Shown: positions 1 to 64,000 of the stretch, piece by piece
Position numbering within the stretch: the first letter of the stretch is position 1
Layout: each line of letters begins with the position of its first letter
Origin: Segatella hominis
Lineage (GTDB): Bacteria > Bacteroidota > Bacteroidia > Bacteroidales > Bacteroidaceae
Assembly: GCF_019249725.2 (NCBI RefSeq)
Contig: NZ_CP137559.1
Coordinates: forward strand, 2,979,001 to 3,043,000
Direction: 5' to 3'
DNA: 64,000 bases
Translations under genes and position numbers: made by a program
Notes under the pieces: generated by a model
What the model was told of the DNA's origin: nothing
Seen by the model: only the letters and a program-made list of their open reading frames with translations
Database searches by the model: none

Positions 1-1404
1 CTTATCCTCGTTTTCGATGAGGTGCTGGAGGGCAATCTTGATCTTGCGTGTTGACAGTTCCTCGCCGTCTTCGGTGGTATAGCTGTCTGTAAAGAAGAAC
101 TTGAGTGGGAATATGCCCCATTTGGTCTGTACATATTTCTCGATTCTTACTCGTGAAATGGTACTGATGTCAAGTTTCGTTCTTTCTGCAACATCCTTGA
201 GAATCATCGGCTTGAGGTCAGCCTCGTCACCATCCAGGAAGAACTGCCTCTGGATGTCGATGATAGCCTTCATGGTGATGATGAGCGTATGTCGGCGCTG
301 CTTGATGGCTTCGATAAAGCCTTGGGCCTTATCTACTTTCTCCTTGGCATAGAGCAGGGCTTCCTTGTCTTTCCGGCTCATCTGATCCTTGTGCTTTTTG
401 TAGGTTTCTATCATGTCGGTGAAGGAAGGAGATACAGTCAGCTCTGGCATATTGCCTCGGTTGAGCGTGAATGTAATGGTTCCGTCATCGGCTGTATCTA
501 CGATGAAGTCGGGGTTGATCTGCTGCATGTTTCGTCCGTCAGTCTCGCCAAGCGATGCGCCCGGCTTAGGATTCAACTTGCGTATCTCGTCCTTGAGTGT
601 CTCCAACTGGGTTTCGTTGAGTTCCAGTCCAGACTTAATCTTATCCCAATGTTTCTTGGTAAATTCGTCGAAATAATCCTCGAATACTTCCTCCATGGTT
701 TTGCGCAGCACTCCCTTAGGTAGTCTTTTTACCTGCAGCAGCAAGCATTCCTGTAGGCTTCTTCCGCCCACGCCGGCAGGATCGAATGACTGGAGTTTGT
801 GGAGCACATGTTCAATTTCTTTTTCGCTTACATCAATATTATGGTAGATGATCAGCTCATCACAGATGCTGTCCAGGTCTTTGCGGAGCAATCCGTCTTC
901 ATCCAGTGAACCAATCAGATATTCCATGATTTGCTTTTCTTTATCCGTGAGTATCTGCATGTCCATCTGTTCCTTCAACTTATCGTAGAAGGAAGTCGTA
1001 TTGCCATAAACCATTTCTTCGTAGTCGGCGTTCTGCGTATTATATCTGTCAGTATTGTAGTCGGGCATCTGGTCATCTTTTCCGATACTTTCCAAAGCCT
1101 GGTCCAGTTCGTCCTTTCTTTCTTCTTTTTCCGACTGAGCTTCGTAGGCATCGTCTCCAAATTCATCGTCATTACTGTTGTCAGAATCATCCAGAGCCGA
1201 ACGGTCTTCGTTGCCCTCTCCCATGAGTGCATCGTCTGGATTTTCAGTTTCCAAGGCAGGATTATCATCCAGCTCGGCATTGATATTATCCTCCAGTTCG
1301 TTGAGCGGCATTTCCAGCATCTTCACCTGCAACATCTGTTGGGCGGAGAGTCGCTGGAGCTGTTGTAGTTTCTGCTCCTGTGTCTGAATGAGTTTTTGAG
1401 TCAT
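1..1404 (-). CDS. rpoN: RNA polymerase sigma-54 factor, 5' part only
   Basis: Sigma-54 directs RNA polymerase to -24/-12 promoters and needs AAA+ activators to open DNA. The 468 visible codons begin MTQKLIQTQEQKLQQLQRLS, the glutamine-rich activator-interacting region I, with QMLQVKMLEMPLNEL following. An acidic linker (about residues 55-105) precedes the core-binding domain, which has the family segment DPAGVGGRSLQECLLLQ, then LNPKPGA and the start of the DNA-binding part (LKDVAERTKLDISTISRV). The C-terminal RpoN box lies beyond the left edge. The ATG at 1404 matches the usual family N-terminus. The gene at 1484-2128 lies 79 bases upstream on the same strand, so the two are probably co-transcribed. 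Confidence 0.95.
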   Translation of the reverse strand, partial: MTQKLIQTQEQKLQQLQRLSAQQMLQVKMLEMPLNELEDNINAELDDNPALETENPDDALMGEGNEDRSALDDSDNSNDDEFGDDAYEAQSEKEERKDELDQALESIGKDDQMPDYNTDRYNTQNADYEEMVYGNTTSFYDKLKEQMDMQILTDKEKQIMEYLIGSLDEDGLLRKDLDSICDELIIYHNIDVSEKEIEHVLHKLQSFDPAGVGGRSLQECLLLQVKRLPKGVLRKTMEEVFEDYFDEFTKKHWDKIKSGLELNETQLETLKDEIRKLNPKPGASLGETDGRNMQQINPDFIVDTADDGTITFTLNRGNMPELTVSPSFTDMIETYKKHKDQMSRKDKEALLYAKEKVDKAQGFIEAIKQRRHTLIITMKAIIDIQRQFFLDGDEADLKPMILKDVAERTKLDISTISRVRIEKYVQTKWGIFPLKFFFTDSYTTEDGEELSTRKIKIALQHLIENEDK

Positions 1405-1483
1405 GTTTCGTGTCTTTTAAATAAGTTCTTTCCAAGTTACTTAAAAAGTTATATCATCTTCTTATTAGAAGTATTTTTCCTAC

Positions 1484-2128
1484 TTACTTGAAGTATTCTT
1501 TCAGTTCCAATGCCAGTTTGTAGAGTTTATCAGGATTTCCGTTTCCATATCGTTGCCAGATTTTGCTGCATGCGTCTATCAGATTGCTGATCACCACATC
1601 GTTTCTGTTGAGGTATGGGTCGCAAATCTGGAAAACATTCATGGCCTCTACTATCACTTTCGTGCTGGTTTTGATGAGTTTGGCAAGATCAATGATTTCA
1701 GGTGTTTCCGGCACCATGGTGATTGGTGTGAGTTGGAAATAAAGATCGAGGATGATAATCAGCTTGACGGGAGTGAGCGAAGGCTCGGCTTCGATAGGTT
1801 CCCAGTCGTGCTCGAATGATTCCCTGATGGAAACCCCCTGATAGAATTGTGTTGCATTTCCACATCCTTCCATTTTCTTGAGCAAATGGATATCACGAGC
1901 CAACTTTTTAGGGTTGTCTCCATATTTATCCCAAAGCCTCTTGATGCGTGGGGTGACCATTCTGAGTTTGAACATCTGTTCGTGCAGAACTTCTGGGGCA
2001 ATATGCAGCTCCAGAGCCAGATTGACCATGCCTTTCGAATAGAGAGGTTTAACGCCCATTGGCTTTTTCTGGTATAATTGCAATAGCAAAAGCCAGTATT
2101 CATCTTTCCAAAGAGGATGTTTAGCCAT
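1484..2128 (-). CDS. Conserved hypothetical protein upstream of rpoN
   Basis: This encodes a soluble protein of 214 residues starting MAKHPLWKDEYWLLLLQLY. I know similar hypothetical proteins beside rpoN in Bacteroidales but no function. It is rich in charged helices, with no signal peptide, membrane segment or catalytic motif. A longer reading from 2278 is possible, but a good promoter (2145-2176) lies between the two starts, so the ATG at 2128, about 10 bases after the predicted transcription start, is chosen. It probably forms an operon with rpoN. Confidence 0.8.
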   Translation of the reverse strand: MAKHPLWKDEYWLLLLQLYQKKPMGVKPLYSKGMVNLALELHIAPEVLHEQMFKLRMVTPRIKRLWDKYGDNPKKLARDIHLLKKMEGCGNATQFYQGVSIRESFEHDWEPIEAEPSLTPVKLIIILDLYFQLTPITMVPETPEIIDLAKLIKTSTKVIVEAMNVFQICDPYLNRNDVVISNLIDACSKIWQRYGNGNPDKLYKLALELKEYFK

Positions 2129-2144
2129 ATTACAACACTTTTCT

Positions 2145-2176
2145 GCAAAAGTACGACTTTTCATCGGTAATACAAA
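2145..2176 (-). promoter_or_regulatory. Bacteroidota-type promoter of the pre-rpoN operon
   Basis: On the minus strand TTTG (2173-2176), 19 bases and TACTTTTGC (2145-2153) match the phylum's -33/-7 consensus. Transcription should start near 2138, just before the ATG at 2128. Confidence 0.7.
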
Positions 2177-2254
2177 ATAAAAATCGGAATTTTTTCTAAA
2201 AGAAAGGGAGAAAAATGAGAAATTAGAAATGAGAAATGAAGTGAGGGGAGATAA

Positions 2255-2596
2255 AAGAAAGTGCGCAAGACTTCTCACGAACTCTTGCGCACTTTTAATG
2301 TTATATTCCCAAATTTCTCATAACTCAAAGGAGATTGACTTCATTTAAAGTTCCTCTCCATTTCTGAGCCTGAAGCAGAAATTCTGCTACACAGGCGTCA
2401 TCATTCGTTAATCCTATAACATTCTTTTTTACCTTTTCAACTTAATCCTATTGAACACTGTTAATCTCTGAATAAACAATCTTTTTTCTTACCTTTTCTA
2501 ATACCTGTTACCTAAACTAACAATCTAAAACCTAAAACTAAACCTAAACAACTAACAATCTTAACCTAAAAACCTAATAACCTTTTGTCTTATTGA
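2255..2596 (-). ncRNA. Candidate noncoding RNA or orphan leader, about 340 nt
   Basis: A promoter (2601-2633) fires into this stretch and a strong hairpin (2258-2295) ends it. In between I see no reading frame longer than about 10 codons. The 5' 130 bases of the transcript are a G/U/A-rich tract with many GGTTTTAGGTTT-like words. The 3' part has a GCAGAATTTCTGC palindrome. An RNA product is inferred from promoter plus terminator plus absence of coding, not from a recognised family. Confidence 0.45.
2258..2295 (-). terminator. Hairpin terminator of the candidate RNA
   Basis: A perfect 13-bp stem (2258-2270 with 2283-2295, core GTGCGCAAGA/TCTTGCGCAC) has a 12-base loop. On the minus strand it is followed by CTTTTAT. 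Confidence 0.65.
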
Positions 2597-2600
2597 CGAT

Positions 2601-2633
2601 GCAAAGGTACGACGATTTTCGGTATCTTCCAAA
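2601..2633 (-). promoter_or_regulatory. Promoter reading into the 2.3-2.6 kb RNA unit
   Basis: Minus-strand TTTG (2630-2633), 20 bases and TACCTTTGC (2601-2609) make a near-consensus promoter, predicting a start near 2594. Confidence 0.65.
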
Positions 2634-2688
2634 TCTTTAGAAGAAAAAGTCTCAAATAAGCCCTTTTTTTTGATGTAAATCAACTATG

Positions 2689-2702
2689 TGTGTGCGCACA
2701 CA
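2689..2702. repeat. 14-bp perfect palindrome
   Basis: TGTGTGCGCACACA stands alone in the gene-free stretch 2634-2845. It could be an operator, but nothing ties it to a regulator. Confidence 0.4.
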
Positions 2703-2793
2703 TCAGGTATTTAGCTCAAAATTGACCTGTATCAAGCACTTAGAAGAATGTAGCTGAAAGCGGCTAATCGCCTTTATACATTATTATATATAT

Positions 2794-2829
2794 AATAGCA
2801 GCTTTTTCCTATATATGATTGCTGCTATT
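2794..2829 (-). terminator. Possible terminator of the C1 peptidase gene
   Basis: AATAGCAGC (2794-2802) pairs with GCTGCTATT (2821-2829), and an AT-rich run follows on the minus strand, 17 bases after the stop of the peptidase gene. The downstream tract is mixed A/T, so the call is tentative. Confidence 0.4.
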
Positions 2830-2845
2830 CTATATATTTCTGCTG

Positions 2846-3916
2846 TTATTTGCCGATATAAGCCTCTTCACTCATATAAACAGCGATGGTTTTGAGCTTG
2901 ATATAATCTTCTGAGAGATAGATGCGACCCTGATTGCCCCAGTTGGTGCCCCAGGAGTTGCGGCAAACGTAATATCGCTGTTTGCCCTGGACGAAGGTGC
3001 CGATGATTTCCATCACATGGTCGTCGGTGGTATGCAACTGTTCGAAAGCTTTCTGACGGGACTCCTGGGTGACAGGGCGCTCGGCAGAAGTGATATCCAC
3101 ATAGTTGTTCTTAGGATTCTGGAATCCCGGTTCGCTGATATCGCCTTCCCAACAAACAGGATGGCCATTCTCTATCGCCTGCTGGATATGCTGCAGCAGT
3201 TCGTCGATAGGAATATTGAGAAACTCGTCATGCATTTGGTTGTCGGCTACCTCGAGTGAGAAGTATTCACGGAAGGGATGGTGGGTGAAGCTTGTCAGGG
3301 CCACATATTCTTCCGGATAGCAGACGCTGTGGGCAAATTCCAGAGGAGTATATTCTGCACCGAGCATGTGAATCTGCTGGGCTGGCATATATCCTAATTC
3401 AGAATCGAAGAGATTGTTGAGTTCTTCCGTTAGTTTCGCGATACCGGCACCCTTGGCGATAGCACCATTGCAAACCTGCTCTACCTTGCGACAGAGTACC
3501 TTATAGTTGATATCTTTCTTGTCCTCGTAACTGTCGTATGGTTCGGCTCCGTATTTATTGATGTAATGAATGAGCATCGAACTCATACCCCTCATGCTGA
3601 TAGGTTTTTTACCTTGAGAAAAATAATATTCCAAGGCTTTTTCCTGTAGCATCATGCGGGCGATGTAAGCTACGGAGAGGTTGATGGAGTCGCCCTTCAT
3701 GATATGTTCACTCTCGATGGTAGCCAACATGCCGTATGCCCAGCAGAGTTCACTTTGTCCCTGGTCCTTGACGGGGGTAGTGCCGATGAGTTTGACATGG
3801 GCAGGTAAGTTGTTCTTCCCAGCTTTCTCTGATGGTTGGGAAGAAGGCTGACTCTTGTAGTCACAACTGGCAATGAAGAGTGTGGCAAGTATGGCGAAGA
3901 TAATCTTTCTTTTCAT
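2846..3916 (-). CDS. Papain-like (C1 family) cysteine peptidase lipoprotein
   Basis: This is a predicted lipoprotein of 356 residues with a papain fold, probably a cell-surface or periplasmic peptidase. The N-terminus MKRKIIFAILATLFIASC is a lipoprotein signal, with Cys18 as the lipidated residue. Catalytic candidates are the Cys in VKDQGQSELCWAYG (about residue 58), the His in TDDHVMEIIG (about 299) and the Asn in CRNSWGTNWGNQG (about 322), in the order C1 enzymes require. The central part is closer to the bleomycin hydrolase/PepC branch than to classical papain. It is transcribed divergently from the U32 operon, with a TATCTTTGC -7 element at 3959-3967. The substrate is unknown. Confidence 0.85.
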   Translation of the reverse strand: MKRKIIFAILATLFIASCDYKSQPSSQPSEKAGKNNLPAHVKLIGTTPVKDQGQSELCWAYGMLATIESEHIMKGDSINLSVAYIARMMLQEKALEYYFSQGKKPISMRGMSSMLIHYINKYGAEPYDSYEDKKDINYKVLCRKVEQVCNGAIAKGAGIAKLTEELNNLFDSELGYMPAQQIHMLGAEYTPLEFAHSVCYPEEYVALTSFTHHPFREYFSLEVADNQMHDEFLNIPIDELLQHIQQAIENGHPVCWEGDISEPGFQNPKNNYVDITSAERPVTQESRQKAFEQLHTTDDHVMEIIGTFVQGKQRYYVCRNSWGTNWGNQGRIYLSEDYIKLKTIAVYMSEEAYIGK

Positions 3917-3958
3917 GTTGTCTGAACTTTTTTTTGTACAAATTGCTTTTAATTGGCT

Positions 3959-3967
3959 GCAAAGATA
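3959..3967 (-). promoter_or_regulatory. -7 element of the C1 peptidase gene
   Basis: TATCTTTGC on the minus strand lies 43 bases before the ATG at 3916. The -33 element is not clear. Confidence 0.5.
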
Positions 3968-4010
3968 CTATAAAAATCTATAGTATTGCTCATATCTCGA
4001 AGAAAAAGTG

Positions 4011-4019
4011 TAACTTTGC
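4011..4019 (+). promoter_or_regulatory. -7 element of the U32-sufE-SpoU operon
   Basis: TAACTTTGC precedes the ATG at 4037. It also rules out the in-frame upstream start at 3986, which lies before the promoter. Confidence 0.6.
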
Positions 4020-4036
4020 ATCCTAAAAAGATATAT

Positions 4037-5311
4037 ATGACATTCATGAATGATAAAATAAAAGAATTTGAGGTGATGGCTCCTGTGGGATCTCGCGAAT
4101 CCCTGGCTGCAGCTATCCAAGCCGGAGCAGATTCTGTCTATTTCGGTATCGGCAAGTTGAACATGCGTTCACATTCTGCCAATCATTTTACCATCGATGA
4201 CCTGCGTGAGATCGCTGCTACCTGCAATGAGCATGGTATCAAGACTTATCTCACCGTCAATACCGTTATCTATGATGATGATATTGCCACGATGAAGGAG
4301 ATTATCGATGCTGCTAAGGAGGCAGGCATCTCGGCTGTCATCGCAAGTGATGTGGCTGTGATGAGCTATTGTAATGAAGTGGGCGAGGAGGTTCATCTTT
4401 CTACCCAGTTGAATATCTCCAATACGGAAGCGCTGAAGTTCTATGCCCGCTTTGCTGATGTTTCGGTGCTGGCTCGTGAACTGAATATGGATCAGGTGAA
4501 GCATATCCACGAACAGATAGAGCAGCAGAATATCTGTGGTCCTATGGGCAAGCAGATTCGTATTGAGATGTTCTGTCATGGTGCGCTCTGCATGGCAGTT
4601 TCCGGCAAGTGCTATATGAGCTTGGCTAATGCCAACCGCTCTGCCAACCGTGGTGAGTGTGTACAGATTTGCCGCCGCAGCTATACGGTAACTGATAATG
4701 AAACGGGTAATCAGCTGGAAATCGACAATAAGTATGTGATGAGTCCTAAGGACCTGAAGACTATCCGCTTCATCGACCGTATGATGGATGCCGGTGTGCG
4801 TGTCTTCAAGATAGAGGGTCGTGCCCGTGGTCCTGAATACGTTTATACTGTAGTAAAGTGCTATAAGGAGGCGATTGCTTCTGTACTGGAGGGTACTTTT
4901 ACAGAGGAAAAGAAGGATGCCTGGGACGAAAGATTGGCAACTGTCTTCAACCGTGGTTTCTGGGATGGTTATTACCAGGGTCAGACACTCGGCGAATGGA
5001 ACAAGCACTATGGTTCGGTGGCAACAGAGAAGAAGGTACTCGTAGGTAAGGTGATGAAGTACTTCTCCAAGCTCGGTGTGGCTGAGGTTGCTGTGGAAGC
5101 TACTACCTTCAACCAGGGCGATAAACTTCTGATTACAGGAAATACTACAGGTGTGATGTATCTCAATGCCGACGAGATTCGTTATGATTTGAAACCAGTT
5201 GAGACAGCCAAGCAGGGTTGGAGAGTATCTATCCCTGTGCCAGATAAGGTTCGTCCGAATGATAAACTCTATAAATTAATTACCGTAAACGAAATAAAGG
5301 AAATAAAATAA
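4037..5311 (+). CDS. U32 family protein (prephenate-dependent RNA hydroxylation type)
   Basis: The U32 family includes TrhP/YegQ (5-hydroxyuridine in tRNA) and RlhA (23S rRNA hydroxylation). It was originally listed as peptidases. This protein has about 424 residues and an N-terminal barrel-like region (VMAPVGSRESLAAAIQAGAD). It carries the U32 signature IEMFCHGALCMAVSGKCYMS near residue 172, followed by ANRGECVQICRRSY. The conserved Cys residues probably bind an iron-sulfur cluster, and the next gene is the sulfur-transfer factor sufE. The C-terminal region (about 340-424) is a small beta domain common in U32 proteins. I cannot tell which RNA is modified. The stop overlaps the sufE start by one base. 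Confidence 0.85.
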   Translation: MTFMNDKIKEFEVMAPVGSRESLAAAIQAGADSVYFGIGKLNMRSHSANHFTIDDLREIAATCNEHGIKTYLTVNTVIYDDDIATMKEIIDAAKEAGISAVIASDVAVMSYCNEVGEEVHLSTQLNISNTEALKFYARFADVSVLARELNMDQVKHIHEQIEQQNICGPMGKQIRIEMFCHGALCMAVSGKCYMSLANANRSANRGECVQICRRSYTVTDNETGNQLEIDNKYVMSPKDLKTIRFIDRMMDAGVRVFKIEGRARGPEYVYTVVKCYKEAIASVLEGTFTEEKKDAWDERLATVFNRGFWDGYYQGQTLGEWNKHYGSVATEKKVLVGKVMKYFSKLGVAEVAVEATTFNQGDKLLITGNTTGVMYLNADEIRYDLKPVETAKQGWRVSIPVPDKVRPNDKLYKLITVNEIKEIK

Positions 5312-5748
5312 TGGCTACAATCAATGATTTGCAGGATGAAGTAGTAGAGGAATTCCAGGACTTCACCGATTGGATGGATAAGTATCAGATGCTCATCGAC
5401 TTGGGTAACGAGTTGGCTCCTCTTGATGAGAAATATAAAAACGAGCAGAACCTCATCGATGGCTGTCAGAGCCGTGTATGGTTGCAATGCGATTATGTGG
5501 ATGGCAAGCTCGTGTTTACTGCTGATAGTGATGCGCTTATCGTAAAGGGTATCATCGCTCTTCTGATTCGCGTATTGAGCGGTCATACTCCTACCGAGAT
5601 TATGGATGCTGATCTTTATTTCGTGGAGAAGATTGGTTTGAAGGATCATCTGAGTCCAACCCGCAGCAATGGTCTCTTGGCGATGATCAAGCAGATTCGT
5701 ATGTACGCTTTGGCTTACAAGACCAAGGAGGCTGAGGGAAATGCGTAA
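5311..5748 (+). CDS. sufE: Cysteine desulfuration protein SufE
   Basis: SufE accepts persulfide sulfur from the cysteine desulfurase SufS and passes it on for Fe-S cluster assembly. The 145 residues match the family over its whole length, with the sulfur-accepting Cys in the loop NLIDGCQSRVW (about residue 51) and the family's LIVKGIIALLIRVLSGHTP helix. It shares one base with the upstream U32 gene and overlaps the following methyltransferase gene by eight bases, a tightly coupled three-gene operon. No sufS lies in this window. Confidence 0.92.
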   Translation: MATINDLQDEVVEEFQDFTDWMDKYQMLIDLGNELAPLDEKYKNEQNLIDGCQSRVWLQCDYVDGKLVFTADSDALIVKGIIALLIRVLSGHTPTEIMDADLYFVEKIGLKDHLSPTRSNGLLAMIKQIRMYALAYKTKEAEGNA

Positions 5749-6346
5749 GTTAAGAACGATAGAGATGAACCGCCTCACCGTGGAGGAATTCAAGGAGGCA
5801 GAGAAGCTTCCCTTGATAGTAGTCTTGGATGATGTGCGTTCATTATATAATGTGGGAAGTGTTTTCCGCTCTTGCGATGCTTTCCGAGTGGAGGCGGTAT
5901 ATCTGTGTGGTATTACCGCTACTCCTCCTAATGTCGAGATTCATAAGACTGCATTGGGTGGTGAGGACAGTGTCGATTGGGAATACTTCAAGACCACGGA
6001 AGAGGCTGTGGAGAAATTGAAGCAGAAAGGCTTTTTTATTTATAGCATCGAACAGGTGGAAGGCTCTACCAAACTCCAGAATTTGCCAGAGGCTCATTCT
6101 AATATTGTTAGAACGGCTTCAGAATCAGAAAAGCAAGAGAATTCTTCACTCTTCACTCTTCACTCTTCACTCCCCAGCGGCTATGCCGTAATCTTCGGCA
6201 ACGAGGTGAAGGGTGTAAAGCAGAACATCGTGGATATGAGCGATGGCTGCCTGGAGATTCCTCAGTTTGGTACGAAGCATTCGCTCAATGTCAGCGTAAC
6301 GGCAGGCATTGTGATCTGGGAGTTTGCCAAACTCTTGAAGCTATAA
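5741..6346 (+). CDS. SpoU/TrmH-type RNA 2'-O-methyltransferase
   Basis: This is a SPOUT methyltransferase of 201 residues that probably methylates a ribose in tRNA or rRNA. Motif 1 is NVGSVFRSCDAF (about residues 37-48), motif 2 is AVIFGNEVKGV (about 149-159), and motif 3 is IPQFGTKHSLNVSVTAGI (about 172-190). Together these build the knotted SAM site. Residues about 122-146 are a serine-rich insertion partly encoded by four tandem copies of a heptamer (6144-6171). No OB-fold or L30e substrate domain is present, so it belongs to the short class. The specific substrate is not predictable. Confidence 0.88.
   Translation: MRKLRTIEMNRLTVEEFKEAEKLPLIVVLDDVRSLYNVGSVFRSCDAFRVEAVYLCGITATPPNVEIHKTALGGEDSVDWEYFKTTEEAVEKLKQKGFFIYSIEQVEGSTKLQNLPEAHSNIVRTASESEKQENSSLFTLHSSLPSGYAVIFGNEVKGVKQNIVDMSDGCLEIPQFGTKHSLNVSVTAGIVIWEFAKLLKL
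6144..6171 (+). repeat. Heptamer repeat inside the SpoU methyltransferase gene
   Basis: CTTCACT occurs four times in a row. The complementary unit (AGTGAAG) recurs between genes at 57323-57350. Confidence 0.75.
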
Positions 6347-6417
6347 GCGGCATTCGTACTGATTTCGTATTCATATAGACTGCTTTAATCTTTGAATTAA
6401 GCAGTTCATTATAAGTA

Positions 6418-6464
6418 GAGTTCATGCCAAACTTGGATTTTTTTGCCAAGTTTGGCATGAACTC
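6418..6464. terminator. 19-bp perfect hairpin between convergent genes
   Basis: GAGTTCATGCCAAACTTGG (6418-6436) is perfectly complementary to 6446-6464 around a T-rich 9-base loop. It lies between the stops of the methyltransferase and the lipoprotein gene and can serve either direction. There is no long T-run after it. Confidence 0.55.
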
Positions 6465-6538
6465 GTTTAGTAATATCAAATAAAAAGCGTATCTTTGTCG
6501 CTTATCACCACTTCTCTACCCAAGCACTATTACTGTCA

Positions 6539-7249
6539 TTACTTCTCGTCTTTTTTATAATCTTCAAACGACATTTCCTTGACGAGGTTTCCTTTTTCAT
6601 CATAAACAGAAACGACAGTATATCTGCCAGGATCGCCATTAGCATGATGTCTGAAAGATAAGCAAATAGGTAGACCTTCCTCTGATGTAAAACCGAAGCA
6701 GCCACGATTAGATGGCAATAATATAGCTTTTCTCGCATCCACATCTACTAAAAATGTATAGGTTACCTCCATCTTGTCTATTGTTCCATTTACAACTACC
6801 ACATCAGGATTTAGAGGGACAAGCATGGCTCCACTTGCCACAAAAACAGAATCTATCCCTAGCATTACACCATGTTTTTTATCAGGATTATACCATAACA
6901 AATCTGCCATAGGATGCGCCGTAACTATTTCTTGAATAGCATTCTGCTTCTTATAATACTTCCAAATGGTAACTACGTCACCGCCATAAATGCCATCTCC
7001 CTCATCAACGCTTCTCAACAAGATAGCATCAACATCCTCATCTGTTACAACAGTATTATTTGGCAGATGAAAATGTTTGATGATTTGTGCTATCATCGCT
7101 TGCGAATACTTTCCATCTTCATTATTTTCAAATTTCACAATGGCATGATCTTGAGTAGGAGCAACTTGTTTTGTCCTCTTTTCTCCACAACTGATAGAAA
7201 GAAAGCATAGCTGTAGCAATACAACTATCCAATATTTACACTCTTTCAT
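6539..7249 (-). CDS. Lipoprotein of unknown function
   Basis: I do not recognise the family. The 236-residue product begins with a lipoprotein signal ending LSISC (Cys about 21), so it is probably anchored in the envelope. The body is a mixed alpha/beta domain, with acidic loops such as TDEDVDAILLRSVDEGDGIY and a C-terminal part that resembles a beta-sandwich. Its start overlaps the FtsZ-like gene by 14 bases, which suggests coupled translation and a shared role. Confidence 0.65.
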   Translation of the reverse strand: MKECKYWIVVLLQLCFLSISCGEKRTKQVAPTQDHAIVKFENNEDGKYSQAMIAQIIKHFHLPNNTVVTDEDVDAILLRSVDEGDGIYGGDVVTIWKYYKKQNAIQEIVTAHPMADLLWYNPDKKHGVMLGIDSVFVASGAMLVPLNPDVVVVNGTIDKMEVTYTFLVDVDARKAILLPSNRGCFGFTSEEGLPICLSFRHHANGDPGRYTVVSVYDEKGNLVKEMSFEDYKKDEK

Positions 7250-7547
7250 TTTCTAACTTACGAGAGTTTAAATGATACAAAAGAACTTCCTTTATATCAT
7301 CGGCAACATTATTAGCCAACCTTTCAAAGACTTGAGGATCCGAACTATTTGGCAAACTATCCAACCCATTCGCTTCTATAAGATTATAATGAGGAATTTC
7401 GGGATGGCTATAGTCATAGCGATATGCTCCAAATGTTAGAAACTCAGCATTCGGAATACCAATATCCTTCATACGATTGATTACATTAGTGCCAGCCCCA
7501 CCGACACCGATGCACAATATCCTTATATTTTCTGTATCTTTTCCCAT
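7236..7547 (-). CDS. Miniature FtsZ/tubulin-like N-terminal domain protein
   Basis: This 103-residue protein begins IRILCIGVGGAGTNVINRM (residues 8-26), which closely resembles the start of the FtsZ GTPase domain with its nucleotide-binding loop GVGGAGTN. It ends before the tubulin signature GGGTGTG and lacks the T7 loop and C-terminal domain. The last third (VFERLANNVADDIKEVLL) could match the FtsZ helix before the signature. The ATG at 7547 is used because the -7 element at 7575-7583 overlaps the earlier in-frame start. It could be a remnant, or a small nucleotide-binding partner of the downstream lipoprotein. Confidence 0.55.
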   Translation of the reverse strand: MGKDTENIRILCIGVGGAGTNVINRMKDIGIPNAEFLTFGAYRYDYSHPEIPHYNLIEANGLDSLPNSSDPQVFERLANNVADDIKEVLLYHLNSRKLENERV

Positions 7548-7574
7548 ATTATAGTAACATTTATTAGTATCGAT

Positions 7575-7583
7575 TGCAAAATT
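7575..7583 (-). promoter_or_regulatory. -7 element of the FtsZ-like/lipoprotein operon
   Basis: Minus-strand TAATTTTGC lies 28 bases before the ATG at 7547. The -33 element is weak. Confidence 0.5.
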
Positions 7584-7611
7584 AATCAAAAATTTGATAA
7601 GTTGTATCAGA

Positions 7612-7640
7612 AAGCCTTGCTTTTTTTATTCGCAAGGCTT
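7612..7640 (-). terminator. Hairpin after the DUF805 gene
   Basis: AAGCCTTGC (7612-7620) pairs with GCAAGGCTT (7632-7640), 18 bases past the stop at 7658. Confidence 0.5.
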
Positions 7641-7657
7641 GCGAACGACTTTATCCC

Positions 7658-8098
7658 TTATTCCTCTTCTTCATCTTCATATACACTGTCTCCTATCAAT
7701 ATGATGAACAACAGGAAAAATGAGACTGCCGAAAATAATAATGCTATTAAGAGTACTACAGCAAAAGAAGAAAAAGGATCGATCTTTGTCATTAAATTGA
7801 CAGCAAAAAGGAATGGGGCTACCGCATAAAACAATTTCTTTAGACATTGCTTAGTACTTAATCCCGCATCATGAAATCTACGTATCATAGAAGAAAGGTT
7901 AGCAGGAATAGAGGCTATAGTAATTCCTAAAAACACTCCAGATAGTACATCAAACTTTTCGGAGTTCCAAGCCCCCAATGCTATAAAAGTAATAGGGACC
8001 TGAACCAGCCAGAACCACCAATACTCACTCTTTGAAGCTCTTCCCTTAAAATCAAAAGACTTCATGTAACACATTTTAATTGAATTGAAAAATGTCAT
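7658..8098 (-). CDS. DUF805 family inner-membrane protein
   Basis: DUF805 proteins (YhaH type) are small inner-membrane proteins of unknown role. The 146 residues show the family hallmarks: FDFKGRASKSEYWWFWL at the N-terminus, followed by a hydrophobic segment, then MIRRFHDAGLSTK (about residues 71-83). Two more hydrophobic stretches (about 88-110 and 114-138) and a short acidic tail EDEEEE follow. It lies 25 bases downstream of the 541-residue membrane protein gene and is probably the last gene of the operon starting near 12050. Confidence 0.8.
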   Translation of the reverse strand: MTFFNSIKMCYMKSFDFKGRASKSEYWWFWLVQVPITFIALGAWNSEKFDVLSGVFLGITIASIPANLSSMIRRFHDAGLSTKQCLKKLFYAVAPFLFAVNLMTKIDPFSSFAVVLLIALLFSAVSFFLLFIILIGDSVYEDEEEE

Positions 8099-8123
8099 AA
8101 CCGTATATTAAAAAATGTTTATA

Positions 8124-9749
8124 TTATTTGAAATGATTGGAAAGTCGATTATCTAAAACGACTTCTTTTAAATAAGAAGATGGTATGTCAACATTGACTT
8201 GCTCTTTAGAAAGAGAACCAACATAACTAACTCTAAGGGACATATCCAAAGGAACAAGAAGTGAAGCTAACTTTATCAACTCACCTTCTGTCTTGAGATC
8301 TTTTTCTACATTATTTTTAAATTCATTCTTATTTTTATCAACTTCTTTCATATCATACATTTTTTCATCTATGGTATAAAACATAACAAACAGTTTTCCC
8401 TTTATATCCACATCTGAAAAAATTAGTCCATCGTCAACTTTATTTGGAAGACTTCCCTTGATACTATTCAAATACAAATCCAATTGTTCTCTTTGAGTAG
8501 AAGACGTTTTAGATGCATTTTTAATTTCCTCAGGTGTTGCTACTAACACTATTTCCCTATGTGACTGAATTCCTTTGATTATCGTTTTTGCAGAATATCC
8601 CTTATTTGCAAAATCAGCATAGCTACAGGACTTAAAAGGAGAACTTTTTGCGATATTTGCCATCATCAAACGCTTTTTCAAGTCTTTATTCTGCAAAAAA
8701 TCTTCAAATGGATATTTAGTTTCATCTATTTCCATTGTACTTACCACAGCAGAATCCTTTAGTTCCAGACTTTTCATCACAACTCCATCAGATATTTCTA
8801 AAGGAAGCTGTTCATTCACGCCCTTTACTGCTAACTCCAACTCAGGGTCATTTAAAGGAGGAAGTTTAGACACATAAGCATCATTAATCCTCGTAATAAT
8901 CAAAATTACTAATCCAAACACAATAAGAAGCAAACAAAATATGACCCATTTCATTTTGTAATTCAACTTATTTGTGTTTAGTAACCAAACATAAACAAAT
9001 ACCGCAGCTATTGTCAACACTACCACAACAAGAGCATCGTTTATAGGTTTTTCATTAGAAGGTATATCATAACTAATCTCACCATAAGTAGGGAGATTCT
9101 CCGTCGTATCTACGAACTCAGCATCTCCACTAAGCGATTCTCCATTTATCCATTTAAATGATTCTACAGCATCTTCCATCACCTTTTGCCAATATGTCTT
9201 CTCACTATCCTTATAACTACATAAGACTTTTGCACTTTGGTTATCATTAAAGAAATAATAGATACAAACATCCACATTACCATAAACGCCACTTCTTTGG
9301 TAAGAAGTCATTATGCAATAATTTTCATTATCAAAAAAGAAGCCTTTTGTACTTGGCTTAATGGTCATATGCATTTGGGGTGCCAATTCTTGATAGGCAA
9401 GGCGATTAAAATACTCGACATCTTTGTCTGATAGTTCATGAGAGCCATCATAGTAGGAATAATCTCCTTCATTACTAATTTCTGTCTGAATCATAATTCT
9501 TGCATACTTTTGATAAGCAGCTTTTGTATCGTTATTCAAACCTGTTTGTTGAAAAACTATAACCTCGTCACTGGTTACGGGAAGGTTATTATTCTTTGTT
9601 TTCTGCTCATACAAGCCCTTCTTATCTCTGAGTTCCAACTTGGAATCTACAGAAATAGTAAACATATCATTAATCGTATAAGATTTACTTTCAGCATGAG
9701 CCGAAAGGACACCTAATACAAAACCGAGTAAAATCAATATCCGTCTCAT
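8124..9749 (-). CDS. Exported/membrane protein of unknown function
   Basis: The 541-residue protein has a signal peptide (MRRILILLGFVLGVLSAHA) and a first domain of about 200 residues outside the cytoplasm. Two membrane helices lie near residues 239-258 and 268-287, and a second domain of about 250 residues follows. If the signal is cleaved and both helices span, both domains face the periplasm. The first domain has the look of stress-response beta-sandwich proteins (YYFFNDNQSAKVLCSYKD), but I cannot assign it. It lies 23 bases after the J-domain protein gene in the same operon. Confidence 0.65.
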   Translation of the reverse strand: MRRILILLGFVLGVLSAHAESKSYTINDMFTISVDSKLELRDKKGLYEQKTKNNNLPVTSDEVIVFQQTGLNNDTKAAYQKYARIMIQTEISNEGDYSYYDGSHELSDKDVEYFNRLAYQELAPQMHMTIKPSTKGFFFDNENYCIMTSYQRSGVYGNVDVCIYYFFNDNQSAKVLCSYKDSEKTYWQKVMEDAVESFKWINGESLSGDAEFVDTTENLPTYGEISYDIPSNEKPINDALVVVVLTIAAVFVYVWLLNTNKLNYKMKWVIFCLLLIVFGLVILIITRINDAYVSKLPPLNDPELELAVKGVNEQLPLEISDGVVMKSLELKDSAVVSTMEIDETKYPFEDFLQNKDLKKRLMMANIAKSSPFKSCSYADFANKGYSAKTIIKGIQSHREIVLVATPEEIKNASKTSSTQREQLDLYLNSIKGSLPNKVDDGLIFSDVDIKGKLFVMFYTIDEKMYDMKEVDKNKNEFKNNVEKDLKTEGELIKLASLLVPLDMSLRVSYVGSLSKEQVNVDIPSSYLKEVVLDNRLSNHFK

Positions 9750-9772
9750 AACTTGCTATTTATTCTGTTCAA

Positions 9773-11755
9773 TCATTGTCCAAAATCGTCATCATCCCTT
9801 GGGTCGAAAGGACCACCAATGCCAGAAAAATCTTCTGAAGGCATAATAAGAGGAGCATCAGGCTCTGTGTTTGTCAAATAACGTGAACTATGTGAGCCGA
9901 AATGCAACAATACAAATATAATAGCTGCCAATACTACAGATAACAATGCCACAAGTATAATATTATGAACCTTGCCTTTTCTCTTTGAATGACTTGCATT
10001 CGAATTGGCATTATGTATTTCTCCTTGTATAATTGCTATATCCTTTTGAGTATTAACATCTAAGAATTGATAATTTATCATATTTGATTTACGATAAGCA
10101 TCAAATTCTTTATCATATTCAGGCTTTAATCGATTAGTTGAACTCAATACACGATAAGCCTCCTGTATATTACGCTTATAAACTTCACTGTACAATTTAG
10201 CGTCTGTTCTTGAGTTATATTTAGCTATTGCTTTATTAAAAGCAATGTCAATATCCATCTCAGAAGCATCCCTATTTATATCCAGTAGTAAATAATAATC
10301 TTTGAACACTCCTAATTCTTCAACCTCATTAGAATTATTACCATTTGTATCTTCATGAGTCCACTTAGAGAAAATACGTACTTCCATCAATATGACTGAC
10401 AGAATAGCAACTGGCAATATATACCCCAAGACACAAAGTCCAACTGGCAAGTTACCCAATATAAAAAATGGATATAGCAAAAAGACTACAACGCTTTTAT
10501 ATTCCGCATCAGTAACATGCCTTTTGATTAAATAAAATTTTAGCCATTTGGGAATCAAATAATCAAACTCATTTTCAGCTTTCGCCTTATTTACGACATA
10601 CATATTAGTGAATATATTCATCCCAACTGCGCATAAGAACAGCAAGAATATATTCCACCAATAACTATCTTGACGAAGTTCACCTGTAAAAATAGGGTAA
10701 ACATCCGCAAAAACACAAATAATATTCACAAGCCACATGACACGTGCATAACGAATCAAGTATTTAGCTTGCTTTGGGAGGACAGTTTCTCTATTTCGTA
10801 AAACAATTTTTGGTGTCAATAAACAGATAAGTCCAAATACCACAAATGCGATGCTGCCCAATATGGTCAATAGTAATCTCATACTAACCATATCATTGTA
10901 ATCTTGAAGATAGAAAGTTGTAAAAGTTTCCATTATTGCATTAGCTTTTTCTATCAATTCATACGGACTATGCACATCCAATACATAGGCCTTTCTATTT
11001 GCAAAATATACAATACGTATTACTGAAATTCCTTTTTCGTCTTTAGACTGAAAAACAACCGCATCTTTATTTTTAGGAAGAACTGACATATAAAATGTAG
11101 CCCAATTTGCATTTCTTCTGCATTTCACTTGATTTGGTGAGAATTTCCAGTTTTTATATGAAGTTAATTGTTTTGCAAACTGTTTAGTACAAATAGAATA
11201 AATACTATCAGAAGCATTTGATGAAATAGAGTCTGACAAGTCTATAACAGAAAAAGTATATGTATATTCATAAGGTATTGTGGTATAGCGACTATCCCAA
11301 TATGGCTCATTGACATATTTCACCTTTTCAACTTCCTCATATTCGATACGTCCCCAAAAATCTCTTATAATCTCTCCACTCAAATATCTCTGAGGAACTT
11401 TTTCTGTATAATAAACAGCTTTACTTCCTATTGCCAAATAAGGTTTCCAATACCCATATATTCCCTCTCCTTTTCCATTAAAAGAAGAAACAAACTTTCC
11501 CTCTGGTATTGGTCCAATTTCTTTCAGTTGCTCAGAATTATCCTTAGTTTCTTTTTTGTCAAAATAATGCGAGCTCTTCAACACAGAAAATTGTTCTTTG
11601 TCAAAATTAACAAAGAACTTCTCATTATGTTCCTTTAATGTCAACTCCACCTTCAAGGTCGGTACAATATTGGATACATAGATTATGGATATTATTGCAA
11701 TTAGCAAACAAATCACACAAGCAAGAGTATATTTATTCTTATTTAAACTTTTCAT
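9773..11755 (-). CDS. Multi-pass membrane protein with a degenerate J-domain
   Basis: The 660-residue protein has an N-terminal membrane helix (about residues 10-31), a large extracytoplasmic domain (about 35-290) and a cluster of hydrophobic segments between about 293 and 465. Residues about 484-550 read as a DnaJ-like domain: DYYLLLDINRDASEMDIDIA opens it and IQEAYRVLSS with EYDKEFD closes it. The HPD tripeptide that activates DnaK is absent; NSRTD occupies that place. A last helix (about 598-620) precedes an acidic tail. It may present a J-like scaffold at the membrane without DnaK stimulation. It lies one base after the 96-residue gene upstream. Confidence 0.7.
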   Translation of the reverse strand: MKSLNKNKYTLACVICLLIAIISIIYVSNIVPTLKVELTLKEHNEKFFVNFDKEQFSVLKSSHYFDKKETKDNSEQLKEIGPIPEGKFVSSFNGKGEGIYGYWKPYLAIGSKAVYYTEKVPQRYLSGEIIRDFWGRIEYEEVEKVKYVNEPYWDSRYTTIPYEYTYTFSVIDLSDSISSNASDSIYSICTKQFAKQLTSYKNWKFSPNQVKCRRNANWATFYMSVLPKNKDAVVFQSKDEKGISVIRIVYFANRKAYVLDVHSPYELIEKANAIMETFTTFYLQDYNDMVSMRLLLTILGSIAFVVFGLICLLTPKIVLRNRETVLPKQAKYLIRYARVMWLVNIICVFADVYPIFTGELRQDSYWWNIFLLFLCAVGMNIFTNMYVVNKAKAENEFDYLIPKWLKFYLIKRHVTDAEYKSVVVFLLYPFFILGNLPVGLCVLGYILPVAILSVILMEVRIFSKWTHEDTNGNNSNEVEELGVFKDYYLLLDINRDASEMDIDIAFNKAIAKYNSRTDAKLYSEVYKRNIQEAYRVLSSTNRLKPEYDKEFDAYRKSNMINYQFLDVNTQKDIAIIQGEIHNANSNASHSKRKGKVHNIILVALLSVVLAAIIFVLLHFGSHSSRYLTNTEPDAPLIMPSEDFSGIGGPFDPRDDDDFGQ

Positions 11756-11756
11756 G

Positions 11757-12047
11757 TTATTTTTCTTGATTAGTTAGTAAAACTGTTATAATTAACCCTA
11801 TAGCTACTATAATATCTACAAAATTCCACACACCCCTTCCCAAAGCTAATTTAACAAAGGGCTGAAACAATATAGCCAATGCCCCACTTGCTACAGCAAA
11901 TTCCTTTTTATTGTTTTGATAATAAGAATACGCCATATAACCAAACACGACAGTTGACATATACCTTATTAATATGTAAAAACCATAAGGCATATCTAGT
12001 AAACACAATAACAATAATACTGCTAGGATTATCTTCAAATACTTCAT
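11757..12047 (-). CDS. Small membrane protein (DUF6804-like)
   Basis: The 96-residue protein has four hydrophobic stretches and the pattern LLDMPYGFYILIRYMST ... LFQPFVKLALGRGVWNFVDI. I know this from a family of small uncharacterised membrane proteins (I believe DUF6804). The gene is first in the 12047-7658 operon and ends one base before the J-domain protein gene. A structured RNA lies directly upstream. Confidence 0.65.
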   Translation of the reverse strand: MKYLKIILAVLLLLCLLDMPYGFYILIRYMSTVVFGYMAYSYYQNNKKEFAVASGALAILFQPFVKLALGRGVWNFVDIIVAIGLIITVLLTNQEK

Positions 12048-12101
12048 TAGATACTCCCTTTTCTTGGTCTTTCAGTCCTATTAGGCCTTTTTGTTAAACA
12101 G

Positions 12102-12308
12102 AGAAGCGTGAACTGCAATGCCCACATCTCAATACCGGAGGCCCTAGGAAAGCCCATACTCATAGATGCAACAATAGCAGCCCACGCTATGCGTGAGAAC
12201 CACTATGCTATCTTAGAGTATGTCGGGAAATTTCCTAGGTTTCCAGTACTTCGATAAGCATAACGCTTCTTAAATCTCAAAAATCAGTGGAAAGGGAATG
12301 CACCCTAT
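12102..12308 (-). ncRNA. Structured RNA, 6S-like architecture, about 170-207 nt
   Basis: The region folds as one long rod. An 8-bp closing stem pairs 12102-12109 with 12263-12270. Inside are CCTAGGAAA with TTTCCTAGG, CATACTC with GAGTATG, ATAGCA with TGCTAT and a CACGC/GCGTG tip. A promoter -7 element (12315-12323) sets a minus-strand start near 12308. A single rod with internal bulges behind its own promoter is the layout of 6S RNA, including the Bacteroidales-1 type. The family name is inference. It could instead be a long leader of the operon starting at 12047, since I see no terminator between them. Confidence 0.5.
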
Positions 12309-12314
12309 CCGACT

Positions 12315-12323
12315 GCAAAGATA
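12315..12323 (-). promoter_or_regulatory. -7 element of the structured RNA
   Basis: Minus-strand TATCTTTGC. The -33 region is AT-rich without a clean TTTG at the usual distance. Confidence 0.5.
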
Positions 12324-12522
12324 TTAAATATCTAAAGTTTTCCACTCCAAATTAATGGGGTAGAAATAACAGTTTCTCAATAAAAAGTTGCGATTTTTGT
12401 AATCGCTAAACTACAATAATAAAACAACGATTTAAAGAATAACTATTATAAATGCAAAATTAAGCAATTTTTTTGAGTTGTTCAACATATTAAGTGTTAA
12501 AAGTTCATTGTGAACGAATTTA

Positions 12523-12776
12523 ATGTCACTTTTCACCCGATTTGGGCTTGGTCATCTGCTTTGTAGAATGTCCCTGGAGAAGCAAGCAGGCATTCCAGCT
12601 GTTCAGCTAATCCTGTCTTTCTGTCTTTTCCGTATAGTAGGTGAAAGCATACACTCCATATACAAGAAGTCATATTATGAACTTCTGAACACTGGTCACA
12701 ATTGCTATTATCGAAAGATGGGCTGAGCAACCATGGACTGGCGCAAACTCCTTATGGGTAAGGCTCTTCGCTTTTT
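12523..12776 (+). pseudogene. Remnant of an IS4-type transposase N-terminus
   Basis: The translation MSLFTRFGLGHLLCRMSLEK continues QAGIPAVQLILSFCLFRIVG and IHSIYKKSYYELLNTG. This matches the start of IS4-type transposases common in Bacteroidales. A TGA at 12724-12726 interrupts it, after which the same frame resumes as ATMDWRKLLMGKALRFLV and then stops matching. The DDE catalytic core is missing. The break falls where a copied 3' end of a neighbouring gene begins (12780), so a deletion or recombination joined the two. Confidence 0.7.
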
Positions 12777-12779
12777 GGT

Positions 12780-12840
12780 GATTGATAAACAGTCGTATCG
12801 CCTCATTTAGACATCAAAATGATTTTCGTACTGCTTATCT
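12780..12840 (-). pseudogene. 3'-end fragment of a fifth secreted paralogue
   Basis: The minus-strand frame reads ISSTKIILMSK, stop, GDTTVYQ. This is nearly the same as the end of the 13459-13872 product (ISSTKITLLSKLGDTTVYQ). One leucine codon has become TGA. Only the last 20 or so codons survive, next to the IS remnant. Confidence 0.7.
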
Positions 12841-12843
12841 CTA

Positions 12844-13266
12844 CTATTTTGCGATAAACAAAATTGTAGAATGCTTCATTCGTATAGTCAATCTATTTGA
12901 TTCCAAAGAAAGAATTTCTCCACAGAAAAAGTCCTCATATTCTTTACCTTTGTAAGTATATTTTCGCTCAAATACGATATACTTTCCATTAGTATTTCCC
13001 AATAACGAGGCTTCGTACTTTTCGGGGCTATAACTACACAAGTAAGTGTTATAAGTAAACACACTTACTTTATTATCAGACTTTCCAACAAATTTATGTT
13101 CTGATGATTTTGCAGAAAATACGATATTCCAATCTATATTTCCACATCCATCATAACCAGAATCTGCAACCCATGTCTTACCAACAAGGTCAGACATGCT
13201 GATTTTTTGAGCATGGCATGTCATGCTCAAAAGGAATACTAAAGCAATTATCAGACTATTTCTCAT
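12844..13266 (-). CDS. Small secreted protein, paralogue array member 1
   Basis: The product has 140 residues with a signal peptide (MRNSLIIALVFLLSMTCHAQ). I do not recognise the family. Its plan matches the three upstream paralogues: KTWVADSGYDGCGN after the signal, then a beta-rich body and a GKYIVFE strand. It is the most divergent of the four. The signal ending LSMTCHAQ could be read as a lipobox, but Ala-Gln fits signal peptidase I better. It is separated from the next paralogue by 192 bases containing a terminator. Confidence 0.65.
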   Translation of the reverse strand: MRNSLIIALVFLLSMTCHAQKISMSDLVGKTWVADSGYDGCGNIDWNIVFSAKSSEHKFVGKSDNKVSVFTYNTYLCSYSPEKYEASLLGNTNGKYIVFERKYTYKGKEYEDFFCGEILSLESNRLTIRMKHSTILFIAK

Positions 13267-13329
13267 ATTATTCTATTTATATTGTTTTAATTCCTAATGT
13301 CGTTGGAAAAGATAGGAAAAAATGCTGAA

Positions 13330-13384
13330 TAAATTAAAAACAGGGCGTTAAGATTATTAAAAGGCAATGGTAAACTTTCTCCTA
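13330..13384 (+). repeat. Dispersed 55-bp repeat, copy 1
   Basis: This matches 16248-16302 at 51 of 55 positions. Both copies contain CAATGGTAAACTTTCTCCTA near the end and lie between genes. Confidence 0.75.
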
Positions 13385-13421
13385 ATATTACTTGGAAATG
13401 TTCTTGTTTGATAGGAAAAAT

Positions 13422-13452
13422 CTTGTAGGTATGTCTTTTACATACCTACAAG
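13422..13452 (-). terminator. Terminator of the secreted-paralogue operon
   Basis: A 12-bp perfect stem (CTTGTAGGTATG with CATACCTACAAG) has a 7-base loop. It is followed on the minus strand by ATTTTTCC, just past the stop at 13459. Confidence 0.7.
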
Positions 13453-13458
13453 CCTTTG

Positions 13459-13872
13459 TTACTTTACTTTCTGATAAACAGTCGTATCGCCTAATTTAGA
13501 CAACAGAGTTATTTTCGTACTGCTTATATCAGCTATCTTGAACCAAAACACACTGTTATCAACATATTGGATAATATAACTACCCTTTCGATTCTTCCCT
13601 ATCTGTGAACTATCAAATGTTTTAGGAATAGAAGAAGAGAGATAATACTTTAAAGAAAATAGAAACTCCTTCTTGTTTTTCTTAAACTTTGCTGTCGTCG
13701 TACGAGTAGTCATCGTGAAAGACATACCTCGTTCACAATAATCAGAAACAGGACTTACTAATTTCCATTTTGTCCCATTAAGTTCTGACGTAGCAATATT
13801 CTGAGCATGGCATCCCATGCTCAGAAGAAAATAAATTGCAAAAACTAATATATTTTTAATAGACTTTATCAT
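13459..13872 (-). CDS. Small secreted protein, paralogue array member 2
   Basis: The product has 137 residues with a signal peptide ending LLSMGCHAQ. It shares with members 3 and 4 the order: WKLVSP.SDYCERGMSFT, a KTFDSSQIGKN.GSYIIQYV segment, WFKIADISSTKITLLSKLGD and a Tyr-containing end. The two Cys around the signal and DYC may be structural or a lipid anchor. The start overlaps the end of member 3 by 17 bases. Its function is unknown; the tandem copies point to diversification of a surface or periplasmic factor. Confidence 0.7.
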   Translation of the reverse strand: MIKSIKNILVFAIYFLLSMGCHAQNIATSELNGTKWKLVSPVSDYCERGMSFTMTTRTTTAKFKKNKKEFLFSLKYYLSSSIPKTFDSSQIGKNRKGSYIIQYVDNSVFWFKIADISSTKITLLSKLGDTTVYQKVK

Positions 13873-14281
13873 AAATCAATACATCGCCCTGTGGAGTCGA
13901 AAGTTTCAACTGACCACTACTAACACTCAAAATTTTAAAAGGCACAACCCTTTTGCCAACATACTTAATAATATAAGTTCCAGAGTTACTTTTCCCTACT
14001 AAGCTTTGATTGAAAGTTGTAGGAATTGCAGTTGCAAGGTAAAATGGATAGGAGTTGCTGAAGAAACGTTTCGTTTCCTTAGTCTCTCCTCGCTTCACAT
14101 AGTGAGAACTAGAAGTATTCGTCATTTCCGTGCTTGTAAAGGACATATTTTTTTCACAATAGGAGAATACAGGTTTGGTCAATTTCCATTTTGTATTAGT
14201 CAATTGACCCAAAGATACTGTTTGTGCATGACATGCCATGCTCAAAAGTAATGTGAAAGCAACAGCCAAATAACTTCCCAT
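13856..14281 (-). CDS. Small secreted protein, paralogue array member 3
   Basis: The product has 141 residues with signal MGSYLAVAFTLLLSMACHAQ and the shared body TKWKLTKPVFSYCEKNMSFT, then TTFNQSLVGKSNSGTYIIKY and FKILSVSSGQLKLSTPQGD. It lies 20 bases after member 4 and overlaps member 2, so members 4-3-2 are one operon. No catalytic motif is seen. Confidence 0.7.
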   Translation of the reverse strand: MGSYLAVAFTLLLSMACHAQTVSLGQLTNTKWKLTKPVFSYCEKNMSFTSTEMTNTSSSHYVKRGETKETKRFFSNSYPFYLATAIPTTFNQSLVGKSNSGTYIIKYVGKRVVPFKILSVSSGQLKLSTPQGDVLIYDKVY

Positions 14282-14301
14282 CTTTACAAGACAATTAATA
14301 G

Positions 14302-14700
14302 TTACTTTTTAGAGTAGCAAAATGTACCTCCCAACTTTGAATGTAAGATAAGCTCGTCCTTGGTAAGTTTTTGAATCTCAAACCAAAAGACCTCACCAAA
14401 CACCTCCTGTATGATATATTTTCCCTTGCTTTCTTTGCCTACAAGAGCTTTATTAAACACCTTTGGAATTGTTGGAGAAATATAGTAATCAAACTTATTA
14501 TTATAAGTCTTTTGCTTTTCCACAAAGAAAACTTTATCAGTTTTATGGGATAAAGTAAAGGCAATAAATTTCTTGCAACCGTCACAATTAGGAGAGCGCA
14601 ATACCCATTCTGTATTACACAAATCTGTTGTCGACACTACTTGCGCCAAACAGTTACTGACTATGCTGATAAGCATTAAGATAAAAAGTAATTTCTTCAT
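14302..14700 (-). CDS. Small secreted protein, paralogue array member 4
   Basis: The product has 132 residues with signal MKKLLFILMLISIVSNCLAQ and the family body TEWVLRSPNCDGCKKFIAFT, KVFNKALVGKESKGKYIIQ and FEIQKLTKDELILHSKLGG. An extra CxxC (NCDGC) distinguishes it from members 2 and 3, though member 1 has DGC at the same place. It starts three bases after the small lipoprotein gene that heads the operon. Confidence 0.7.
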   Translation of the reverse strand: MKKLLFILMLISIVSNCLAQVVSTTDLCNTEWVLRSPNCDGCKKFIAFTLSHKTDKVFFVEKQKTYNNKFDYYISPTIPKVFNKALVGKESKGKYIIQEVFGEVFWFEIQKLTKDELILHSKLGGTFCYSKK

Positions 14701-14703
14701 ATT

Positions 14704-14907
14704 TTATTTTGTTAAACGAAAAAATGTATTACCATAAAAATCATATTTATCAACTTTCTCTATTTTTCCTTGACAAGGATTAACTATTATATTCATGATA
14801 CTGTCAGCTTTTATAAGTAATTTATCGTAAGCCTTGTTGCCTGTACATGAAACAAACAGTATAGGCAAAAGTATCCATGTGAATAATGTATTTAATTTCT
14901 TAATCAT
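14704..14907 (-). CDS. Small lipoprotein heading the paralogue operon
   Basis: The product has 67 residues, with a lipoprotein signal ending ILFVSC (Cys21) and only about 46 mature residues (NKAYDKLLIKADSIMNII and so on). No family is recognised. It ends three bases before array member 4. The short mature part may mean a truncated gene or a small anchor. Confidence 0.55.
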   Translation of the reverse strand: MIKKLNTLFTWILLPILFVSCTGNKAYDKLLIKADSIMNIIVNPCQGKIEKVDKYDFYGNTFFRLTK

Positions 14908-14973
14908 TCTTTTTAATGATTTTTTGCAGAGATAGTTCTTTTTCTTGATTTCAAGACTTGACTCTTTCTCATA

Positions 14974-16084
14974 TTATTCTATCACCCATTCCAAGGTGCT
15001 TATTTTTTCCTTAATTGTATAGTTGATACCTACTTTCACCACAGGTTTGTTTTGCAGGGCGAAGGCATCGGCATATCGCTTGTCGTTGATTTGCTGAAGA
15101 GCTTCTTCTGCCGTCTTATTGAACTTCAGTTCCATGATGTAGATGGTGTCGTGCGTCTCCATCGTAATGTCTGTTCTTCCCTTGGCAGTATGTTGCTCTA
15201 CGAGAATGCGGAAATTGGTGAGCAAGGCAAACATGATGTACATCATCTGTTGATAATGCCCCTCGTAGTTGGTATTATCGCAGTAAGGCACAGTCTCAAG
15301 GAAAGTCTTGAATAACAGTAGTGCTTCGTCCAATTGTCCCAGGTTGATCAGCTTGGACATCTTGGCGATGGTCGTGTTGCCCATAACCGTCTTGGAAGCC
15401 AGGTAGTGAGGGAGAAGACTTCTGTATAGGCCGACTCTGATTTCCTTGTTAGGAAGGGCGAGGGTGTATAGTTCGGTGTCCTCATCGTAATCCTTGATGG
15501 TGAAGTATCCACTCTGGTAGAGCAAAGGCATGATGGTGGTCATCGTCTCTGTAGCAGCATCAAAGTCATCCTTGCCTGCTTCCATCTTTTCGCCAAGGTC
15601 GATAGGGGTGAAAGCATACTTGCGCATCATATTCGTCGATTAATACCACAGGTTGTTTGCCTGTTTTTTCATATACGGTTTGTATGAGGTTGAGCATACG
15701 TATGTTCGGGGCTGGAGAGTCACATGTTATGCCAAACTTCTCTTCATTGGTCTTTAGTATGAAGAGAAGATAGTGCTCCAACTGCTCTTTTTCCATGTGC
15801 TTGCCTCCAGCCAAACTGAAGTGGAGCACAGGATATTCATTCCATTCTTTCTCCAACTTTTCGATGGCAAGACCATTGAATAGATCCTTTTTACCTTCAA
15901 AATAGCTTTCGAAGGTAGATACAAGGAGTGACTTGCCGAAACGGCGTGGTCGGCTCAAGAAGAAATATGTACCATCAGTATGGGTCATACGATAGATGTA
16001 TTCCGTCTTGTCAACATAGAACCAATCTTCTTTGCGGATTCGTTCGAAAGTCTGTATGCCTATAGGATATCGTTTTCTTGCCAT
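14974..16084 (-). pseudogene. AAA-ATPase/PD-(D/E)XK protein with internal deletion
   Basis: Compared with the intact relative at 22764-24335, the N-terminal part (MARKRYPIGIQTFERIRKED, FLSRPRRFGKS, VVLIDEYDA) and the C-terminal part (LLYQSGYFTIKDYD, TDITMETHDTIYIMELKFNK) are present. They sit in different frames. About 170 codons between EYDA and the middle of the protein are missing, at about 15630-15650. The deletion removes the ATPase sensor region and shifts the frame. The nuclease-like motif (D...E-L-K) is still readable. The promoter at 16109-16140 is intact. Confidence 0.85.
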
Positions 16085-16108
16085 AGTCTCTTGTTCTTGA
16101 TTTCGAAG

Positions 16109-16140
16109 GCAAAGTTAAGCAAAATAATCGAAAGTACCAA
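16109..16140 (-). promoter_or_regulatory. Promoter of the deleted AAA protein gene
   Basis: Minus-strand TTG (16138-16140), 20 bases, TAACTTTGC (16109-16117). Confidence 0.6.
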
Positions 16141-16247
16141 GTTTGCTATTGTGATTTTTTCTGTGTTTTCCTCCTTATGGGTTCTTAACTAACCAGTCTT
16201 AGTCCTCAGAATAGAAAAGAAATGGCTTGCCAAAATCGTCAAGTACT

Positions 16248-16302
16248 TAAATTAAAAACGGGGCATTAAGAATATTAAAAGCCAATGGTAAACTTTCTCC
16301 TA
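16248..16302 (+). repeat. Dispersed 55-bp repeat, copy 2
   Basis: Second copy of the repeat at 13330-13384, in the same orientation, with four mismatches. Confidence 0.75.
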
Positions 16303-16359
16303 TCTTAGTTGATTGTTCTTGTTACTATAAGATAATGTTTTGAAGCCTGATGAATTCTT

Positions 16360-16443
16360 CGTTCAGCGTCTTTGAATGTCCGTTCAACGACGTTGAACCG
16401 CCGTTCAAAGACGCTGAACGGACATTTAACGTCGTTGAACGGA
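16360..16443. repeat. Interleaved inverted repeats (A-B-A'-B')
   Basis: Arm A (16360-16376, CGTTCAGCGTCTTTGAA) pairs with A' (16404-16420). Arm B (16379-16394, TCCGTTCAACGACGTT) pairs with B' (16428-16443). Both pairings are perfect. Because the arms interleave, the two stems can only form together as a pseudoknot. Arm B also holds most of a self-palindrome (GTTCAACG-A-CGTTGAAC, 16382-16398). Confidence 0.8.
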
Positions 16444-17069
16444 ACTTTCTTCTAAGGGCATATACTTTTTATTCGGTTTAATGGTTTTAGTTGTGTGGTT
16501 TAACGGTTTTAGTTGACCACTCTCAACATTATTTTTAATATGAGTTGACTCGGTTGTTACTTAGTTATAATTTACGTTGACTTACTATTTCTTGTCTGGA
16601 TGGATTTATCGTGTCCACTTTGGGGAGTTGCTACAACTGAAAGTGTTAAATCTTGGAAAAACGGACAAAATGCCTCCGTTTTATATTAGATAAACGGACA
16701 AAGATATGATTACACGCCCTACTTTTAACTAAATTTAAAGTACTTCTTACAAGGTGCTATCGCAATGCATCCTATCCCCCTTACCCCTGCATCATAGGAA
16801 AGTTTCATGCTTTACAATGACGAAGATGAACCAGCGGAAAATCGAACTGTAATCGTAATCAGTAATTAACTCACGCCAGTGAAATGACGAAGGGGTAGAA
16901 AAGGGGCAAAAGCGATTTATCACAAAAACACAAAGTAAAGTACCGCAAAAACACAAAGTAAAAACTAAACTTAGGGGAAACAACAGTCATTCAAGGAATG
17001 AATTAAGAGACTAAAACAAGTTTAATCTTAAATATCCGTAAAAAAATTACGGCATATTGGATTTTTATA
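16444..17069. other. Gene-free stretch with short direct repeats
   Basis: I see no credible gene here. It holds a 19-bp direct repeat (GGTTTAATGGTTTTAGTTG at 16475-16493, one mismatch at 16497-16515). A 17-bp exact direct repeat (CAAAAACACAAAGTAAA) lies at 16923-16939 and 16946-16962. A small CCGTAA/TTACGG hairpin lies just before the promoter at 17070. Confidence 0.5.
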
Positions 17070-17078
17070 TATCTTTGC
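17070..17078 (+). promoter_or_regulatory. -7 element of the ATPase/TOPRIM pair
   Basis: TATCTTTGC lies 85 bases before the ATG at 17164. No clear -33 element is seen. Confidence 0.5.
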
Positions 17079-17163
17079 AAAAAAGAACTGCATACAGCAA
17101 TCAAAGAACTTTCATTTGCACTCGCCTGCAGTAACATTTCGTTTATATTTTAACAAAGATATT

Positions 17164-18264
17164 ATGTTAGTAAAATTTGCCGTTACGAATTATAGAGGAT
17201 TTGCCAATCGCATAGAATGGGACTTGTCGGAACCAAGTAACTATTCGTTCAACACATTTGCCATAAAAGACGGAATCATCAAGAATGGCATCGTGTATGG
17301 ACCTAACGGTTCTGGCAAGTCGAACTTTGCATTGGCTATCTTCGATATCACAAATCATCTTTCCCAGAAGTGGAAAAGAGCGAACTATTATGACAACTTC
17401 ACTTATACGGGAAAGTTGAACTTCCCTGTAGATTTTGAGTACACCTTCCTGTTGGGAGATGATCTGTTGCAGTATTCTTATAGCAAATCACCAGAGGGAA
17501 AATTAGAGGCAGAGAAACTTGTGGTGAACAACAAGCTGATATTCTGCAACAAGGATTCTATCCTGACATTGGATGAAGAAGAATTTCAGATGGAAGCAAC
17601 CGTGAAGACCAACTTAGCCAACAACGCCAACAACGTATCCATTATCAATTTTCTTCTCACCTCCTACCCATTAGCAAAAGAGCATTATCTCCTTAAATTA
17701 CAGAAGTTTGTCAACTCCATGTTGTGGTTCCGAAGCGTGGAGAAGAATGAATTCATGGGCTTAGCTACAGCTCCAGCAAACCTTGACGAATATATCATCA
17801 AAAATCATCTGACAGACGACTTTGAGGATTTCATCCATCGTGTAAGCGGACAAGACTTTGAGTTTCAGAAGCCGAATGATGACGACAAAGAACTGTATTG
17901 CATATTCGGCTTAGGTCGCATTCCATTTGATAAGATTGCATCAACAGGCACCCACTCGCTGATGTTGCTCTATTATTGGCTCAAGCAGATGAAAGATGCA
18001 TCATTCGTTTTCATTGATGAATTTGACGCATTCTATCACTTCAAGCTTTCCTTCGAGGTTTGCAAGACACTTTTTTCCCTTCCATGCCAAGCTTTCACGT
18101 CATCCCACAACACTTACCTGATGACCAATGACTTACTGCGCCCAGACTGCAATTTCATCTTGCAAGACAACAAGATCAAACCATTGAGCAGCTGCACCCA
18201 GAAGGAACTGAGGTTCGGCCATAATATAGAAAAAATGTTTAGAGGTAACGCTTTTGAAGTATGA
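17164..18264 (+). CDS. AAA/ABC-type ATPase of an OLD/RloA-like pair
   Basis: The 366-residue ATPase is of the AAA_21/RecF-like kind. Walker A is YGPNGSGKSNF (46-53 core). Walker B-like FVFIDEFDAFYH (281-292) is followed by a switch segment AFTSSHNTYLMTN. There is no long coiled coil. The N-terminus LVKFAVTNYRGF is the usual first strand of the family, so ATG 17164 is preferred over an upstream TTG (17116). Its stop overlaps the TOPRIM-like gene in an ATGA, as in coupled two-gene modules. Proteins of this type are the ATPase halves of OLD, PARIS (AriA) and RloA/RloB systems. A defence role is inferred. Confidence 0.8.
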   Translation: MLVKFAVTNYRGFANRIEWDLSEPSNYSFNTFAIKDGIIKNGIVYGPNGSGKSNFALAIFDITNHLSQKWKRANYYDNFTYTGKLNFPVDFEYTFLLGDDLLQYSYSKSPEGKLEAEKLVVNNKLIFCNKDSILTLDEEEFQMEATVKTNLANNANNVSIINFLLTSYPLAKEHYLLKLQKFVNSMLWFRSVEKNEFMGLATAPANLDEYIIKNHLTDDFEDFIHRVSGQDFEFQKPNDDDKELYCIFGLGRIPFDKIASTGTHSLMLLYYWLKQMKDASFVFIDEFDAFYHFKLSFEVCKTLFSLPCQAFTSSHNTYLMTNDLLRPDCNFILQDNKIKPLSSCTQKELRFGHNIEKMFRGNAFEV

Positions 18265-19028
18265 TATTATTTGTTTTTGAAGGAGTAAAACGTGAGCCGG
18301 ATTTATTCCGCACCATCCAACGATTGTACTTTTCCAACCGGGAAGAGCAGATAGTTTGTTCCTACAACAACAATATCTATCAGCTTTACAAGGATTTGCA
18401 GGAGTACGATGGAGATGGAGATATCGTGTCTTTACTGATGGAAAAGTTTGCCTCTCAAAAAGACAATCCTCTAAAAGGCATAGATAGATCTGCCGACATT
18501 TCCGAAATCTATCTTTTCTTCGATTATGATTTCCACAACAGGAATTTATCACTCGAAGAAATCAACAGACAGGTAAAAGAGATGTTAGAAACGTTTAATA
18601 ATGAAACAGAATACGGAAAGCTCTATATTGATTATCCGATGGTAGAATCTATCCGCTATACCAAGTTTTTGCCGGATGCAAACTATTGGACCTATACGAT
18701 ATCCCGTACTGATTGCAGCAGGTTTAAGGGATTATCAGCAGAATTCTCAGCCTATCAAAGTTTCGATTTTATCCTTCTGACAGAGAATCGGGAACCTACA
18801 GAAGATGAAATAGAGGAAGTCAAGCAGAACTGGGTATATTTGAAGGAGCAGAACGTGAGCAAAGCAAACTATCTTTGCAATGGTGAGAACAGAATACCAG
18901 GATCAAAGGACGACATTCTTCAGGACAAGATATTCGATTCACAAATAGAGAAATATGTGAATACCGAGGAATGCAAAGTGGCAGTACTCAATGCTTTCCC
19001 GCTATTCATATATGATTACTTCAAGTAA
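18261..19028 (+). CDS. TOPRIM-like partner protein (RloB/AriB/OLD nuclease-like)
   Basis: The 255-residue protein begins MILFVFEGVKREPDLFRTI, placing a Glu (E7) at the end of the first strand. Then IYLFFDYDFHNRN gives a DxD pair (D88, D90), and YPMVESI (about 125-131) supplies another acidic residue. Glu, then DxD, then a P..ES segment is the pattern of TOPRIM domains in RloB and AriB (DUF4435) proteins. I cannot name the exact family. It is translationally coupled to the ATPase gene, and a terminator follows, so the pair is a self-contained unit. A metal-dependent nuclease activity is inferred. Confidence 0.65.
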   Translation: MILFVFEGVKREPDLFRTIQRLYFSNREEQIVCSYNNNIYQLYKDLQEYDGDGDIVSLLMEKFASQKDNPLKGIDRSADISEIYLFFDYDFHNRNLSLEEINRQVKEMLETFNNETEYGKLYIDYPMVESIRYTKFLPDANYWTYTISRTDCSRFKGLSAEFSAYQSFDFILLTENREPTEDEIEEVKQNWVYLKEQNVSKANYLCNGENRIPGSKDDILQDKIFDSQIEKYVNTEECKVAVLNAFPLFIYDYFK

Positions 19029-19080
19029 GATTAGAATACAAAGTAAAAACTTATTTTGGATAGAAGATTAGCAAAAAATA

Positions 19081-19136
19081 AATGTCCACAACAATTTGTC
19101 AGATTTGATATCAGACAATTGTTGCGGACATTTTCT
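19081..19136 (+). terminator. Terminator of the ATPase/TOPRIM pair
   Basis: AATGTCC-A-CAACAATT (from 19081) pairs with AATTGTTG-C-GGACATT (to about 19132) and is followed by TTTCT. It can also serve the convergent gene at 19158. Confidence 0.7.
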
Positions 19137-19157
19137 ATTAGTTATACGATAAAACTA

Positions 19158-19679
19158 TTATTTGCTCACAATCAGTTTCTTACCATTTACGATATAAATA
19201 CCCTTCTTAACAGTATTCACTCTGCGACCTTGCAAATCGTAAATCTTATCAGAAGAACCATCCATCAAGATGGGCTTAATACCCGTTGTAACAACGTTTA
19301 CTGTTGATTCACTATCACTTGGGTAATATTCATTTTCACCAATATCTGCCAACGTGATGTTCTCTAACTTCAAGGTATAATCACCAATTGCCAATTTATC
19401 ATCAGCCTTCAATGTAATGTTCACTACAGCGCCACTGGTACCCTTTATACTCTTATTGGCAATAGAATATACTATTACACGGAAGCGATTAGACTTAAGC
19501 AAATTGGAACCCAAAGAATGAGTCTTAGTGAAGCGACCTGGAACTATATCTGCCATATACATCTCATTTTCCTCATCATAAGGAACAGTAATACCTTCAG
19601 GGAGTATGAGGTCGAACAGGAAGCTGCAATAATCACCAGTATTATCCATTGTCACATGAGTAAAACTATTAGCTAACAT
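19158..19679 (-). pseudogene. C-terminal fragment of a secreted surface protein
   Basis: This frame encodes about 173 residues without a signal peptide. The middle (GAVVNITLKADDKLAIGDYTL) looks like a cohesin-like beta-sandwich. The end (IYDLQGRRVNTVKKGIYIVN, then GKK and a basic tail) is the C-terminal tail usual on secreted Prevotella proteins. A start at 19679 lies almost on the predicted transcription start (TATCTTTG at 19684-19691), so expression is doubtful. I read it as the surviving end of a larger surface protein; a short cytoplasmic protein would not carry such a tail. Confidence 0.6.
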
Positions 19680-19748
19680 GCAACAAAGATAGCATTTTTC
19701 TTCCAATTTACATTCGCTTTGGCGAGATTTTTTCAGCTCATGGATATT

Positions 19749-20786
19749 TCATTTTTTATTTATTTTAATGTATTTGTTCTTATTTTCTGAAATTACCTTG
19801 ACAATATACAAACCGCTACATAAATCATTTAGATCTATAACTTTAGTTGTATAACATTTTTTTACGAGTGTTCCATTAGCAGAGTAAATTTCAGTTATTA
19901 TTTTTGAGCTGTTGAAACCTTCTAAGATAATTTTATTGTTTTGTATCGAAATTTGACCGTTCATATTTGGTACTACATCAATAGCTGACGTCTGATTACG
20001 TATAGTTTCCAAATAATTTAGAATTTCTGGGTTTTTAATAAGAGAATTAGTAAATATCGTATCTCCGCTACTGCTCCCATATTCATTGCAAGATACGATT
20101 TTATAGAATTCTCCCCAATCTGCATAATTATATTTGATTTCGTAGAAATTTTTACTTTTTTCATTAATATCAACTCCTATGTAAAGCCCCCAATATCCTT
20201 CTTCAGGGAATTCGAACACGTCTAAATTATCTGAAACAAACTGTACTAGTATGCAATCTTTCATCCTGTCAGAAGAAAACTGGATGGTTAGTTCTGCCGA
20301 TGGATAATAGCTACTTAAATCAAAATTAAAGTTGCCTAATATAGATGCATTTTTCTTTTTGGGGCGTGAAGGTAGTACATTCAACCTTAAAGGTAAGCTG
20401 CCTATTATGATGCCATTTTTGTGCAAATCTACTACGCAACTTATATAAACAGAAGAGTCATTGGGGTACTCTATATTTTGACAATCTGAAACAAGATTTA
20501 AACCAGAAAAGAGACTTGGGGTAATTTTAAACGAAAAACTGGTAGCTCCAGTTTTTGATTCCTCACATACAATTTTCTTTCCATTTTTATCATAAACGCT
20601 AAATGCCCAACGACTATTCTCACAAGATCCATTTTGCGCGTGAAAAGTCGGCATTTCACCATCAATAAATACATGAGAGCAATCTACGATTGTTCCGTCC
20701 TGTAAAAGAATTGATGAGTCAATACTTTGTGCTTGAACATTAATAAAAATCAAACTTATGACGAATCCTAATAATATATGTTTCAT
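19749..20786 (-). CDS. Secreted protein with type IX secretion-like C-terminal tail
   Basis: The product has 345 residues: a signal peptide (MKHILLGFVISLIFINVQAQ), a beta-rich body of unknown function with several Cys, and a C-terminal domain of about 75 residues. The latter contains TEIYSANGTLVKKCY, LNDLCSGLYIVKVIS and a lysine-rich end. This matches the type A sorting domain that sends proteins through the type IX system to the cell surface. The body resembles no enzyme I know. The -7 element TATTTTTGC lies at 20857-20865. Confidence 0.7.
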   Translation of the reverse strand: MKHILLGFVISLIFINVQAQSIDSSILLQDGTIVDCSHVFIDGEMPTFHAQNGSCENSRWAFSVYDKNGKKIVCEESKTGATSFSFKITPSLFSGLNLVSDCQNIEYPNDSSVYISCVVDLHKNGIIIGSLPLRLNVLPSRPKKKNASILGNFNFDLSSYYPSAELTIQFSSDRMKDCILVQFVSDNLDVFEFPEEGYWGLYIGVDINEKSKNFYEIKYNYADWGEFYKIVSCNEYGSSSGDTIFTNSLIKNPEILNYLETIRNQTSAIDVVPNMNGQISIQNNKIILEGFNSSKIITEIYSANGTLVKKCYTTKVIDLNDLCSGLYIVKVISENKNKYIKINKK

Positions 20787-20856
20787 TTCACTAATTTTAA
20801 TGTTTTTATTTTAGAACCTTCTTTAATGTATTCCAGTAAATATATATCTTGACTTT

Positions 20857-20865
20857 GCAAAAATA
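20857..20865 (-). promoter_or_regulatory. -7 element of the type IX-secreted protein gene
   Basis: Minus-strand TATTTTTGC lies 71 bases before the ATG at 20786. The stretch 20866-20972 shows no gene. Confidence 0.45.
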
Positions 20866-20972
20866 ATCAGAAAATCTGAAACTAACTCATGTTTTGTGAT
20901 TTTTCTTTGTTAGTATTGTCATTATTTCTGGTTTTGTATCTTTTAGTGAAAATATGATATGGTAAAGAACGA

Positions 20973-21009
20973 GATAAGCGGCATTCCTCGGATGTGAATG
21001 CCGCTTATC
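20973..21009 (-). terminator. Terminator of the CoA-transferase gene
   Basis: A perfect 14-bp stem (GATAAGCGGCATTC with GAATGCCGCTTATC) has a 9-base loop, 54 bases past the stop at 21064. Confidence 0.65.
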
Positions 21010-21063
21010 ATATTTCGATATTTGTCCGAGTTATCTCAGAAAAGAAGTCTTTTCTGTCTTCTC

Positions 21064-22569
21064 TTATTTCAGATATTCCCCGAAGTCAGTCAATCTCATG
21101 TCGCCCTTTTTCAGGAAGGTATCGTGCATGGCGAGGGCTGCCCGCATGCTCTGTGGCTCATGACCCTTCTCGGCAAACTTCAGATATTCGCGGAGCATAG
21201 GGCGATAGTCTGGATGAGCACAGTTTTCGATGATTTCCTTGGCACGGCGCAAAGGACCCTTGCCACGAAGATCGGCAACGCCCTGCTCGGTAACAATGAC
21301 ATCCACATCATGCTCCGTACTATCCACGTGGCTACACATCGGAACGATGGCTGAAATGCAACCGTTCTTGGTGGTACTCTGAGTGGTGAAGATAGAAATG
21401 TAACCATTACGCTCGTAGTCGCAAGAACCGCCGATGCCATTCATCAACTTGCTGCCGCAGATATGGCTGGAGTTCTCGTTGCCATAGATGTCGCACTCGA
21501 TGGCGGTATTCATGGCGATGACACCCAGTCGGCGGATGACCTCAGGAGAATTGGAAATCTCACTCTGACGGATGGTGAGATGCTGCTTGAAATAGTCGAT
21601 GTCATCATATACTTCCTTCAAAGTATCATTGGTGACGGTGAGGGATGAGCAGGAAGCATCCTTGATTCTACCTTCGCGCATGTATTTTACGACAGCATCC
21701 TGTACAACCTCGGTATAAACGCTGAATACCGGTACGTTAGGATTCTGACCCAATGCCTCGAGTACGGCATTGGAAGTAACGCCTACACCGCTCTGGAGTG
21801 GCAGGAACTGTGGAGGAATATGTCCCTTCTTCAGGTCGCTGACCAGGAAGTCGGCCACATTATGACCCATCTGTTCTGTGATAGGGTCGAGCGGCTTGAA
21901 GGCACGAGCCTCTTCCGGGATATTGCATTCTATCACGCCGACAATCTTATGGGCATCTATCTCTACATACTCTTTGCCGATACGGTCGCCTACGTTCATG
22001 ATAGGGATAGGTGTACGGAATGGGCATTCTGCTATTTCATAGACATCATGGAGATAGCGGGATGCTGGACTGTGGAAGGTATTCTTCTCGATGAGTACCT
22101 TCTTGGCAAGGCGTACGATGGTAGGCACGATACCGCCGGCAGAGGTAAGGAATGCCTTGCAGGTGGTTTCGCCTTCTTCCAGATCGCTCACCTCGATGAT
22201 GGCAAGGTCTATCTCGCCATAGAAGCCACGGCGCAGACGCTCAGCCATGTGACCGAGGTGCATATCCTCGTAGTCGATTTCGCCCAGATTGGTATGGGTG
22301 CGGAAATCCTTGTTGGTAGAAAATGGCGCACGGAACTTGATGGCATGGGCTGCTGCCATGTCACCCTCGATACTTTGCGAGGTAGAAGCTCCTGTCAGGA
22401 TGCCCACCTGGAATGGTCTGCCTGCTTCATGTTCTGCCACGGCTCTCTTGGAGAGTTCGCGGAAGGTAGCCTTAGGCACGCCGTTAGGTGTGAAACCACT
22501 TAGTGCTATCGTGTCCTGATCCTTGATCATAGCTGCGGCTTCGGCAGCTGAAAGTCTTGTATATGTCAT
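21064..22569 (-). CDS. Succinyl-CoA:acetate CoA-transferase (acetyl-CoA hydrolase/transferase family)
   Basis: The enzyme moves CoA between succinyl-CoA, propionyl-CoA and acetate, and fits the succinate/acetate fermentation expected of this organism (see frdCAB). The 501 residues match the AarC/YgfH class in length. Features are the N-terminal LSGFTPNGVPKATFREL, a glycine-rich LPLQSGVGVTSNAVLEALG, the active-site Glu in YGNENSSHICG (about residue 368) and the family end VTEQGVADLRGKGPLRRA. It stands alone with its own -7 element and a strong terminator. Confidence 0.9.
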   Translation of the reverse strand: MTYTRLSAAEAAAMIKDQDTIALSGFTPNGVPKATFRELSKRAVAEHEAGRPFQVGILTGASTSQSIEGDMAAAHAIKFRAPFSTNKDFRTHTNLGEIDYEDMHLGHMAERLRRGFYGEIDLAIIEVSDLEEGETTCKAFLTSAGGIVPTIVRLAKKVLIEKNTFHSPASRYLHDVYEIAECPFRTPIPIMNVGDRIGKEYVEIDAHKIVGVIECNIPEEARAFKPLDPITEQMGHNVADFLVSDLKKGHIPPQFLPLQSGVGVTSNAVLEALGQNPNVPVFSVYTEVVQDAVVKYMREGRIKDASCSSLTVTNDTLKEVYDDIDYFKQHLTIRQSEISNSPEVIRRLGVIAMNTAIECDIYGNENSSHICGSKLMNGIGGSCDYERNGYISIFTTQSTTKNGCISAIVPMCSHVDSTEHDVDVIVTEQGVADLRGKGPLRRAKEIIENCAHPDYRPMLREYLKFAEKGHEPQSMRAALAMHDTFLKKGDMRLTDFGEYLK

Positions 22570-22640
22570 TTTCTTCTAACTTAATACTCATTAGCGGAAC
22601 TTATAGCCGCCTTCTTGACAATTGATAACTGTTTGCGGCT

Positions 22641-22649
22641 GCAAAGTTA
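22641..22649 (-). promoter_or_regulatory. -7 element of the CoA-transferase gene
   Basis: Minus-strand TAACTTTGC, 72 bases before the ATG at 22569. Confidence 0.5.
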
Positions 22650-22763
22650 CACATTATTTTCGATATAAGCTAATAATTTGATAATTTTATGCAAATACAA
22701 GGCAAAAAACTTACAAATCGTGAATAATTATACAGAAATCACTTACTTTATGAAAAAACAGTG

Positions 22764-24335
22764 TTATGCCAGTGCCTCCACTTTCCAATCGTCGATGCTT
22801 CTTCGGTCTTCCGAGAAGTTGATGCCCACCTTATATTTCTTTCTGCTGTCATCGGCGAAGGCTGCGAGATAGTCCTTGCTGTCGATTTGCTCCATCGCTG
22901 CCTCAGCATCCTTCTTGTATTTCAGTTCCAATATATAGACGCTGCGCTTGGTTTTCAGCACCATGTCGATTCTGCCATCAGATGTTGGCACCTCTGGAGT
23001 AACATCACATCCGAGGATTAACAATATGGTGTAGAGCACGGCTTGGTAATGGCGTTCGTTGTTGTTGACCAATGTATATGGGAACTTCTTGTAGAAAGTC
23101 TGGAGATGAGAGAGGAATGCCTCCATATTGTCCTCGGCACTCAGGATGAAGTTTTTTGCCCATGCCATATAGATAGCATCACGGTCGCCCATGCCGTCTG
23201 GGGCATAATAGCGGAAGAGGCTATTGGAGAAGCCCTTGCGCACCTCTTCATTAGGGAAGGCAAGCTTGTATAATTTCGCCAAACGATTGTATGACTTGAT
23301 TGTGAGATAGCCGCTTTGGTATAATACCGGCACAGGGTCAACAATCTTCTCTGTTGGAGTATCGAAGCGGTCGGAGGTTGTCCAAATGTCGTCCAACTGG
23401 AGCATATCGACATTTTTCTCTTGAAGCAGTTCTATCAGGAAGGTAGGAGTACCCGTAGAGAACCAATAGCTATCAAACTCATGGGTCTCTAAGCAATTGA
23501 ACATGCTGTAAGGATTATACATATCGGCACCTTTCCCACTAAAGTGGTAGCCATCGTAATTATATCTCAGCTCAGCTAAGGCCTCCTCATAGTTCATATC
23601 ATTGGCCTGCGCCAATTCCTCTATGTCATCGTGGAAATTTTCCAAGAGCTCTTCCTTGCTGATGCCACAGATAGAACTGTACTTATCCCACATGCTAATA
23701 TTCGTGATATTGTTCAGTTCGCTGAAGATACTCAACTGGCTAAACTTGGAGATTCCTGTTAAAAAGACAAAATGAAGATTGTCCTCTTCTGACTTCAAAG
23801 GGCTGAAGAAGTTGCGCATGATGTCACGTATCTTGTCCTGCAAGTCCTTGTCTTTCATAGAGTCGTGCATCGGCGCATCATATTCATCGATGAGCACAAC
23901 CACATTCCTGTCGGTCTTTTGCTTGGCGGCATTGATGATGCGAATCAATCGGACATTAAAAGCCTCGGTACTAACAGAAGTTATTTGGTATAAATCCTCG
24001 TAAGTTTCAAGAATCTTATCAAGAGTTTCTATCAGGCTTTCCATATTATAGTATTTCCCCTTGCTAAGATCAAGATGGATAACGGGGTGTTTCTCCCAAT
24101 CTTTTTCCAAGGCTTCCAGCTTTAGTCCTTTGAATAGCTCTTTCTTTCCTTCGAAGTAGGCTTGTAGGGTTGTGACAAGGAGTGACTTTCCGAATCGTCG
24201 AGGACGACTCAGAAAGCAATATTTCTTCTCATGCACCAAGTCATAGATTAAGTCGGTCTTATCTACATATACATAATTTCCCTCTATGATATTCTTGAAA
24301 GTCTGTATTCCGAGAGGATATCTTCTACCTTTCAT
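22764..24335 (-). CDS. AAA-ATPase-like/PD-(D/E)XK nuclease superfamily protein, intact
   Basis: The 523-residue protein belongs to a family very common in Bacteroidales, with an N-terminal AAA-ATPase-like domain and a C-terminal PD-(D/E)XK nuclease-like domain (DUF1703). Visible are YPLGIQTFKNI and YVDKTDLI at the start, a Walker A-like SRPRRFGKSLL (about 43-53), Walker B-like NVVVLIDEYDAPMHD, TGISKFSQLSIFSELNN and RYNYDGYHFS. The nuclease motif is DGRIDMVLKTKRSVYILELK near residues 458-480. Their role is unknown. It is the full-length relative of the broken copy at 14974-16084. Confidence 0.85.
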   Translation of the reverse strand: MKGRRYPLGIQTFKNIIEGNYVYVDKTDLIYDLVHEKKYCFLSRPRRFGKSLLVTTLQAYFEGKKELFKGLKLEALEKDWEKHPVIHLDLSKGKYYNMESLIETLDKILETYEDLYQITSVSTEAFNVRLIRIINAAKQKTDRNVVVLIDEYDAPMHDSMKDKDLQDKIRDIMRNFFSPLKSEEDNLHFVFLTGISKFSQLSIFSELNNITNISMWDKYSSICGISKEELLENFHDDIEELAQANDMNYEEALAELRYNYDGYHFSGKGADMYNPYSMFNCLETHEFDSYWFSTGTPTFLIELLQEKNVDMLQLDDIWTTSDRFDTPTEKIVDPVPVLYQSGYLTIKSYNRLAKLYKLAFPNEEVRKGFSNSLFRYYAPDGMGDRDAIYMAWAKNFILSAEDNMEAFLSHLQTFYKKFPYTLVNNNERHYQAVLYTILLILGCDVTPEVPTSDGRIDMVLKTKRSVYILELKYKKDAEAAMEQIDSKDYLAAFADDSRKKYKVGINFSEDRRSIDDWKVEALA

Positions 24336-24359
24336 AAGCTATTCCCTTTAATTATGGTG

Positions 24360-24368
24360 GCAAAGTTA
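24360..24368 (-). promoter_or_regulatory. -7 element of the intact AAA protein gene
   Basis: Minus-strand TAACTTTGC, 25 bases before the ATG at 24335, resembling the promoter kept by the deleted copy at 16109. Confidence 0.55.
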
Positions 24369-24584
24369 AGGTATTTTTCTTGATTAACCAAGCTTTTTGT
24401 AGCCTTTTAGCCCGATAACTCGAAAAATCACCTTAAATGTCTCTATTTTTGAATAAAAGTTGTACTCTTGCAAGGCACTGTGATGCCGCTCGAAGTTAAA
24501 CATGGTTAATAAAAAGTTATAAATATACAAGGAAACGGAAAATTTTGTATTTTTGTAAAAAGAATACTCATTAAAGTTACACTT

Positions 24585-24813
24585 ATGGGAAAAGAAAGTT
24601 TATTAGGCATCTTTTTGTTCTTTCCATTGGGCAACAGTGCCCAAATCTATTATTCATACGACTTCCGTGGCAATTTGATTTCTATGCGAGGGTCATCTTG
24701 GGGACATCTACAATGCAAGTTTCTGATTCAGATGCTTACGTTGTAGATTCCACTTTCATACAGATTTCTTGGGTCACCTGCAAAAGTTCGCTACGCTCCA
24801 AGTTTGGCTAAAT
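24585..24813 (+). pseudogene. Decayed small secreted protein gene
   Basis: A TATTTTTG -7 element (24548-24555) precedes an ATG at 24585. The frame encodes 53 residues with a signal-like start (MGKESLLGIFLFFPLGNSAQ) and ends at 24746. A second frame continues as VSDSDAYVVDSTFIQISWVT and ends in a stop at 24811-24813. The second frame contains the word GGGTCACCTGCAAAAG, found again at the end of the next gene. I read this as a frameshifted remnant. Confidence 0.4.
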
Positions 24814-24846
24814 TAATTCAGTGAACACTAATTAGTTAAAATATAA

Positions 24847-25557
24847 ATGATGAAACAGATATTATTACTCTTCAATTGTTTACTCGTCTTTCTTCTGTGC
24901 TCTTGTGTGGATACAGAAAAAAACAAAAAATTTATGCAAATAAAAACATCTTATAATGGAGAGCCTTTTGTGTATATAATTCCTAATGAAAATCCTTTGT
25001 CATGTTTTTATATTGAAAAGGAAAAGAATGGTATGTATGCATTATATATAGGACACATGTCTATAAAATATCTACAACGAGTATGCATTCGTAAGGAATA
25101 TTATAAAGTAGAAGAACTAAGGGCGGATGAAAAGGTTCATTACCCAACATATAAGGCTATCTTAGAAAGACTAAATTCTTATTTATATTTCATGTCTGAC
25201 AAAATCGAATTAGATTCACTTACGCAGATAAACATCCGTACTGGGGATTTAGCAGAACTAGCAATTGACTTTTCATATAATTGGGAAAAGAACAACGATA
25301 TTTTAAAAGACAGAACGGATTTTGATCAATTCTCTATTGCAATCAATCAGACTTCTTTAAACAAAGACATTAATAGTATATTGGAAAAGTATTCACTGAG
25401 AGTTGATACAATAACATCAGGTATAGAACCGAAGGCTTTGGGAATTCCATTAGAGGAGTTTGCTAAGAGTCGTGGTATAAAAAAAATGAATCAGAACATG
25501 CCTAAGATAATAACAGATGCCCCAATTAGGGTCACCTGCAAAAGCGTGAGGATGTGA
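24847..25557 (+). CDS. Lipoprotein, paralogue A
   Basis: The product has 236 residues, with a lipoprotein signal ending VFLLCSC (Cys about 20). No family is recognised. The C-terminal half (LEKYSLRVDTI, NMPKIITDAPIRV) is clearly related to the next gene (LRDYHLRVDTI, KMPNAIVGTILTV), so the two are tandem paralogues. Its last codons contain a 16-base word also found in the decayed stretch upstream. The end VTCKSVRM may therefore be a recombined tail. Confidence 0.6.
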   Translation: MMKQILLLFNCLLVFLLCSCVDTEKNKKFMQIKTSYNGEPFVYIIPNENPLSCFYIEKEKNGMYALYIGHMSIKYLQRVCIRKEYYKVEELRADEKVHYPTYKAILERLNSYLYFMSDKIELDSLTQINIRTGDLAELAIDFSYNWEKNNDILKDRTDFDQFSIAINQTSLNKDINSILEKYSLRVDTITSGIEPKALGIPLEEFAKSRGIKKMNQNMPKIITDAPIRVTCKSVRM

Positions 25558-25646
25558 TATACTAAAATTTGCTGCACATGAGATAATCAGCAAATCTCTG
25601 GGGGTACCAGTGTATTTTGCTGATGGTGAATGAAATTATAATAGCG

Positions 25647-26351
25647 ATGAAAAAATATATATTCTTTTGTGGGATTATTGTATTGCTTGTACTGAATGTA
25701 GCTTGTGTTAATAGGACTAAAATGGATGTCATTTCTTTTCCTGTTAATGCAACAGAAACTGTATATTGTCTAGACAAGGATACACTATATAATACGGATG
25801 TGTATTTGGTGTTTGATAAAAAGGACAATGGGATGATTGTCATTTCTTCTATTATACCAATTGAGTATTATATGATGGGGAAGTTGAAAATTGAAAACTA
25901 CAAAAAGTTTGCAAATTCTAAGTTTCCAGATACAACGGAATTTCTATGCTGTCTACAAGAAAGCATGGCTAAAGCTTGCAAGAAATATCCTTTAGATTCT
26001 TTGAAATACATTTATTGCCACACCTTTGATTTTCCCGACGAAACTGTAGAGTTATCATTAGCTATGGATACGGTAAAACCAATAGAACGCATGGAAGATT
26101 TTTCCAGATGGGAAAGACGAGTCAATTCTTTGTTAAGAGCATCTGGATTTTATAGTAGCTTGGATACTGTTCTCAGAGATTATCATTTGAGAGTTGATAC
26201 AATCATGGCTAAAGATGAGAATGGGGAAGTTGAATTTATGAATTTAGATAAAGAAAGCTTTTCTAAAAAATATACTTTAGGACTTCATTCTAAGATGCCT
26301 AATGCCATTGTGGGAACTATCCTTACAGTGGTAATAACCCCTTTCGACTAG
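25647..26351 (+). CDS. Lipoprotein, paralogue B
   Basis: The product has 234 residues from the ATG at 25647. This start puts a proper lipoprotein signal at the N-terminus (MKKYIFFCGIIVLLVLNVAC, Cys20); the in-frame start at 25617 would bury it. It is related to paralogue A over its full length (LYNTDVYLVFDKKDNGM, the LRVDTI block). Function is unknown. There is no obvious promoter of its own, so it probably shares the transcript of paralogue A. Confidence 0.65.
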   Translation: MKKYIFFCGIIVLLVLNVACVNRTKMDVISFPVNATETVYCLDKDTLYNTDVYLVFDKKDNGMIVISSIIPIEYYMMGKLKIENYKKFANSKFPDTTEFLCCLQESMAKACKKYPLDSLKYIYCHTFDFPDETVELSLAMDTVKPIERMEDFSRWERRVNSLLRASGFYSSLDTVLRDYHLRVDTIMAKDENGEVEFMNLDKESFSKKYTLGLHSKMPNAIVGTILTVVITPFD

Positions 26352-26452
26352 ATACAGGTTCTCCTTTTTACTAGATTCTTTTAACCATAAAATGCCTTTT
26401 TGGCTGTAAGTATGTTAAAATTACTACTTAGAGCCACTTTCTTACCCATCCG

Positions 26453-26485
26453 TTTGGCTTTAAGTGGTATTTTTTGTATATTTGC
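26453..26485 (+). promoter_or_regulatory. Distal promoter upstream of cysS
   Basis: TTTG (26453-26456), 20 bases, TATATTTGC (26477-26485). This is a near-consensus promoter about 170 bases before the cysS ATG. Confidence 0.55.
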
Positions 26486-26605
26486 AGCCAAATATAGCAG
26501 TATCATACAGAGAGAATAGACCATGGAAAATCTGTTCCATTGATATTTTCGAGGAATTTAATAACATTTTGCGAATGATTTGTCGGATATATCAGAAAAA
26601 TGAGT

Positions 26606-26614
26606 TAACTTTGC
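26606..26614 (+). promoter_or_regulatory. Proximal -7 element of cysS
   Basis: TAACTTTGC lies 40 bases before the ATG, so cysS may have two promoters. Confidence 0.5.
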
Positions 26615-26653
26615 AAACAAATATAAATAATAAAAAGAAAGGTTCATAATAAG

Positions 26654-28144
26654 ATGGAACAGAAATTATTGATCTACAACACTCTCACTCGTACGAAAGA
26701 GAGATTTACTCCGCTCCACGCTCCTAATGTGGGCATGTATGTTTGTGGCCCTACCGTATATGGCGATCCGCATCTCGGTCATGCACGACCAGCCATCACA
26801 TTCGATATACTCTTCCGCTATCTCAAGCACCTGGGCTATAAGGTTCGCTACGTTAGAAACATTACTGACGTAGGCCACTTGGAGCACGATGCTGATGAGG
26901 GCGATGACAAGATAGAGAAGAAGGCTCGCCTGGAACAGTTGGAGCCAATGGAGATTGCGCAGTACTACACCAACCGCTATCACGATGCCATGGAGGCATT
27001 CAATGTGCTCCCTCCAAGTATCGAGCCTCATGCTACCGGTCATATCATCGAACAGGAGAAGTTAGTGCAGGAAATCCTCGACAATGGTTATGCTTACGAG
27101 AGCAATGGTTCTATCTATTTTGATATCGAGAAATACAACAAGGATCATAAGTATGGTATTCTTTCTGGCCGTAATCTGGAGAACATCATCAATGAAAGCC
27201 GTGAACTTGCTGGTATCGGCGAGAAGAAAAATCAGGCTGATTTCGCTCTCTGGAAGAAGGCTTCACCAGAGCACATCATGCGCTGGCCAAGTCCTTGGAG
27301 CGATGGCTTCCCTGGCTGGCACTGCGAGTGTACTGCGATGGGCAGAAAGTACTTAGGCAACCACTTCGATATTCACGGAGGCGGTATGGACTTGATTTTC
27401 CCTCATCACGAGTGCGAGATTGCTCAGGCTGTGGCTTCTCAGGGCGATCAGATGGTTCACTACTGGATGCATAATAACATGATTACCATCAACGGTCAGA
27501 AGATGGGTAAGAGCTTGGGCAACTTCATCACTCTGGAGCAGTTCTTCACAGGCAATCATGACAGTCTGGAGCAGGCTTATTCGCCAATGACCATCCGTTT
27601 CTTCATCCTCTCGGCTCACTATCGCAGCACAGTAGATTTCTCTAATGATGCCTTGAAGGCCAGTCAGAAGGGATTGGAGCGCTTGATGAATGGTTTGAAC
27701 GACCTGGAACGTGTGCCAGTGGCTAAGCAGAGCGACGAGCAGGTTCATAAGTTCGTAGCAGAGTTGCGCCAGCGTTGCTATGATGCGATGAACGATGACT
27801 TCCAGACACAGCTTGTCATCAGTTTCCTTTTCGAGGCTTGCCATGTTATCAATACAGCTCTTGATCATAAGGCGAATATTTCTGCCGATGACTTGAAGGA
27901 ACTTACCGAAACGATGCCGCTCTTCACCTTCGATCTTCTCGGTTTGAAGAGTGAGAAGGGTGCCAACAATGATGCACGTGAGGAGGCTTACGGCAAGGTG
28001 GTGGATATGGTACTCGACCTTCGTGCCAAGGCTAAAGCAGCTAAGGATTGGGCTACCAGCGACCAGATTCGTGATGCTCTTGCTGATGCAGGATTTGAAG
28101 TTAAGGACACCAAGGATGGTGTAACTTGGAAACTGAATAAATAG
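26654..28144 (+). CDS. cysS: Cysteinyl-tRNA synthetase
   Basis: CysS charges tRNA-Cys in the cytoplasm. The 496 residues show the class I signatures: [16 protein letters not shown] (HIGH motif, with the zinc-ligand Cys in [10 protein letters not shown] just before) and KMGKSLGNF (KMSKS motif, about residue 280). The zinc-site GWHCECTAM and PHHECEIAQ are also present. A C-terminal helical anticodon-binding domain includes [17 protein letters not shown] bidirectional terminator follows. Confidence 0.97.
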
Positions 28145-28197
28145 AAAATTGAAGCTATAAGAAATAGTGTCAATTGAAAACGGATTCTATAAAAAAA

Positions 28198-28234
28198 GTA
28201 TAATAGCCTTCACGCTTTGTGGAGGCTATTATAC
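28198..28234. terminator. Bidirectional terminator between cysS and cutC
   Basis: A perfect 12-bp stem (GTATAATAGCCT with AGGCTATTATAC) is followed by TTTTTACTC on the plus strand and TTTTTTTA on the minus strand. Confidence 0.8.
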
Positions 28235-28244
28235 TTTTTACTCT

Positions 28245-29033
28245 TTAAACGAGTTGTTTGATGGTATTTCTCACTTTCTCTGCCGATGTGACGAGCGAAT
28301 TGGATTCATCAGCCCCTTTGGCTCCCATATAAACCTCGTGGTTATAATGTTTCATCTTGCTCACTACATTTACTCTTGCAGAAAAATGGTATTCGTGAAT
28401 GCCTGTAGCATCGAATATCTGTCGGATGTTTTCCTCGTTGACGCCACTACCTGCCAGGAGCTGGATAGGAGGCAGGGGATATTCTTTCAGTTTCTTTTCC
28501 AGTTGGGCAAGCAGGCTGATACCATCTATCGCCTTCGGTTGCTGACCAGAAGTCAGGATTCGGTTGCATCCCAAAGAAATAATATCTTCAAGGGCTTTCA
28601 TGGGATCTGCAGTACGGTCGAAAGCACGGTGGAAGGTTACTGACATTGGGCGTGCCAGCTCCACCAGTCTGCGGTTGGCTTCCCTATCAATTTCTCCCTC
28701 TTCTGTGAGGCATCCGAAAACGACTCCATCCACTCCCAATTCGCGACAGATGCGGATATCTTCTTCCATGCGTTCCAGTTCCAATGGGGTATAGAGAAAA
28801 TCCCCACCACGAGGTCGGATGATGACGTGGAGTTTAGTCTTTGTGAGTAATTTGCGTGCCAGTTTTATCTCGCCATACGATGGGGTAGTGCCTCCCTCGG
28901 GTATTCCTGCGCACAGTTCTACCCGGTCGGCTCCTCCCTCTTGTGCTGCCAGACAGCTTTCTACACTATTGGCACATATCTCAAATTTAAATTCTTCTCT
29001 GTTCATATCTTCTTTTTCTATTTGTTGATCCAT
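28245..29033 (-). CDS. cutC: CutC family protein
   Basis: CutC proteins are TIM barrels once linked to copper homeostasis; the real activity is uncertain. The 262 residues carry the family segments FEICANSVESCLAAQEGGAD, RVELCAGIPEGGTTPS, HVIIRPRGGDFLY, VFGCLTEEGEID and SVTFHRAFDRT. ATG 29033 is used; a second start at 29006 (MNREEFKFEICA) gives a more typical N-terminus. A TAACTTTGC -7 element lies at 29081-29089. The stop falls just inside the shared terminator region with cysS. Confidence 0.9.
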   Translation of the reverse strand: MDQQIEKEDMNREEFKFEICANSVESCLAAQEGGADRVELCAGIPEGGTTPSYGEIKLARKLLTKTKLHVIIRPRGGDFLYTPLELERMEEDIRICRELGVDGVVFGCLTEEGEIDREANRRLVELARPMSVTFHRAFDRTADPMKALEDIISLGCNRILTSGQQPKAIDGISLLAQLEKKLKEYPLPPIQLLAGSGVNEENIRQIFDATGIHEYHFSARVNVVSKMKHYNHEVYMGAKGADESNSLVTSAEKVRNTIKQLV

Positions 29034-29261
29034 ATTGAGTTTTTGGCTATATATCCTTCATGTTGGATGGGATAATCGTAGCAAAGTTACTACTTTTTCA
29101 CAAAATTCCAAGGTATTTATGGTGTTTTTATCACATTTTCCCTAAAATGATATGACGGATAGTAGCTGTTCCTCAAGATGGGCATGAAAAATCGGGTTAT
29201 CGGTAGGGTAGTGACTGATATAAAAGAATGCTAAAGGTTTATAAGTTTGAGGACTACAAAC

Positions 29262-29293
29262 TTGTGAACTTCATTTTTATTGCTTATCTTTGC
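29262..29293 (+). promoter_or_regulatory. Promoter of the transglutaminase gene
   Basis: TTG (29262-29264), 20 bases, TATCTTTGC (29285-29293). It overlaps the upstream in-frame start at 29228 and so favours the ATG at 29321. Confidence 0.65.
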
Positions 29294-29320
29294 GGTTGGA
29301 AAAAAATAATCTTAATAAAT

Positions 29321-32308
29321 ATGAGAAAAAGTATAGTATCTTTAGCCATCCTCTTCTTGGTTTCTTGGCAGGCGGTGATGGCCAACTGTTTGTCGGTGGA
29401 TGCACATGACAAACCCCATTTTATCTCAGACGGGGCTTATCGCTCTAAGGTGGAAAACGCTTTCGAGAGTAAGATGAAACTCGTGGGCAGGCAGTTCTAT
29501 CAGGTGAAAGGGATGAACATCTATGGTACAGTCCTGAAGAAAAAGGGGGTTAAGGAGACGATGGAGGTCACTAAGCAGAAACTGACGACTGAGGAGCAGG
29601 AGGCCCTGCAATTCCTCTATGCCTATATGCCAGTAGCTGACGTGACAGACTATCCTACAAGTTTCTTCCTGGAAAATGTCCGTACGAGCTTTGAGGCAAG
29701 GAAGGAAATGGCTTGGGGCAAGGATATACCGGAGTTGCTGTTCCGTCACTTTGTGCTTCCTATCCGTGTGAACAATGAAAATCTGGATGATTCCCGAATG
29801 ATATTCTTTAAGGAACTGAAAGAGCGTGTGAAGGGGATGGGCATGAAAGATGCTATTCTGGAAGTCAACCATTGGTGCCATGAGCGGGTGACCTATCAGC
29901 CTTCCGACGGTCGTACTTCTGCTCCTCTTGCCACGATCCGTTCTGCATACGGAAGATGCGGCGAGGAGAGTACTTTTACCGTGGCAGCTTTGAGAGCGAT
30001 AGGCATTCCTGCCAGACAGGTTTATACGCCTCGCTGGGCGCATACTGACGACAATCATGCCTGGGTAGAAGCATGGGCTGATGGTAAATGGTACTTCTTA
30101 GGCGCTTGTGAACCTGAGGCTGTGCTTAATCTGGCATGGTTTAATGCTCCCGCATCGAGAGCCATGCTGATGCATACGAAGGCGTTTGGCGACTATAACG
30201 GACCGGAAGAGGTAATGCTCCGCACGTCCAACTATACAGAAATCAATCTGATAGACAATTATGGCTCCTCTGCCCGTATCGACTTCTCTGTAGTTGATGC
30301 TGAAGGCAAGCCTGTAGAGGGTGCAAGAGTGGATTTTAAAATCTATAATTATGCAGAGTTTTGTTCTGTCGTGACGAAATATACGGCTCAGGATGGCAAG
30401 ACCTTTCTTTCGGCTGGTAAGGGCGATATGATGGTTTGGGCTTCGAAGGATGGTAAGTATGGCTTTGTAAAGGCTTCTTTCGGTAAGGCAAATCTGCCTG
30501 GTGAGGAAGGCGAGAAGGCGAGAAAAATGACCATCCGTCTTGACCGGAAGGTTTCTGCTTCGGATATGAACCGTTCTCTTGATTTTTCTTCCGTTAGTTT
30601 CCGTGATTCTTTTGATATCGTACCTCCGCCAGAGAAAGCAAATATTCCTGAGGTTTCGGCAGAGGCGAGAGCGAAGAACCTGGAGCGATTCGCTTATGAG
30701 GATTCTATCCGCCATGCTTATCTGGCTACTTTCTATAATAAGGAGACGGCTCTGGAGGCATTGCAGAAAAATGGATTGCTTGAGGAGAAGTATTTGACGA
30801 GAAACGGGGTTCCTACTTGGATGGTAAAGGGAGAAAAAGTGGACTATCAAAATGCTCAAAAGCTTTCTGATAAAGCTCAGAAGTTAGTGGATTTCCTTGT
30901 TGGTTCTTGGGGTAATCACGAAGTTATCCTCAAGTTTCTGATGCTTCATCAGGACAATTTGAATCGGGCTATAGATTTGCTCAGTACGCTGAGTGCCAAG
31001 GATTTAAGGGATATGCAGATGGATATTCTGGAGGATCATTTCAATGCCCATAGCAACCAGTTGTCTCCTCGTGTGGAGGACGAGATGATTATTCATCCTT
31101 TCAAACAGTTCTTTGAGGAGCAATTTGAAAAGATGAAGACCTCTGTTGCTGATGATCGTGATGTGTCTTCCAAGTCTGTAAAAGCAAATAATGCAGCTAA
31201 AGCAAAGCAATCTTTGGCTCAAGTTTTCAGACAAGATCCAGCTCGTCTGGTGAAATGGGTGAAGGAGAATATCCGTCTGAACCCTGACAAGAAGGCATTG
31301 CAAATCGCCCAGACTCCTATGGGTGTTTGGACATCACGTCTTACGGATGAGCGCTCTCGGAAGATTTTCTTCGTGGATGTGGCAAGAAGTCTTGGAATTG
31401 AGGCGAGAGTGGATGCTGTGACCAAGAAATTGCAATATAAACAAGGTGGAGTGAAGGAGGGTTTGCAGAATGACGTCTGGATAGATGTCGATTTTGACGC
31501 GAAAGCATCTTCTGCTGCATCTGATATGGAAAAGACAAAGGTACAGTCTTCTCCTAAGGGCTTGTTAAAGCTTGATTATCAGCCTAATGGAGTGGTGGAT
31601 GATCCTAAGTATTATAGTCATTTTTCTCTTACTCGCATCAATCCTGACGGCTCTACTTCGCTGCTGGAATATCCTGAAGAGGGATGTACTTGGAGTAATA
31701 CATTCAAGAATGGAGTGGAATTGGATGAGGGGGATTATGCTCTTGTAACGGGTACTCGTCTTGCCAATGGCGGGGTGTTGTCAGAAATGCAATTGTTTCA
31801 TGTGAAACAAGCTGAAACCAATGTAGTTAAGATGTTTTTACGTACTTCTGATACCGAGATTACGGTTAAGGGAAACTTTGATTCGGAGTCTAAATTCATC
31901 TTGGATGGTAAGGAAGTCAGTCTTTTGAGCCAGACGGGTCGTGGTTATTTCATTACTGGTTTGTTGGGTGTAGGCCAAGAGCCTACTAATCATGCCTTGA
32001 AGGATATCGCTAAGGTTGCGCAAGTATTCGAAAAGTGGAATCGTCCTATGGTGCTCCTCTTTGAGGATGAGGCTTCAGCTAAAAAGTTCCGCATAGCCGA
32101 GTTCCCGGGTCTGCCTAAGAATCTGATATTCGGTATAGACAAGGAGGGTTCTATTCGGAAGCAAATCGTTGAGAATATGAAACTTACGAATGCCAATCTC
32201 CTTCCGATATTTATGATTTCTGATACTTTCAATCGTGTGGTTTATTTCTCACAGGGTTATACTATCGGATTGGGTGAGCAGTTGGAAGCCGTAATCAGGA
32301 AATTGTAA
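29321..32308 (+). CDS. Exported transglutaminase-like superfamily protein
   Basis: The 995-residue product has a signal peptide (MRKSIVSLAILFLVSWQAVMA) and a papain-like transglutaminase core. The candidate catalytic Cys is in RSAYGRCGEESTFTVAALRA, His in DDNHAWVEAW and an acidic residue in FLGACEPEAVLN, all between about residues 205 and 270. A beta-sandwich domain of the carboxypeptidase-regulatory kind follows (VVDAEGKPVEGARVDFKIYN). Helical regions and a second region resembling this core without Cys (QTPMGVWTSRLTDERSRKIF) come after it. The end looks thioredoxin-like. It is probably periplasmic or at the surface; the substrate is unknown. Confidence 0.85.
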   Translation: MRKSIVSLAILFLVSWQAVMANCLSVDAHDKPHFISDGAYRSKVENAFESKMKLVGRQFYQVKGMNIYGTVLKKKGVKETMEVTKQKLTTEEQEALQFLYAYMPVADVTDYPTSFFLENVRTSFEARKEMAWGKDIPELLFRHFVLPIRVNNENLDDSRMIFFKELKERVKGMGMKDAILEVNHWCHERVTYQPSDGRTSAPLATIRSAYGRCGEESTFTVAALRAIGIPARQVYTPRWAHTDDNHAWVEAWADGKWYFLGACEPEAVLNLAWFNAPASRAMLMHTKAFGDYNGPEEVMLRTSNYTEINLIDNYGSSARIDFSVVDAEGKPVEGARVDFKIYNYAEFCSVVTKYTAQDGKTFLSAGKGDMMVWASKDGKYGFVKASFGKANLPGEEGEKARKMTIRLDRKVSASDMNRSLDFSSVSFRDSFDIVPPPEKANIPEVSAEARAKNLERFAYEDSIRHAYLATFYNKETALEALQKNGLLEEKYLTRNGVPTWMVKGEKVDYQNAQKLSDKAQKLVDFLVGSWGNHEVILKFLMLHQDNLNRAIDLLSTLSAKDLRDMQMDILEDHFNAHSNQLSPRVEDEMIIHPFKQFFEEQFEKMKTSVADDRDVSSKSVKANNAAKAKQSLAQVFRQDPARLVKWVKENIRLNPDKKALQIAQTPMGVWTSRLTDERSRKIFFVDVARSLGIEARVDAVTKKLQYKQGGVKEGLQNDVWIDVDFDAKASSAASDMEKTKVQSSPKGLLKLDYQPNGVVDDPKYYSHFSLTRINPDGSTSLLEYPEEGCTWSNTFKNGVELDEGDYALVTGTRLANGGVLSEMQLFHVKQAETNVVKMFLRTSDTEITVKGNFDSESKFILDGKEVSLLSQTGRGYFITGLLGVGQEPTNHALKDIAKVAQVFEKWNRPMVLLFEDEASAKKFRIAEFPGLPKNLIFGIDKEGSIRKQIVENMKLTNANLLPIFMISDTFNRVVYFSQGYTIGLGEQLEAVIRKL

Positions 32309-32407
32309 ATCCGCAGTGCTGATGATTTGAAACTATTATTGTTTGCTGGTTCTGAAATTTGCTTGTTGGCAAGGACGCCTGCTTACACAAATTTCTGAAA
32401 TATAAAA

Positions 32408-32450
32408 AGGAACTTTGGAGTTATCTTATTCCAAAGTTCCTCTGTTTTTT
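32408..32450 (+). terminator. Terminator of the transglutaminase gene
   Basis: AGGAACTTTGGA (32408-32419) pairs with TCCAAAGTTCCT (32430-32441), followed by CTGTTTTTTATA. Confidence 0.8.
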
Positions 32451-32540
32451 ATAGGTTTCTTTTACCAAAAGTTCTTTTTTCATTCATGTTTAGAACTTAT
32501 AATCTAAGTTCCCTTGTTTTTGTGTCATTCTGAGTTGGCA

Positions 32541-35312
32541 TTAATGTGCTTCCAGCCAGTTCTTTCCCCAGCCTGCATCGGCTACTAATGGTACGCTCAG
32601 ATGATAGGCATTCTGCATTTCCTCTACCACGATTTGCTCTACTTTCTCTTTCTCTTCCGGATAGACGGAGAAATTGAGCTCATCGTGTACCTGGATGATC
32701 ATTTTGCTCTTGATGCCTTCAGCTTTGAACCGGTTGAAGATGCGAACCATCGCAACCTTGATGATGTCGGCCTCTGAACCTTGGATAGGGGCATTGATGG
32801 CATTGCGCTCGGCAAAACCGCGTACTGTACCATTGCGGCTATTGATGTCTGGTAAGTAGCGGCGGCGGTGGAAAATAGTCTCAGCATAGCCTTTCTCGCG
32901 GGCAATTTCCTTTGATTTCTCCATATAGGCCTTTACGCCAGGGAAGGTGCGGAAATAATCCTCAATGATTTGCTTGGCTTCTTTATTTTCTATATTCATG
33001 CGCTGCGCCAGACCGAATGTAGTGATACCATAGATGATACCAAAGTTGGCAGTCTTTGCCTTTTTGCGCTGAGTATCAGTAACTTGCGATATTTCTTTAT
33101 GCCATATTTTGGCAGCTGTTGCGGCATGGATATCGGAACCTTCACGGAAGGCTTCTACCATATTCTTGTCTTCGCTCAAGTGTGCCATGATGCGCAACTC
33201 TATCTGGGAGTAGTCTGCTGAAAAAAACAGACAGCCTGGCTCTGGAATAAAGCAGCGGCGTATTTCTTTTCCATCATCATCACGTACAGGAATATTCTGT
33301 AAGTTTGGATCACTTGATGAAAGGCGACCTGTGGCAGTAATGGCCTGATTGAATGAGGCATGTATATGTCCGGTACGTGGGTTGATGAGCTTAGGAAGAG
33401 CATCCACGTATGTGCTCAGAAGTTTTTTTAAACCCCTGTAGTTCAGAATCTCATCGATGATCGGACTCTTGCTTCTCAACTGTTGCAGTACTTCTTCACT
33501 CGTCACATATTGTCCCGTCTTTGTCTTTTTCGGTTTCTCCACAATCTTCATTTTTCCGAAGAGGATTTCACCTACCTGACGTGGAGAGGCTATGTTGAAC
33601 GATTCACCTGCCAGTTCGTAGATGTGATGCTCTATGTCTGCCAATCTGTTGGTCAAATTATTAGACGTTTCTTTCAGCGTATCGGTATCAATGCATACTC
33701 CGTTCATCTCCATGTGGGCCAAAACGGGTACAAGTGGCATTTCGACATTCCAAAACAGATCCTCACAATGGATCTCCTTGAGTTTTGGCTCAAGTACATT
33801 TTTCAATCGCAATGTGATGTCTGCATCTTCTGCTGCATATTCATAAACATCGGATGGAGCAAGATCTCGCATCGATTTCTGGTTTCTGCCTTTCGGACCG
33901 ATCAACTCCTCAATATGGATGGTCTGGTAATTGAGCAAGACTTCAGCCAGATAATCCATGTTGTGGTATAACTCTGGTTGGATGAGATAGTGAGCAATCA
34001 TCGTATCAAACATCTTGCCTTTTATCTCCACTCCGTAATTCATCAAAACCTCGTAGTCGTATTTGATATTTTGGCCGACTTTCAGAATTTGAGGGTTTTC
34101 ATAGAGCGGTTTAAAGATGTTTACGAATTTTAAAGCTTCTTCACGATTTGCAGAAATGGCGACATAGTAAGCCTCTTTTTCTTTGACGGCAAAGCTCAAA
34201 CCTACCAATTCTGCATCAATTGCAGTAGTAGAAGTGGTCTCTGTGTCTAAACTGAGAATATCGAATGTCATCAAATAATCACAAAGTTTCTTTGCATCTT
34301 CCTCATTTTCAATTAGTTGATACTTATGAGGAGTGCTTTTAAGGGTCTCAAAACTCGCGTTTTTTTGAACATCCTGCCCATCGTCTTGCTGTGCGCCAAA
34401 TAAATCGAGCTCTCCTGTAGGCTTTATTTTCTTTTGTTGAGGTTTTTTAAGAATCCTGTTTGCAAAGCTTTTGAACTCGAGTTCAGAGAAGATTTCGTCC
34501 AACTTTTCTTTATCAGGTTCAACCAACTTCAAATCATCCATTTTAATTTCCACAGGAACATCAGTCCGGATAGTAGCCAGGAACTTTGAGATTTTAATAT
34601 CCTCAATGGCACCTTCTATTTTTTCGCGAAGTTTGCCTTTCACCTTAGAAGAATTTTCAATCAAGTTCTCTACGTTTCCAAATTCATTGATCAGTTTGGC
34701 AGCCGTTTTCTCTCCGACACCAGGACATCCAGGGAAGTTATCTGCCGAGTCACCCATGAGAGCCAAAAGGTCAATAACCTGGAGTGGGGAAGCGATTCCG
34801 TATTTTTCCTCAATTTCCTTTTCACCCAAGGTTTCATATCCGCCTCCATGTCGAGGACGGAACATATATACATTCTCCCTTACCAGCTGACCATAATCTT
34901 TATCCGGTGTGAGCATGTAGGTCTCTATACCTTTCTCTCCAGCTTGAATCGCCACAGTACCAATGATATCATCAGCCTCAAAACCATCTACTTGGAGGAT
35001 AGGAATGTTGTAGGCTTCGAGTATGTTTTTGATGATTGGTACAGAGAGTTTGATGTCTTCCGGTGTCTCTTCTCGCTGGGCTTTATAGGCAGGAAAAGCC
35101 TCATGGCGGAAGGTCTTGCCATGGTCGAAAGCCACTGCGATATGAGTTGGTTTCTCCTTGGTAAGTATCTCGTTGAGGGTATTGCAGAACCCCATGATAC
35201 ACGAAGTGTTAAGCCCCTTGGAATTGATTCTTGGAGCTTTGATAAAGGCGTAATACGAGCGATAAATGAGCGCATACGCGTCTAAAAGGAATAATTTATC
35301 CATAATATTCAT
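32541..35312 (-). CDS. polA: DNA polymerase I
   Basis: PolA fills gaps and removes RNA primers in replication and repair. The 923 residues hold all three domains. The 5' nuclease is at the start (MDKLFLLDAYALIYRSYYAF, VAFDHGKTFRHEAF, GFEADDIIGT). The 3'-5' proofreading domain keeps the catalytic DTETT (about residue 355). The polymerase domain has FFSADYSQIELRIMAHLSED (motif A), KKAKTANFGIIYGIT (O-helix) and IQVHDEL (motif C). A start at 35303 is equally possible. It is divergent from the polyprenyl synthase gene, about 100 bases apart. Confidence 0.97.
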   Translation of the reverse strand: MNIMDKLFLLDAYALIYRSYYAFIKAPRINSKGLNTSCIMGFCNTLNEILTKEKPTHIAVAFDHGKTFRHEAFPAYKAQREETPEDIKLSVPIIKNILEAYNIPILQVDGFEADDIIGTVAIQAGEKGIETYMLTPDKDYGQLVRENVYMFRPRHGGGYETLGEKEIEEKYGIASPLQVIDLLALMGDSADNFPGCPGVGEKTAAKLINEFGNVENLIENSSKVKGKLREKIEGAIEDIKISKFLATIRTDVPVEIKMDDLKLVEPDKEKLDEIFSELEFKSFANRILKKPQQKKIKPTGELDLFGAQQDDGQDVQKNASFETLKSTPHKYQLIENEEDAKKLCDYLMTFDILSLDTETTSTTAIDAELVGLSFAVKEKEAYYVAISANREEALKFVNIFKPLYENPQILKVGQNIKYDYEVLMNYGVEIKGKMFDTMIAHYLIQPELYHNMDYLAEVLLNYQTIHIEELIGPKGRNQKSMRDLAPSDVYEYAAEDADITLRLKNVLEPKLKEIHCEDLFWNVEMPLVPVLAHMEMNGVCIDTDTLKETSNNLTNRLADIEHHIYELAGESFNIASPRQVGEILFGKMKIVEKPKKTKTGQYVTSEEVLQQLRSKSPIIDEILNYRGLKKLLSTYVDALPKLINPRTGHIHASFNQAITATGRLSSSDPNLQNIPVRDDDGKEIRRCFIPEPGCLFFSADYSQIELRIMAHLSEDKNMVEAFREGSDIHAATAAKIWHKEISQVTDTQRKKAKTANFGIIYGITTFGLAQRMNIENKEAKQIIEDYFRTFPGVKAYMEKSKEIAREKGYAETIFHRRRYLPDINSRNGTVRGFAERNAINAPIQGSEADIIKVAMVRIFNRFKAEGIKSKMIIQVHDELNFSVYPEEKEKVEQIVVEEMQNAYHLSVPLVADAGWGKNWLEAH

Positions 35313-35363
35313 ATTTATGGTGTAAAATTACTAAAAAATTGCCACATTTCACGAATAATTGAT

Positions 35364-35371
35364 TAATTTTG
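35364..35371 (+). promoter_or_regulatory. -7 element of the polyprenyl synthase gene
   Basis: TAATTTTG lies 40 bases before the ATG. A TTG lies 22 bases upstream of it, slightly longer spacing than usual. Confidence 0.45.
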
Positions 35372-35410
35372 TATCAAATTTCAGAAATTAAGTAGTTTTA
35401 CTATCACATA

Positions 35411-36388
35411 ATGGATTATTTATCACTTATCAGACAGCCTATTGAGGCAGAGTTGACAGATTTTATTGATTTGTTTAATAAGTCTTTGATGCATAGCGAC
35501 GGACTTCTTTCGCAGGCTCTCGACCATATTCGACAGCGTGCGGGTAAGCGTATGCGCCCTATGCTTATCCTGCTGATGGCGAAGAATTTCGGCAAAGTTA
35601 CTGAGGTTACTCAGCATTCAGCAGTCGGTTTGGAACTGCTTCATACGGCTTCTTTAGTACATGATGATGTTGTAGATGAAAGTGGGGAGCGCCGTGGTCA
35701 GGCAAGTGTCAATGCTACTTATAATAATAAGGTTGCAGTACTGGTAGGTGACTTCATTCTCTCTACTGCCTTGCTCCATGTTTCCTATTCTCATTCTGAG
35801 GAAATAGTGAGATATCTTGCTGAATTAGGACGTGTTTTGTCCAATGGTGAGATCTTGCAATTGAATAGTATCAGTAATCAGGAAATATCGGAAGACATTT
35901 ATTATCAGGTAATTAAGCAGAAAACGGCAGCTCTTTTTGAGGCTTGTGCCGGTATTGGTGCTTTGTCGGCTAATGCTTCGCAGATTGCTATAGAGGAAGC
36001 CAAGCGATTTGGCCAGAATTTAGGTATTATCTTCCAGATTCGTGATGATATTTTTGATTACTACGATTCTCAGGAGATAGGTAAGCCTACTGGTAATGAT
36101 ATGGCTGAAGGTAAGTTGACTTTGCCGGTTATCTATGCGCTGAAATCTACTGGTGACGAGGAGATGATGAAGCTGGCACGTAAGGTGAAATCTCATCAAG
36201 TAACTCCTGATGAAATTGCTCGCTTGGTGGAATTTACGAAAGCTAATGGAGGTATAGAATACGCAGATAAGCGTATGTGGGATTTCCATGCCGAAGCCAT
36301 GAATTTCTTGGACACTTATGTGGATGATAAGGACATCTATAACGCTTTGAAAGCTTATCTTGATTTCGTTATCGAACGTAAGGTTTAA
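35411..36388 (+). CDS. Polyprenyl diphosphate synthase (long-chain trans type)
   Basis: This enzyme extends allylic diphosphates with isopentenyl diphosphate to make the side chain of menaquinone. The 325 residues carry the first aspartate-rich motif in LVHDDVVDESGERRG (about 81-95). The second is QIRDDIFDYYDSQEIGKPTG (about 209-228). RAGKRMRPMLILLMA lies near the N-terminus. The motif spacing and the small residues before the first motif fit an octaprenyl/IspB-like long-chain enzyme, but chain length cannot be read from sequence alone. A palindromic repeat cluster and a terminator follow. Confidence 0.9.
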   Translation: MDYLSLIRQPIEAELTDFIDLFNKSLMHSDGLLSQALDHIRQRAGKRMRPMLILLMAKNFGKVTEVTQHSAVGLELLHTASLVHDDVVDESGERRGQASVNATYNNKVAVLVGDFILSTALLHVSYSHSEEIVRYLAELGRVLSNGEILQLNSISNQEISEDIYYQVIKQKTAALFEACAGIGALSANASQIAIEEAKRFGQNLGIIFQIRDDIFDYYDSQEIGKPTGNDMAEGKLTLPVIYALKSTGDEEMMKLARKVKSHQVTPDEIARLVEFTKANGGIEYADKRMWDFHAEAMNFLDTYVDDKDIYNALKAYLDFVIERKV

Positions 36389-36390
36389 AC

Positions 36391-36493
36391 TCGTACGTTT
36401 ATCTAGTTTATAGATGTGCGTCATTAGAGTCTATAGTCGTACGTTCATAGGGGTTATAATCGTACGTCTATAGAGTGAGTAGTCGTACGACTA
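36391..36493. repeat. Cluster of TCGTACG palindromic repeats
   Basis: TCGTACG occurs at 36391, 36437, 36460 and 36483, the later copies flanked by CTATAG-like words. The last copy sits in a perfect palindrome TAGTCGTACGACTA (36480-36493). Confidence 0.75.
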
Positions 36494-36509
36494 TAAGTCT
36501 CTAAAAATA

Positions 36510-36549
36510 AAGGTCTTTCAACTGGCTATATTTGCCGTTGAAAGACCTT
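36510..36549. terminator. Terminator between the polyprenyl synthase gene and deoC
   Basis: A 13-bp perfect stem (AAGGTCTTTCAAC with GTTGAAAGACCTT) is followed by GTTTTATC on the plus strand and TATTTTTAG on the minus strand. Confidence 0.75.
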
Positions 36550-36577
36550 GTTTTATCTACGAATCAGTTCTCCCTTT

Positions 36578-37516
36578 TTAGAAATACTTGATTTCCTTGC
36601 CAAGGATTTCGCTCAAGAGGAGGTTGGTAAGTCGAGATGTTCCCAAGCGGAACCATTGGTTGGTTAACCACTTTTCGCCAAGAACTTCTTTTACAATTGT
36701 GTAGTAAACGATTGCATCGTGAACGGTGTTGATGCCGCCAGCTGGCTTGAAACCAATCTGGATACCAGTCTTCTCATAATATGCCTTGATGGCCTGGCAC
36801 ATCACGTAAGCAGCCTCTGGGGTAGCTGAAACTTTCTCCTTGCCAGTAGATGTCTTGATGTAGTCAGAACCTGAGTACATAGCAAGAATAGAAGCCTTCA
36901 TGATGTTGCTGCAGTTCTTCAGGCAACCAGTCTCCAAAATACATTTCATCTTGTGTTCGCCGCATGTTTCCTTCAGTTCCTGGATGTCAGAACAAAGGCC
37001 TTCGTAATCCTCACTGAAGAACTTGCCAACAGGCATTACGATGTCAACCTCTGTGGCGCCATCTTTAATAGCCAATGCAGTTTCAGCTACCTTTACCTCG
37101 ATGAAAGTCTGAGAAGAAGGGAAATTGCCGCTTACGACAGCGATTTCTACGCCATCAACTTCCAGACTTTGGCTAATGAGACCAGCGAAGTTAGGGTAGG
37201 TGCATACTGTTGCTACATGAGGAAGTTCAGGATAATCCTTGGAGAATTTGTTGACTTTCTCTATCATCTTCAAGATACTTTCCTCTGTATCTTCTGTATG
37301 GAGAGATGTTAATTCAACGCTTCCAAAAAGGAATTTCTTCACCTCCATGGTCTCGTTTTCTGCAACTTTCTCGTCAAGGAGTTTCTTTACTTCTGCTGCA
37401 ATTTCCTCATCGTTAAGGTTGCAATTATACTGTTTGAGAACTGACAAATACTTGTCGTCTGCTTCACTGTATTGTCCTTGTTGCTGTGCAAGAACCTGTT
37501 CTTTAATACTGCTCAT
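36578..37516 (-). CDS. deoC: Deoxyribose-phosphate aldolase
   Basis: DeoC cleaves 2-deoxyribose-5-phosphate to glyceraldehyde-3-phosphate and acetaldehyde in nucleoside salvage. The 312 residues include VATVCTYPNF, the strand GATEVDIVMPVGKF, MKCILETGCL, the Schiff-base Lys in SGSDYIKTSTGKEKVSATPE and FKPAGGINTVHDA. A 60-residue helical N-terminal extension makes it longer than the E. coli enzyme, as in other Bacteroidetes forms. It lies downstream of mazG across a tandem repeat (37566-37656). Confidence 0.93.
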   Translation of the reverse strand: MSSIKEQVLAQQQGQYSEADDKYLSVLKQYNCNLNDEEIAAEVKKLLDEKVAENETMEVKKFLFGSVELTSLHTEDTEESILKMIEKVNKFSKDYPELPHVATVCTYPNFAGLISQSLEVDGVEIAVVSGNFPSSQTFIEVKVAETALAIKDGATEVDIVMPVGKFFSEDYEGLCSDIQELKETCGEHKMKCILETGCLKNCSNIMKASILAMYSGSDYIKTSTGKEKVSATPEAAYVMCQAIKAYYEKTGIQIGFKPAGGINTVHDAIVYYTIVKEVLGEKWLTNQWFRLGTSRLTNLLLSEILGKEIKYF

Positions 37517-37565
37517 ACTTAATGTTACTTTTTTAATTATTAAAGTTAAGTTTAACTATATGATT

Positions 37566-37656
37566 CCTTCTATTTCAGGTGTTTTATTTCCTTCAATTTC
37601 GGGTATTATATCTCTTTAATTTCAGGTATTATTTCCCTTCAATTTCGGGTTGTTCT
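37566..37656. repeat. Tandem repeat, four units, running into the mazG 3' end
   Basis: Four degenerate units of about 23-25 bases share TTCAATTTCGGGTATTAT. The last unit encodes the C-terminal tail of the MazG-like protein (NPKLKGNNT). Confidence 0.75.
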
Positions 37657-37957
37657 TATGCCTTTCAGAATCCCTTTGGGTCTTCTTATCGAAGCTCTTT
37701 TTGAGTTCTTCAGTAAGGTCGATTCCCGTTTGGTTAGCCAGACAAATGAGAACCCAGAGAACGTCTGCCATTTCCTCTCCGAGGTTAGGTTTTTCGTCCT
37801 TCTTGAAACTTTGGTCGCCGTATGTTCGGGCGATGACGCGAGCCAGTTCTCCTACTTCTTCTGTGAGACAAGCCATATTGGTAAGTTCGCTGAAATAGCG
37901 AACGCCATATTCCTTAATCCACTTATCTACTGCTTCCTGTGCTTCTTTTATAGTCAT
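37622..37957 (-). CDS. MazG-like nucleotide pyrophosphohydrolase
   Basis: This all-alpha NTP pyrophosphohydrolase of 111 residues probably hydrolyses non-canonical or excess (d)NTPs to monophosphates. The metal-binding helices are NMACLTEEVGELARVIAR (ExxE about residues 33-36) and NLGEEMADVLWVLICLANQ (ExxD about 61-65). The last dozen residues are encoded by the tandem repeat that follows the gene, so the tail is probably not functional. It overlaps the upstream small membrane protein gene by four bases. Confidence 0.88.
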   Translation of the reverse strand: MTIKEAQEAVDKWIKEYGVRYFSELTNMACLTEEVGELARVIARTYGDQSFKKDEKPNLGEEMADVLWVLICLANQTGIDLTEELKKSFDKKTQRDSERHKNNPKLKGNNT

Positions 37958-38214
37958 AACAGATGATCTTTAATTATGAAATAAGTCAGACATAGCCATA
38001 ATCCAGTGATGAATATAGCGGCAATGGTGTTATAGATACCGATTTTTCCATCCTCCCTTTTGTCGCTGATGAACTCCATATTCACACCAATGGCAACGAG
38101 GGTTTCACCTGCATACTCTGCCCATGGATTGTTTAAAAACCTTTGAGAAAAGGTAAACGTTATGATCATTCCTATAGCCAGGAACCAACTTTTATATTTT
38201 AAAATCTTTTCCAT
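37954..38214 (-). CDS. Small membrane protein, unknown function
   Basis: The product has 86 residues with a hydrophobic N-terminal segment (FLAIGMIITFTFS), a central one (GETLVAIGVNMEFI) and a strong C-terminal helix (NTIAAIFITGLWLCLTYFI). I recognise no family. It is translationally coupled to mazG (ATGA overlap) and lies 21 bases after dtd, so it is part of the repair and housecleaning operon. Confidence 0.65.
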   Translation of the reverse strand: MEKILKYKSWFLAIGMIITFTFSQRFLNNPWAEYAGETLVAIGVNMEFISDKREDGKIGIYNTIAAIFITGLWLCLTYFIIKDHLL

Positions 38215-38235
38215 CTGTTCTCGAATGTTTGGCTT

Positions 38236-38688
38236 TTACTCCTTATTATGGGTGTCCATCATGATGGTAACAGGACCATCATTCAGTAATTCTACCTTCA
38301 TGTCGGCTCCGAATTCGCCAGTTCCTACAGGCTTTCCAAGTGCTTCAGAGAGCTTTTTGCAGAACTCCTCATAGAGAGGAACGCTGATTTCGTGTTTGGC
38401 AGCTCTCAGCCAACTTGGTCGATTTCCCTTCTTATAGCTGGCGAAAAGGGTAAATTGGCTGATAACTAGGATTTCCCCGTTTATGTCCATGATAGAACGA
38501 TTCATGACATGGTTTTCATCATCAAAAACACGCAGTCCTATCACCTTTCTTACTAACCAATCAATGTCCTCTGAAGTGTCGCTTTCTTCTATACCCAAGA
38601 GGACGAGATAGCCTTGCTTGATAGCAGATTTTACTTCGCCTTCAATGGTAACAGAGGCATGTGCGACACGTTGTATCACGATTCTCAT
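38236..38688 (-). CDS. dtd: D-aminoacyl-tRNA deacylase
   Basis: Dtd hydrolyses D-amino acids (and glycine mischarged on tRNA-Ala) from tRNA. The 150 residues match the family throughout. The start is MRIVIQRVAHASVTIEG. The SQFTLFA motif (about 78-84) and the Gly-cisPro-like NDGPVTIMMDT near the C-terminus form the chiral proofreading site. A TATATTTGC -7 element lies between uvrC and dtd (38749-38757), so dtd may be transcribed both from uvrC and on its own. Confidence 0.95.
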   Translation of the reverse strand: MRIVIQRVAHASVTIEGEVKSAIKQGYLVLLGIEESDTSEDIDWLVRKVIGLRVFDDENHVMNRSIMDINGEILVISQFTLFASYKKGNRPSWLRAAKHEISVPLYEEFCKKLSEALGKPVGTGEFGADMKVELLNDGPVTIMMDTHNKE

Positions 38689-38748
38689 GTTATCTTATTC
38701 TTTTATATTTATATATCAATTCTTTCTGTTTCTATAATGATTTCAGAT

Positions 38749-38757
38749 GCAAATATA
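38749..38757 (-). promoter_or_regulatory. -7 element of dtd
   Basis: Minus-strand TATATTTGC, 61 bases before the dtd ATG. The -33 element is unclear. Confidence 0.4.
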
Positions 38758-38763
38758 CGATAT

Positions 38764-40611
38764 TTATTTGATATTCTTGTCTTTTTCTGTGAAATATTTC
38801 ACAAGTATTTCCGCTTTATGTGGTCCGAGTACTTCTGTCAGGGTTTCTATACTTGCTTCCTTGACCTTTTTTACGCTTTTAAACTTGCTCAGAAGCGCTT
38901 CTTTAGCCTTTGGACCAATACCTTTGATGTCGTCCAATTCTGAGTGTAAAGCGTGCTTAGAACGCTTATCTCTATGGAAGGAAATGGCATATCGATGTAC
39001 TTCGTCTTGTATCTGAGTCAAAACCTTGAAAAGCTCACTTTCAGGTGGAAGGGCTATGGTTTTGGGCGGGAAACCGTAGAGCAATTCATTGGTGCGGTGG
39101 CGGTCGTCTTTGGCAAGACCTGCAATAGGGATGTCCAAGTGTAATTCGTCCGCAATAACTGCATGAACTACGTCCATCTGACCTTTACCTCCATCCGTAA
39201 TAATGAGGTCGGGTAAGGGTGTTCCTTCGTCCATCATGCGGCTATATCGACGTCTCACGACCTCTTGCATGGAGGCATAATCGTCGGGTCCTACAACCGT
39301 TTTTATATTGTATTTCCTGTAGTCTTTTCTGGAAGGTTTCATACCTTTATATACGATGCAGCCAGCCACCGCGTCTGTACCGGAAATGTTGGAGTTATCA
39401 AAGCATTCTATCTGATATGGCAACTTCGGAAGCTTTAATTTCGCCTGTAATTCCTTCATCAAACGGGTTTGTTTCTGCTCAGGATTAAGCTTTTCGGCCT
39501 GCTTTAGACGGTCGAACTTATACTGCTTGCAGTTCATCTCAGAGAGTTCCAGAAGGTGCTTCTTGTCGCCTCTCTGTGGTACGAAAAATGAAGCATCTTT
39601 TAGCTTCCATTCCATTTCGAAAGGAACGATAATCTCTTTTGCGGTGGAATGAAAACGCTCCCTGATTTCTGGAATTGCTGTAATCAAGAGTTCCTCGTCG
39701 CTTTCTTCCAGTTTGCGTTTATATTCATAGGTAAAGCTCTGGTTGATAGTTCCATTCTTTACATGAATATAGTTGATAAAGGCATTCTTGTTGGAGTCAT
39801 CATTCACGATGGTGAAGACATCTACGTCTGTAATTGTGTGGCTCACGACCTCGCTTTTGGCCTCAAATTCATCCAAGAGTTGATACTTTTTCTTGTATTC
39901 TTCAGCTATTTCAAACTTCAGAAGTTCTGCGTTTTTCATCATCATATCATATAGATATTTGCTCACTTCTCTTGTATTTCCTTTAAGGATTTCGCGAGCT
40001 TGGCGCATATTCTCCTGGTATTCTTCGTAGCTTTGTTTGTTGATACATGGCGCACCGCAATTGTGAATATGGTACTCCAGACATGGCTTATATTTACCGA
40101 CAGCTACGCCTTCTTTAGTAATAGGAAAACGGCAAGTTCTTGGCTTGTAAAGCTTCTTGATGACCTCCAGAACGGCGTACATGCTGCCAATATGGGGGTA
40201 TGGTCCAAAGAAAGTCCCCACCTTTTTATTGATATGGCGAGTCTTGAAAATGCGAGGAAAATACTCGTTTGTCACACATATAGAAGGATATGTTTTGCCG
40301 TCTTTCAGCAAAACATTATATCTGGGATTATACTTTTTTATAAGGCTATTTTCAAGCAAAAGTGCATCTTCTTCCGTATTGACAACCGTATATGAAATGT
40401 CGAAAATCTTAGAAACGAGTACTTTTGTTTTGTATCTATCTACTTCTTTGTGGAAGTATGAAGATACGCGTCTTTTCAGATTCTTGGCCTTTCCTACGTA
40501 TATAATCGTATGGTTTTCATCATAATATTGATAGCTGCCAGGCTTCTCCGGCATGCTCAAAACAATATTCTTAAGTCTTGTGAGTCTTTCCTCATTTTCC
40601 TGCTTGGTCAT
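38764..40611 (-). CDS. uvrC: Excinuclease ABC subunit C
   Basis: UvrC makes both incisions in nucleotide excision repair. The 615 residues contain the GIY-YIG 3' nuclease (PGSYQYYDENHTIIYVGKAK, about 20-40) and the Cys-rich segment PCLEYHIHNCGAPC. They also contain the RNase H-like 5' nuclease domain (IECFDNSNISGTDAVAGCIV, LPDLIITDGGKGQMD) and a C-terminal helix-hairpin-helix end (DDIKGIGPKAKEALL). It leads the uvrC-dtd-small membrane protein-mazG-deoC run. Confidence 0.97.
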   Translation of the reverse strand: MTKQENEERLTRLKNIVLSMPEKPGSYQYYDENHTIIYVGKAKNLKRRVSSYFHKEVDRYKTKVLVSKIFDISYTVVNTEEDALLLENSLIKKYNPRYNVLLKDGKTYPSICVTNEYFPRIFKTRHINKKVGTFFGPYPHIGSMYAVLEVIKKLYKPRTCRFPITKEGVAVGKYKPCLEYHIHNCGAPCINKQSYEEYQENMRQAREILKGNTREVSKYLYDMMMKNAELLKFEIAEEYKKKYQLLDEFEAKSEVVSHTITDVDVFTIVNDDSNKNAFINYIHVKNGTINQSFTYEYKRKLEESDEELLITAIPEIRERFHSTAKEIIVPFEMEWKLKDASFFVPQRGDKKHLLELSEMNCKQYKFDRLKQAEKLNPEQKQTRLMKELQAKLKLPKLPYQIECFDNSNISGTDAVAGCIVYKGMKPSRKDYRKYNIKTVVGPDDYASMQEVVRRRYSRMMDEGTPLPDLIITDGGKGQMDVVHAVIADELHLDIPIAGLAKDDRHRTNELLYGFPPKTIALPPESELFKVLTQIQDEVHRYAISFHRDKRSKHALHSELDDIKGIGPKAKEALLSKFKSVKKVKEASIETLTEVLGPHKAEILVKYFTEKDKNIK

Positions 40612-40649
40612 ATTCCAATACCTTTATTTATAGGAGTTTAATTGAGTCC

Positions 40650-40665
40650 TGTTTCACGTGAAACG
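40650..40665. promoter_or_regulatory. parS site 1 (ParB binding)
   Basis: TGTTTCACGTGAAACG matches the parS consensus TGTTTCACGTGAAACA at 15 of 16 bases, between uvrC and apt. Confidence 0.8.
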
Positions 40666-40721
40666 AATGAGCGTTGTCAAACGTACAGTGAAGTGTTCTA
40701 TAAAACATACTATTAAATATG

Positions 40722-40838
40722 ATGCCAAACCTATATAATGAAGCTCTGATAAAGGGCGTTTTTTGTGTTTCAAAACTGTATTTATGCGTACTGAAACATT
40801 AAAAAAGCATTCTTCGCTTCTTTATATAGGCTTGGCAT
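40722..40838. repeat. Nested inverted repeat between uvrC and apt
   Basis: The arms 40722-40744 (ATGCCAAACCTATATAATGA...) and 40816-40838 are imperfect complements of 23 bases. Inside, TGTTTCA and TGAAACA form a second pair. The element could terminate apt, but its size exceeds ordinary terminators. Confidence 0.6.
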
Positions 40839-40845
40839 AAGGGGG

Positions 40846-41376
40846 CTATAATTGAAGAAGAGTTGAAACTTCAACGTCTTCATCAAAGATCTTGCGGCCG
40901 ATGAAATTCTCGTTTACCAACTCGATAATGAAGTTTGCGTAAACCTTTTTAGGATGGAATTTCTTAACCAGATCGCATGCAGCTTTCATGGTTCCGCCAG
41001 TGGCAAGTAAGTCGTCATGGAGTAGGACAACATCGTTTTCATTGATCGCATCTTCATGGATTTCGATGGTGTCCATACCATATTCTTTAGCATAGCTTTC
41101 CTGTACGGTTTTGCAAGGGAGTTTTCCAGGTTTGCGGCAAAGAACAACACCTGCGCCAAGTCTGATAGCTAATGCGGAAGACATAACGAATCCACGGGAT
41201 TCTATGCCTACAATCTTGGTTATGCCTTTATCTTTATACAATTCATACATCTCATCGCTAATTTCTTTTAGCGAAGCAGGGTTCTTGAAAAGGGTAGTAA
41301 CATCACGGAAATTAACACCCTTAATTGGCCAATCTGGTATGCAACGCAGATTGTCTAATAATAGCTGATTGTTCAT
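40846..41376 (-). CDS. apt: Adenine phosphoribosyltransferase
   Basis: Apt salvages adenine to AMP using PRPP. The 176 residues match the family length. GVNFRDVTTLF lies near the N-terminus, IVGIESRGFVMSSALAIRLG follows, and the PRPP-binding motif is VVLLHDDLLATGGTMKAA (about residues 122-139). It is flanked on both sides by parS-like sites. No clear -7 element was found. Confidence 0.95.
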   Translation of the reverse strand: MNNQLLLDNLRCIPDWPIKGVNFRDVTTLFKNPASLKEISDEMYELYKDKGITKIVGIESRGFVMSSALAIRLGAGVVLCRKPGKLPCKTVQESYAKEYGMDTIEIHEDAINENDVVLLHDDLLATGGTMKAACDLVKKFHPKKVYANFIIELVNENFIGRKIFDEDVEVSTLLQL

Positions 41377-41540
41377 AGTTCTGTACTTCTTAATTATATG
41401 TTTTTTACGTACTTATTTAAATGCTTTTTTCTTTCGGATCATATCATCATTTTTAATGCTCTTTTGCTTGAAGGCGAACTTGAGATATTATCGAAAAGCC
41501 ATAGCGTTTTATGTCTCTTTTTCGGTGTATCTTTAAGTAG

Positions 41541-41556
41541 TGTTTCACGTGAGATT
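41541..41556. promoter_or_regulatory. Degenerate parS-like site 2
   Basis: TGTTTCACGTGAGATT keeps the left half-site and centre of parS but has three mismatches in the right half (13 of 16). Confidence 0.45.
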
Positions 41557-41633
41557 AAAGTTTTTCTTTAACCACAAAACACTTGATGAAAGCAATCTTA
41601 ATTGACTGAAAATCAAAAGCTTTACTTTGCTTG

Positions 41634-41649
41634 TGTTCCACGTGAAACA
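41634..41649. promoter_or_regulatory. parS site 3 (ParB binding)
   Basis: TGTTCCACGTGAAACA matches the parS consensus at 15 of 16 bases, 35 bases past the stop of mnmG. The gap 41377-41684 holds this site and site 2 but no gene. Confidence 0.8.
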
Positions 41650-41684
41650 TTCCAAAAAGATAGAGAGCGTAGAGTTGCGTGAAA

Positions 41685-43556
41685 CTATCTTCCTAGTAAA
41701 ACGAGCAGGACGTTGATGTCGCTTGGGGATACTCCTGGAATTCTACTTGCCTGAGCAAGAGTTTCTGGATTGATATGCTCCAATTTCTGTCGGCCCTCTG
41801 TGGAGATTTCGTTAAGCTCTGCATAGTTGAATCGGCCTTTGATTTTGATATTCTCCAGTCGGTGCATTTTGTCTGCAATGAGACGTTCTCTTTCGATGTA
41901 GCCCTTGTACTTCATTTTGATTTCTGCAGCCTCCGAAATTTCTTTCTGCCGGTTGGCTGGAGATTCCATTACTTCTTTTAATTCAGGAATAATTTCTGAA
42001 AGGTTTTGAAGATTGAGATGTGGACGTGCCACGAGATCGATCAGTTTGCATCCTGCGCGAAGTGGAGTGGTGCCCAGTGCTTCCAGTTTTGGATTGATCT
42101 TATCCTTTTTGATTGGGTAGCTCTCACAGAAGTTGATGATTCTTTCGATATTCTCTTTCTTCTCTTGCCACCAGTCATAACGGTCTCGTTTTGCAATTCC
42201 CAGTTCGTAAGCTTTCTCTGTCAGTCGGGCGTCTGCATCATCCTGTCGGAGGAGAATTCTGTATTCAGCTCTGGAGGTGAACATTCTGTATGGCTCATCC
42301 ACGCCTTTTGTCGTGAGGTCATCGATAAGAACGCCGATATAGCTTTCGTCTCTTTGCATTTCAAATGTCTTGTCTCCCACACAATGGAGCGCTGCATTGA
42401 TTCCAGCAACAGTACCTTGACCGCCGGCTTCTTCGTATCCTGTCGTTCCATTTACCTGGCCTGCGAAGAAAAGACCTTTTATGATTTTTGATTCCAACGA
42501 ATGCTTGAGTTGTGTTGGGTCGAAGTAATCGTACTCAATAGCATAACCCGGTCTGTAAATCTTGGCATCTCTTAAAGCTGGAATTTCATGAAGTGCTTTC
42601 AACTGTATATCCATTGGCATACTGGATGAAAAACCGTTCAGGTACATTTCGTTGGTGTCTTCACCCTCTGGTTCCAAAAATAGCGGATGCTGTTCCTTGT
42701 CTGGGAAAGTGACGAGCTTTGTTTCAATGCTCGGACAGTATCTTGGACCGGTACTTTGAATCTGACCATTATATAAAGGAGAATCAGAAAGTCCGCTTTT
42801 CAGGATTTCATGCACGTTCTTGTTGGTGTAGCAGGTCCAGCACGGAAGCTGTTTGAGTACCCGATGTTCGCCCATATACGAAAACTGGTGGAAATCATTA
42901 TCGCCAGGTTGTTCTTCCATATCCTCGAAGTGTACGCTTCTCTTATCGATACGGACAGGAGTTCCTGTTTTCATTCTTGCGGCTGTGATTCCCCATCGGG
43001 TGATGCTTTCCGTAAAATGGTGTACTGCAGGTTCTGCACATCTGCCACCTTCTACCATTTTTCTTCCTACATGCATCAGGCCGTTCAGGAAAGTGCCTGC
43101 AGTAATGATGATGCTCTTGGCATGGAACTCAGCACCCCAGATGGTACGTACACCTATTGCTTCTCCGTTTTCGACTAAGAGTTCGTCAGCCTGATCTTGC
43201 CAAATTTCAAGATTGTCGGTGCGGTCGAGGATGCTTCTCCATTCCCAGATGAACTTTCCTCGGTCGCATTGAGCACGGGGACTCCATACGGCAGGTCCTT
43301 TACCTATATTTAACATACGGAACTGGATGGCGGTCTTGTCGGTTACGATTCCCATTTGTCCACCTAAGGCATCAATCTCCCTTACAATCTGTCCTTTTGC
43401 AATACCACCGATGGCAGGGTTGCAACTCATCTGTCCAATCTTGTTCATGTCCATTGTTATCAGGCAGGTCTTAGCCCCCATGTTGGCAGAGGCTACAGCA
43501 GCCTCACATCCGGCATGTCCGCCGCCGATAACAAGTACGTCATAATTGAATGTCAT
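41685..43556 (-). CDS. mnmG: tRNA uridine-5-carboxymethylaminomethyl modification enzyme MnmG
   Basis: MnmG, with MnmE, adds the carboxymethylaminomethyl group to U34 of certain tRNAs using FAD. The 623 residues start with the FAD dinucleotide fold (DVLVIGGGHAGCEAAVASAN). They carry the family motifs QMSCNPAIGGIAKGQIVREI, GPRYCPSIETK and GLFFAGQVNGTTGYEEAGGQG, with a C-terminal helical domain for MnmE binding. The old name gidA reflects its frequent place near the origin, consistent with the parS sites here. A TACTTTTGC -7 element lies at 43581-43589. Confidence 0.97.
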   Translation of the reverse strand: MTFNYDVLVIGGGHAGCEAAVASANMGAKTCLITMDMNKIGQMSCNPAIGGIAKGQIVREIDALGGQMGIVTDKTAIQFRMLNIGKGPAVWSPRAQCDRGKFIWEWRSILDRTDNLEIWQDQADELLVENGEAIGVRTIWGAEFHAKSIIITAGTFLNGLMHVGRKMVEGGRCAEPAVHHFTESITRWGITAARMKTGTPVRIDKRSVHFEDMEEQPGDNDFHQFSYMGEHRVLKQLPCWTCYTNKNVHEILKSGLSDSPLYNGQIQSTGPRYCPSIETKLVTFPDKEQHPLFLEPEGEDTNEMYLNGFSSSMPMDIQLKALHEIPALRDAKIYRPGYAIEYDYFDPTQLKHSLESKIIKGLFFAGQVNGTTGYEEAGGQGTVAGINAALHCVGDKTFEMQRDESYIGVLIDDLTTKGVDEPYRMFTSRAEYRILLRQDDADARLTEKAYELGIAKRDRYDWWQEKKENIERIINFCESYPIKKDKINPKLEALGTTPLRAGCKLIDLVARPHLNLQNLSEIIPELKEVMESPANRQKEISEAAEIKMKYKGYIERERLIADKMHRLENIKIKGRFNYAELNEISTEGRQKLEHINPETLAQASRIPGVSPSDINVLLVLLGR

Positions 43557-43580
43557 AATCTATACTTTTTCTAATTTTCG

Positions 43581-43589
43581 GCAAAAGTA
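43581..43589 (-). promoter_or_regulatory. -7 element of mnmG
   Basis: Minus-strand TACTTTTGC, 25 bases before the ATG. A TTTG lies 22 bases upstream. Confidence 0.5.
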
Positions 43590-43620
43590 AGAATTTAAAT
43601 TGAAATTTTAGCAAAAATAC

Positions 43621-43652
43621 TTTGATAAATCACGAATTTATAGTAATTTTGC
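43621..43652 (+). promoter_or_regulatory. Promoter of the frdCAB operon
   Basis: TTTG (43621-43624), 19 bases, TAATTTTGC (43644-43652). A leader of about 120 bases precedes frdC. Confidence 0.7.
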
Positions 43653-43781
43653 AGCAAATTTATGCAATTATACTTAGAAATGAGGATTGTGATTCCCCAT
43701 GATCTATGTTTTGCAGGTGATAGATAGATATAGAATAATAATTTAGTTTCAAACAGTTAAATATTTTAAAATCAATCATTT

Positions 43782-44468
43782 ATGTGGTTAATCAATTCAT
43801 CTATTGGTAGAAAGGTAGTGATGTCAGTAACTGGTATTGCACTTATTCTATTCTTGACATTCCACGGTTGCATGAATGTGGTTGCGCTTTTCTCCGGAGA
43901 GGCTTACAACACAATCTGCGAGTTGTTGGGTGCTAACTGGTACGCCGTAGTTGCAACTTTGGGTTTGGCAGCTTTGGCAGTTTGTCACATCGTTTATGCT
44001 TTCATCCTGACAGCACAGAACCGTCGTGCTCGTGGTAACCAGCGTTACGAGGTAACAGCAAAGCCAGAGAAGGTAGAGTGGGCAAGTCAGAACATGTTGG
44101 TTCTCGGTATCATCATCGTTCTCGGTCTTTTGCTTCACTTGTTCAACTTCTGGTACAACATGATGTTTGCTGAGCTCTTGGGTACAAGCTTCGGTCACAG
44201 CCCATCAGATGGCTTTGCATTCATTCAGGACACCTTTGCTAACCCTGTGTTCGTAGTTCTCTACATCATCTGGTTGGTAGCTCTTTGGTTCCACCTCACT
44301 CACGGTTTCTGGAGTGCTATTCAGACTCTCGGTTGGAACGGTAAGACTTGGTTCTGCCGTTGGAAGACTATTGGTATGATTTACTCTACCATCCTGCTTC
44401 TCCTCTTCATCGTTGTCGTTTTGGCATTCGCTTTCGGTTGTGCTCCATCTTTGTGCTGTGCAGCTTAA
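43782..44468 (+). CDS. frdC: Fumarate reductase/succinate dehydrogenase cytochrome b subunit
   Basis: This subunit anchors the complex in the inner membrane and passes electrons from menaquinol through heme b. The 228 residues have about five membrane helices and conserved His residues (LFLTFHGCMNV, AVCHIVYAF, LLLHLFNF, LWFHLTHGFWSAIQTLGW), the pattern of the di-heme B-type anchor in Bacteroidetes. It is first in the frdCAB operon, 32 bases before frdA. Codon use (GGT, CGT, AAC, TTC) is that of a highly expressed gene. Confidence 0.92.
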   Translation: MWLINSSIGRKVVMSVTGIALILFLTFHGCMNVVALFSGEAYNTICELLGANWYAVVATLGLAALAVCHIVYAFILTAQNRRARGNQRYEVTAKPEKVEWASQNMLVLGIIIVLGLLLHLFNFWYNMMFAELLGTSFGHSPSDGFAFIQDTFANPVFVVLYIIWLVALWFHLTHGFWSAIQTLGWNGKTWFCRWKTIGMIYSTILLLLFIVVVLAFAFGCAPSLCCAA

Positions 44469-44500
44469 TTCATGTAATCATTTAAGTATTAAAAAAGATT

Positions 44501-46483
44501 ATGGCAAAAACATTAAATTCTAGAATACCTGAAGGACCAGTAGCTGAGAAATGGACCAACTATAAGGCTCATCAGCGTTTGGTTAACCCAAAGAATAAGT
44601 TAAAGCTCGACATTATCGTTGTAGGTACAGGTTTGGCAGGTGCTTCTGCAGCTGCTTCTCTTGGCGAGATGGGCTTCAATATTTTGAACTTCTGCATCCA
44701 GGACTCTCCACGTCGTGCTCACTCTATTGCAGCACAGGGTGGTATCAATGCAGCTAAGAATTATCAGAATGATGGTGACTCAGTTTACCGTTTGTTCTAC
44801 GATACAGTAAAGGGTGGTGACTACCGTGCTCGTGAGGCTAACGTTTACCGTTTGGCTGAGGTGAGCAACGACATCATCGACCAGTGTGTAGCTCAGGGTG
44901 TTCCTTTCGCTCGTGAGTATGGTGGTATGTTGGCTAACCGTTCTTTCGGTGGTGCTCAGGTATCTCGTACATTCTATGCTAAGGGTCAGACTGGTCAGCA
45001 GCTCCTCCTCGGTGCTTACTCTTCTTTGAGCCGCATGGTTGAGGCAGGTAAGGTAAAGCTCTTCACTCGTTACGAGATGGAGGATGTAGTTATCATTGAT
45101 GGTCACGCTCGTGGTATCATCGCCAAGAATTTGATTACAGGTGAGTTGGAGCGTTTCTCTGCCAACGCCGTAGTTATCGCTACTGGTGGTTATGGTAACG
45201 CTTACTTCCTCTCTACAAACGCTATGGGTTGTAACTGTACAGCAGCTATCCAGTGCTACCGCAAGGGTGCTGACTTCGCTAACCCATCTTATGTTCAGAT
45301 TCACCCTACATGTATCCCTGTTCACGGTACAAACCAGAGTAAGTTGACTTTGATGTCAGAGTCACTCCGTAACGATGGTCGTATCTGGGTTCCTAAGAAG
45401 ATTGAGGATGCTAAGGCATTGCAGGCAGGTACAAAGAAGGGTTCTGATATTCCTGAGGAAGACCGCGACTACTACTTGGAGCGCCGTTACCCAGCATTCG
45501 GTAACTTGGTTCCTCGTGACGTGGCTTCTCGTGCAGCTAAGGAGCGTTGCGACAAGGGCTTCGGTGTCAACAACACAGGTCTTGCCGTATTCCTCGACTT
45601 CTCTGAGTCTATCAACCGTCTTGGTATCGACGTTATCCTGCAGCGTTATGGCAACCTCTTCGATATGTATGAGGAGATTACCGATGTTAACCCAGGTGAG
45701 TTGGCTAACGAGATCAATGGTGTGAAGTACTACAACCCAATGATGATCTTCCCTGCTATCCACTATACAATGGGTGGTATCTGGGTTGACTACGAGTTGA
45801 TGACCACTATCCCAGGTCTCTTCGCTATTGGTGAGTGTAACTTCTCTGACCACGGTGCTAACCGTCTTGGTGCTTCTGCTTTGATGCAGGGTTTGGCTGA
45901 TGGTTACTTCGTATTGCCATACACTATCCAGAATTACTTGGCAGACCAGGCATTGTGGCCAAAGCTCTCTACCGATCTCCCAGAGTTCGCAGAGGCAGAG
46001 GCAGGTGTTCAGAAGGAAATCGACCGTTTGATGGGTATTCAGGGCAAGCGCTCTGTAGATTCTATCCACAAGGAGTTGGGTCACATCCTTTGGGAGCACG
46101 TAGGTATGGGTCGTACCAAGGAAGGTCTTGAGGAAGGCTTGAAGAAGATGAAGGCTCTCCGTGAGGAATTCAACAAGAACCTCTTCATTCCAGGTAAGAA
46201 GGAAGGCTTGAACGTAGAGTTGGATAAGGCTATCCACTTGCGTGACTTCATCTTGATGGGCGAGTTGATCGCTTACGACGCATTGCACCGTAACGAGAGC
46301 TGTGGTGGTCACTTCCGTGAGGAGTACCAGACAGAGGAAGGCGAGGCTAAGCGTGATGATGAGAACTTCTTCTACGTAGGTTGCTGGGAGTATCAGGGCA
46401 ACGATACAACTGCTCCAGTGCTCAACAAGGAACCTCTTGAGTATGAGGCAATTAAGGTACAGACAAGAAATTACAAGAATTAA
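44501..46483 (+). CDS. frdA: Fumarate reductase/succinate dehydrogenase flavoprotein subunit
   Basis: The catalytic subunit reduces fumarate to succinate, the terminal step of succinate fermentation. The 660 residues contain the FAD fold ([20 protein letters not shown]) and the covalent FAD-His in [14 protein letters not shown] (about residue 79). They also contain [10 protein letters not shown], the substrate-site [10 protein letters not shown] and [20 protein letters not shown]. Length and composition fit the larger Bacteroidetes form. It shares the operon with frdC and frdB. Confidence 0.95.
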
Positions 46484-46498
46484 AAAGCGAACAAGACA

Positions 46499-47257
46499 AT
46501 GGCAAGAAATATAAGTTTCACAGTTAAGTATTGGAAGCAGGACGGTCCTAATGCACAGGGTCACTTCGATACACATGAGATGAAGAACATCCCAGATGAC
46601 ACCTCATTCCTTGAGATGCTCGACATCTTGAACGAGGAGCTCATCGAGTCAGGTCAGGAGCCTTTCGTCTTCGACCACGACTGCCGCGAGGGTATCTGCG
46701 GTATGTGCTCTCTTTATATTAATGGTACACCACATGGTAAGACAGAGCGTGGTGCTACAACATGTCAGCTCTACATGCGTCGTTTCAACGATGGTGACGT
46801 AATCACCGTTGAGCCTTGGCGTTCTGCAGGTTTCCCTATCATCAAGGACTGTATGGTTGACCGTTCAGCATTCGACAAGATCATCCAGGCAGGTGGTTAC
46901 ACCAGCATTCGTACAGGTCAGGCTCAGGATGCTAATGCTATCCTGATTCCTAAGGAGAATGCAGACGAGGCAATGGATTGCGCTACATGTATCGGTTGCG
47001 GTGCTTGTGTTGCTGCATGTAAGAATGGTTCTGCTATGCTCTTCGTCAGCTCAAAGGTCAGCCAGCTGGCACTTCTCCCACAGGGTCGTGTAGAGGCTGC
47101 TGCCCGTGCTAAGAAGATGATTGCACGCATGGATGAGCTCGGATTCGGTAACTGTACAAACACTCGTGCTTGCGAGGCTGTTTGTCCAAAGAACGAGTCT
47201 ATCGCTAACATCGCCCGCTTGAACCGTGAGTTCTTGAAGGCAAAGTTGGCTGACTAA
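46499..47257 (+). CDS. frdB: Fumarate reductase/succinate dehydrogenase iron-sulfur subunit
   Basis: This subunit carries three clusters that wire heme to FAD. The 252 residues have the 2Fe-2S ferredoxin loop [21 protein letters not shown] (about 60-80, with a later Cys in GATTCQLY). The 4Fe-4S motif is [15 protein letters not shown]. The 3Fe-4S region is [17 protein letters not shown]. It starts 15 bases after frdA and is closed by a strong terminator. Confidence 0.95.
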
Positions 47258-47361
47258 TATCGTAATCAAGGATTTCTCTGCATCTTTTTCGGATGCAGGA
47301 AGTCTTCTCTATACTTTTATTCTTTGTTTTGAAAGGATAATTGGTTGAGAACCAAATGTTT

Positions 47362-47406
47362 AGGTGAGTAAAAGGTTGTTTTGCCTTTTACTCACCTTTG
47401 TTTTTG
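47362..47406 (+). terminator. Terminator of frdCAB
   Basis: AGGTGAGTAAAAGG (47362-47375) pairs perfectly with 47384-47397 and is followed by TTGTTTTTG. Confidence 0.85.
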
Positions 47407-47464
47407 ATAGGTTTGGAATATGCCTTTTAAAAGGATAAAAACAGACAGATATTTTCCCAAAAAT

Positions 47465-47496
47465 TTTGTAGAGTCATCAGAATATCGTATTTTTGC
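47465..47496 (+). promoter_or_regulatory. Promoter of the THUMP-like gene
   Basis: TTTG (47465-47468), 19 bases, TATTTTTGC (47488-47496), 28 bases before the ATG. Confidence 0.7.
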
Positions 47497-47523
47497 GCTT
47501 CAAAGCAAAGAATAAGTAACGAA

Positions 47524-49077
47524 ATGACGAATCATTCAACAGAAATAATGAATCAAGCCACTCAAGATTTTATTCGCCAGCATCAGGATGAAGATGTCCG
47601 CCAGTTGGCTTTCCTTGGAAGCAAGTATCCGGAAGTAAATATGCCTTTCGCGCTCGACCAGATTCGTGGGCGAAAGATGGCGCATGTCAAGTTGCCACGT
47701 TGGGCAAGTATTGAGGGCATTATCTATCCTCCTCATATCTCGATGGAGCAATGTTCGTCAGAGCAGACAGCTCTTTATAAGGCAGAATTGGCGGCAAGAT
47801 TGCTCGGTTTGTCTGTTTCTTCTTCTGAAAACGAAAAAGAGTGCGAAAAAGCCTCTAATTCTCATTTTTCCAAAATTTGCGAATTTGCGAGTGAAGGGGC
47901 AGTTGATTCAGAATTCGCCAAAAATGAAGATACTTGCAAAAAGCAACAGATATTAACAGAATGCGATAAATATGTTAATAAGAGCGAAGGAGAACCGAAT
48001 GAGGAAGATTTTTCTGAAGAAATTGAGTTTGTTGACTTGACTGGTGGTTTCGGAGTGGATTTCTCATATATTGCTTCCCGGTTGGGCGTAAAGTCGATGT
48101 ATGTGGAGCGACAGGCTCATCTTTGTGAGGCTGCGAAGGAAAACTTTGGGCGGTTGGGCTTGAAGAACGCCATCGTGAAGAATGGAGACGGAATAGAGGT
48201 GCTGCATTCTTTTGCTTTAAAGAAGGATGATGCAGCATCAGAATCTTTAGGCATAACTGAAGAGCAGTCTCGGTCATTACTTAAGACCAGCCTTGGTCTT
48301 AAGCTGATCTTCATCGATCCAGCCCGTAGAGACGATGCAGGCAACAAGGTAGTATCCTTGAAAGATTGCACGCCCGATGTAACCCTTTTGCAGGAAGAAA
48401 TGCTTTCGAAGGCAGATTACGTCATCATCAAACTCTCTCCGATGCTCGACTGGCACCGTGCCATAAGCGAATTAAGCCACGTAAGAGAGGTTCATATTAT
48501 CTCCGTTAACAATGAGTGCAAGGAGCTTCTTTTAGTGCTGTCAGCGCGAAATATGGGCGATGTGGAGGCTTCATCGGCAGATGGAGAAGTAAAACATGCC
48601 GGGAATCTCCGCATTTATTGCGTCAATGATGCACAATCCTTCGTCTGCGACGAGTTGGATATGGAGTCTTCTTCTGTCATAATAGCTCCGCCAGTTCTTG
48701 AAGAGATGCAGTATCTTTATGAGCCGAATGCCTCGCTGATGAAAGCCGGCTGTTTCAGCGTTTTATCTGAGCGATATGGAGCCAGAATGCTTTCCAAGAA
48801 CAGCCATCTCTTCGTGAGCATGGAGCCTATCGAGGATTTCCCTGGTAGGAGTTTTCGCATCATCGCCATCTCTTCCTTTAATAAGAAGGAGTTGAAGCGT
48901 TATCTCTCAGGCATCGCCAAGGCGAACATCGCCACCCGCAACTTCCCTCTTTCCGTGGCAGAATTGCGCAAGCGCCTGAAGCTGAAAGATGGTGGTGAAA
49001 CTTATATTTTTGCCACCACACTGAGCAACGAAAGCCATGTGCTGGTAATAACGGAGAAAGCTTGTTCTAACGGGTGA
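47524..49077 (+). CDS. THUMP-like/class I SAM-dependent methyltransferase family protein
   Basis: The 517-residue protein is of the Bacteroidetes THUMP-like family, a presumed RNA methyltransferase. A conserved N-terminal region (QDEDVRQLAFLGSKYPEVNM) is followed by the SAM site EFVDLTGGFGVDFSYIASRL (about 173-192). Then come YVERQAHLCEAAKENF and FIDPARRDDAGNKVVSLKDC, which holds the DPxR-type catalytic segment. The C-terminal third is the THUMP-like domain (NFPLSVAELRKRLKLKDGG). Residues about 98-165 are a hydrophilic, low-complexity insertion between conserved blocks. The target RNA is unknown. Confidence 0.8.
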   Translation: MTNHSTEIMNQATQDFIRQHQDEDVRQLAFLGSKYPEVNMPFALDQIRGRKMAHVKLPRWASIEGIIYPPHISMEQCSSEQTALYKAELAARLLGLSVSSSENEKECEKASNSHFSKICEFASEGAVDSEFAKNEDTCKKQQILTECDKYVNKSEGEPNEEDFSEEIEFVDLTGGFGVDFSYIASRLGVKSMYVERQAHLCEAAKENFGRLGLKNAIVKNGDGIEVLHSFALKKDDAASESLGITEEQSRSLLKTSLGLKLIFIDPARRDDAGNKVVSLKDCTPDVTLLQEEMLSKADYVIIKLSPMLDWHRAISELSHVREVHIISVNNECKELLLVLSARNMGDVEASSADGEVKHAGNLRIYCVNDAQSFVCDELDMESSSVIIAPPVLEEMQYLYEPNASLMKAGCFSVLSERYGARMLSKNSHLFVSMEPIEDFPGRSFRIIAISSFNKKELKRYLSGIAKANIATRNFPLSVAELRKRLKLKDGGETYIFATTLSNESHVLVITEKACSNG

Positions 49078-49131
49078 AAGTCCCGAGCAATTCCCGCTAT
49101 TAGGGCTTGCTTAGGACTTTTACCCGTTAGA
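49066..49131 (+). terminator. Long hairpin overlapping the THUMP-like gene stop
   Basis: TCTAACGGGTGAAAGTCC (49066-49083) pairs with 49114-49131 with one mismatch. The stem includes the stop codon TGA (49075-49077). Confidence 0.5.
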
Positions 49132-49152
49132 CAAAGCTCATGCCGAGCGTAC

Positions 49153-49199
49153 AATCAAGAATGGCTGATAATCTTTTTCATTATCAGCCATTCTTGATT
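49153..49199. terminator. 20-bp perfect hairpin
   Basis: AATCAAGAATGGCTGATAAT (49153-49172) is perfectly complementary to 49180-49199 around CTTTTTC, followed by TTGTTGATT. It is a likely terminator between convergent units. Confidence 0.7.
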
Positions 49200-49239
49200 T
49201 GTTGATTACAAAATATTAATCCCAATCCCTTTCATCATT

Positions 49240-49816
49240 CTAAATCACTTTTAGATATTTCAATGCTTGATATATTCCGTCATCATCGACAGTATTTGTA
49301 ACATGGTCTGCCGCATCCTTTACTGTTTGAGATGCGTTCCCCATTACTACGCCGATTCCGGCTTCCCTTATCATAGGAAGGTCATTGCCTCCATCTCCGA
49401 AAGCAACCGTCTGGGAAAGGGGGAATGCCGTACCATGTAATCATATCTTTCATGCCCTTTGCCTTATCTACTCCTTTTGCTGTAATATCAATAAACTCAG
49501 GATACCATCGGCTTGATACTACATTATTTAAAAAGGCAAAATAGCCTGTTCTTCCATTGGCGTTACCACAGGTGTAAGTTGCAATATGCGTTGTCCGAGA
49601 ATCGTTTGCAGTGATGAGCTTTCCCTGAGATCCTGAACATTCAGCATGTCCTTGAAGATATGGTCTGCTGCCGGATTGTTGTTGTACCTCATAATGTCCT
49701 GTCTGCGACTTGAAGAAACGCATCATGTGGTTCGGCTCCGAGAAATGAAGCGAGAAAGCCACTTCCTTAACCGACAAACTGGAAAACAACAAACGGCTTT
49801 TGGTTTCTTCTACCAT
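49240..49816 (-). pseudogene. Chimeric pseudogene: AraC C-terminus joined to Cof-type HAD hydrolase
   Basis: The first 45 residues (SSLSVKEVAFSLHFSEPNHM, MRFFKSQTG) are the second helix-turn-helix of an AraC regulator. After QQQSGSRPYLQ the frame becomes a Cof/HAD-IIB phosphatase (KLITANDSRTTHIATYTCGN, ITAKGVDKAKGMKDM). An extra C in the run at about 49422-49426 shifts the frame. The expected end (TVAFGDGGNDLPMIREAGIG, HVTNTVDDDGIYQALKYLKV) follows in the other frame to a stop at 49240. Both genes lack their N-terminal parts. Confidence 0.8.
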
Positions 49817-49824
49817 ATGTTACC

Positions 49825-49859
49825 TTTTCGGGGCATGGAGCAATTTGACTCCACATAGT
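49825..49859. repeat. 35-bp direct repeat, left copy
   Basis: This matches 51687-51721 at 33 of 35 positions (core CATGGAGCAATTTGACTCCA) and flanks the carboxylesterase gene. Confidence 0.8.
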
Positions 49860-49904
49860 AGGTCAAGGTTGCTGCCTAAAAGGTGGGATATCTCTTTAAT
49901 GAAA

Positions 49905-49938
49905 AAGTTCCAAGTGGGAGAAATGCCACTTGGAACTT
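49905..49938 (-). terminator. Terminator of the carboxylesterase gene
   Basis: A 13-bp perfect stem (AAGTTCCAAGTGG with CCACTTGGAACTT) is followed on the minus strand by TTTCATT. Confidence 0.75.
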
Positions 49939-49944
49939 GACGTA

Positions 49945-51486
49945 TTATTTTCTTTTTTCCTTGAAGAACTTCTCGAAGAAGTCCATTTGCTTTTGATTTT
50001 GAACAGGACCCAAATGCAGTCCTTCTTTCATAATCATCACCGTTGGTTTACCTTCCTGGTAGGTAGTCCAGAAAGGAAGGCTATCCCCATTTGGATTGCC
50101 GGTCTTGGTAAAGTTGATCCAGTAGCGTGACATGATTTGTTCCATGTGCTGCTCCGTCTCGGTCATCTTTCCAGAGCCAAACTTATAGCCATAGATGAAT
50201 GGCATCTCTGCTACATGGCTGGCTCCTCCCTTGCGGCTTTTCACGATGGTGTTCTCTGAGTCTTGGTCAAAGTAATACATATACACCTTGCCTTTGCCGG
50301 TCTTGCTCTGCAGGTTAGCCCAGGCATACGTTCCCCATGCAAAGGAGCCATCACGGAAAATGTCGGATTGGGCGAAGTAGGTTTCTTCCTCTGTCTTGGC
50401 AGGATAGAGGCTGAGAACCTGGTCTGCCCAGCTTCCATATATCTCATGGATTCTTTTCTCATAGTCACTTACACTGACAGGGCGGCTAAACATACTTCCT
50501 TCGTCGCTGTTGGTTCCTATAATGACATTTACATCATTGTAGTTTCCCTTTTCATAGAGCTTATACTGGTCATCGGTGATGGAGTAGCCGTCAACGTTCG
50601 GCCAGAAGGACTCAAGGGCGGTATTCTTCACGATGTCCATAGCCGGAACTTTTCTTAGCTGCTTCAAGTTCTTAGCCTTGAGTCTCTTTTGAAGGAGAAT
50701 TCCACCTGCTTCTGCCGCTTTGGATGTGAGCATGGCAGTGTTACCATTTCTGCTTTCACCCACAGGCCAGAAGGAGCTACCACTTTCGCTGATGGCTCCT
50801 CGGAAGAGTCCCTTGGCAAGGGGAGAGGCGCATAGTATACTTACCGAGATACCACCGGCAGATTCTCCTGCAATGGTAATCTTGTCTGGGTCTCCACCGA
50901 AGGCAGCGATATTGTCGTGAATCCATTTTAAGGCCATCACCTGGTCAAGGATGCCATAGTTACCAGATATGTTCTTGCCTGATTCCTTACTCAGCTCAGG
51001 ATGTGCCATGAATCCCAAGGCTCCCAAGCGGTATTCTATGCTGCAATAGATGATGCCTTCCTTGACAAAGCTTTCCTGAGTTCCACTGTAGGAGCCAGTA
51101 AGAAAGGCTCCTCCATGAATCATCACAAATACAGGGAGTTTGTCATTCTTACTCTTGGCTGGCGTTTCCACACTGAGGTATAGGCAGTCCTCGCTCATGC
51201 CCAGCTCTCCACCATTTTGGTTAGGGTCGATGGGCTGTGGTGGACGGTCTCCCCATTTATCTGCTTTGAATACTCCCTTCCAAGGCTTCTTGCTCACTGG
51301 GGCTTTCCATCTGAGGTTGCCCACTGGTGCTTCAGCGTATGGGATTCCCTTGTATAGGGCGAATCCTTCATGTTCCACACCTTCAATTTCTCCTTGCTCC
51401 ACTGTTGTTCTTAGCAGTTGGGCGTTAGCTGTCGATAGGCAAAAGAGTGTCAGGGCGGCTGTCAGTAGATGTCTTTTCAATCTCAT
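49945..51486 (-). CDS. Type B carboxylesterase, exported
   Basis: This alpha/beta hydrolase of the cholinesterase/carboxylesterase family has 513 residues and signal peptide MRLKRHLLTAALTLFCLSTA (NAQ follows). The nucleophile Ser is in TIAGESAGGISVSIL (about residue 210). The acid residue is in IGTNSDEGSMF and the His in GGASHVAEMPFIYGY. EDCLYLSVETP is the family's second signature, and VMIHGGAFLTGSY forms the oxyanion hole. It probably removes ester groups from plant glycans or other diet-derived esters; the next gene is also an esterase, transcribed the other way. Confidence 0.9.
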   Translation of the reverse strand: MRLKRHLLTAALTLFCLSTANAQLLRTTVEQGEIEGVEHEGFALYKGIPYAEAPVGNLRWKAPVSKKPWKGVFKADKWGDRPPQPIDPNQNGGELGMSEDCLYLSVETPAKSKNDKLPVFVMIHGGAFLTGSYSGTQESFVKEGIIYCSIEYRLGALGFMAHPELSKESGKNISGNYGILDQVMALKWIHDNIAAFGGDPDKITIAGESAGGISVSILCASPLAKGLFRGAISESGSSFWPVGESRNGNTAMLTSKAAEAGGILLQKRLKAKNLKQLRKVPAMDIVKNTALESFWPNVDGYSITDDQYKLYEKGNYNDVNVIIGTNSDEGSMFSRPVSVSDYEKRIHEIYGSWADQVLSLYPAKTEEETYFAQSDIFRDGSFAWGTYAWANLQSKTGKGKVYMYYFDQDSENTIVKSRKGGASHVAEMPFIYGYKFGSGKMTETEQHMEQIMSRYWINFTKTGNPNGDSLPFWTTYQEGKPTVMIMKEGLHLGPVQNQKQMDFFEKFFKEKRK

Positions 51487-51507
51487 TTCTGGTTATTCCA
51501 TTAATTC

Positions 51508-51605
51508 CGCAACACTATTATCAATTAAACTTTTTAAGCACCTGAGCAACAGAAAGTTGCTCAGGATTTTGCTATGTCAGAATTTTTACTTATCTTAGTG
51601 TTGCG
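51508..51605. repeat. Nested inverted repeats upstream of the carboxylesterase gene
   Basis: CGCAACACTA (51508-51517) pairs with TAGTGTTGCG (51596-51605). Inside it CCTGAGCAAC (51541-51550) pairs with GTTGCTCAGG (51556-51565). It would lie in the 5' leader if transcription starts from the -7 element at 51639. Confidence 0.7.
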
Positions 51606-51638
51606 AAAAGAAAACAAGCAAAACTCTGATATGACATG

Positions 51639-51647
51639 GCAAAGATA
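51639..51647 (-). promoter_or_regulatory. -7 element upstream of the carboxylesterase gene
   Basis: Minus-strand TATCTTTGC. It implies a structured leader of about 145 bases before the ATG at 51486. Confidence 0.45.
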
Positions 51648-51686
51648 CAAATTAAATCTGAGAAACTTACTCCTTTTGGAGGAGTA

Positions 51687-51721
51687 TTTTCGGGTCATGG
51701 AGCAATTTGACTCCATATAGT
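51687..51721. repeat. 35-bp direct repeat, right copy
   Basis: Second copy of the repeat at 49825-49859. On the minus strand both copies read ESNCSM followed by P/T-R-K, so they may be remnants of one duplicated gene. The rest of 51722-51853 has no gene I can support. Confidence 0.75.
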
Positions 51722-51895
51722 CTTCTGTAATCGACTCCACCCTCAGAATTTCACTACTCATTTGATGAACCATCTCTCGCTTCATCCGACACTTCGCACT
51801 TCTCGCCAGTGTTGGAGAGAATAGATGATTGAGTTTTTTCTTATTGTGATTCCTTGGAGAATGTTAGTTTTCCGCCAGTGCTTAAAACTATCGGG

Positions 51896-51952
51896 AAGGA
51901 TATTTGTTTGTTCAAGATGCCTATTGAGGGTATCTTGAACAAAAATATCCTT
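51896..51952. terminator. Hairpin upstream of the acetyl esterase promoter
   Basis: AAGGATATTT and TTGTTCAAGAT pair with ATCTTGAACAA and AATATCCTT around a short loop. It probably ends whatever reads from the left. Confidence 0.5.
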
Positions 51953-51960
51953 GAAATCGT

Positions 51961-51992
51961 TTTGTTATCTCAATGGAATGTTGTACTTTTGC
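51961..51992 (+). promoter_or_regulatory. Promoter of the acetyl xylan esterase-like gene
   Basis: TTTG (51961-51964), 19 bases, TACTTTTGC (51984-51992). It lies inside the longer in-frame reading, so translation from 52044 is preferred. Confidence 0.7.
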
Positions 51993-52043
51993 GCTCATAT
52001 ATGATAGTTGAATATTATATTTTAAAAACAAACTATAAAATTA

Positions 52044-53380
52044 TGAACAGATTAAGGACAATCTATCTATCGCTTCTGTTTATCCTGGCGATGAACATGA
52101 CGAGTGTGTTAAGTGTGAAGGCAGAGAACTATCCGTACAAGAGTGATTATCTTTGGCTTACCGTGCCCGATCATGCTGACTGGCTCTATAAGACTGGCGA
52201 GCAGGCTAAGGTGGAAGTAAGTTTCTATAAGTATGGAATTCCCCGTGATGGCGAGGTGAAGTATGAAATAGGCGATGACCTGCTCAAGGCTGATAAGCAG
52301 GGAAGCTTCAGACTGAAGAATGGGCGCGCCATCGTGAACATCGGAACCCGAAAGACTCCAGGTTTCCGAGATTTGCGCTTGTTTTATAAGCTCGATGGCA
52401 AAACCTATCAGCATCATGTGAAAGTAGGATTCTCGGTGGATAAGATTCAGCCTTATACCCAGGAACCTAAGGATTTCGACAGTTTCTGGCAGGAGGCGAA
52501 GGATGAACTGAAGAACGTTCCCTTGAGCTACACCAAGGAACTCGCCAAGGAATACTGTACCGATAAGATAGATTGCTATCTCGTAAAACTTCAGATAGAT
52601 AAGATGGGACATGTGATGTATGGCTATCTTTTCTATCCCAAGAATGCCAGCCAGGGCAACCATCCCGTGGTGCTCACCCCTCCGGGAGCCGGCATTAAGA
52701 CCATCAAGGAACCTCTGCGCAACAAGTATTATGCAGAGAACGGATTCATTCGCTTCGAGATAGAAATCCATGGCCTCGACCCACGTCTTCCTGCCGAAAC
52801 CTTCCTGGAGATAAGTAAGGGATTCAACGATGCAAACGGGGGATATCTTGCCAATGGCTTGGAAGATAAGAACCGCTACTACATGCGCCATGTGTATCAG
52901 GGATTGGTGCGCTGCATCGACTTCCTTACCTCGCTCCCAGAATGGGATGGAAAGAATGTGGCTGTGCAGGGCGGAAGCCAGGGCGGCGCCTTGGCGATAA
53001 TCGCAGCAGGCTTGGATAGCAGAGTAACCCAGTGTGTGGCCAATCATCCGGCGCTCAGCGATATGGCTGGTTATGCAGAGAAGGGAAGAACGGGCGGATA
53101 TCCTCACTTTAATAAATATCATGAGATATTGAAGAACAAGGATTGTCTCAACACCCTGGCTTATTATGATGTGGTGAACTTTGCCCGCAAGGTAAAGGCG
53201 CCTACTTATCTTACATGGGGATATAATGATAATACCTGTCCGCCAACCACCAGCTACGCCGTGTGGAATACCCTGAAATGCGAGAAGGAATCGCTGCTTA
53301 CTCCTATCAACGAGCATTGGACAACCACCGATACCAATCGCAACCAGATGGAGTGGATTAAGAAGCATCTGGTGAAGTAA
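52044..53380 (+). CDS. Acetyl xylan esterase-like (CE7/AXE1) hydrolase, exported
   Basis: CE7 enzymes remove acetyl groups from xylan oligosaccharides and cephalosporin C. The 445 residues start with a signal peptide (MNRLRTIYLSLLFILAMNMT, then SVLSVKA). An N-terminal beta domain of about 110 residues precedes the hydrolase. Landmarks are YLFYPKNASQGNHPVVLTPP, the RGxD-like loop IEIHGLDPRLP, the nucleophile in VQGGSQGGALAIIAAGLDSR and the acid segment YLTWGYNDNTCPP. The final His is in INEHWTTTDTNR. Cell-surface or periplasmic glycan use is likely, perhaps with the esterase at 49945. Confidence 0.88.
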
Positions 53381-53499
53381 CCTTTTTGATGTTCTTGGAA
53401 GATATTGCAACTAGCAGCAATTTATCTTAAAATACCACATTTTTAGCTATATTAATGAAAATCTAACAATTGCCTAACATTTCTATTGAAAAAAAGCAA

Positions 53500-53508
53500 T
53501 AATTTTGC
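53500..53508 (+). promoter_or_regulatory. -7 element of the zinc-ribbon membrane protein gene
   Basis: TAATTTTGC lies 24 bases before the ATG at 53532 and rules out the in-frame upstream start at 53505. Confidence 0.5.
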
Positions 53509-53531
53509 ACCCAGAATCAAAAACTAAAAAA

Positions 53532-53882
53532 ATGAAGAATATGGATTTTAAGAATTGGCACAGAAAGATTTGTCAAGCGAAATGTCCTACATGTGGAGGC
53601 CAAATACCATTTAGTATTGTAAGCAAATACTTTTGGCATGGTACATCTTATTATGTAAGCTGTACTCATTGTGGGCAAAGGATTCATCCGGAAAAAGAGC
53701 CTGTAAACACATATACATGCTTTTGTTTTGGAGGCATTTCCATTATGGCTCCAATGTACTCATATTGGTACATCGTGGCATGGGATTTTATCCCCGCTTT
53801 ACTTTTTGCCCTCCCATTTGTAATAATAACACTTATAGTTATTTGCATTTTAATATTGCATAATATAAAATTTTCAATTTAA
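53532..53882 (+). CDS. Small zinc-ribbon membrane protein
   Basis: The product has 116 residues. The N-terminal half holds two Cys pairs, CPTCGG and CTHCGQ (about residues 16-52), that can form a zinc ribbon. The C-terminal half has two hydrophobic segments (GGISIMAPMYSYWYIVAW and ALPFVIITLIVICILIL). No family is recognised. It stands alone between the esterase and the acetyltransferase genes. Confidence 0.65.
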   Translation: MKNMDFKNWHRKICQAKCPTCGGQIPFSIVSKYFWHGTSYYVSCTHCGQRIHPEKEPVNTYTCFCFGGISIMAPMYSYWYIVAWDFIPALLFALPFVIITLIVICILILHNIKFSI

Positions 53883-53953
53883 CAAAATATGAAAAAGATT
53901 ACGAAAAGAGTGGTATTCTTCTAGTAAGAAAGCAAAAAAATCTATATGACTGT

Positions 53954-54001
53954 AAAGGTGTATCTTGGAGCTTCTCACACAAAATTGGGAGGTACACCTT
54001 T
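53954..54001 (+). terminator. Possible terminator of the zinc-ribbon gene
   Basis: AAAGGTGTA pairs with TACACCTTT around a loosely paired interior, followed by GTCTTTC. Confidence 0.4.
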
Positions 54002-54051
54002 GTCTTTCAATGTGCTAAATATCTAAAAAACTGAAAATAAAGATAGCAATA

Positions 54052-54084
54052 TTTGGTCGTTTGGCGAAATATTGCTATTTTTGC
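54052..54084 (+). promoter_or_regulatory. Promoter of the acetyltransferase-parE unit
   Basis: TTTG (54052-54055), 20 bases, TATTTTTGC (54076-54084), 33 bases before the ATG. Confidence 0.65.
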
Positions 54085-54116
54085 ATGTTTAAAATAACAA
54101 ACTAGTTTGAATTATC

Positions 54117-55268
54117 ATGTCATTAATAGAAATTAAGAGGGTCGAGAGTAAGAAGGACTTGAAGACGTTCATCGACTTCCATTACGACCTATACGAGGGC
54201 AATCCGTATGATGCGCCCAATCTTTTCAGCGACGACATGAACACACTTAGCAAAGATCGCAATGCCGCTTTCGAGTTTTGCGAGGCAGAGTATTTCCTTG
54301 CTTATAAAGAGGGCAAGGTAGTGGGACGTGTCGCTGCTATTATCAACCATAAGGCCAATAAGCGTTGGGACCGTAAGTCCGTGCGCTTCGGGTGGATTGA
54401 TTTCATCGACGACCGTGAGGTTTCCAAGGCTCTCTTCGATGCTGTAGAGAAATATGGCAAGGAGAAGGGAATGGAAGATATTGTAGGTCCGCTTGGTTTT
54501 ACGGATATGGATCCAGAAGGTATGCTTACCTGGGGCTTTGACCAGCTCGGCACCATGCCTACCATCTACAATTATTCATATTATCCGGAGCACGTAGAGG
54601 CTTTGGAGGGTTTTACCGTAGATAATAAGTACGTAGAGTATAAGCTGATAGTGCCAGATACCATCCCGGAGAAATATTCCAAGATAGCGGCGATGATAGA
54701 GAAAAGATACAATCTCCATGCCCGTAAGATTACCCGAAAGGATATTTATCAGGGCGGATACGGACAGAAGATTTTCGACCTCATCAATGATACTTACAAG
54801 CATCTCTATGGCTATTCTGAACTCTCGCAGAAGCAGATAGACCAGTACATCAAGATGTATTTAGCTTTGCTCGATCTGAACTTTGTGACTGCCATCGAGG
54901 ATTGGACTACAGAGGATCATAAGATGATAGGAATCGGTATAACGATGCCTTCTCTTACCAAAGCCTTGCAGAAATGCCATAGGGGCAGACTGTTTCCTTT
55001 CGGTTGGTGGCATCTGCTGCGTGCCATCAAGTTCCATAAGACCAAGATCGTTGACCTCCTGCTCATCGGTATCCAGCCGGAATACCGTGCCAAGGGTGCC
55101 AATGCGCTGCTTTTTGCCGACCTGATTCCTATCTATCAGAAGTATGGAATCGAGTGGGGAGAAACACAGGTGGAAATGGAAGACAATGCTGCTGTGCAGG
55201 GACAATGGGGCGTCTTAGACCCAATCCTTCACAAGCGCCGCAACTGCTATATTAAGAAAATCAAGTAA
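54117..55268 (+). CDS. GNAT-like acetyltransferase family protein
   Basis: The 383-residue protein is of a type widespread in Bacteroidetes and usually annotated as a hypothetical or N-acetyltransferase protein. The N-terminal region (EFCEAEYFLAYKEGKVVGRV, AAIINHKANKRW) looks like GNAT strands 2-4. The C-terminal region repeats the theme (VDLLLIGIQPEYRAKGANAL), where QPEYRAKGA resembles the acetyl-CoA loop. Two GNAT-like units are therefore likely. The substrate is unknown. The gene lies 48 bases before parE and probably shares its transcript. Confidence 0.75.
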   Translation: MSLIEIKRVESKKDLKTFIDFHYDLYEGNPYDAPNLFSDDMNTLSKDRNAAFEFCEAEYFLAYKEGKVVGRVAAIINHKANKRWDRKSVRFGWIDFIDDREVSKALFDAVEKYGKEKGMEDIVGPLGFTDMDPEGMLTWGFDQLGTMPTIYNYSYYPEHVEALEGFTVDNKYVEYKLIVPDTIPEKYSKIAAMIEKRYNLHARKITRKDIYQGGYGQKIFDLINDTYKHLYGYSELSQKQIDQYIKMYLALLDLNFVTAIEDWTTEDHKMIGIGITMPSLTKALQKCHRGRLFPFGWWHLLRAIKFHKTKIVDLLLIGIQPEYRAKGANALLFADLIPIYQKYGIEWGETQVEMEDNAAVQGQWGVLDPILHKRRNCYIKKIK

Positions 55269-55316
55269 ATAGCAACTGTTCGTATAAAATAAAATCAGAA
55301 TTACAAGGAGGAATTT

Positions 55317-57317
55317 ATGCCTGAAGATAAAAACTTGAATGAAAAGGGTGCTGCTGAAGAACTGGCAAATACCCCTCAGGAGCAACCTGTAGAATATACA
55401 GATGACAATATCCGCCACTTGAGCGATATGGAGCATGTGCGTACCCGTCCGGGTATGTACATCGGTCGTCTGGGCGATGGTAACTTGCCTGAGGATGGTA
55501 TTTATGTGCTCTTGAAGGAGGTGGTCGATAACTCCATTGATGAGTTTAAGATGGGGGCTGGAGCACGTCTGGAAATCGATATAGAGGACAATCTGCGTGT
55601 CAGCGTCCGCGACTATGGCCGTGGTATTCCGCAGGGCAAGCTCGTTGAGGCTGTCAGCGTGCTGAATACCGGTGGTAAGTACGATAGCAAGGCGTTCAAG
55701 AAGAGTGTCGGTCTGAACGGTGTCGGTGTGAAAGCGGTCAATGCCCTCAGTTCCCATTTCGAGGTGAAGTCATTCCGCGACGGCAAGGTGCGCCATCTTA
55801 TTTTCGAACGTGGTAATCTCCTGAAAGACAATACTTCCAAGACGGAGGATGAGAATGGTACTTTCATCTTTTTTGAACCAGACAATACGCTCTTCAAGAA
55901 CTACAGTTTCCATGATGACATCGTGGAGACAATGCTCCGCAACTATACTTATCTGAATACAGGTCTCACCATCATGCACAATGGTCGCCGTATCCTCAGC
56001 CGTCATGGCCTGCAGGACCTTTTGAGCGACAATATGACCAATGAGGGTCTCTATGATATTGTCCACATGAAGGGTGAGGATATTGAGATAGCCTTTACCC
56101 ATACCAATCAGTATGGCGAGGAATACTATTCCTTCGTCAATGGTCAGCATACTACCCAGGGAGGTACTCATCAGAGTGCTTTCAAGGAGCATATTGCCAA
56201 GACCATCAAGGAGTTCTACGGCAAGTATGAGTATGGCGACATCCGCAACGGACTGGTGGCGGCTATTGCCATCAATGTAGAGGAACCTGTCTTTGAAAGT
56301 CAGACGAAAATCAAGCTCGGAAGTACGACGATGACTCCGAATGGTGGGGAAACCATCAATAAATATGTGGGCGATTTCCTGAAGAAGGAAGTGGACAACT
56401 ATCTTCATATCCATAAGGATGTGGCTGAAATCCTGGAAAACAAGATCAAGGAGAGCGAGCGTGAGCGCAAGGCGATGGCTGGTGTGACCAAGTTGGCACG
56501 TGAGCGCGCCAAGAAGGCCAACCTTCACAACCGTAAACTCCGTGACTGCCGCATCCACTTCAGCGATGCGAAGAACGACCGTAAGGAGGAGAGTTCTATC
56601 TTCATTACTGAGGGAGATTCTGCGAGCGGAAGCATCACCAAGAGTCGCGATGTAAATACCCAGGCGGTTTTCTCTCTGCGTGGTAAGCCGCTGAATTGCT
56701 TCGGACTGACCAAGAAGGTGGTGTATGAGAATGAGGAATTCAACCTCCTGCAGGCTGCGCTTGATATAGAGGATGGTTTGGATTCATTGCGCTACAACAA
56801 GGTGATTGTGGCCACGGATGCCGATGTCGATGGAATGCACATCCGCCTGCTCATCATCACGTTTTTCCTACAGTTTTTCCCAGACCTCATCAAGAAGGGC
56901 CATGTTTATGTATTGCAGACCCCATTGTTCCGTGTGCGCAACAAGCGTACCAAGATCAAGAACAAGCAGGCTGTGGCTGATGCCGATGCCAAGTTGGGAC
57001 CCAAGGAGAAGAAGGGCGATTTCATTACCCACTATTGTTATAGTGACGAAGAGCGCCAGCAGGCTATCCGTGAACTCGGACCAGACCCGGAAATCACCCG
57101 ATTCAAGGGTCTCGGCGAGATTTCTCCAGAGGAGTTTGCTCATTTCATAGGTCCTGATATGCGTTTGGAGCAGGTTACGCTGCATAAGAACGACCAGGTG
57201 CAGAAGCTTCTGGAATACTATATGGGAAAGAATACCATGGAGCGCCAGAACTTCATCATCGACAATCTGGTGATTGAGGAGGATATTCCTGAGGAAGATT
57301 CTGAACCGATGGATTGA
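55317..57317 (+). CDS. parE: DNA topoisomerase IV subunit B
   Basis: ParE is the ATPase half of topoisomerase IV, which separates daughter chromosomes. The 666 residues contain the GHKL ATPase ([26 protein letters not shown] with the catalytic Glu before it, [23 protein letters not shown]). They also contain the TOPRIM domain ([32 protein letters not shown]) and the C-terminal [10 protein letters not shown]. Length and the [13 protein letters not shown] segment fit the Bacteroidetes ParE form better than GyrB. Its partner parC is not in the window. A short promoterless gap separates it from the upstream gene. Confidence 0.9.
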
Positions 57318-57322
57318 GTTAA

Positions 57323-57350
57323 GTGAAGAGTGAAGAACGAAGAGTGAAGA
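57323..57350 (+). repeat. GTGAAGA-type heptamer repeats after parE
   Basis: Imperfect copies of GTGAAGA follow the parE stop. The same word in the other orientation forms the repeat inside the methyltransferase gene at 6144-6171. Confidence 0.65.
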
Positions 57351-57366
57351 ATTCAAGTGCTTTCGT

Positions 57367-57455
57367 GGGGAAACATTGAAACGGGGAACCTTTGAAAACA
57401 TGGGAACCATTGAAACATGGGGAAACCATTGAAACATGGGGAAACCATAGAAAAT
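57367..57455 (+). repeat. Tandem repeat of GGGGAAACCATTGAAACAT
   Basis: Five units of 16-19 bases, the third and fourth almost identical, lie between parE and the protease gene. Confidence 0.8.
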
Positions 57456-57457
57456 AG

Positions 57458-57482
57458 AACTGTTAACTGTTGACTGTTGACT
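57458..57482 (+). repeat. 25-bp dispersed repeat, copy 1
   Basis: This is identical over 25 bases to 63020-63044. It is built from ACTGTTGACTGTTGACT-like words. Confidence 0.85.
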
Positions 57483-57523
57483 CTTGAAGGATTTCTCTCT
57501 TTCATAAAGCTTAAGATTTAGAA

Positions 57524-59107
57524 ATGAAGAAATATCTATTTATTGCATTAGCGGCATTCTTGGCAGTAACTTCTGTCAGTGCCCAGTTGCGCGTAAAAAT
57601 GGGCAAGAACAGCCCGATAGAGAAGTTGGGAAGGGCTGAAATTGCCATTGCCAATCTCTATGTGGATAGTGTGGATGAGAATAAACTGGTAGAGGACGCC
57701 ATCCGGGGAATGCTCGAAAAGCTGGACCCTCATTCTTCCTATACCACTGCCAAGGAAACCCAGTCGATGCACGAGTCTCTGAATGGCTCTTTTGATGGCA
57801 TCGGCGTGCAGTTTAATATGGTAGATGATACGCTCCTGGTCATCCAGCCGGTTACCAATGGTCCTTCCGAGAAGGTGGGCATTATCGCCGGCGACCGTAT
57901 TGTAGCGGTAAATGATACTGCCATTGCGGGCGTCAAGATGAGTAAGGAGGAAATCATGAAACGGCTCCGTGGTCCTAAGGGTACGATTGTAAACCTTACC
58001 ATTGTGCGTCGCAGCATCAAGGATAAGCTTACCTTCAAGGTGAAACGTGATAAGATTCCTGTTACCACGATGGATGCAGCCTATATGATTCGTCCGGGCA
58101 TCGGTTATATTCGTCTGGGAAGTTTCGGAATGACGAGTCACAAGGAGGTTTCCGAGGCGATGGATTCCCTGAAGAAGAAGGGCATGAAAGACCTTATCTT
58201 CGACCTGGAGGATAATGGTGGAGGTTATCTGCAGACTGCGGCAAAGATAGCTAATGAGTTCCTGGAGAAGGGTGATCTGATTGTCTATACCAATGGTCGT
58301 AGGGCTCCCCGTCAGGAGTTCCGTGCTGAGGCCAATGGTCGCTGGCGCAAGGGCAAGATTGTTGTCCTCACTAATGAGTTTACGGCTTCTGCGGCAGAAA
58401 TCGTTTCCGGTGCTATACAGGATCAGGACCGAGGTGTAGTGGTGGGTCGCCGAACCTTTGGCAAGGGACTGGTGCAGCGTCCGCTTACCTTCGAAGATGG
58501 CAGTGAAATCCGTCTCACCATTGCCCATTACTATACGCCAAGCGGCAGATGCATCCAGAAGCCTTATAAGAAGGGCGACCGCGAGGATTATGCGATGGAT
58601 CTTGACAAGCGATACAAGCATGGTGAGTTTACCAATCAGGACAGCATTCACCTGTCCGACTCTCTGAAGTATTACACCCTGCGCAAGCACCGTGTGGTTT
58701 ATGGCGGCGGTGGCATTATGCCTGATTATTTCGTGCCGCTCGACACGACCAAATACACCAAATTGCATCGTCAGTTGTCGGCTAAGAGCATTGTCATCAA
58801 TCACAGTCTGAAGTTCATCGATGCTCATCGCAAGGAGTTGAAAGCCCAGTTCAAGGACTTTAGTAAGTTCATGAAGACCTATCAGGTTCCTCAGTCGCTT
58901 GTGGATGAGATCATCGAGGATGGCAAGAAAGAAAAAATAGAGGCGAAGGACGATGCTGAATTGGCTCAGACGAAGAAATACTTAGCTATTCAGTTGAAAG
59001 CCCTTGTAGCGCGCGATATTTGGGATATGAGTCAATATTTCCAGGTATGGAATGAGACGAACGAGATTGTTCTGCGTGCAGTTCAACTGCTGCAAACCGG
59101 AAAATAA
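57524..59107 (+). CDS. S41 family C-terminal processing peptidase
   Basis: This periplasmic serine protease of the CtpA/Prc family has 527 residues. It has a signal peptide (MKKYLFIALAAFLAVTSVSA), an N-terminal helical part (LVEDAIRGMLEKLDPHSSY) and a PDZ domain (about 85-170). The catalytic core has LEDNGGGYLQTAAKIANEF, the nucleophile Ser in TNEFTASAAEIVSGAIQDQD and the general-base Lys in GRRTFGKGLVQ about 25 residues later. A helical C-terminal extension follows. It probably trims envelope protein tails. Confidence 0.92.
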   Translation: MKKYLFIALAAFLAVTSVSAQLRVKMGKNSPIEKLGRAEIAIANLYVDSVDENKLVEDAIRGMLEKLDPHSSYTTAKETQSMHESLNGSFDGIGVQFNMVDDTLLVIQPVTNGPSEKVGIIAGDRIVAVNDTAIAGVKMSKEEIMKRLRGPKGTIVNLTIVRRSIKDKLTFKVKRDKIPVTTMDAAYMIRPGIGYIRLGSFGMTSHKEVSEAMDSLKKKGMKDLIFDLEDNGGGYLQTAAKIANEFLEKGDLIVYTNGRRAPRQEFRAEANGRWRKGKIVVLTNEFTASAAEIVSGAIQDQDRGVVVGRRTFGKGLVQRPLTFEDGSEIRLTIAHYYTPSGRCIQKPYKKGDREDYAMDLDKRYKHGEFTNQDSIHLSDSLKYYTLRKHRVVYGGGGIMPDYFVPLDTTKYTKLHRQLSAKSIVINHSLKFIDAHRKELKAQFKDFSKFMKTYQVPQSLVDEIIEDGKKEKIEAKDDAELAQTKKYLAIQLKALVARDIWDMSQYFQVWNETNEIVLRAVQLLQTGK

Positions 59108-59114
59108 ATCAAAT

Positions 59115-59160
59115 CAGCTCATGTGAAATTGTTTTAGTTTCACATGAGCTGTTCTTGTTT
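59115..59160 (+). terminator. Terminator of the S41 peptidase gene
   Basis: CAGCTCATGTGAAA (59115-59128) pairs perfectly with 59138-59151, followed by TTCTTGTTT. Confidence 0.85.
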
Positions 59161-59180
59161 AAACTCAAGAAAGAAGTATT

Positions 59181-59427
59181 ATGAGCGTTATAAAGAGTGT
59201 TTTTATATTTCTTGCTTATGACTTCTTGTCATCAGCAGGAAATGTCTCAATTGTCAAAAGTGGACGAACTTTTGAATAAAGGACAGTTTGAACATGCTGA
59301 CATATTATTTAGGAAAGCAGAGAAAGAGTCCCTAAATTCAGAAGCTCTGAGAGCATATTTTTCTTTTTTGTTTTATTTAGTTTTCTGGAATGATTTAATC
59401 TCTGAAGAAGCCTCCAGCAAAGAATGA
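59181..59427 (+). pseudogene. Truncated lipoprotein gene (TPR-regulator-like N-terminus)
   Basis: From ATG 59181 the start MSVIKSVFIF shifts frame within the signal sequence. The other frame gives a lipobox LLMTSC and then QQEMSQLSKVDELLNKGQFE and HADILFRKAEKES. This resembles the start of tetratricopeptide-containing lipoproteins of Prevotella. The frame ends at 59427 inside a tandem repeat, after only about 75 residues. A frameshift plus loss of the 3' part make it a remnant. Confidence 0.55.
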
Positions 59428-59565
59428 TCTGATCTTTATGGAAAACTCCAGTAAAGATTCAGGAGAAGCCTCCAGTAAAGGATGAATTAATCTTTATGGA
59501 AGCCTCCAGTAAGGAATCTCTGGAAGAAAGCTCCAGCAGAGGATAATGAATCTCTATGAGAATGG
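59405..59565 (+). repeat. Tandem repeat with GAAGCCTCCAGTAAAG units
   Basis: Five degenerate units of about 22-36 bases, some with the extra segment AATCTTTATG, fill the space between the truncated gene and the transporter gene. Confidence 0.8.
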
Positions 59566-59578
59566 AGTGGGAAAGGAA

Positions 59579-60550
59579 TTAGTCCTTCCCATGCATGTGA
59601 TCCCATTTCAGATAGATTCCTGCGAGAATCGTGCCGGAAATACTGTGCCAGGCACAACTGATGGCGCAAGGCAATACGGCCAAAGGCTGGGCGGCAAAGA
59701 AATTGCCGGCAAGCACCGTGGCAAGACCAGCGTTCTGCATTCCCACCTCAATACTGATGGTGCGCTTCTTGGCTGTATTGAATCCGGCACATTTGCCTGC
59801 CAGCCAACCCAGAAGATAACCCAAGGTATTGTGGCAGAAAACCACCGCAAAAGTCCAGAGGAAAAGCATCAAGCCACGGGCTACGAGATCATCGTGAACC
59901 GTAGAAATCACACCGCCTACGATAATGGCCAGACAGGTTACACTGATACCCGGCATGAGGCTCTGGATGGTAGGGAAGTATTCTTTCTTGCCATATACGT
60001 AATTGAGGGCGCAGCCGATGGCTACAGGAATAATCGTGACGATGAGGATGTTGATGAACATTCCCACTGCATCTACATGGATAATCTCGCCAGCCGTAAT
60101 CTTCATCAGCAGCGGAGTCATTACTGGAGCCAGAATGGTAGAGGCGCAGGTCATTCCTACGGAGAAGGCCACGTCGCCATGACAGAGATAACTCATGATG
60201 TTGCTCGATACGCCGCCCGGACAACAACCTACCAGCAGAATGCCGAGCGCCAGCGCAGGGTCAAGATGCCATACATGAACCAGCGTGTAGGCCACACCAG
60301 GCATGATGATAAACTGGGCACAGGCACCGATGAAAACATCGAGCGGACGCTGAGCCAGAATCTTGAAATCATTGGTGGTCAGGGTGAGACCCATCGTAAG
60401 CATAATAATGCCGAGAATTACGGTTTGGGTTGTTCCGCGCACCCAGTCGAAGGTATGTGGGAAGAAGAATGTAAACACAGCTACACCTATTACAAAAATA
60501 GATGTATAATTGGCCAGCCAGCGGCTGAGTCCTTGAAATAACTTAAGCAT
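59579..60550 (-). CDS. Bile acid:sodium symporter (BASS) family transporter
   Basis: This inner-membrane transporter of 323 residues has about nine or ten helices. The BASS family imports bile acids, pyruvate, pantothenate or other organic anions with sodium. Family motifs are IIMLTMGLTLT, LLVGCCPGGVSSNIMSYL (discontinuous helix with the sodium site) and SIEVGMQNAGLATVLA (second crossing region). The substrate cannot be read from sequence. The promoter at 60628-60659 is near consensus. Confidence 0.9.
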   Translation of the reverse strand: MLKLFQGLSRWLANYTSIFVIGVAVFTFFFPHTFDWVRGTTQTVILGIIMLTMGLTLTTNDFKILAQRPLDVFIGACAQFIIMPGVAYTLVHVWHLDPALALGILLVGCCPGGVSSNIMSYLCHGDVAFSVGMTCASTILAPVMTPLLMKITAGEIIHVDAVGMFINILIVTIIPVAIGCALNYVYGKKEYFPTIQSLMPGISVTCLAIIVGGVISTVHDDLVARGLMLFLWTFAVVFCHNTLGYLLGWLAGKCAGFNTAKKRTISIEVGMQNAGLATVLAGNFFAAQPLAVLPCAISCAWHSISGTILAGIYLKWDHMHGKD

Positions 60551-60627
60551 AATTCTATTTCTTTTAAAATCCTATATTTCTCTCTCGTTTATGATCTCTC
60601 ATTGCTTCCTCTCTTTCAAATTCGGGT

Positions 60628-60659
60628 GCAAAATTACAGATTTCTTCTAATATGACAAA
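60628..60659 (-). promoter_or_regulatory. Promoter of the BASS transporter gene
   Basis: Minus-strand TTTG (60656-60659), 19 bases, TAATTTTGC (60628-60636). Confidence 0.7.
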
Positions 60660-60785
60660 ATATTATTGGAAATAATTGCGATTTATAAGCATTTAATGTG
60701 TCTATCCTTTCGTTTTCGCACAAAAGGCTTGCAAGTGAGCAATGAAAAAAGTATTCCTCCTATTCTCACTTTTTGGTTTATTTAT

Positions 60786-60817
60786 TTTGTCTTTCCCCTA
60801 AATACTTGTATCTTTGC
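60786..60817 (+). promoter_or_regulatory. Promoter of ruvB-coaD
   Basis: TTTG (60786-60789), 19 bases, TATCTTTGC (60809-60817), 27 bases before the ruvB ATG. Confidence 0.75.
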
Positions 60818-60843
60818 ACCATAATTATCGATAATTACAAAGA

Positions 60844-61878
60844 ATGAACGAAGATTTTGACATAAGAAATGAGTCGGTTACGCCCGCCGAGAAGGAATTC
60901 GAGAAGGCACTGCGACCACTGAAGTTCTCTGACTTCAGCGGACAGAGCGGTGTGGTGGACAATCTCGAAATCTTTGTTGAGGCTGCCAAATACCGTGGCG
61001 AACCACTCGATCATACGCTCCTGCACGGTCCTCCAGGACTGGGTAAGACTACTTTGAGCAACATCATCGCCAATGAACTGGGTGTGGGATTCAAGATTAC
61101 CTCAGGTCCTGTGCTCGACAAGCCGGGCGATTTGGCCGGCATCCTGACTTCCCTGGAGCCGAATGATGTACTTTTCATCGATGAAATCCACCGTCTCTCG
61201 CCAGTTGTAGAGGAGTATCTCTATTCGGCGATGGAGGATTACCGCATCGACATCATGATAGACAAAGGACCTTCGGCAAGAAGCATTCAGATAGATCTGA
61301 ACCCTTTCACGCTGGTGGGCGCTACAACCAGAAGCGGACTGCTCACAGCCCCTCTCCGTGCCCGTTTCGGCATCAATCTCCATCTGGAGTATTATGATCC
61401 GGAGACGCTGCAGAAGATTATCCGGAGAAGTGCAATGCTCCTGAAAGTGCCTATCGAGGATGCGGCTGCGGTGGAAATCTCCCGCCGTTCGCGCGGAACG
61501 CCTCGTATTGCCAATTCGCTCTTGCGCCGCGTGAGAGATTTCGCCCAGGTGAAGGGTAACGGAACCATCACTTACGACATTGCGCAAATGGCGCTCAAGG
61601 CGCTGAACATCGACCAGTACGGTCTGGACGAGATAGACAACAAGATTCTCACCACCATCATCGACAAGTTCCGTGGCGGACCAGTGGGCGTGGGCACCAT
61701 AGCCACAGCCATCGGCGAGGATGCGGGCACGGTAGAGGAAGTGTATGAGCCTTTCCTCATCATGGAGGGTTTTATCAAGCGCACTTCGCGTGGTAGAATG
61801 GCTACGAAACTTGCCTACGACCATCTGGGCAGAAACCCTTATGCAGGGAATGTGATGCAGGGAGACTTATTTGAGTAA
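60844..61878 (+). CDS. ruvB: Holliday junction helicase RuvB
   Basis: RuvB is the hexameric motor that, with RuvA, moves Holliday junctions. The 344 residues contain [19 protein letters not shown], Walker [17 protein letters not shown] (about 58-73), Walker [20 protein letters not shown], sensor 1 [20 protein letters not shown] and the C-terminal winged helix ([20 protein letters not shown]). The stop is followed within two bases by the coaD start. Confidence 0.97.
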
Positions 61879-61879
61879 T

Positions 61880-62368
61880 ATGAAGATAGGAATATTTACG
61901 GGTACATTCGACCCATTTACGATAGGACATCAGAACATTGCGGAGCGTGCTCTGCCGATGTTTGACAAGCTTGTGATTGCCGTGGCGATGAGCAAGCTGA
62001 AGCATGCTAACGAGGAGATAGAGAAGCGTGTGGAGGACATCAAGGCTGTTTTCCCGAAGGAATGTGCAGAACTGGTGGATGCAGGAGATGCTTCTAAGGG
62101 ATTCCGCCTGGAGGTGGTTTCCTACGATGACCTTACCATCGACCTGGCGCATCGTCTGGGAGCCAAGTTCTTAGTGAGAGGCGTAAGAAGTGCCAAGGAT
62201 TTCGAGTATGAGCGTGAGCAGGCTGACATCAACAAGCAGTTGGGTGATGTAGAGACCATTCTTCTTTTTTCCGATCCTCGCTACAGCAGCATCAGTTCTA
62301 CGCTCGTCAGGGAGTTGAGATTCTTCGGAAGAGAAGTGGATGAATTCCTGCCTAAGGCGAAAGTGTGA
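61880..62368 (+). CDS. coaD: Pantetheine-phosphate adenylyltransferase
   Basis: CoaD transfers AMP to 4'-phosphopantetheine, the penultimate step of CoA synthesis. The 162 residues begin MKIGIFTGTFDPFTIGHQNI with the TGxFDPxTxGH nucleotide-binding motif. They also contain FLVRGVRSAKDFEYEREQAD and the ISSTLVREL segment. ATG 61880 is chosen; a TTG nine bases earlier overlaps ruvB. Translation is probably coupled with ruvB. Confidence 0.95.
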   Translation: MKIGIFTGTFDPFTIGHQNIAERALPMFDKLVIAVAMSKLKHANEEIEKRVEDIKAVFPKECAELVDAGDASKGFRLEVVSYDDLTIDLAHRLGAKFLVRGVRSAKDFEYEREQADINKQLGDVETILLFSDPRYSSISSTLVRELRFFGREVDEFLPKAKV

Positions 62369-62494
62369 CAGGAATGAAGCACCTACTAACTTCATCGTAT
62401 GAATCGAGAAGTGACGTGCAATCCTTGGAGAAATAAAGAATGAAGGAATAACAAAACAATTAAGAAATAACAGATAAAAATAGGAGGAAAAAGT

Positions 62495-62929
62495 ATGATT
62501 ACATACAATGTAGATGGCGTGAAAATGCCAAAGATCAAGAAGCGCGACACCAGTGCCTGGATTCGCAAGGTAGCTGCATCTCATGGTCGCAAGGTGGGAG
62601 AGATAGGCTATATGTTTGTAGATGACGAGAAGATTCTCGAAGTGAATAATGAGTATCTGGGTCATGATTACTATACCGATGTCATCACCTTCGATTACGA
62701 TGAGGATGATGTCATTAATGGCGACATCGTGATTTCGCTGGATACCGTGCGTACCAATGCCGAGCAGTTTGGCAAAACCTATGATGATGAGCTTCACCGT
62801 GTCATCATCCATGGCATTCTGCACCTCTGTGGCATCAACGACAAAGGCCCGGGAGAGCGAGAAATCATGGAGGAGAACGAGAACAAGGCGCTCGCCCTGC
62901 TCGAAGGTGCTTCGATTTTGAAGAAGTAA
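62495..62929 (+). CDS. ybeY: Endoribonuclease YbeY
   Basis: YbeY is a metal-dependent endoribonuclease in 16S rRNA maturation and ribosome quality control. The 144 residues include NNEYLGHDYYTDVITFDYDE and the metal site HRVIIHGILHLCGINDKGPGE. Two histidines of the HGxxHxxG motif are clear. The third ligand, usually His in GYDH, is replaced by NDK here, which I have seen in other Bacteroidetes homologues. AGGAGG-like bases lie before the ATG. Its last codons seed a tandem repeat. Confidence 0.9.
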   Translation: MITYNVDGVKMPKIKKRDTSAWIRKVAASHGRKVGEIGYMFVDDEKILEVNNEYLGHDYYTDVITFDYDEDDVINGDIVISLDTVRTNAEQFGKTYDDELHRVIIHGILHLCGINDKGPGEREIMEENENKALALLEGASILKK

Positions 62930-62992
62930 AGCTCCCTCTATAGTTTGAAGAAGTAAAACCCTTCTATAATTTGAGGAAGATAGGTTTCTTCT
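62917..62992 (+). repeat. Tandem repeat copied from the ybeY 3' end
   Basis: The unit TTTGAAGAAGTAAA (ybeY end codons plus stop) plus about 13 bases recurs at 62917, 62944 and, altered, at 62970. Confidence 0.8.
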
Positions 62993-63019
62993 TTTTCCCA
63001 GTAGAAGTATAGAAAAAAC

Positions 63020-63044
63020 AACTGTTAACTGTTGACTGTTGACT
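63020..63044 (+). repeat. 25-bp dispersed repeat, copy 2
   Basis: Identical to 57458-57482. Confidence 0.85.
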
Positions 63045-63060
63045 GTGAACTAATAAAAAG

Positions 63061-63093
63061 GGGAGATTCCAACGCTGATGGTTGGAGTCTCCC
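63061..63093. terminator. Terminator between ybeY and dusB
   Basis: GGGAGATTCCAAC pairs with GTTGGAGTCTCCC (one wobble) around a 7-base loop, followed by TTTATTTATTTT on the plus strand. Confidence 0.75.
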
Positions 63094-63142
63094 TTTATTT
63101 ATTTTTATGGTTCGGCGGGTTTACCATCCGCCGTAAACAAGT

Positions 63143-64000
63143 CTATATTTGTATTGCCTTTATTCTCTCCCGGCATTCTTTCAGGATTTCCTTCAGTTCA
63201 TCCTCCTTGTTGGCCCTAAGCATGGCGATGCGGGTCTGCTTGAAGTCAGGGATTCCCTTGAAGATAGGGGAGGCGGCCAGATGGCGACGGGTGTGGAGAA
63301 TGCCTCGATACTCGTCGATGCGCTCGATATTGATGCGGAGCTGCTCTTCCAGAAGGTCGATTTTCTCATCTACGGTCAGTGGGGCGGCACCGGTATTGTC
63401 GAGATAATCACGGATTTCCTTGAAAATCCAAGGCCTTCCGAAGGTGGCGCGACCAATCATCACAGCATCTACACCATAGCGGTCGAAGGCAAGTTTGGCT
63501 TCTTCCGGGGTCGTAATATCGCCGTTGCCGATGATTGGGATATGAATGCGGGGATTGTTCTTCACCTCTCCGATGAGGCTCCAGTCGGCTTCTCCCGTGT
63601 ACATCTGGCTACGGGTTCTGCCGTGGATGGTGAGGGCTTGGATGCCACAATCCTGCAACAGCTCAGCCAGGTCGGTAATGATGAGGTTGTCATTATCCCA
63701 ACCCAGTCGGGTTTTTACGGTTACAGGCACATTGACTGCTTTCACCACTTCTCTTGTAATATCCAGCATCAGAGGAATATTGCGGAGCATACCAGCTCCA
63801 GCGCCCTTTCCTGCCACTTTCTTGACGGGGCAACCGAAGTTGATGTCGATCACGTCCGGATGAGCCTGTTCTACAATTTTTGCAGCTTCCACCATATCCT
63901 CGGTGGTGCGGCCGTAAATCTGAATGCCCACAGGGCGCTCCTCATCGCTTATCGTAAGCTTGCTGACGGTGCTCTTGATGCTTCTCACCAAAGCTTCTGC
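63143..64000 (-). CDS. dusB: tRNA-dihydrouridine synthase, 3' part only
   Basis: This FMN enzyme reduces uridine to dihydrouridine in tRNA. The visible 285 residues run from EALVRSIKSTVSKL to the stop; the N-terminus with the FMN loop lies beyond the right edge. Motifs are VGIQIYGRTTEDM, IDINFGCPVKKVAGKGAGAG with the catalytic Cys, VTVKTRLGWD, LTIHGRTRSQMY and NGDITTPEEA, IGRATFGRPWIF. The HGRTR and GNGDI segments place it in the DusB branch. The short C-terminal helical domain is complete. Confidence 0.92.
   Translation of the reverse strand, partial: AEALVRSIKSTVSKLTISDEERPVGIQIYGRTTEDMVEAAKIVEQAHPDVIDINFGCPVKKVAGKGAGAGMLRNIPLMLDITREVVKAVNVPVTVKTRLGWDNDNLIITDLAELLQDCGIQALTIHGRTRSQMYTGEADWSLIGEVKNNPRIHIPIIGNGDITTPEEAKLAFDRYGVDAVMIGRATFGRPWIFKEIRDYLDNTGAAPLTVDEKIDLLEEQLRINIERIDEYRGILHTRRHLAASPIFKGIPDFKQTRIAMLRANKEDELKEILKECRERIKAIQI

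Follow-up and report, generated by a model that had tools for sequence, protein, structure and literature searches.

ATPase-Toprim defence pairs are widespread, and how the levels of their toxic effectors are controlled is little understood. The locus described here raises this question for two overlapping genes of Segatella hominis, which lie in a window of 64,000 nucleotides (NCBI RefSeq assembly GCF_019249725.2, contig NZ_CP137559.1, positions 2,979,001 to 3,043,000 of the forward strand; all coordinates below are those of the window). The original prediction, made from the sequence alone, took the genes for a split OLD-like or PARIS-like unit with a promoter and a terminator of its own; a palindrome upstream of the first gene was missed by it. 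The features of the locus are as follows.

17025..19039, + strand: mobile module, the sole stretch of the window present in Segatella copri locus L014 (80% DNA identity)
17036..17052, strand not given: palindrome CCGTAA-N5-TTACGG, proposed operator, recognised by its conservation upstream of gene A
17070..17077, + strand: promoter -7 box TATCTTTG, fit to TAnnTTTG, starting 34 bp after the palindrome start
17164..18264, + strand: gene A (PDC-M12A), 366 aa, ABC/SMC-type (AAA_21) ATPase, proposed sensor/antitoxin
18261..18264, + strand: ATGA stop/start overlap of A and B, kept (4 nt) in 72 of 78 genome loci
18261..19028, + strand: gene B (PDC-M12B), 255 aa, Toprim-like, proposed nuclease effector (E7, D88xD90, E129, K201)
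19080..19134 (about), + strand: terminator-like hairpin downstream of the operon (RNA fold -26.6 kcal/mol, z -5.1)

The anatomy first described was recovered. Gene A opens with an ATG at 17164 and encodes the motifs GPNGSGKS (Walker A, residues 46-53) and FVFIDEFD (Walker B, residues 281-288), and the second open reading frame overlaps it by the ATGA, which probably couples the translation of the two. The predicted promoter element matches TAnnTTTG, the promoter box consensus of Bacteroidota. The strong terminator corresponds to the hairpin, whose stability was equalled by 0 of 200 shuffles in RNA folding and which is absent from the output of a simple terminator consensus scan. A genome scan yielded 300 relatives out of 361 pattern matches, and the pairing is strict: A lies directly upstream of B in 78 of the best 80 loci of the 300, and the contigs of the other two begin at or just before B.

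A comparison of gene A with PADLOC gave PDC-M12A as the best match (E 2.6e-132), followed by AbiLi (2.5e-33) and AriA (1.3e-14); the Pfam search returned AAA_21 and no recognised DNA-binding domain. Invariant across 32 aligned relatives are the P-loop residues G46, N48, G49, G51 and K52, the signature-like S260, G262 and T263, and also D285, E286, D288 and H315. Gene B had been thought impossible to place in a named family, but it matches the PADLOC candidate PDC-M12B (E 1.5e-75), all five models of which are matched by each of 27 diverse B proteins. Both window genes match PDC-M12 over their full length, in adjacent genes and in the same order, and no difference was found. As judged by these profile matches, the pair is a new member of PDC-M12, a candidate defence family already catalogued by PADLOC. 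We take PDC to stand for 'phage defence candidate'; the name PDC-M12 was not found in the literature searched, a scope that leaves bioRxiv and most subscription journals outside.

The TOPRIM-like order of E7, D88xD90 and E129 in B also held: the four residues are identical in 27/27 diverse aligned B proteins (30-76% identical to window B), so that chance motifs can be set aside, and E7, following the strand at 2-6, and D88xD90, ending the strand at 82-88, are placed as in a Toprim domain. Regarding RloB (PF13707), window B scored 16.1 bits, below the curated cut-off of 31.5, and 7 of the 27 relatives gave matches at E<=0.1 (best 4.8e-4); a profile-profile comparison with 12 RloB proteins aligned the EGxKxEP and DxD regions (E 5e-5, probability 67). 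Regarding AbiLii, 6 of the 27 relatives gave matches (best 3.2e-5) and window B none at E<=1; nor was there a match of window B to the Pfam family of AriB (DUF4435) at E<=1. Searches of PDB sequences with B alone and with a B profile gave no credible match. These comparisons relate B remotely to RloB and AbiLii and do not relate it to AriB. One 302-aa relative of B (P0104) is listed with an additional PF03693 domain, and in the nearest genome compared B is split over two reading frames.

Among the known systems, RloA/RloB resembles the pair in having an ATPase followed by a Toprim protein, in the EGxKTEP and DxD motifs and in the remote homology of B, but differs in that window B stays under the RloB cut-off and that the upstream regions of RloAB lack the palindrome. 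AbiL (AbiLi/AbiLii) is similar through the AbiLi match of A and the AbiLii matches of some B relatives, but window B itself has none. PARIS (AriA/AriB) likewise combines an AAA_21 ATPase, matched by its AriA profile, with a separate Toprim effector, and by analogy its sensing-and-release logic is likely common to the pair; membership was nevertheless rejected, as window B lacks DUF4435, and A fits M12A far better than AriA. OLD, Gabija GajA and HEC-04 (IbfA) share the ABC ATPase, the Toprim domain and the order of catalytic residues seen in Bp OLD. In the accessible parts of the sources, however, these proteins carry both domains in one polypeptide (the partly available PMC12111858 describes IbfA/HEC-04 as a fused ATPase-Toprim protein), whereas the window has two open reading frames overlapping by 4 nt; OLD membership was rejected on this ground, and IbfA/HEC-04 is a relative in kind only. 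Of the split OLD-like or PARIS-like unit, the ATPase and Toprim order thus stands and the membership in either system does not. The layout is that of type II toxin-antitoxin modules, with the presumed restrainer first, the presumed effector second, an overlapping two-gene operon and a palindrome in the promoter, except that an ABC ATPase lacking a recognised DNA-binding Pfam domain would serve as the antitoxin.

The 200 bp preceding A were scored for the palindrome in 83 loci including the window, with spacers of 3 to 7 allowed. Left out were L019 and L060, which lack A, L045, which has no DNA upstream, L065, L084 and L090, where A is truncated at the end of the contig, and L015 with its duplicates L001, L004, L006 and L007 (contig starting within 20 bases of A). 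All 12 arm bases were present in 65 loci, 11 in 13, 10 in two and 7-9 in three; the spacer was 5 in all 78 regions with at least 11. Neither the 1660 dinucleotide shuffles nor the 729 regions lying upstream of other genes in these loci included a case that attained this level. After clustering of A, this level was found in 56/59 (90% identity), 41/44 (80%) and 28/30 (70%) regions. In 40 sequences pre-selected for a good match, the arms carry 1.6-2.0 bits, the spacer is almost all A/T and the flanks are near noise. Spirochaetota loci obtained by a B profile search had a perfect site in 8/8, of which about five are new and independent, since two (L304, L306) are the already counted L049 and L093 and two (L301, L302) are near identical. 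Further perfect sites were found in a Vibrio phage (L300) and an Acinetobacter plasmid (L298); a Fusobacterium locus has 11 arm bases, and the three enterobacterial 4-kb plasmids examined (L009, L010, L299) have 10. One and the same site spans Bacteroidota, Spirochaetota, Fusobacteriota and Pseudomonadota. In the 24.8-kb record of L298 almost all genes appear two times, separated by a constant offset, which resembles a dimer or an assembly artefact.

A TAnnTTTG box begins 30-36 bp after the palindrome start in 64 of the 78 good regions and at 18 or 24 bp in two; in the remaining 12, some of them from outside Bacteroidota, none lies in range. The right arm falls on the -33 element in Bacteroidota, and in the Vibrio phage L008 it takes the place of the -35 hexamer (TTACGG-16-TATAGT). 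This fixed position relative to the promoter box puts the site in promoter DNA rather than in mRNA, overlapping or abutting -33/-35; a search of 16400-19800 against Rfam at gathering thresholds gave no match. Repression is the simplest reading of the palindrome, and in some Spirochaetota it may act in activation. It is unlikely, given its form and spread, that the pair is an ordinary ATPase-Toprim abortive-infection pair whose palindrome is the binding site of a host regulator or a plain promoter or UP element: the strong conservation of both arms with a fixed 5-bp spacer, the recurrence of one site in four phyla and the chance-level frequency of exact copies elsewhere in the genomes all speak against it, whereas the arrangement in L008 would suit it. 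CCGTAA-N5-TTACGG forms the centre of a longer perfect palindrome, with arms of 20 bp, ahead of the start of A in one viral contig (L248, about 503-600).

The border of the module allows another role for the palindrome to be considered, namely that of a recombination or insertion site that is not regulatory. When the whole window was compared with the 20.8-kb S. copri locus L014 (blastn, E<=1e-5), shared DNA was confined to 17025-19039, beginning 11 bp before the palindrome, and L029 departs from its relatives in the sequence before the promoter box; both would suit such a site. We consider this highly improbable, because no counterpart exists downstream of B, where 0 of 80 regions reach 11 of the 12 arm bases, because the offset to the promoter box is kept at 30-36 bp in most regions, and because the module has no recombinase. 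The alignment indicates that the moving unit is the promoter region together with the two genes. Locus L029 lacks the palindrome upstream of A, and from the promoter box onward it resembles the palindrome-bearing L030, L032 and L033.

The site is specific to the pair. An exact copy is present at the pair in 17 of 18 carrier genomes; it is the sole copy in 14 and is accompanied by 1-3 others in three. The eighteenth genome (L088) has an 11-of-12 form at the pair and no exact copy. No exact copy was found elsewhere in 1.2 Mb of loci. A genome-wide regulon was rejected, as exact copies in 392 phylum genomes are no commoner than those of the reversed control (56 genomes versus about 84, by hand count); among 30 palindrome loci from the scan of these genomes, only L119 is at the pair. 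The 14-base form occurs in at least 120 viral contigs, and among the matches listed, within the stretch compared, only L248 has the pair. Upstream regions of RloAB pairs, which were often shorter than 200 bp (many of the first 23 only 41-150 bp), did not reach 11 arm bases in either sample (0/23, best 8; 0/25, best 10). Short palindromes of another kind (perfect 6-bp arms, spacer 3, 5 or 7) lay near the start in 7/23 RloAB pairs of the first sample versus 34/563 control genes (p 5e-4), an excess that was not repeated in the second (2/25, p 0.46), and the idea that all RloAB pairs carry operators was dropped. Three RloAB loci (L172, L174, L332), which may by their sequences form one sub-group, have TTGTAA-N5-TTACAA, with the same GTAA-N5-TTAC core, just after a TAnnTTTG box. 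Titles and abstract openings in the literature searched (bioRxiv and most subscription papers lie outside it) contained, among the papers listed, no mention of an operator or of palindrome-based autoregulation for Toprim/ATPase or PARIS systems; within this scope, the strictly conserved, family-specific operator-like site is a new part. A 17-bp site that spans four phyla and, among the families compared, occurs only in PDC-M12 suggests that the wiring of such pairs could be that of toxin-antitoxin modules, and it can also serve as a marker in searches for intact modules.

We regard it as more probable than otherwise, with appreciable doubt, that the locus is an abortive-infection module of a toxin-antitoxin-like kind which moves horizontally; the Toprim nuclease B would be restrained by A, and the operator of the pair would be bound by A itself or by the AB complex. 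The ABC/SMC-head ATPase A would keep B inactive and sense infection, presumably in an ATP-dependent manner. B would be a two-metal Toprim nuclease which, once released, cuts host nucleic acid and stops translation; RNA would be its most likely substrate and, by analogy with AriB, tRNA the best guess. Autoregulation, with A or the A-B complex sitting on CCGTAA-N5-TTACGG at the -33/-35 side, would keep the expression of a potentially toxic effector low. This scheme is favoured because of the toxin-antitoxin-like layout and because of reported cases: according to the available part of PMC10440598, an AAA ATPase neutralises a Toprim_OLD toxin of the RloB node, and AbiLii is the toxic effector of AbiL; according to that of PMC12409363, AriA sequesters the Toprim tRNase AriB and sets it free when it senses phage proteins. 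Since the carriers compared are seen to share only A, B and the site, the palindrome is likely bound by A, by B or by the two in complex. If so, a family without a recognised DNA-binding domain would contain a sequence-specific DNA binder.

A bolder version of the autoregulated module, which we hold to be doubtful, takes the ABC ATPase, alone or in complex with the Toprim protein, for a sequence-specific operator-binding autorepressor that has no helix-turn-helix and that contributes to phage sensing while on its operator; phage products able to displace it from the DNA (e.g., DNA mimics) would then both unleash the nuclease and induce more of the pair. That the palindrome is instead the recognition and cutting site of B, with self-nicking rather than occupancy regulating the operon, appears very unlikely. 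B is a Toprim relative, and GajA is described in the accessible part of its source as a sequence-specific nicking enzyme, but by keeping a cutting site in its own promoter the carrier would harm itself unless B were always restrained. With the operator-like site, what began as a guess from motifs becomes, in the preferred reading, an autoregulated module open to testing.

The pair is patchy among genomes (3 of 60 relatives, 2 of 392 phylum genomes, 8 of 247 Spirochaetota), so that the universally conserved housekeeping locus named in the original prediction as a contrary outcome was not found. The A protein of a Treponema (L049) shows 65% identity to window A, compared with about 54% for several Bacteroidota copies, which implies transfer between phyla; single taxon assignments may be wrong because many of the genomes are metagenome-assembled. 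A and B occurred together in 14 of 72,556 plasmid records, ten of them enterobacterial and 4.0-4.4 kb in size, and in 7 of 5,426 Escherichia coli genomes 80% or more of the plasmid region is found at a single place. Together they were also found in 3 of 50,697 phage records, all Vibrio filamentous phages, and A is annotated as Paris_II__AAA_21 in both of the two records inspected. According to the available part of PMC11630473, filamentous and tailless prophages of Vibrio have a variable locus enriched in defence genes, and the pair may sit in that locus. A chromosomal stress or maintenance toxin-antitoxin pair with no anti-phage role would account for the layout and the carriage on very small plasmids, and is quite unlikely in view of the patchy presence in chromosomes, the cargo role in Vibrio filamentous phages with their defence-rich prophage locus, and the abortive-infection function of the closest characterised relatives. 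In viral contigs searched with window B, ten stretches fit a pattern, none encoding a relative. A Fusobacterium 'plasmid' record (L012) of 2.1 Mb with one annotated feature is probably a chromosome.

No empty site with the flanks of the window was found among 60 genus genomes, in which only short or repeated pieces occurred (in 10 and 28 genomes). For the defence neighbourhood, open reading frames of 100-900 aa were taken (274 nearby and 205 distant candidates, of which 140 and 145 were drawn at random and the first 70 of each used); among the matches listed, PADLOC identified a type I methyltransferase in 3/70 and mad2 in 4/70 nearby frames, and defence genes occurred among the distant 70 as well. 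Upstream of the pair, an AAA-ATPase_like/PDDEXK_9 gene is split into two open reading frames at 14974-16084, and its paralogue at 22764-24335 is full length. The 114 bp at 16753-16866, which precede the window pair, recur downstream of the pair in L015 (2024-2137), with 91% identity and in the same orientation.
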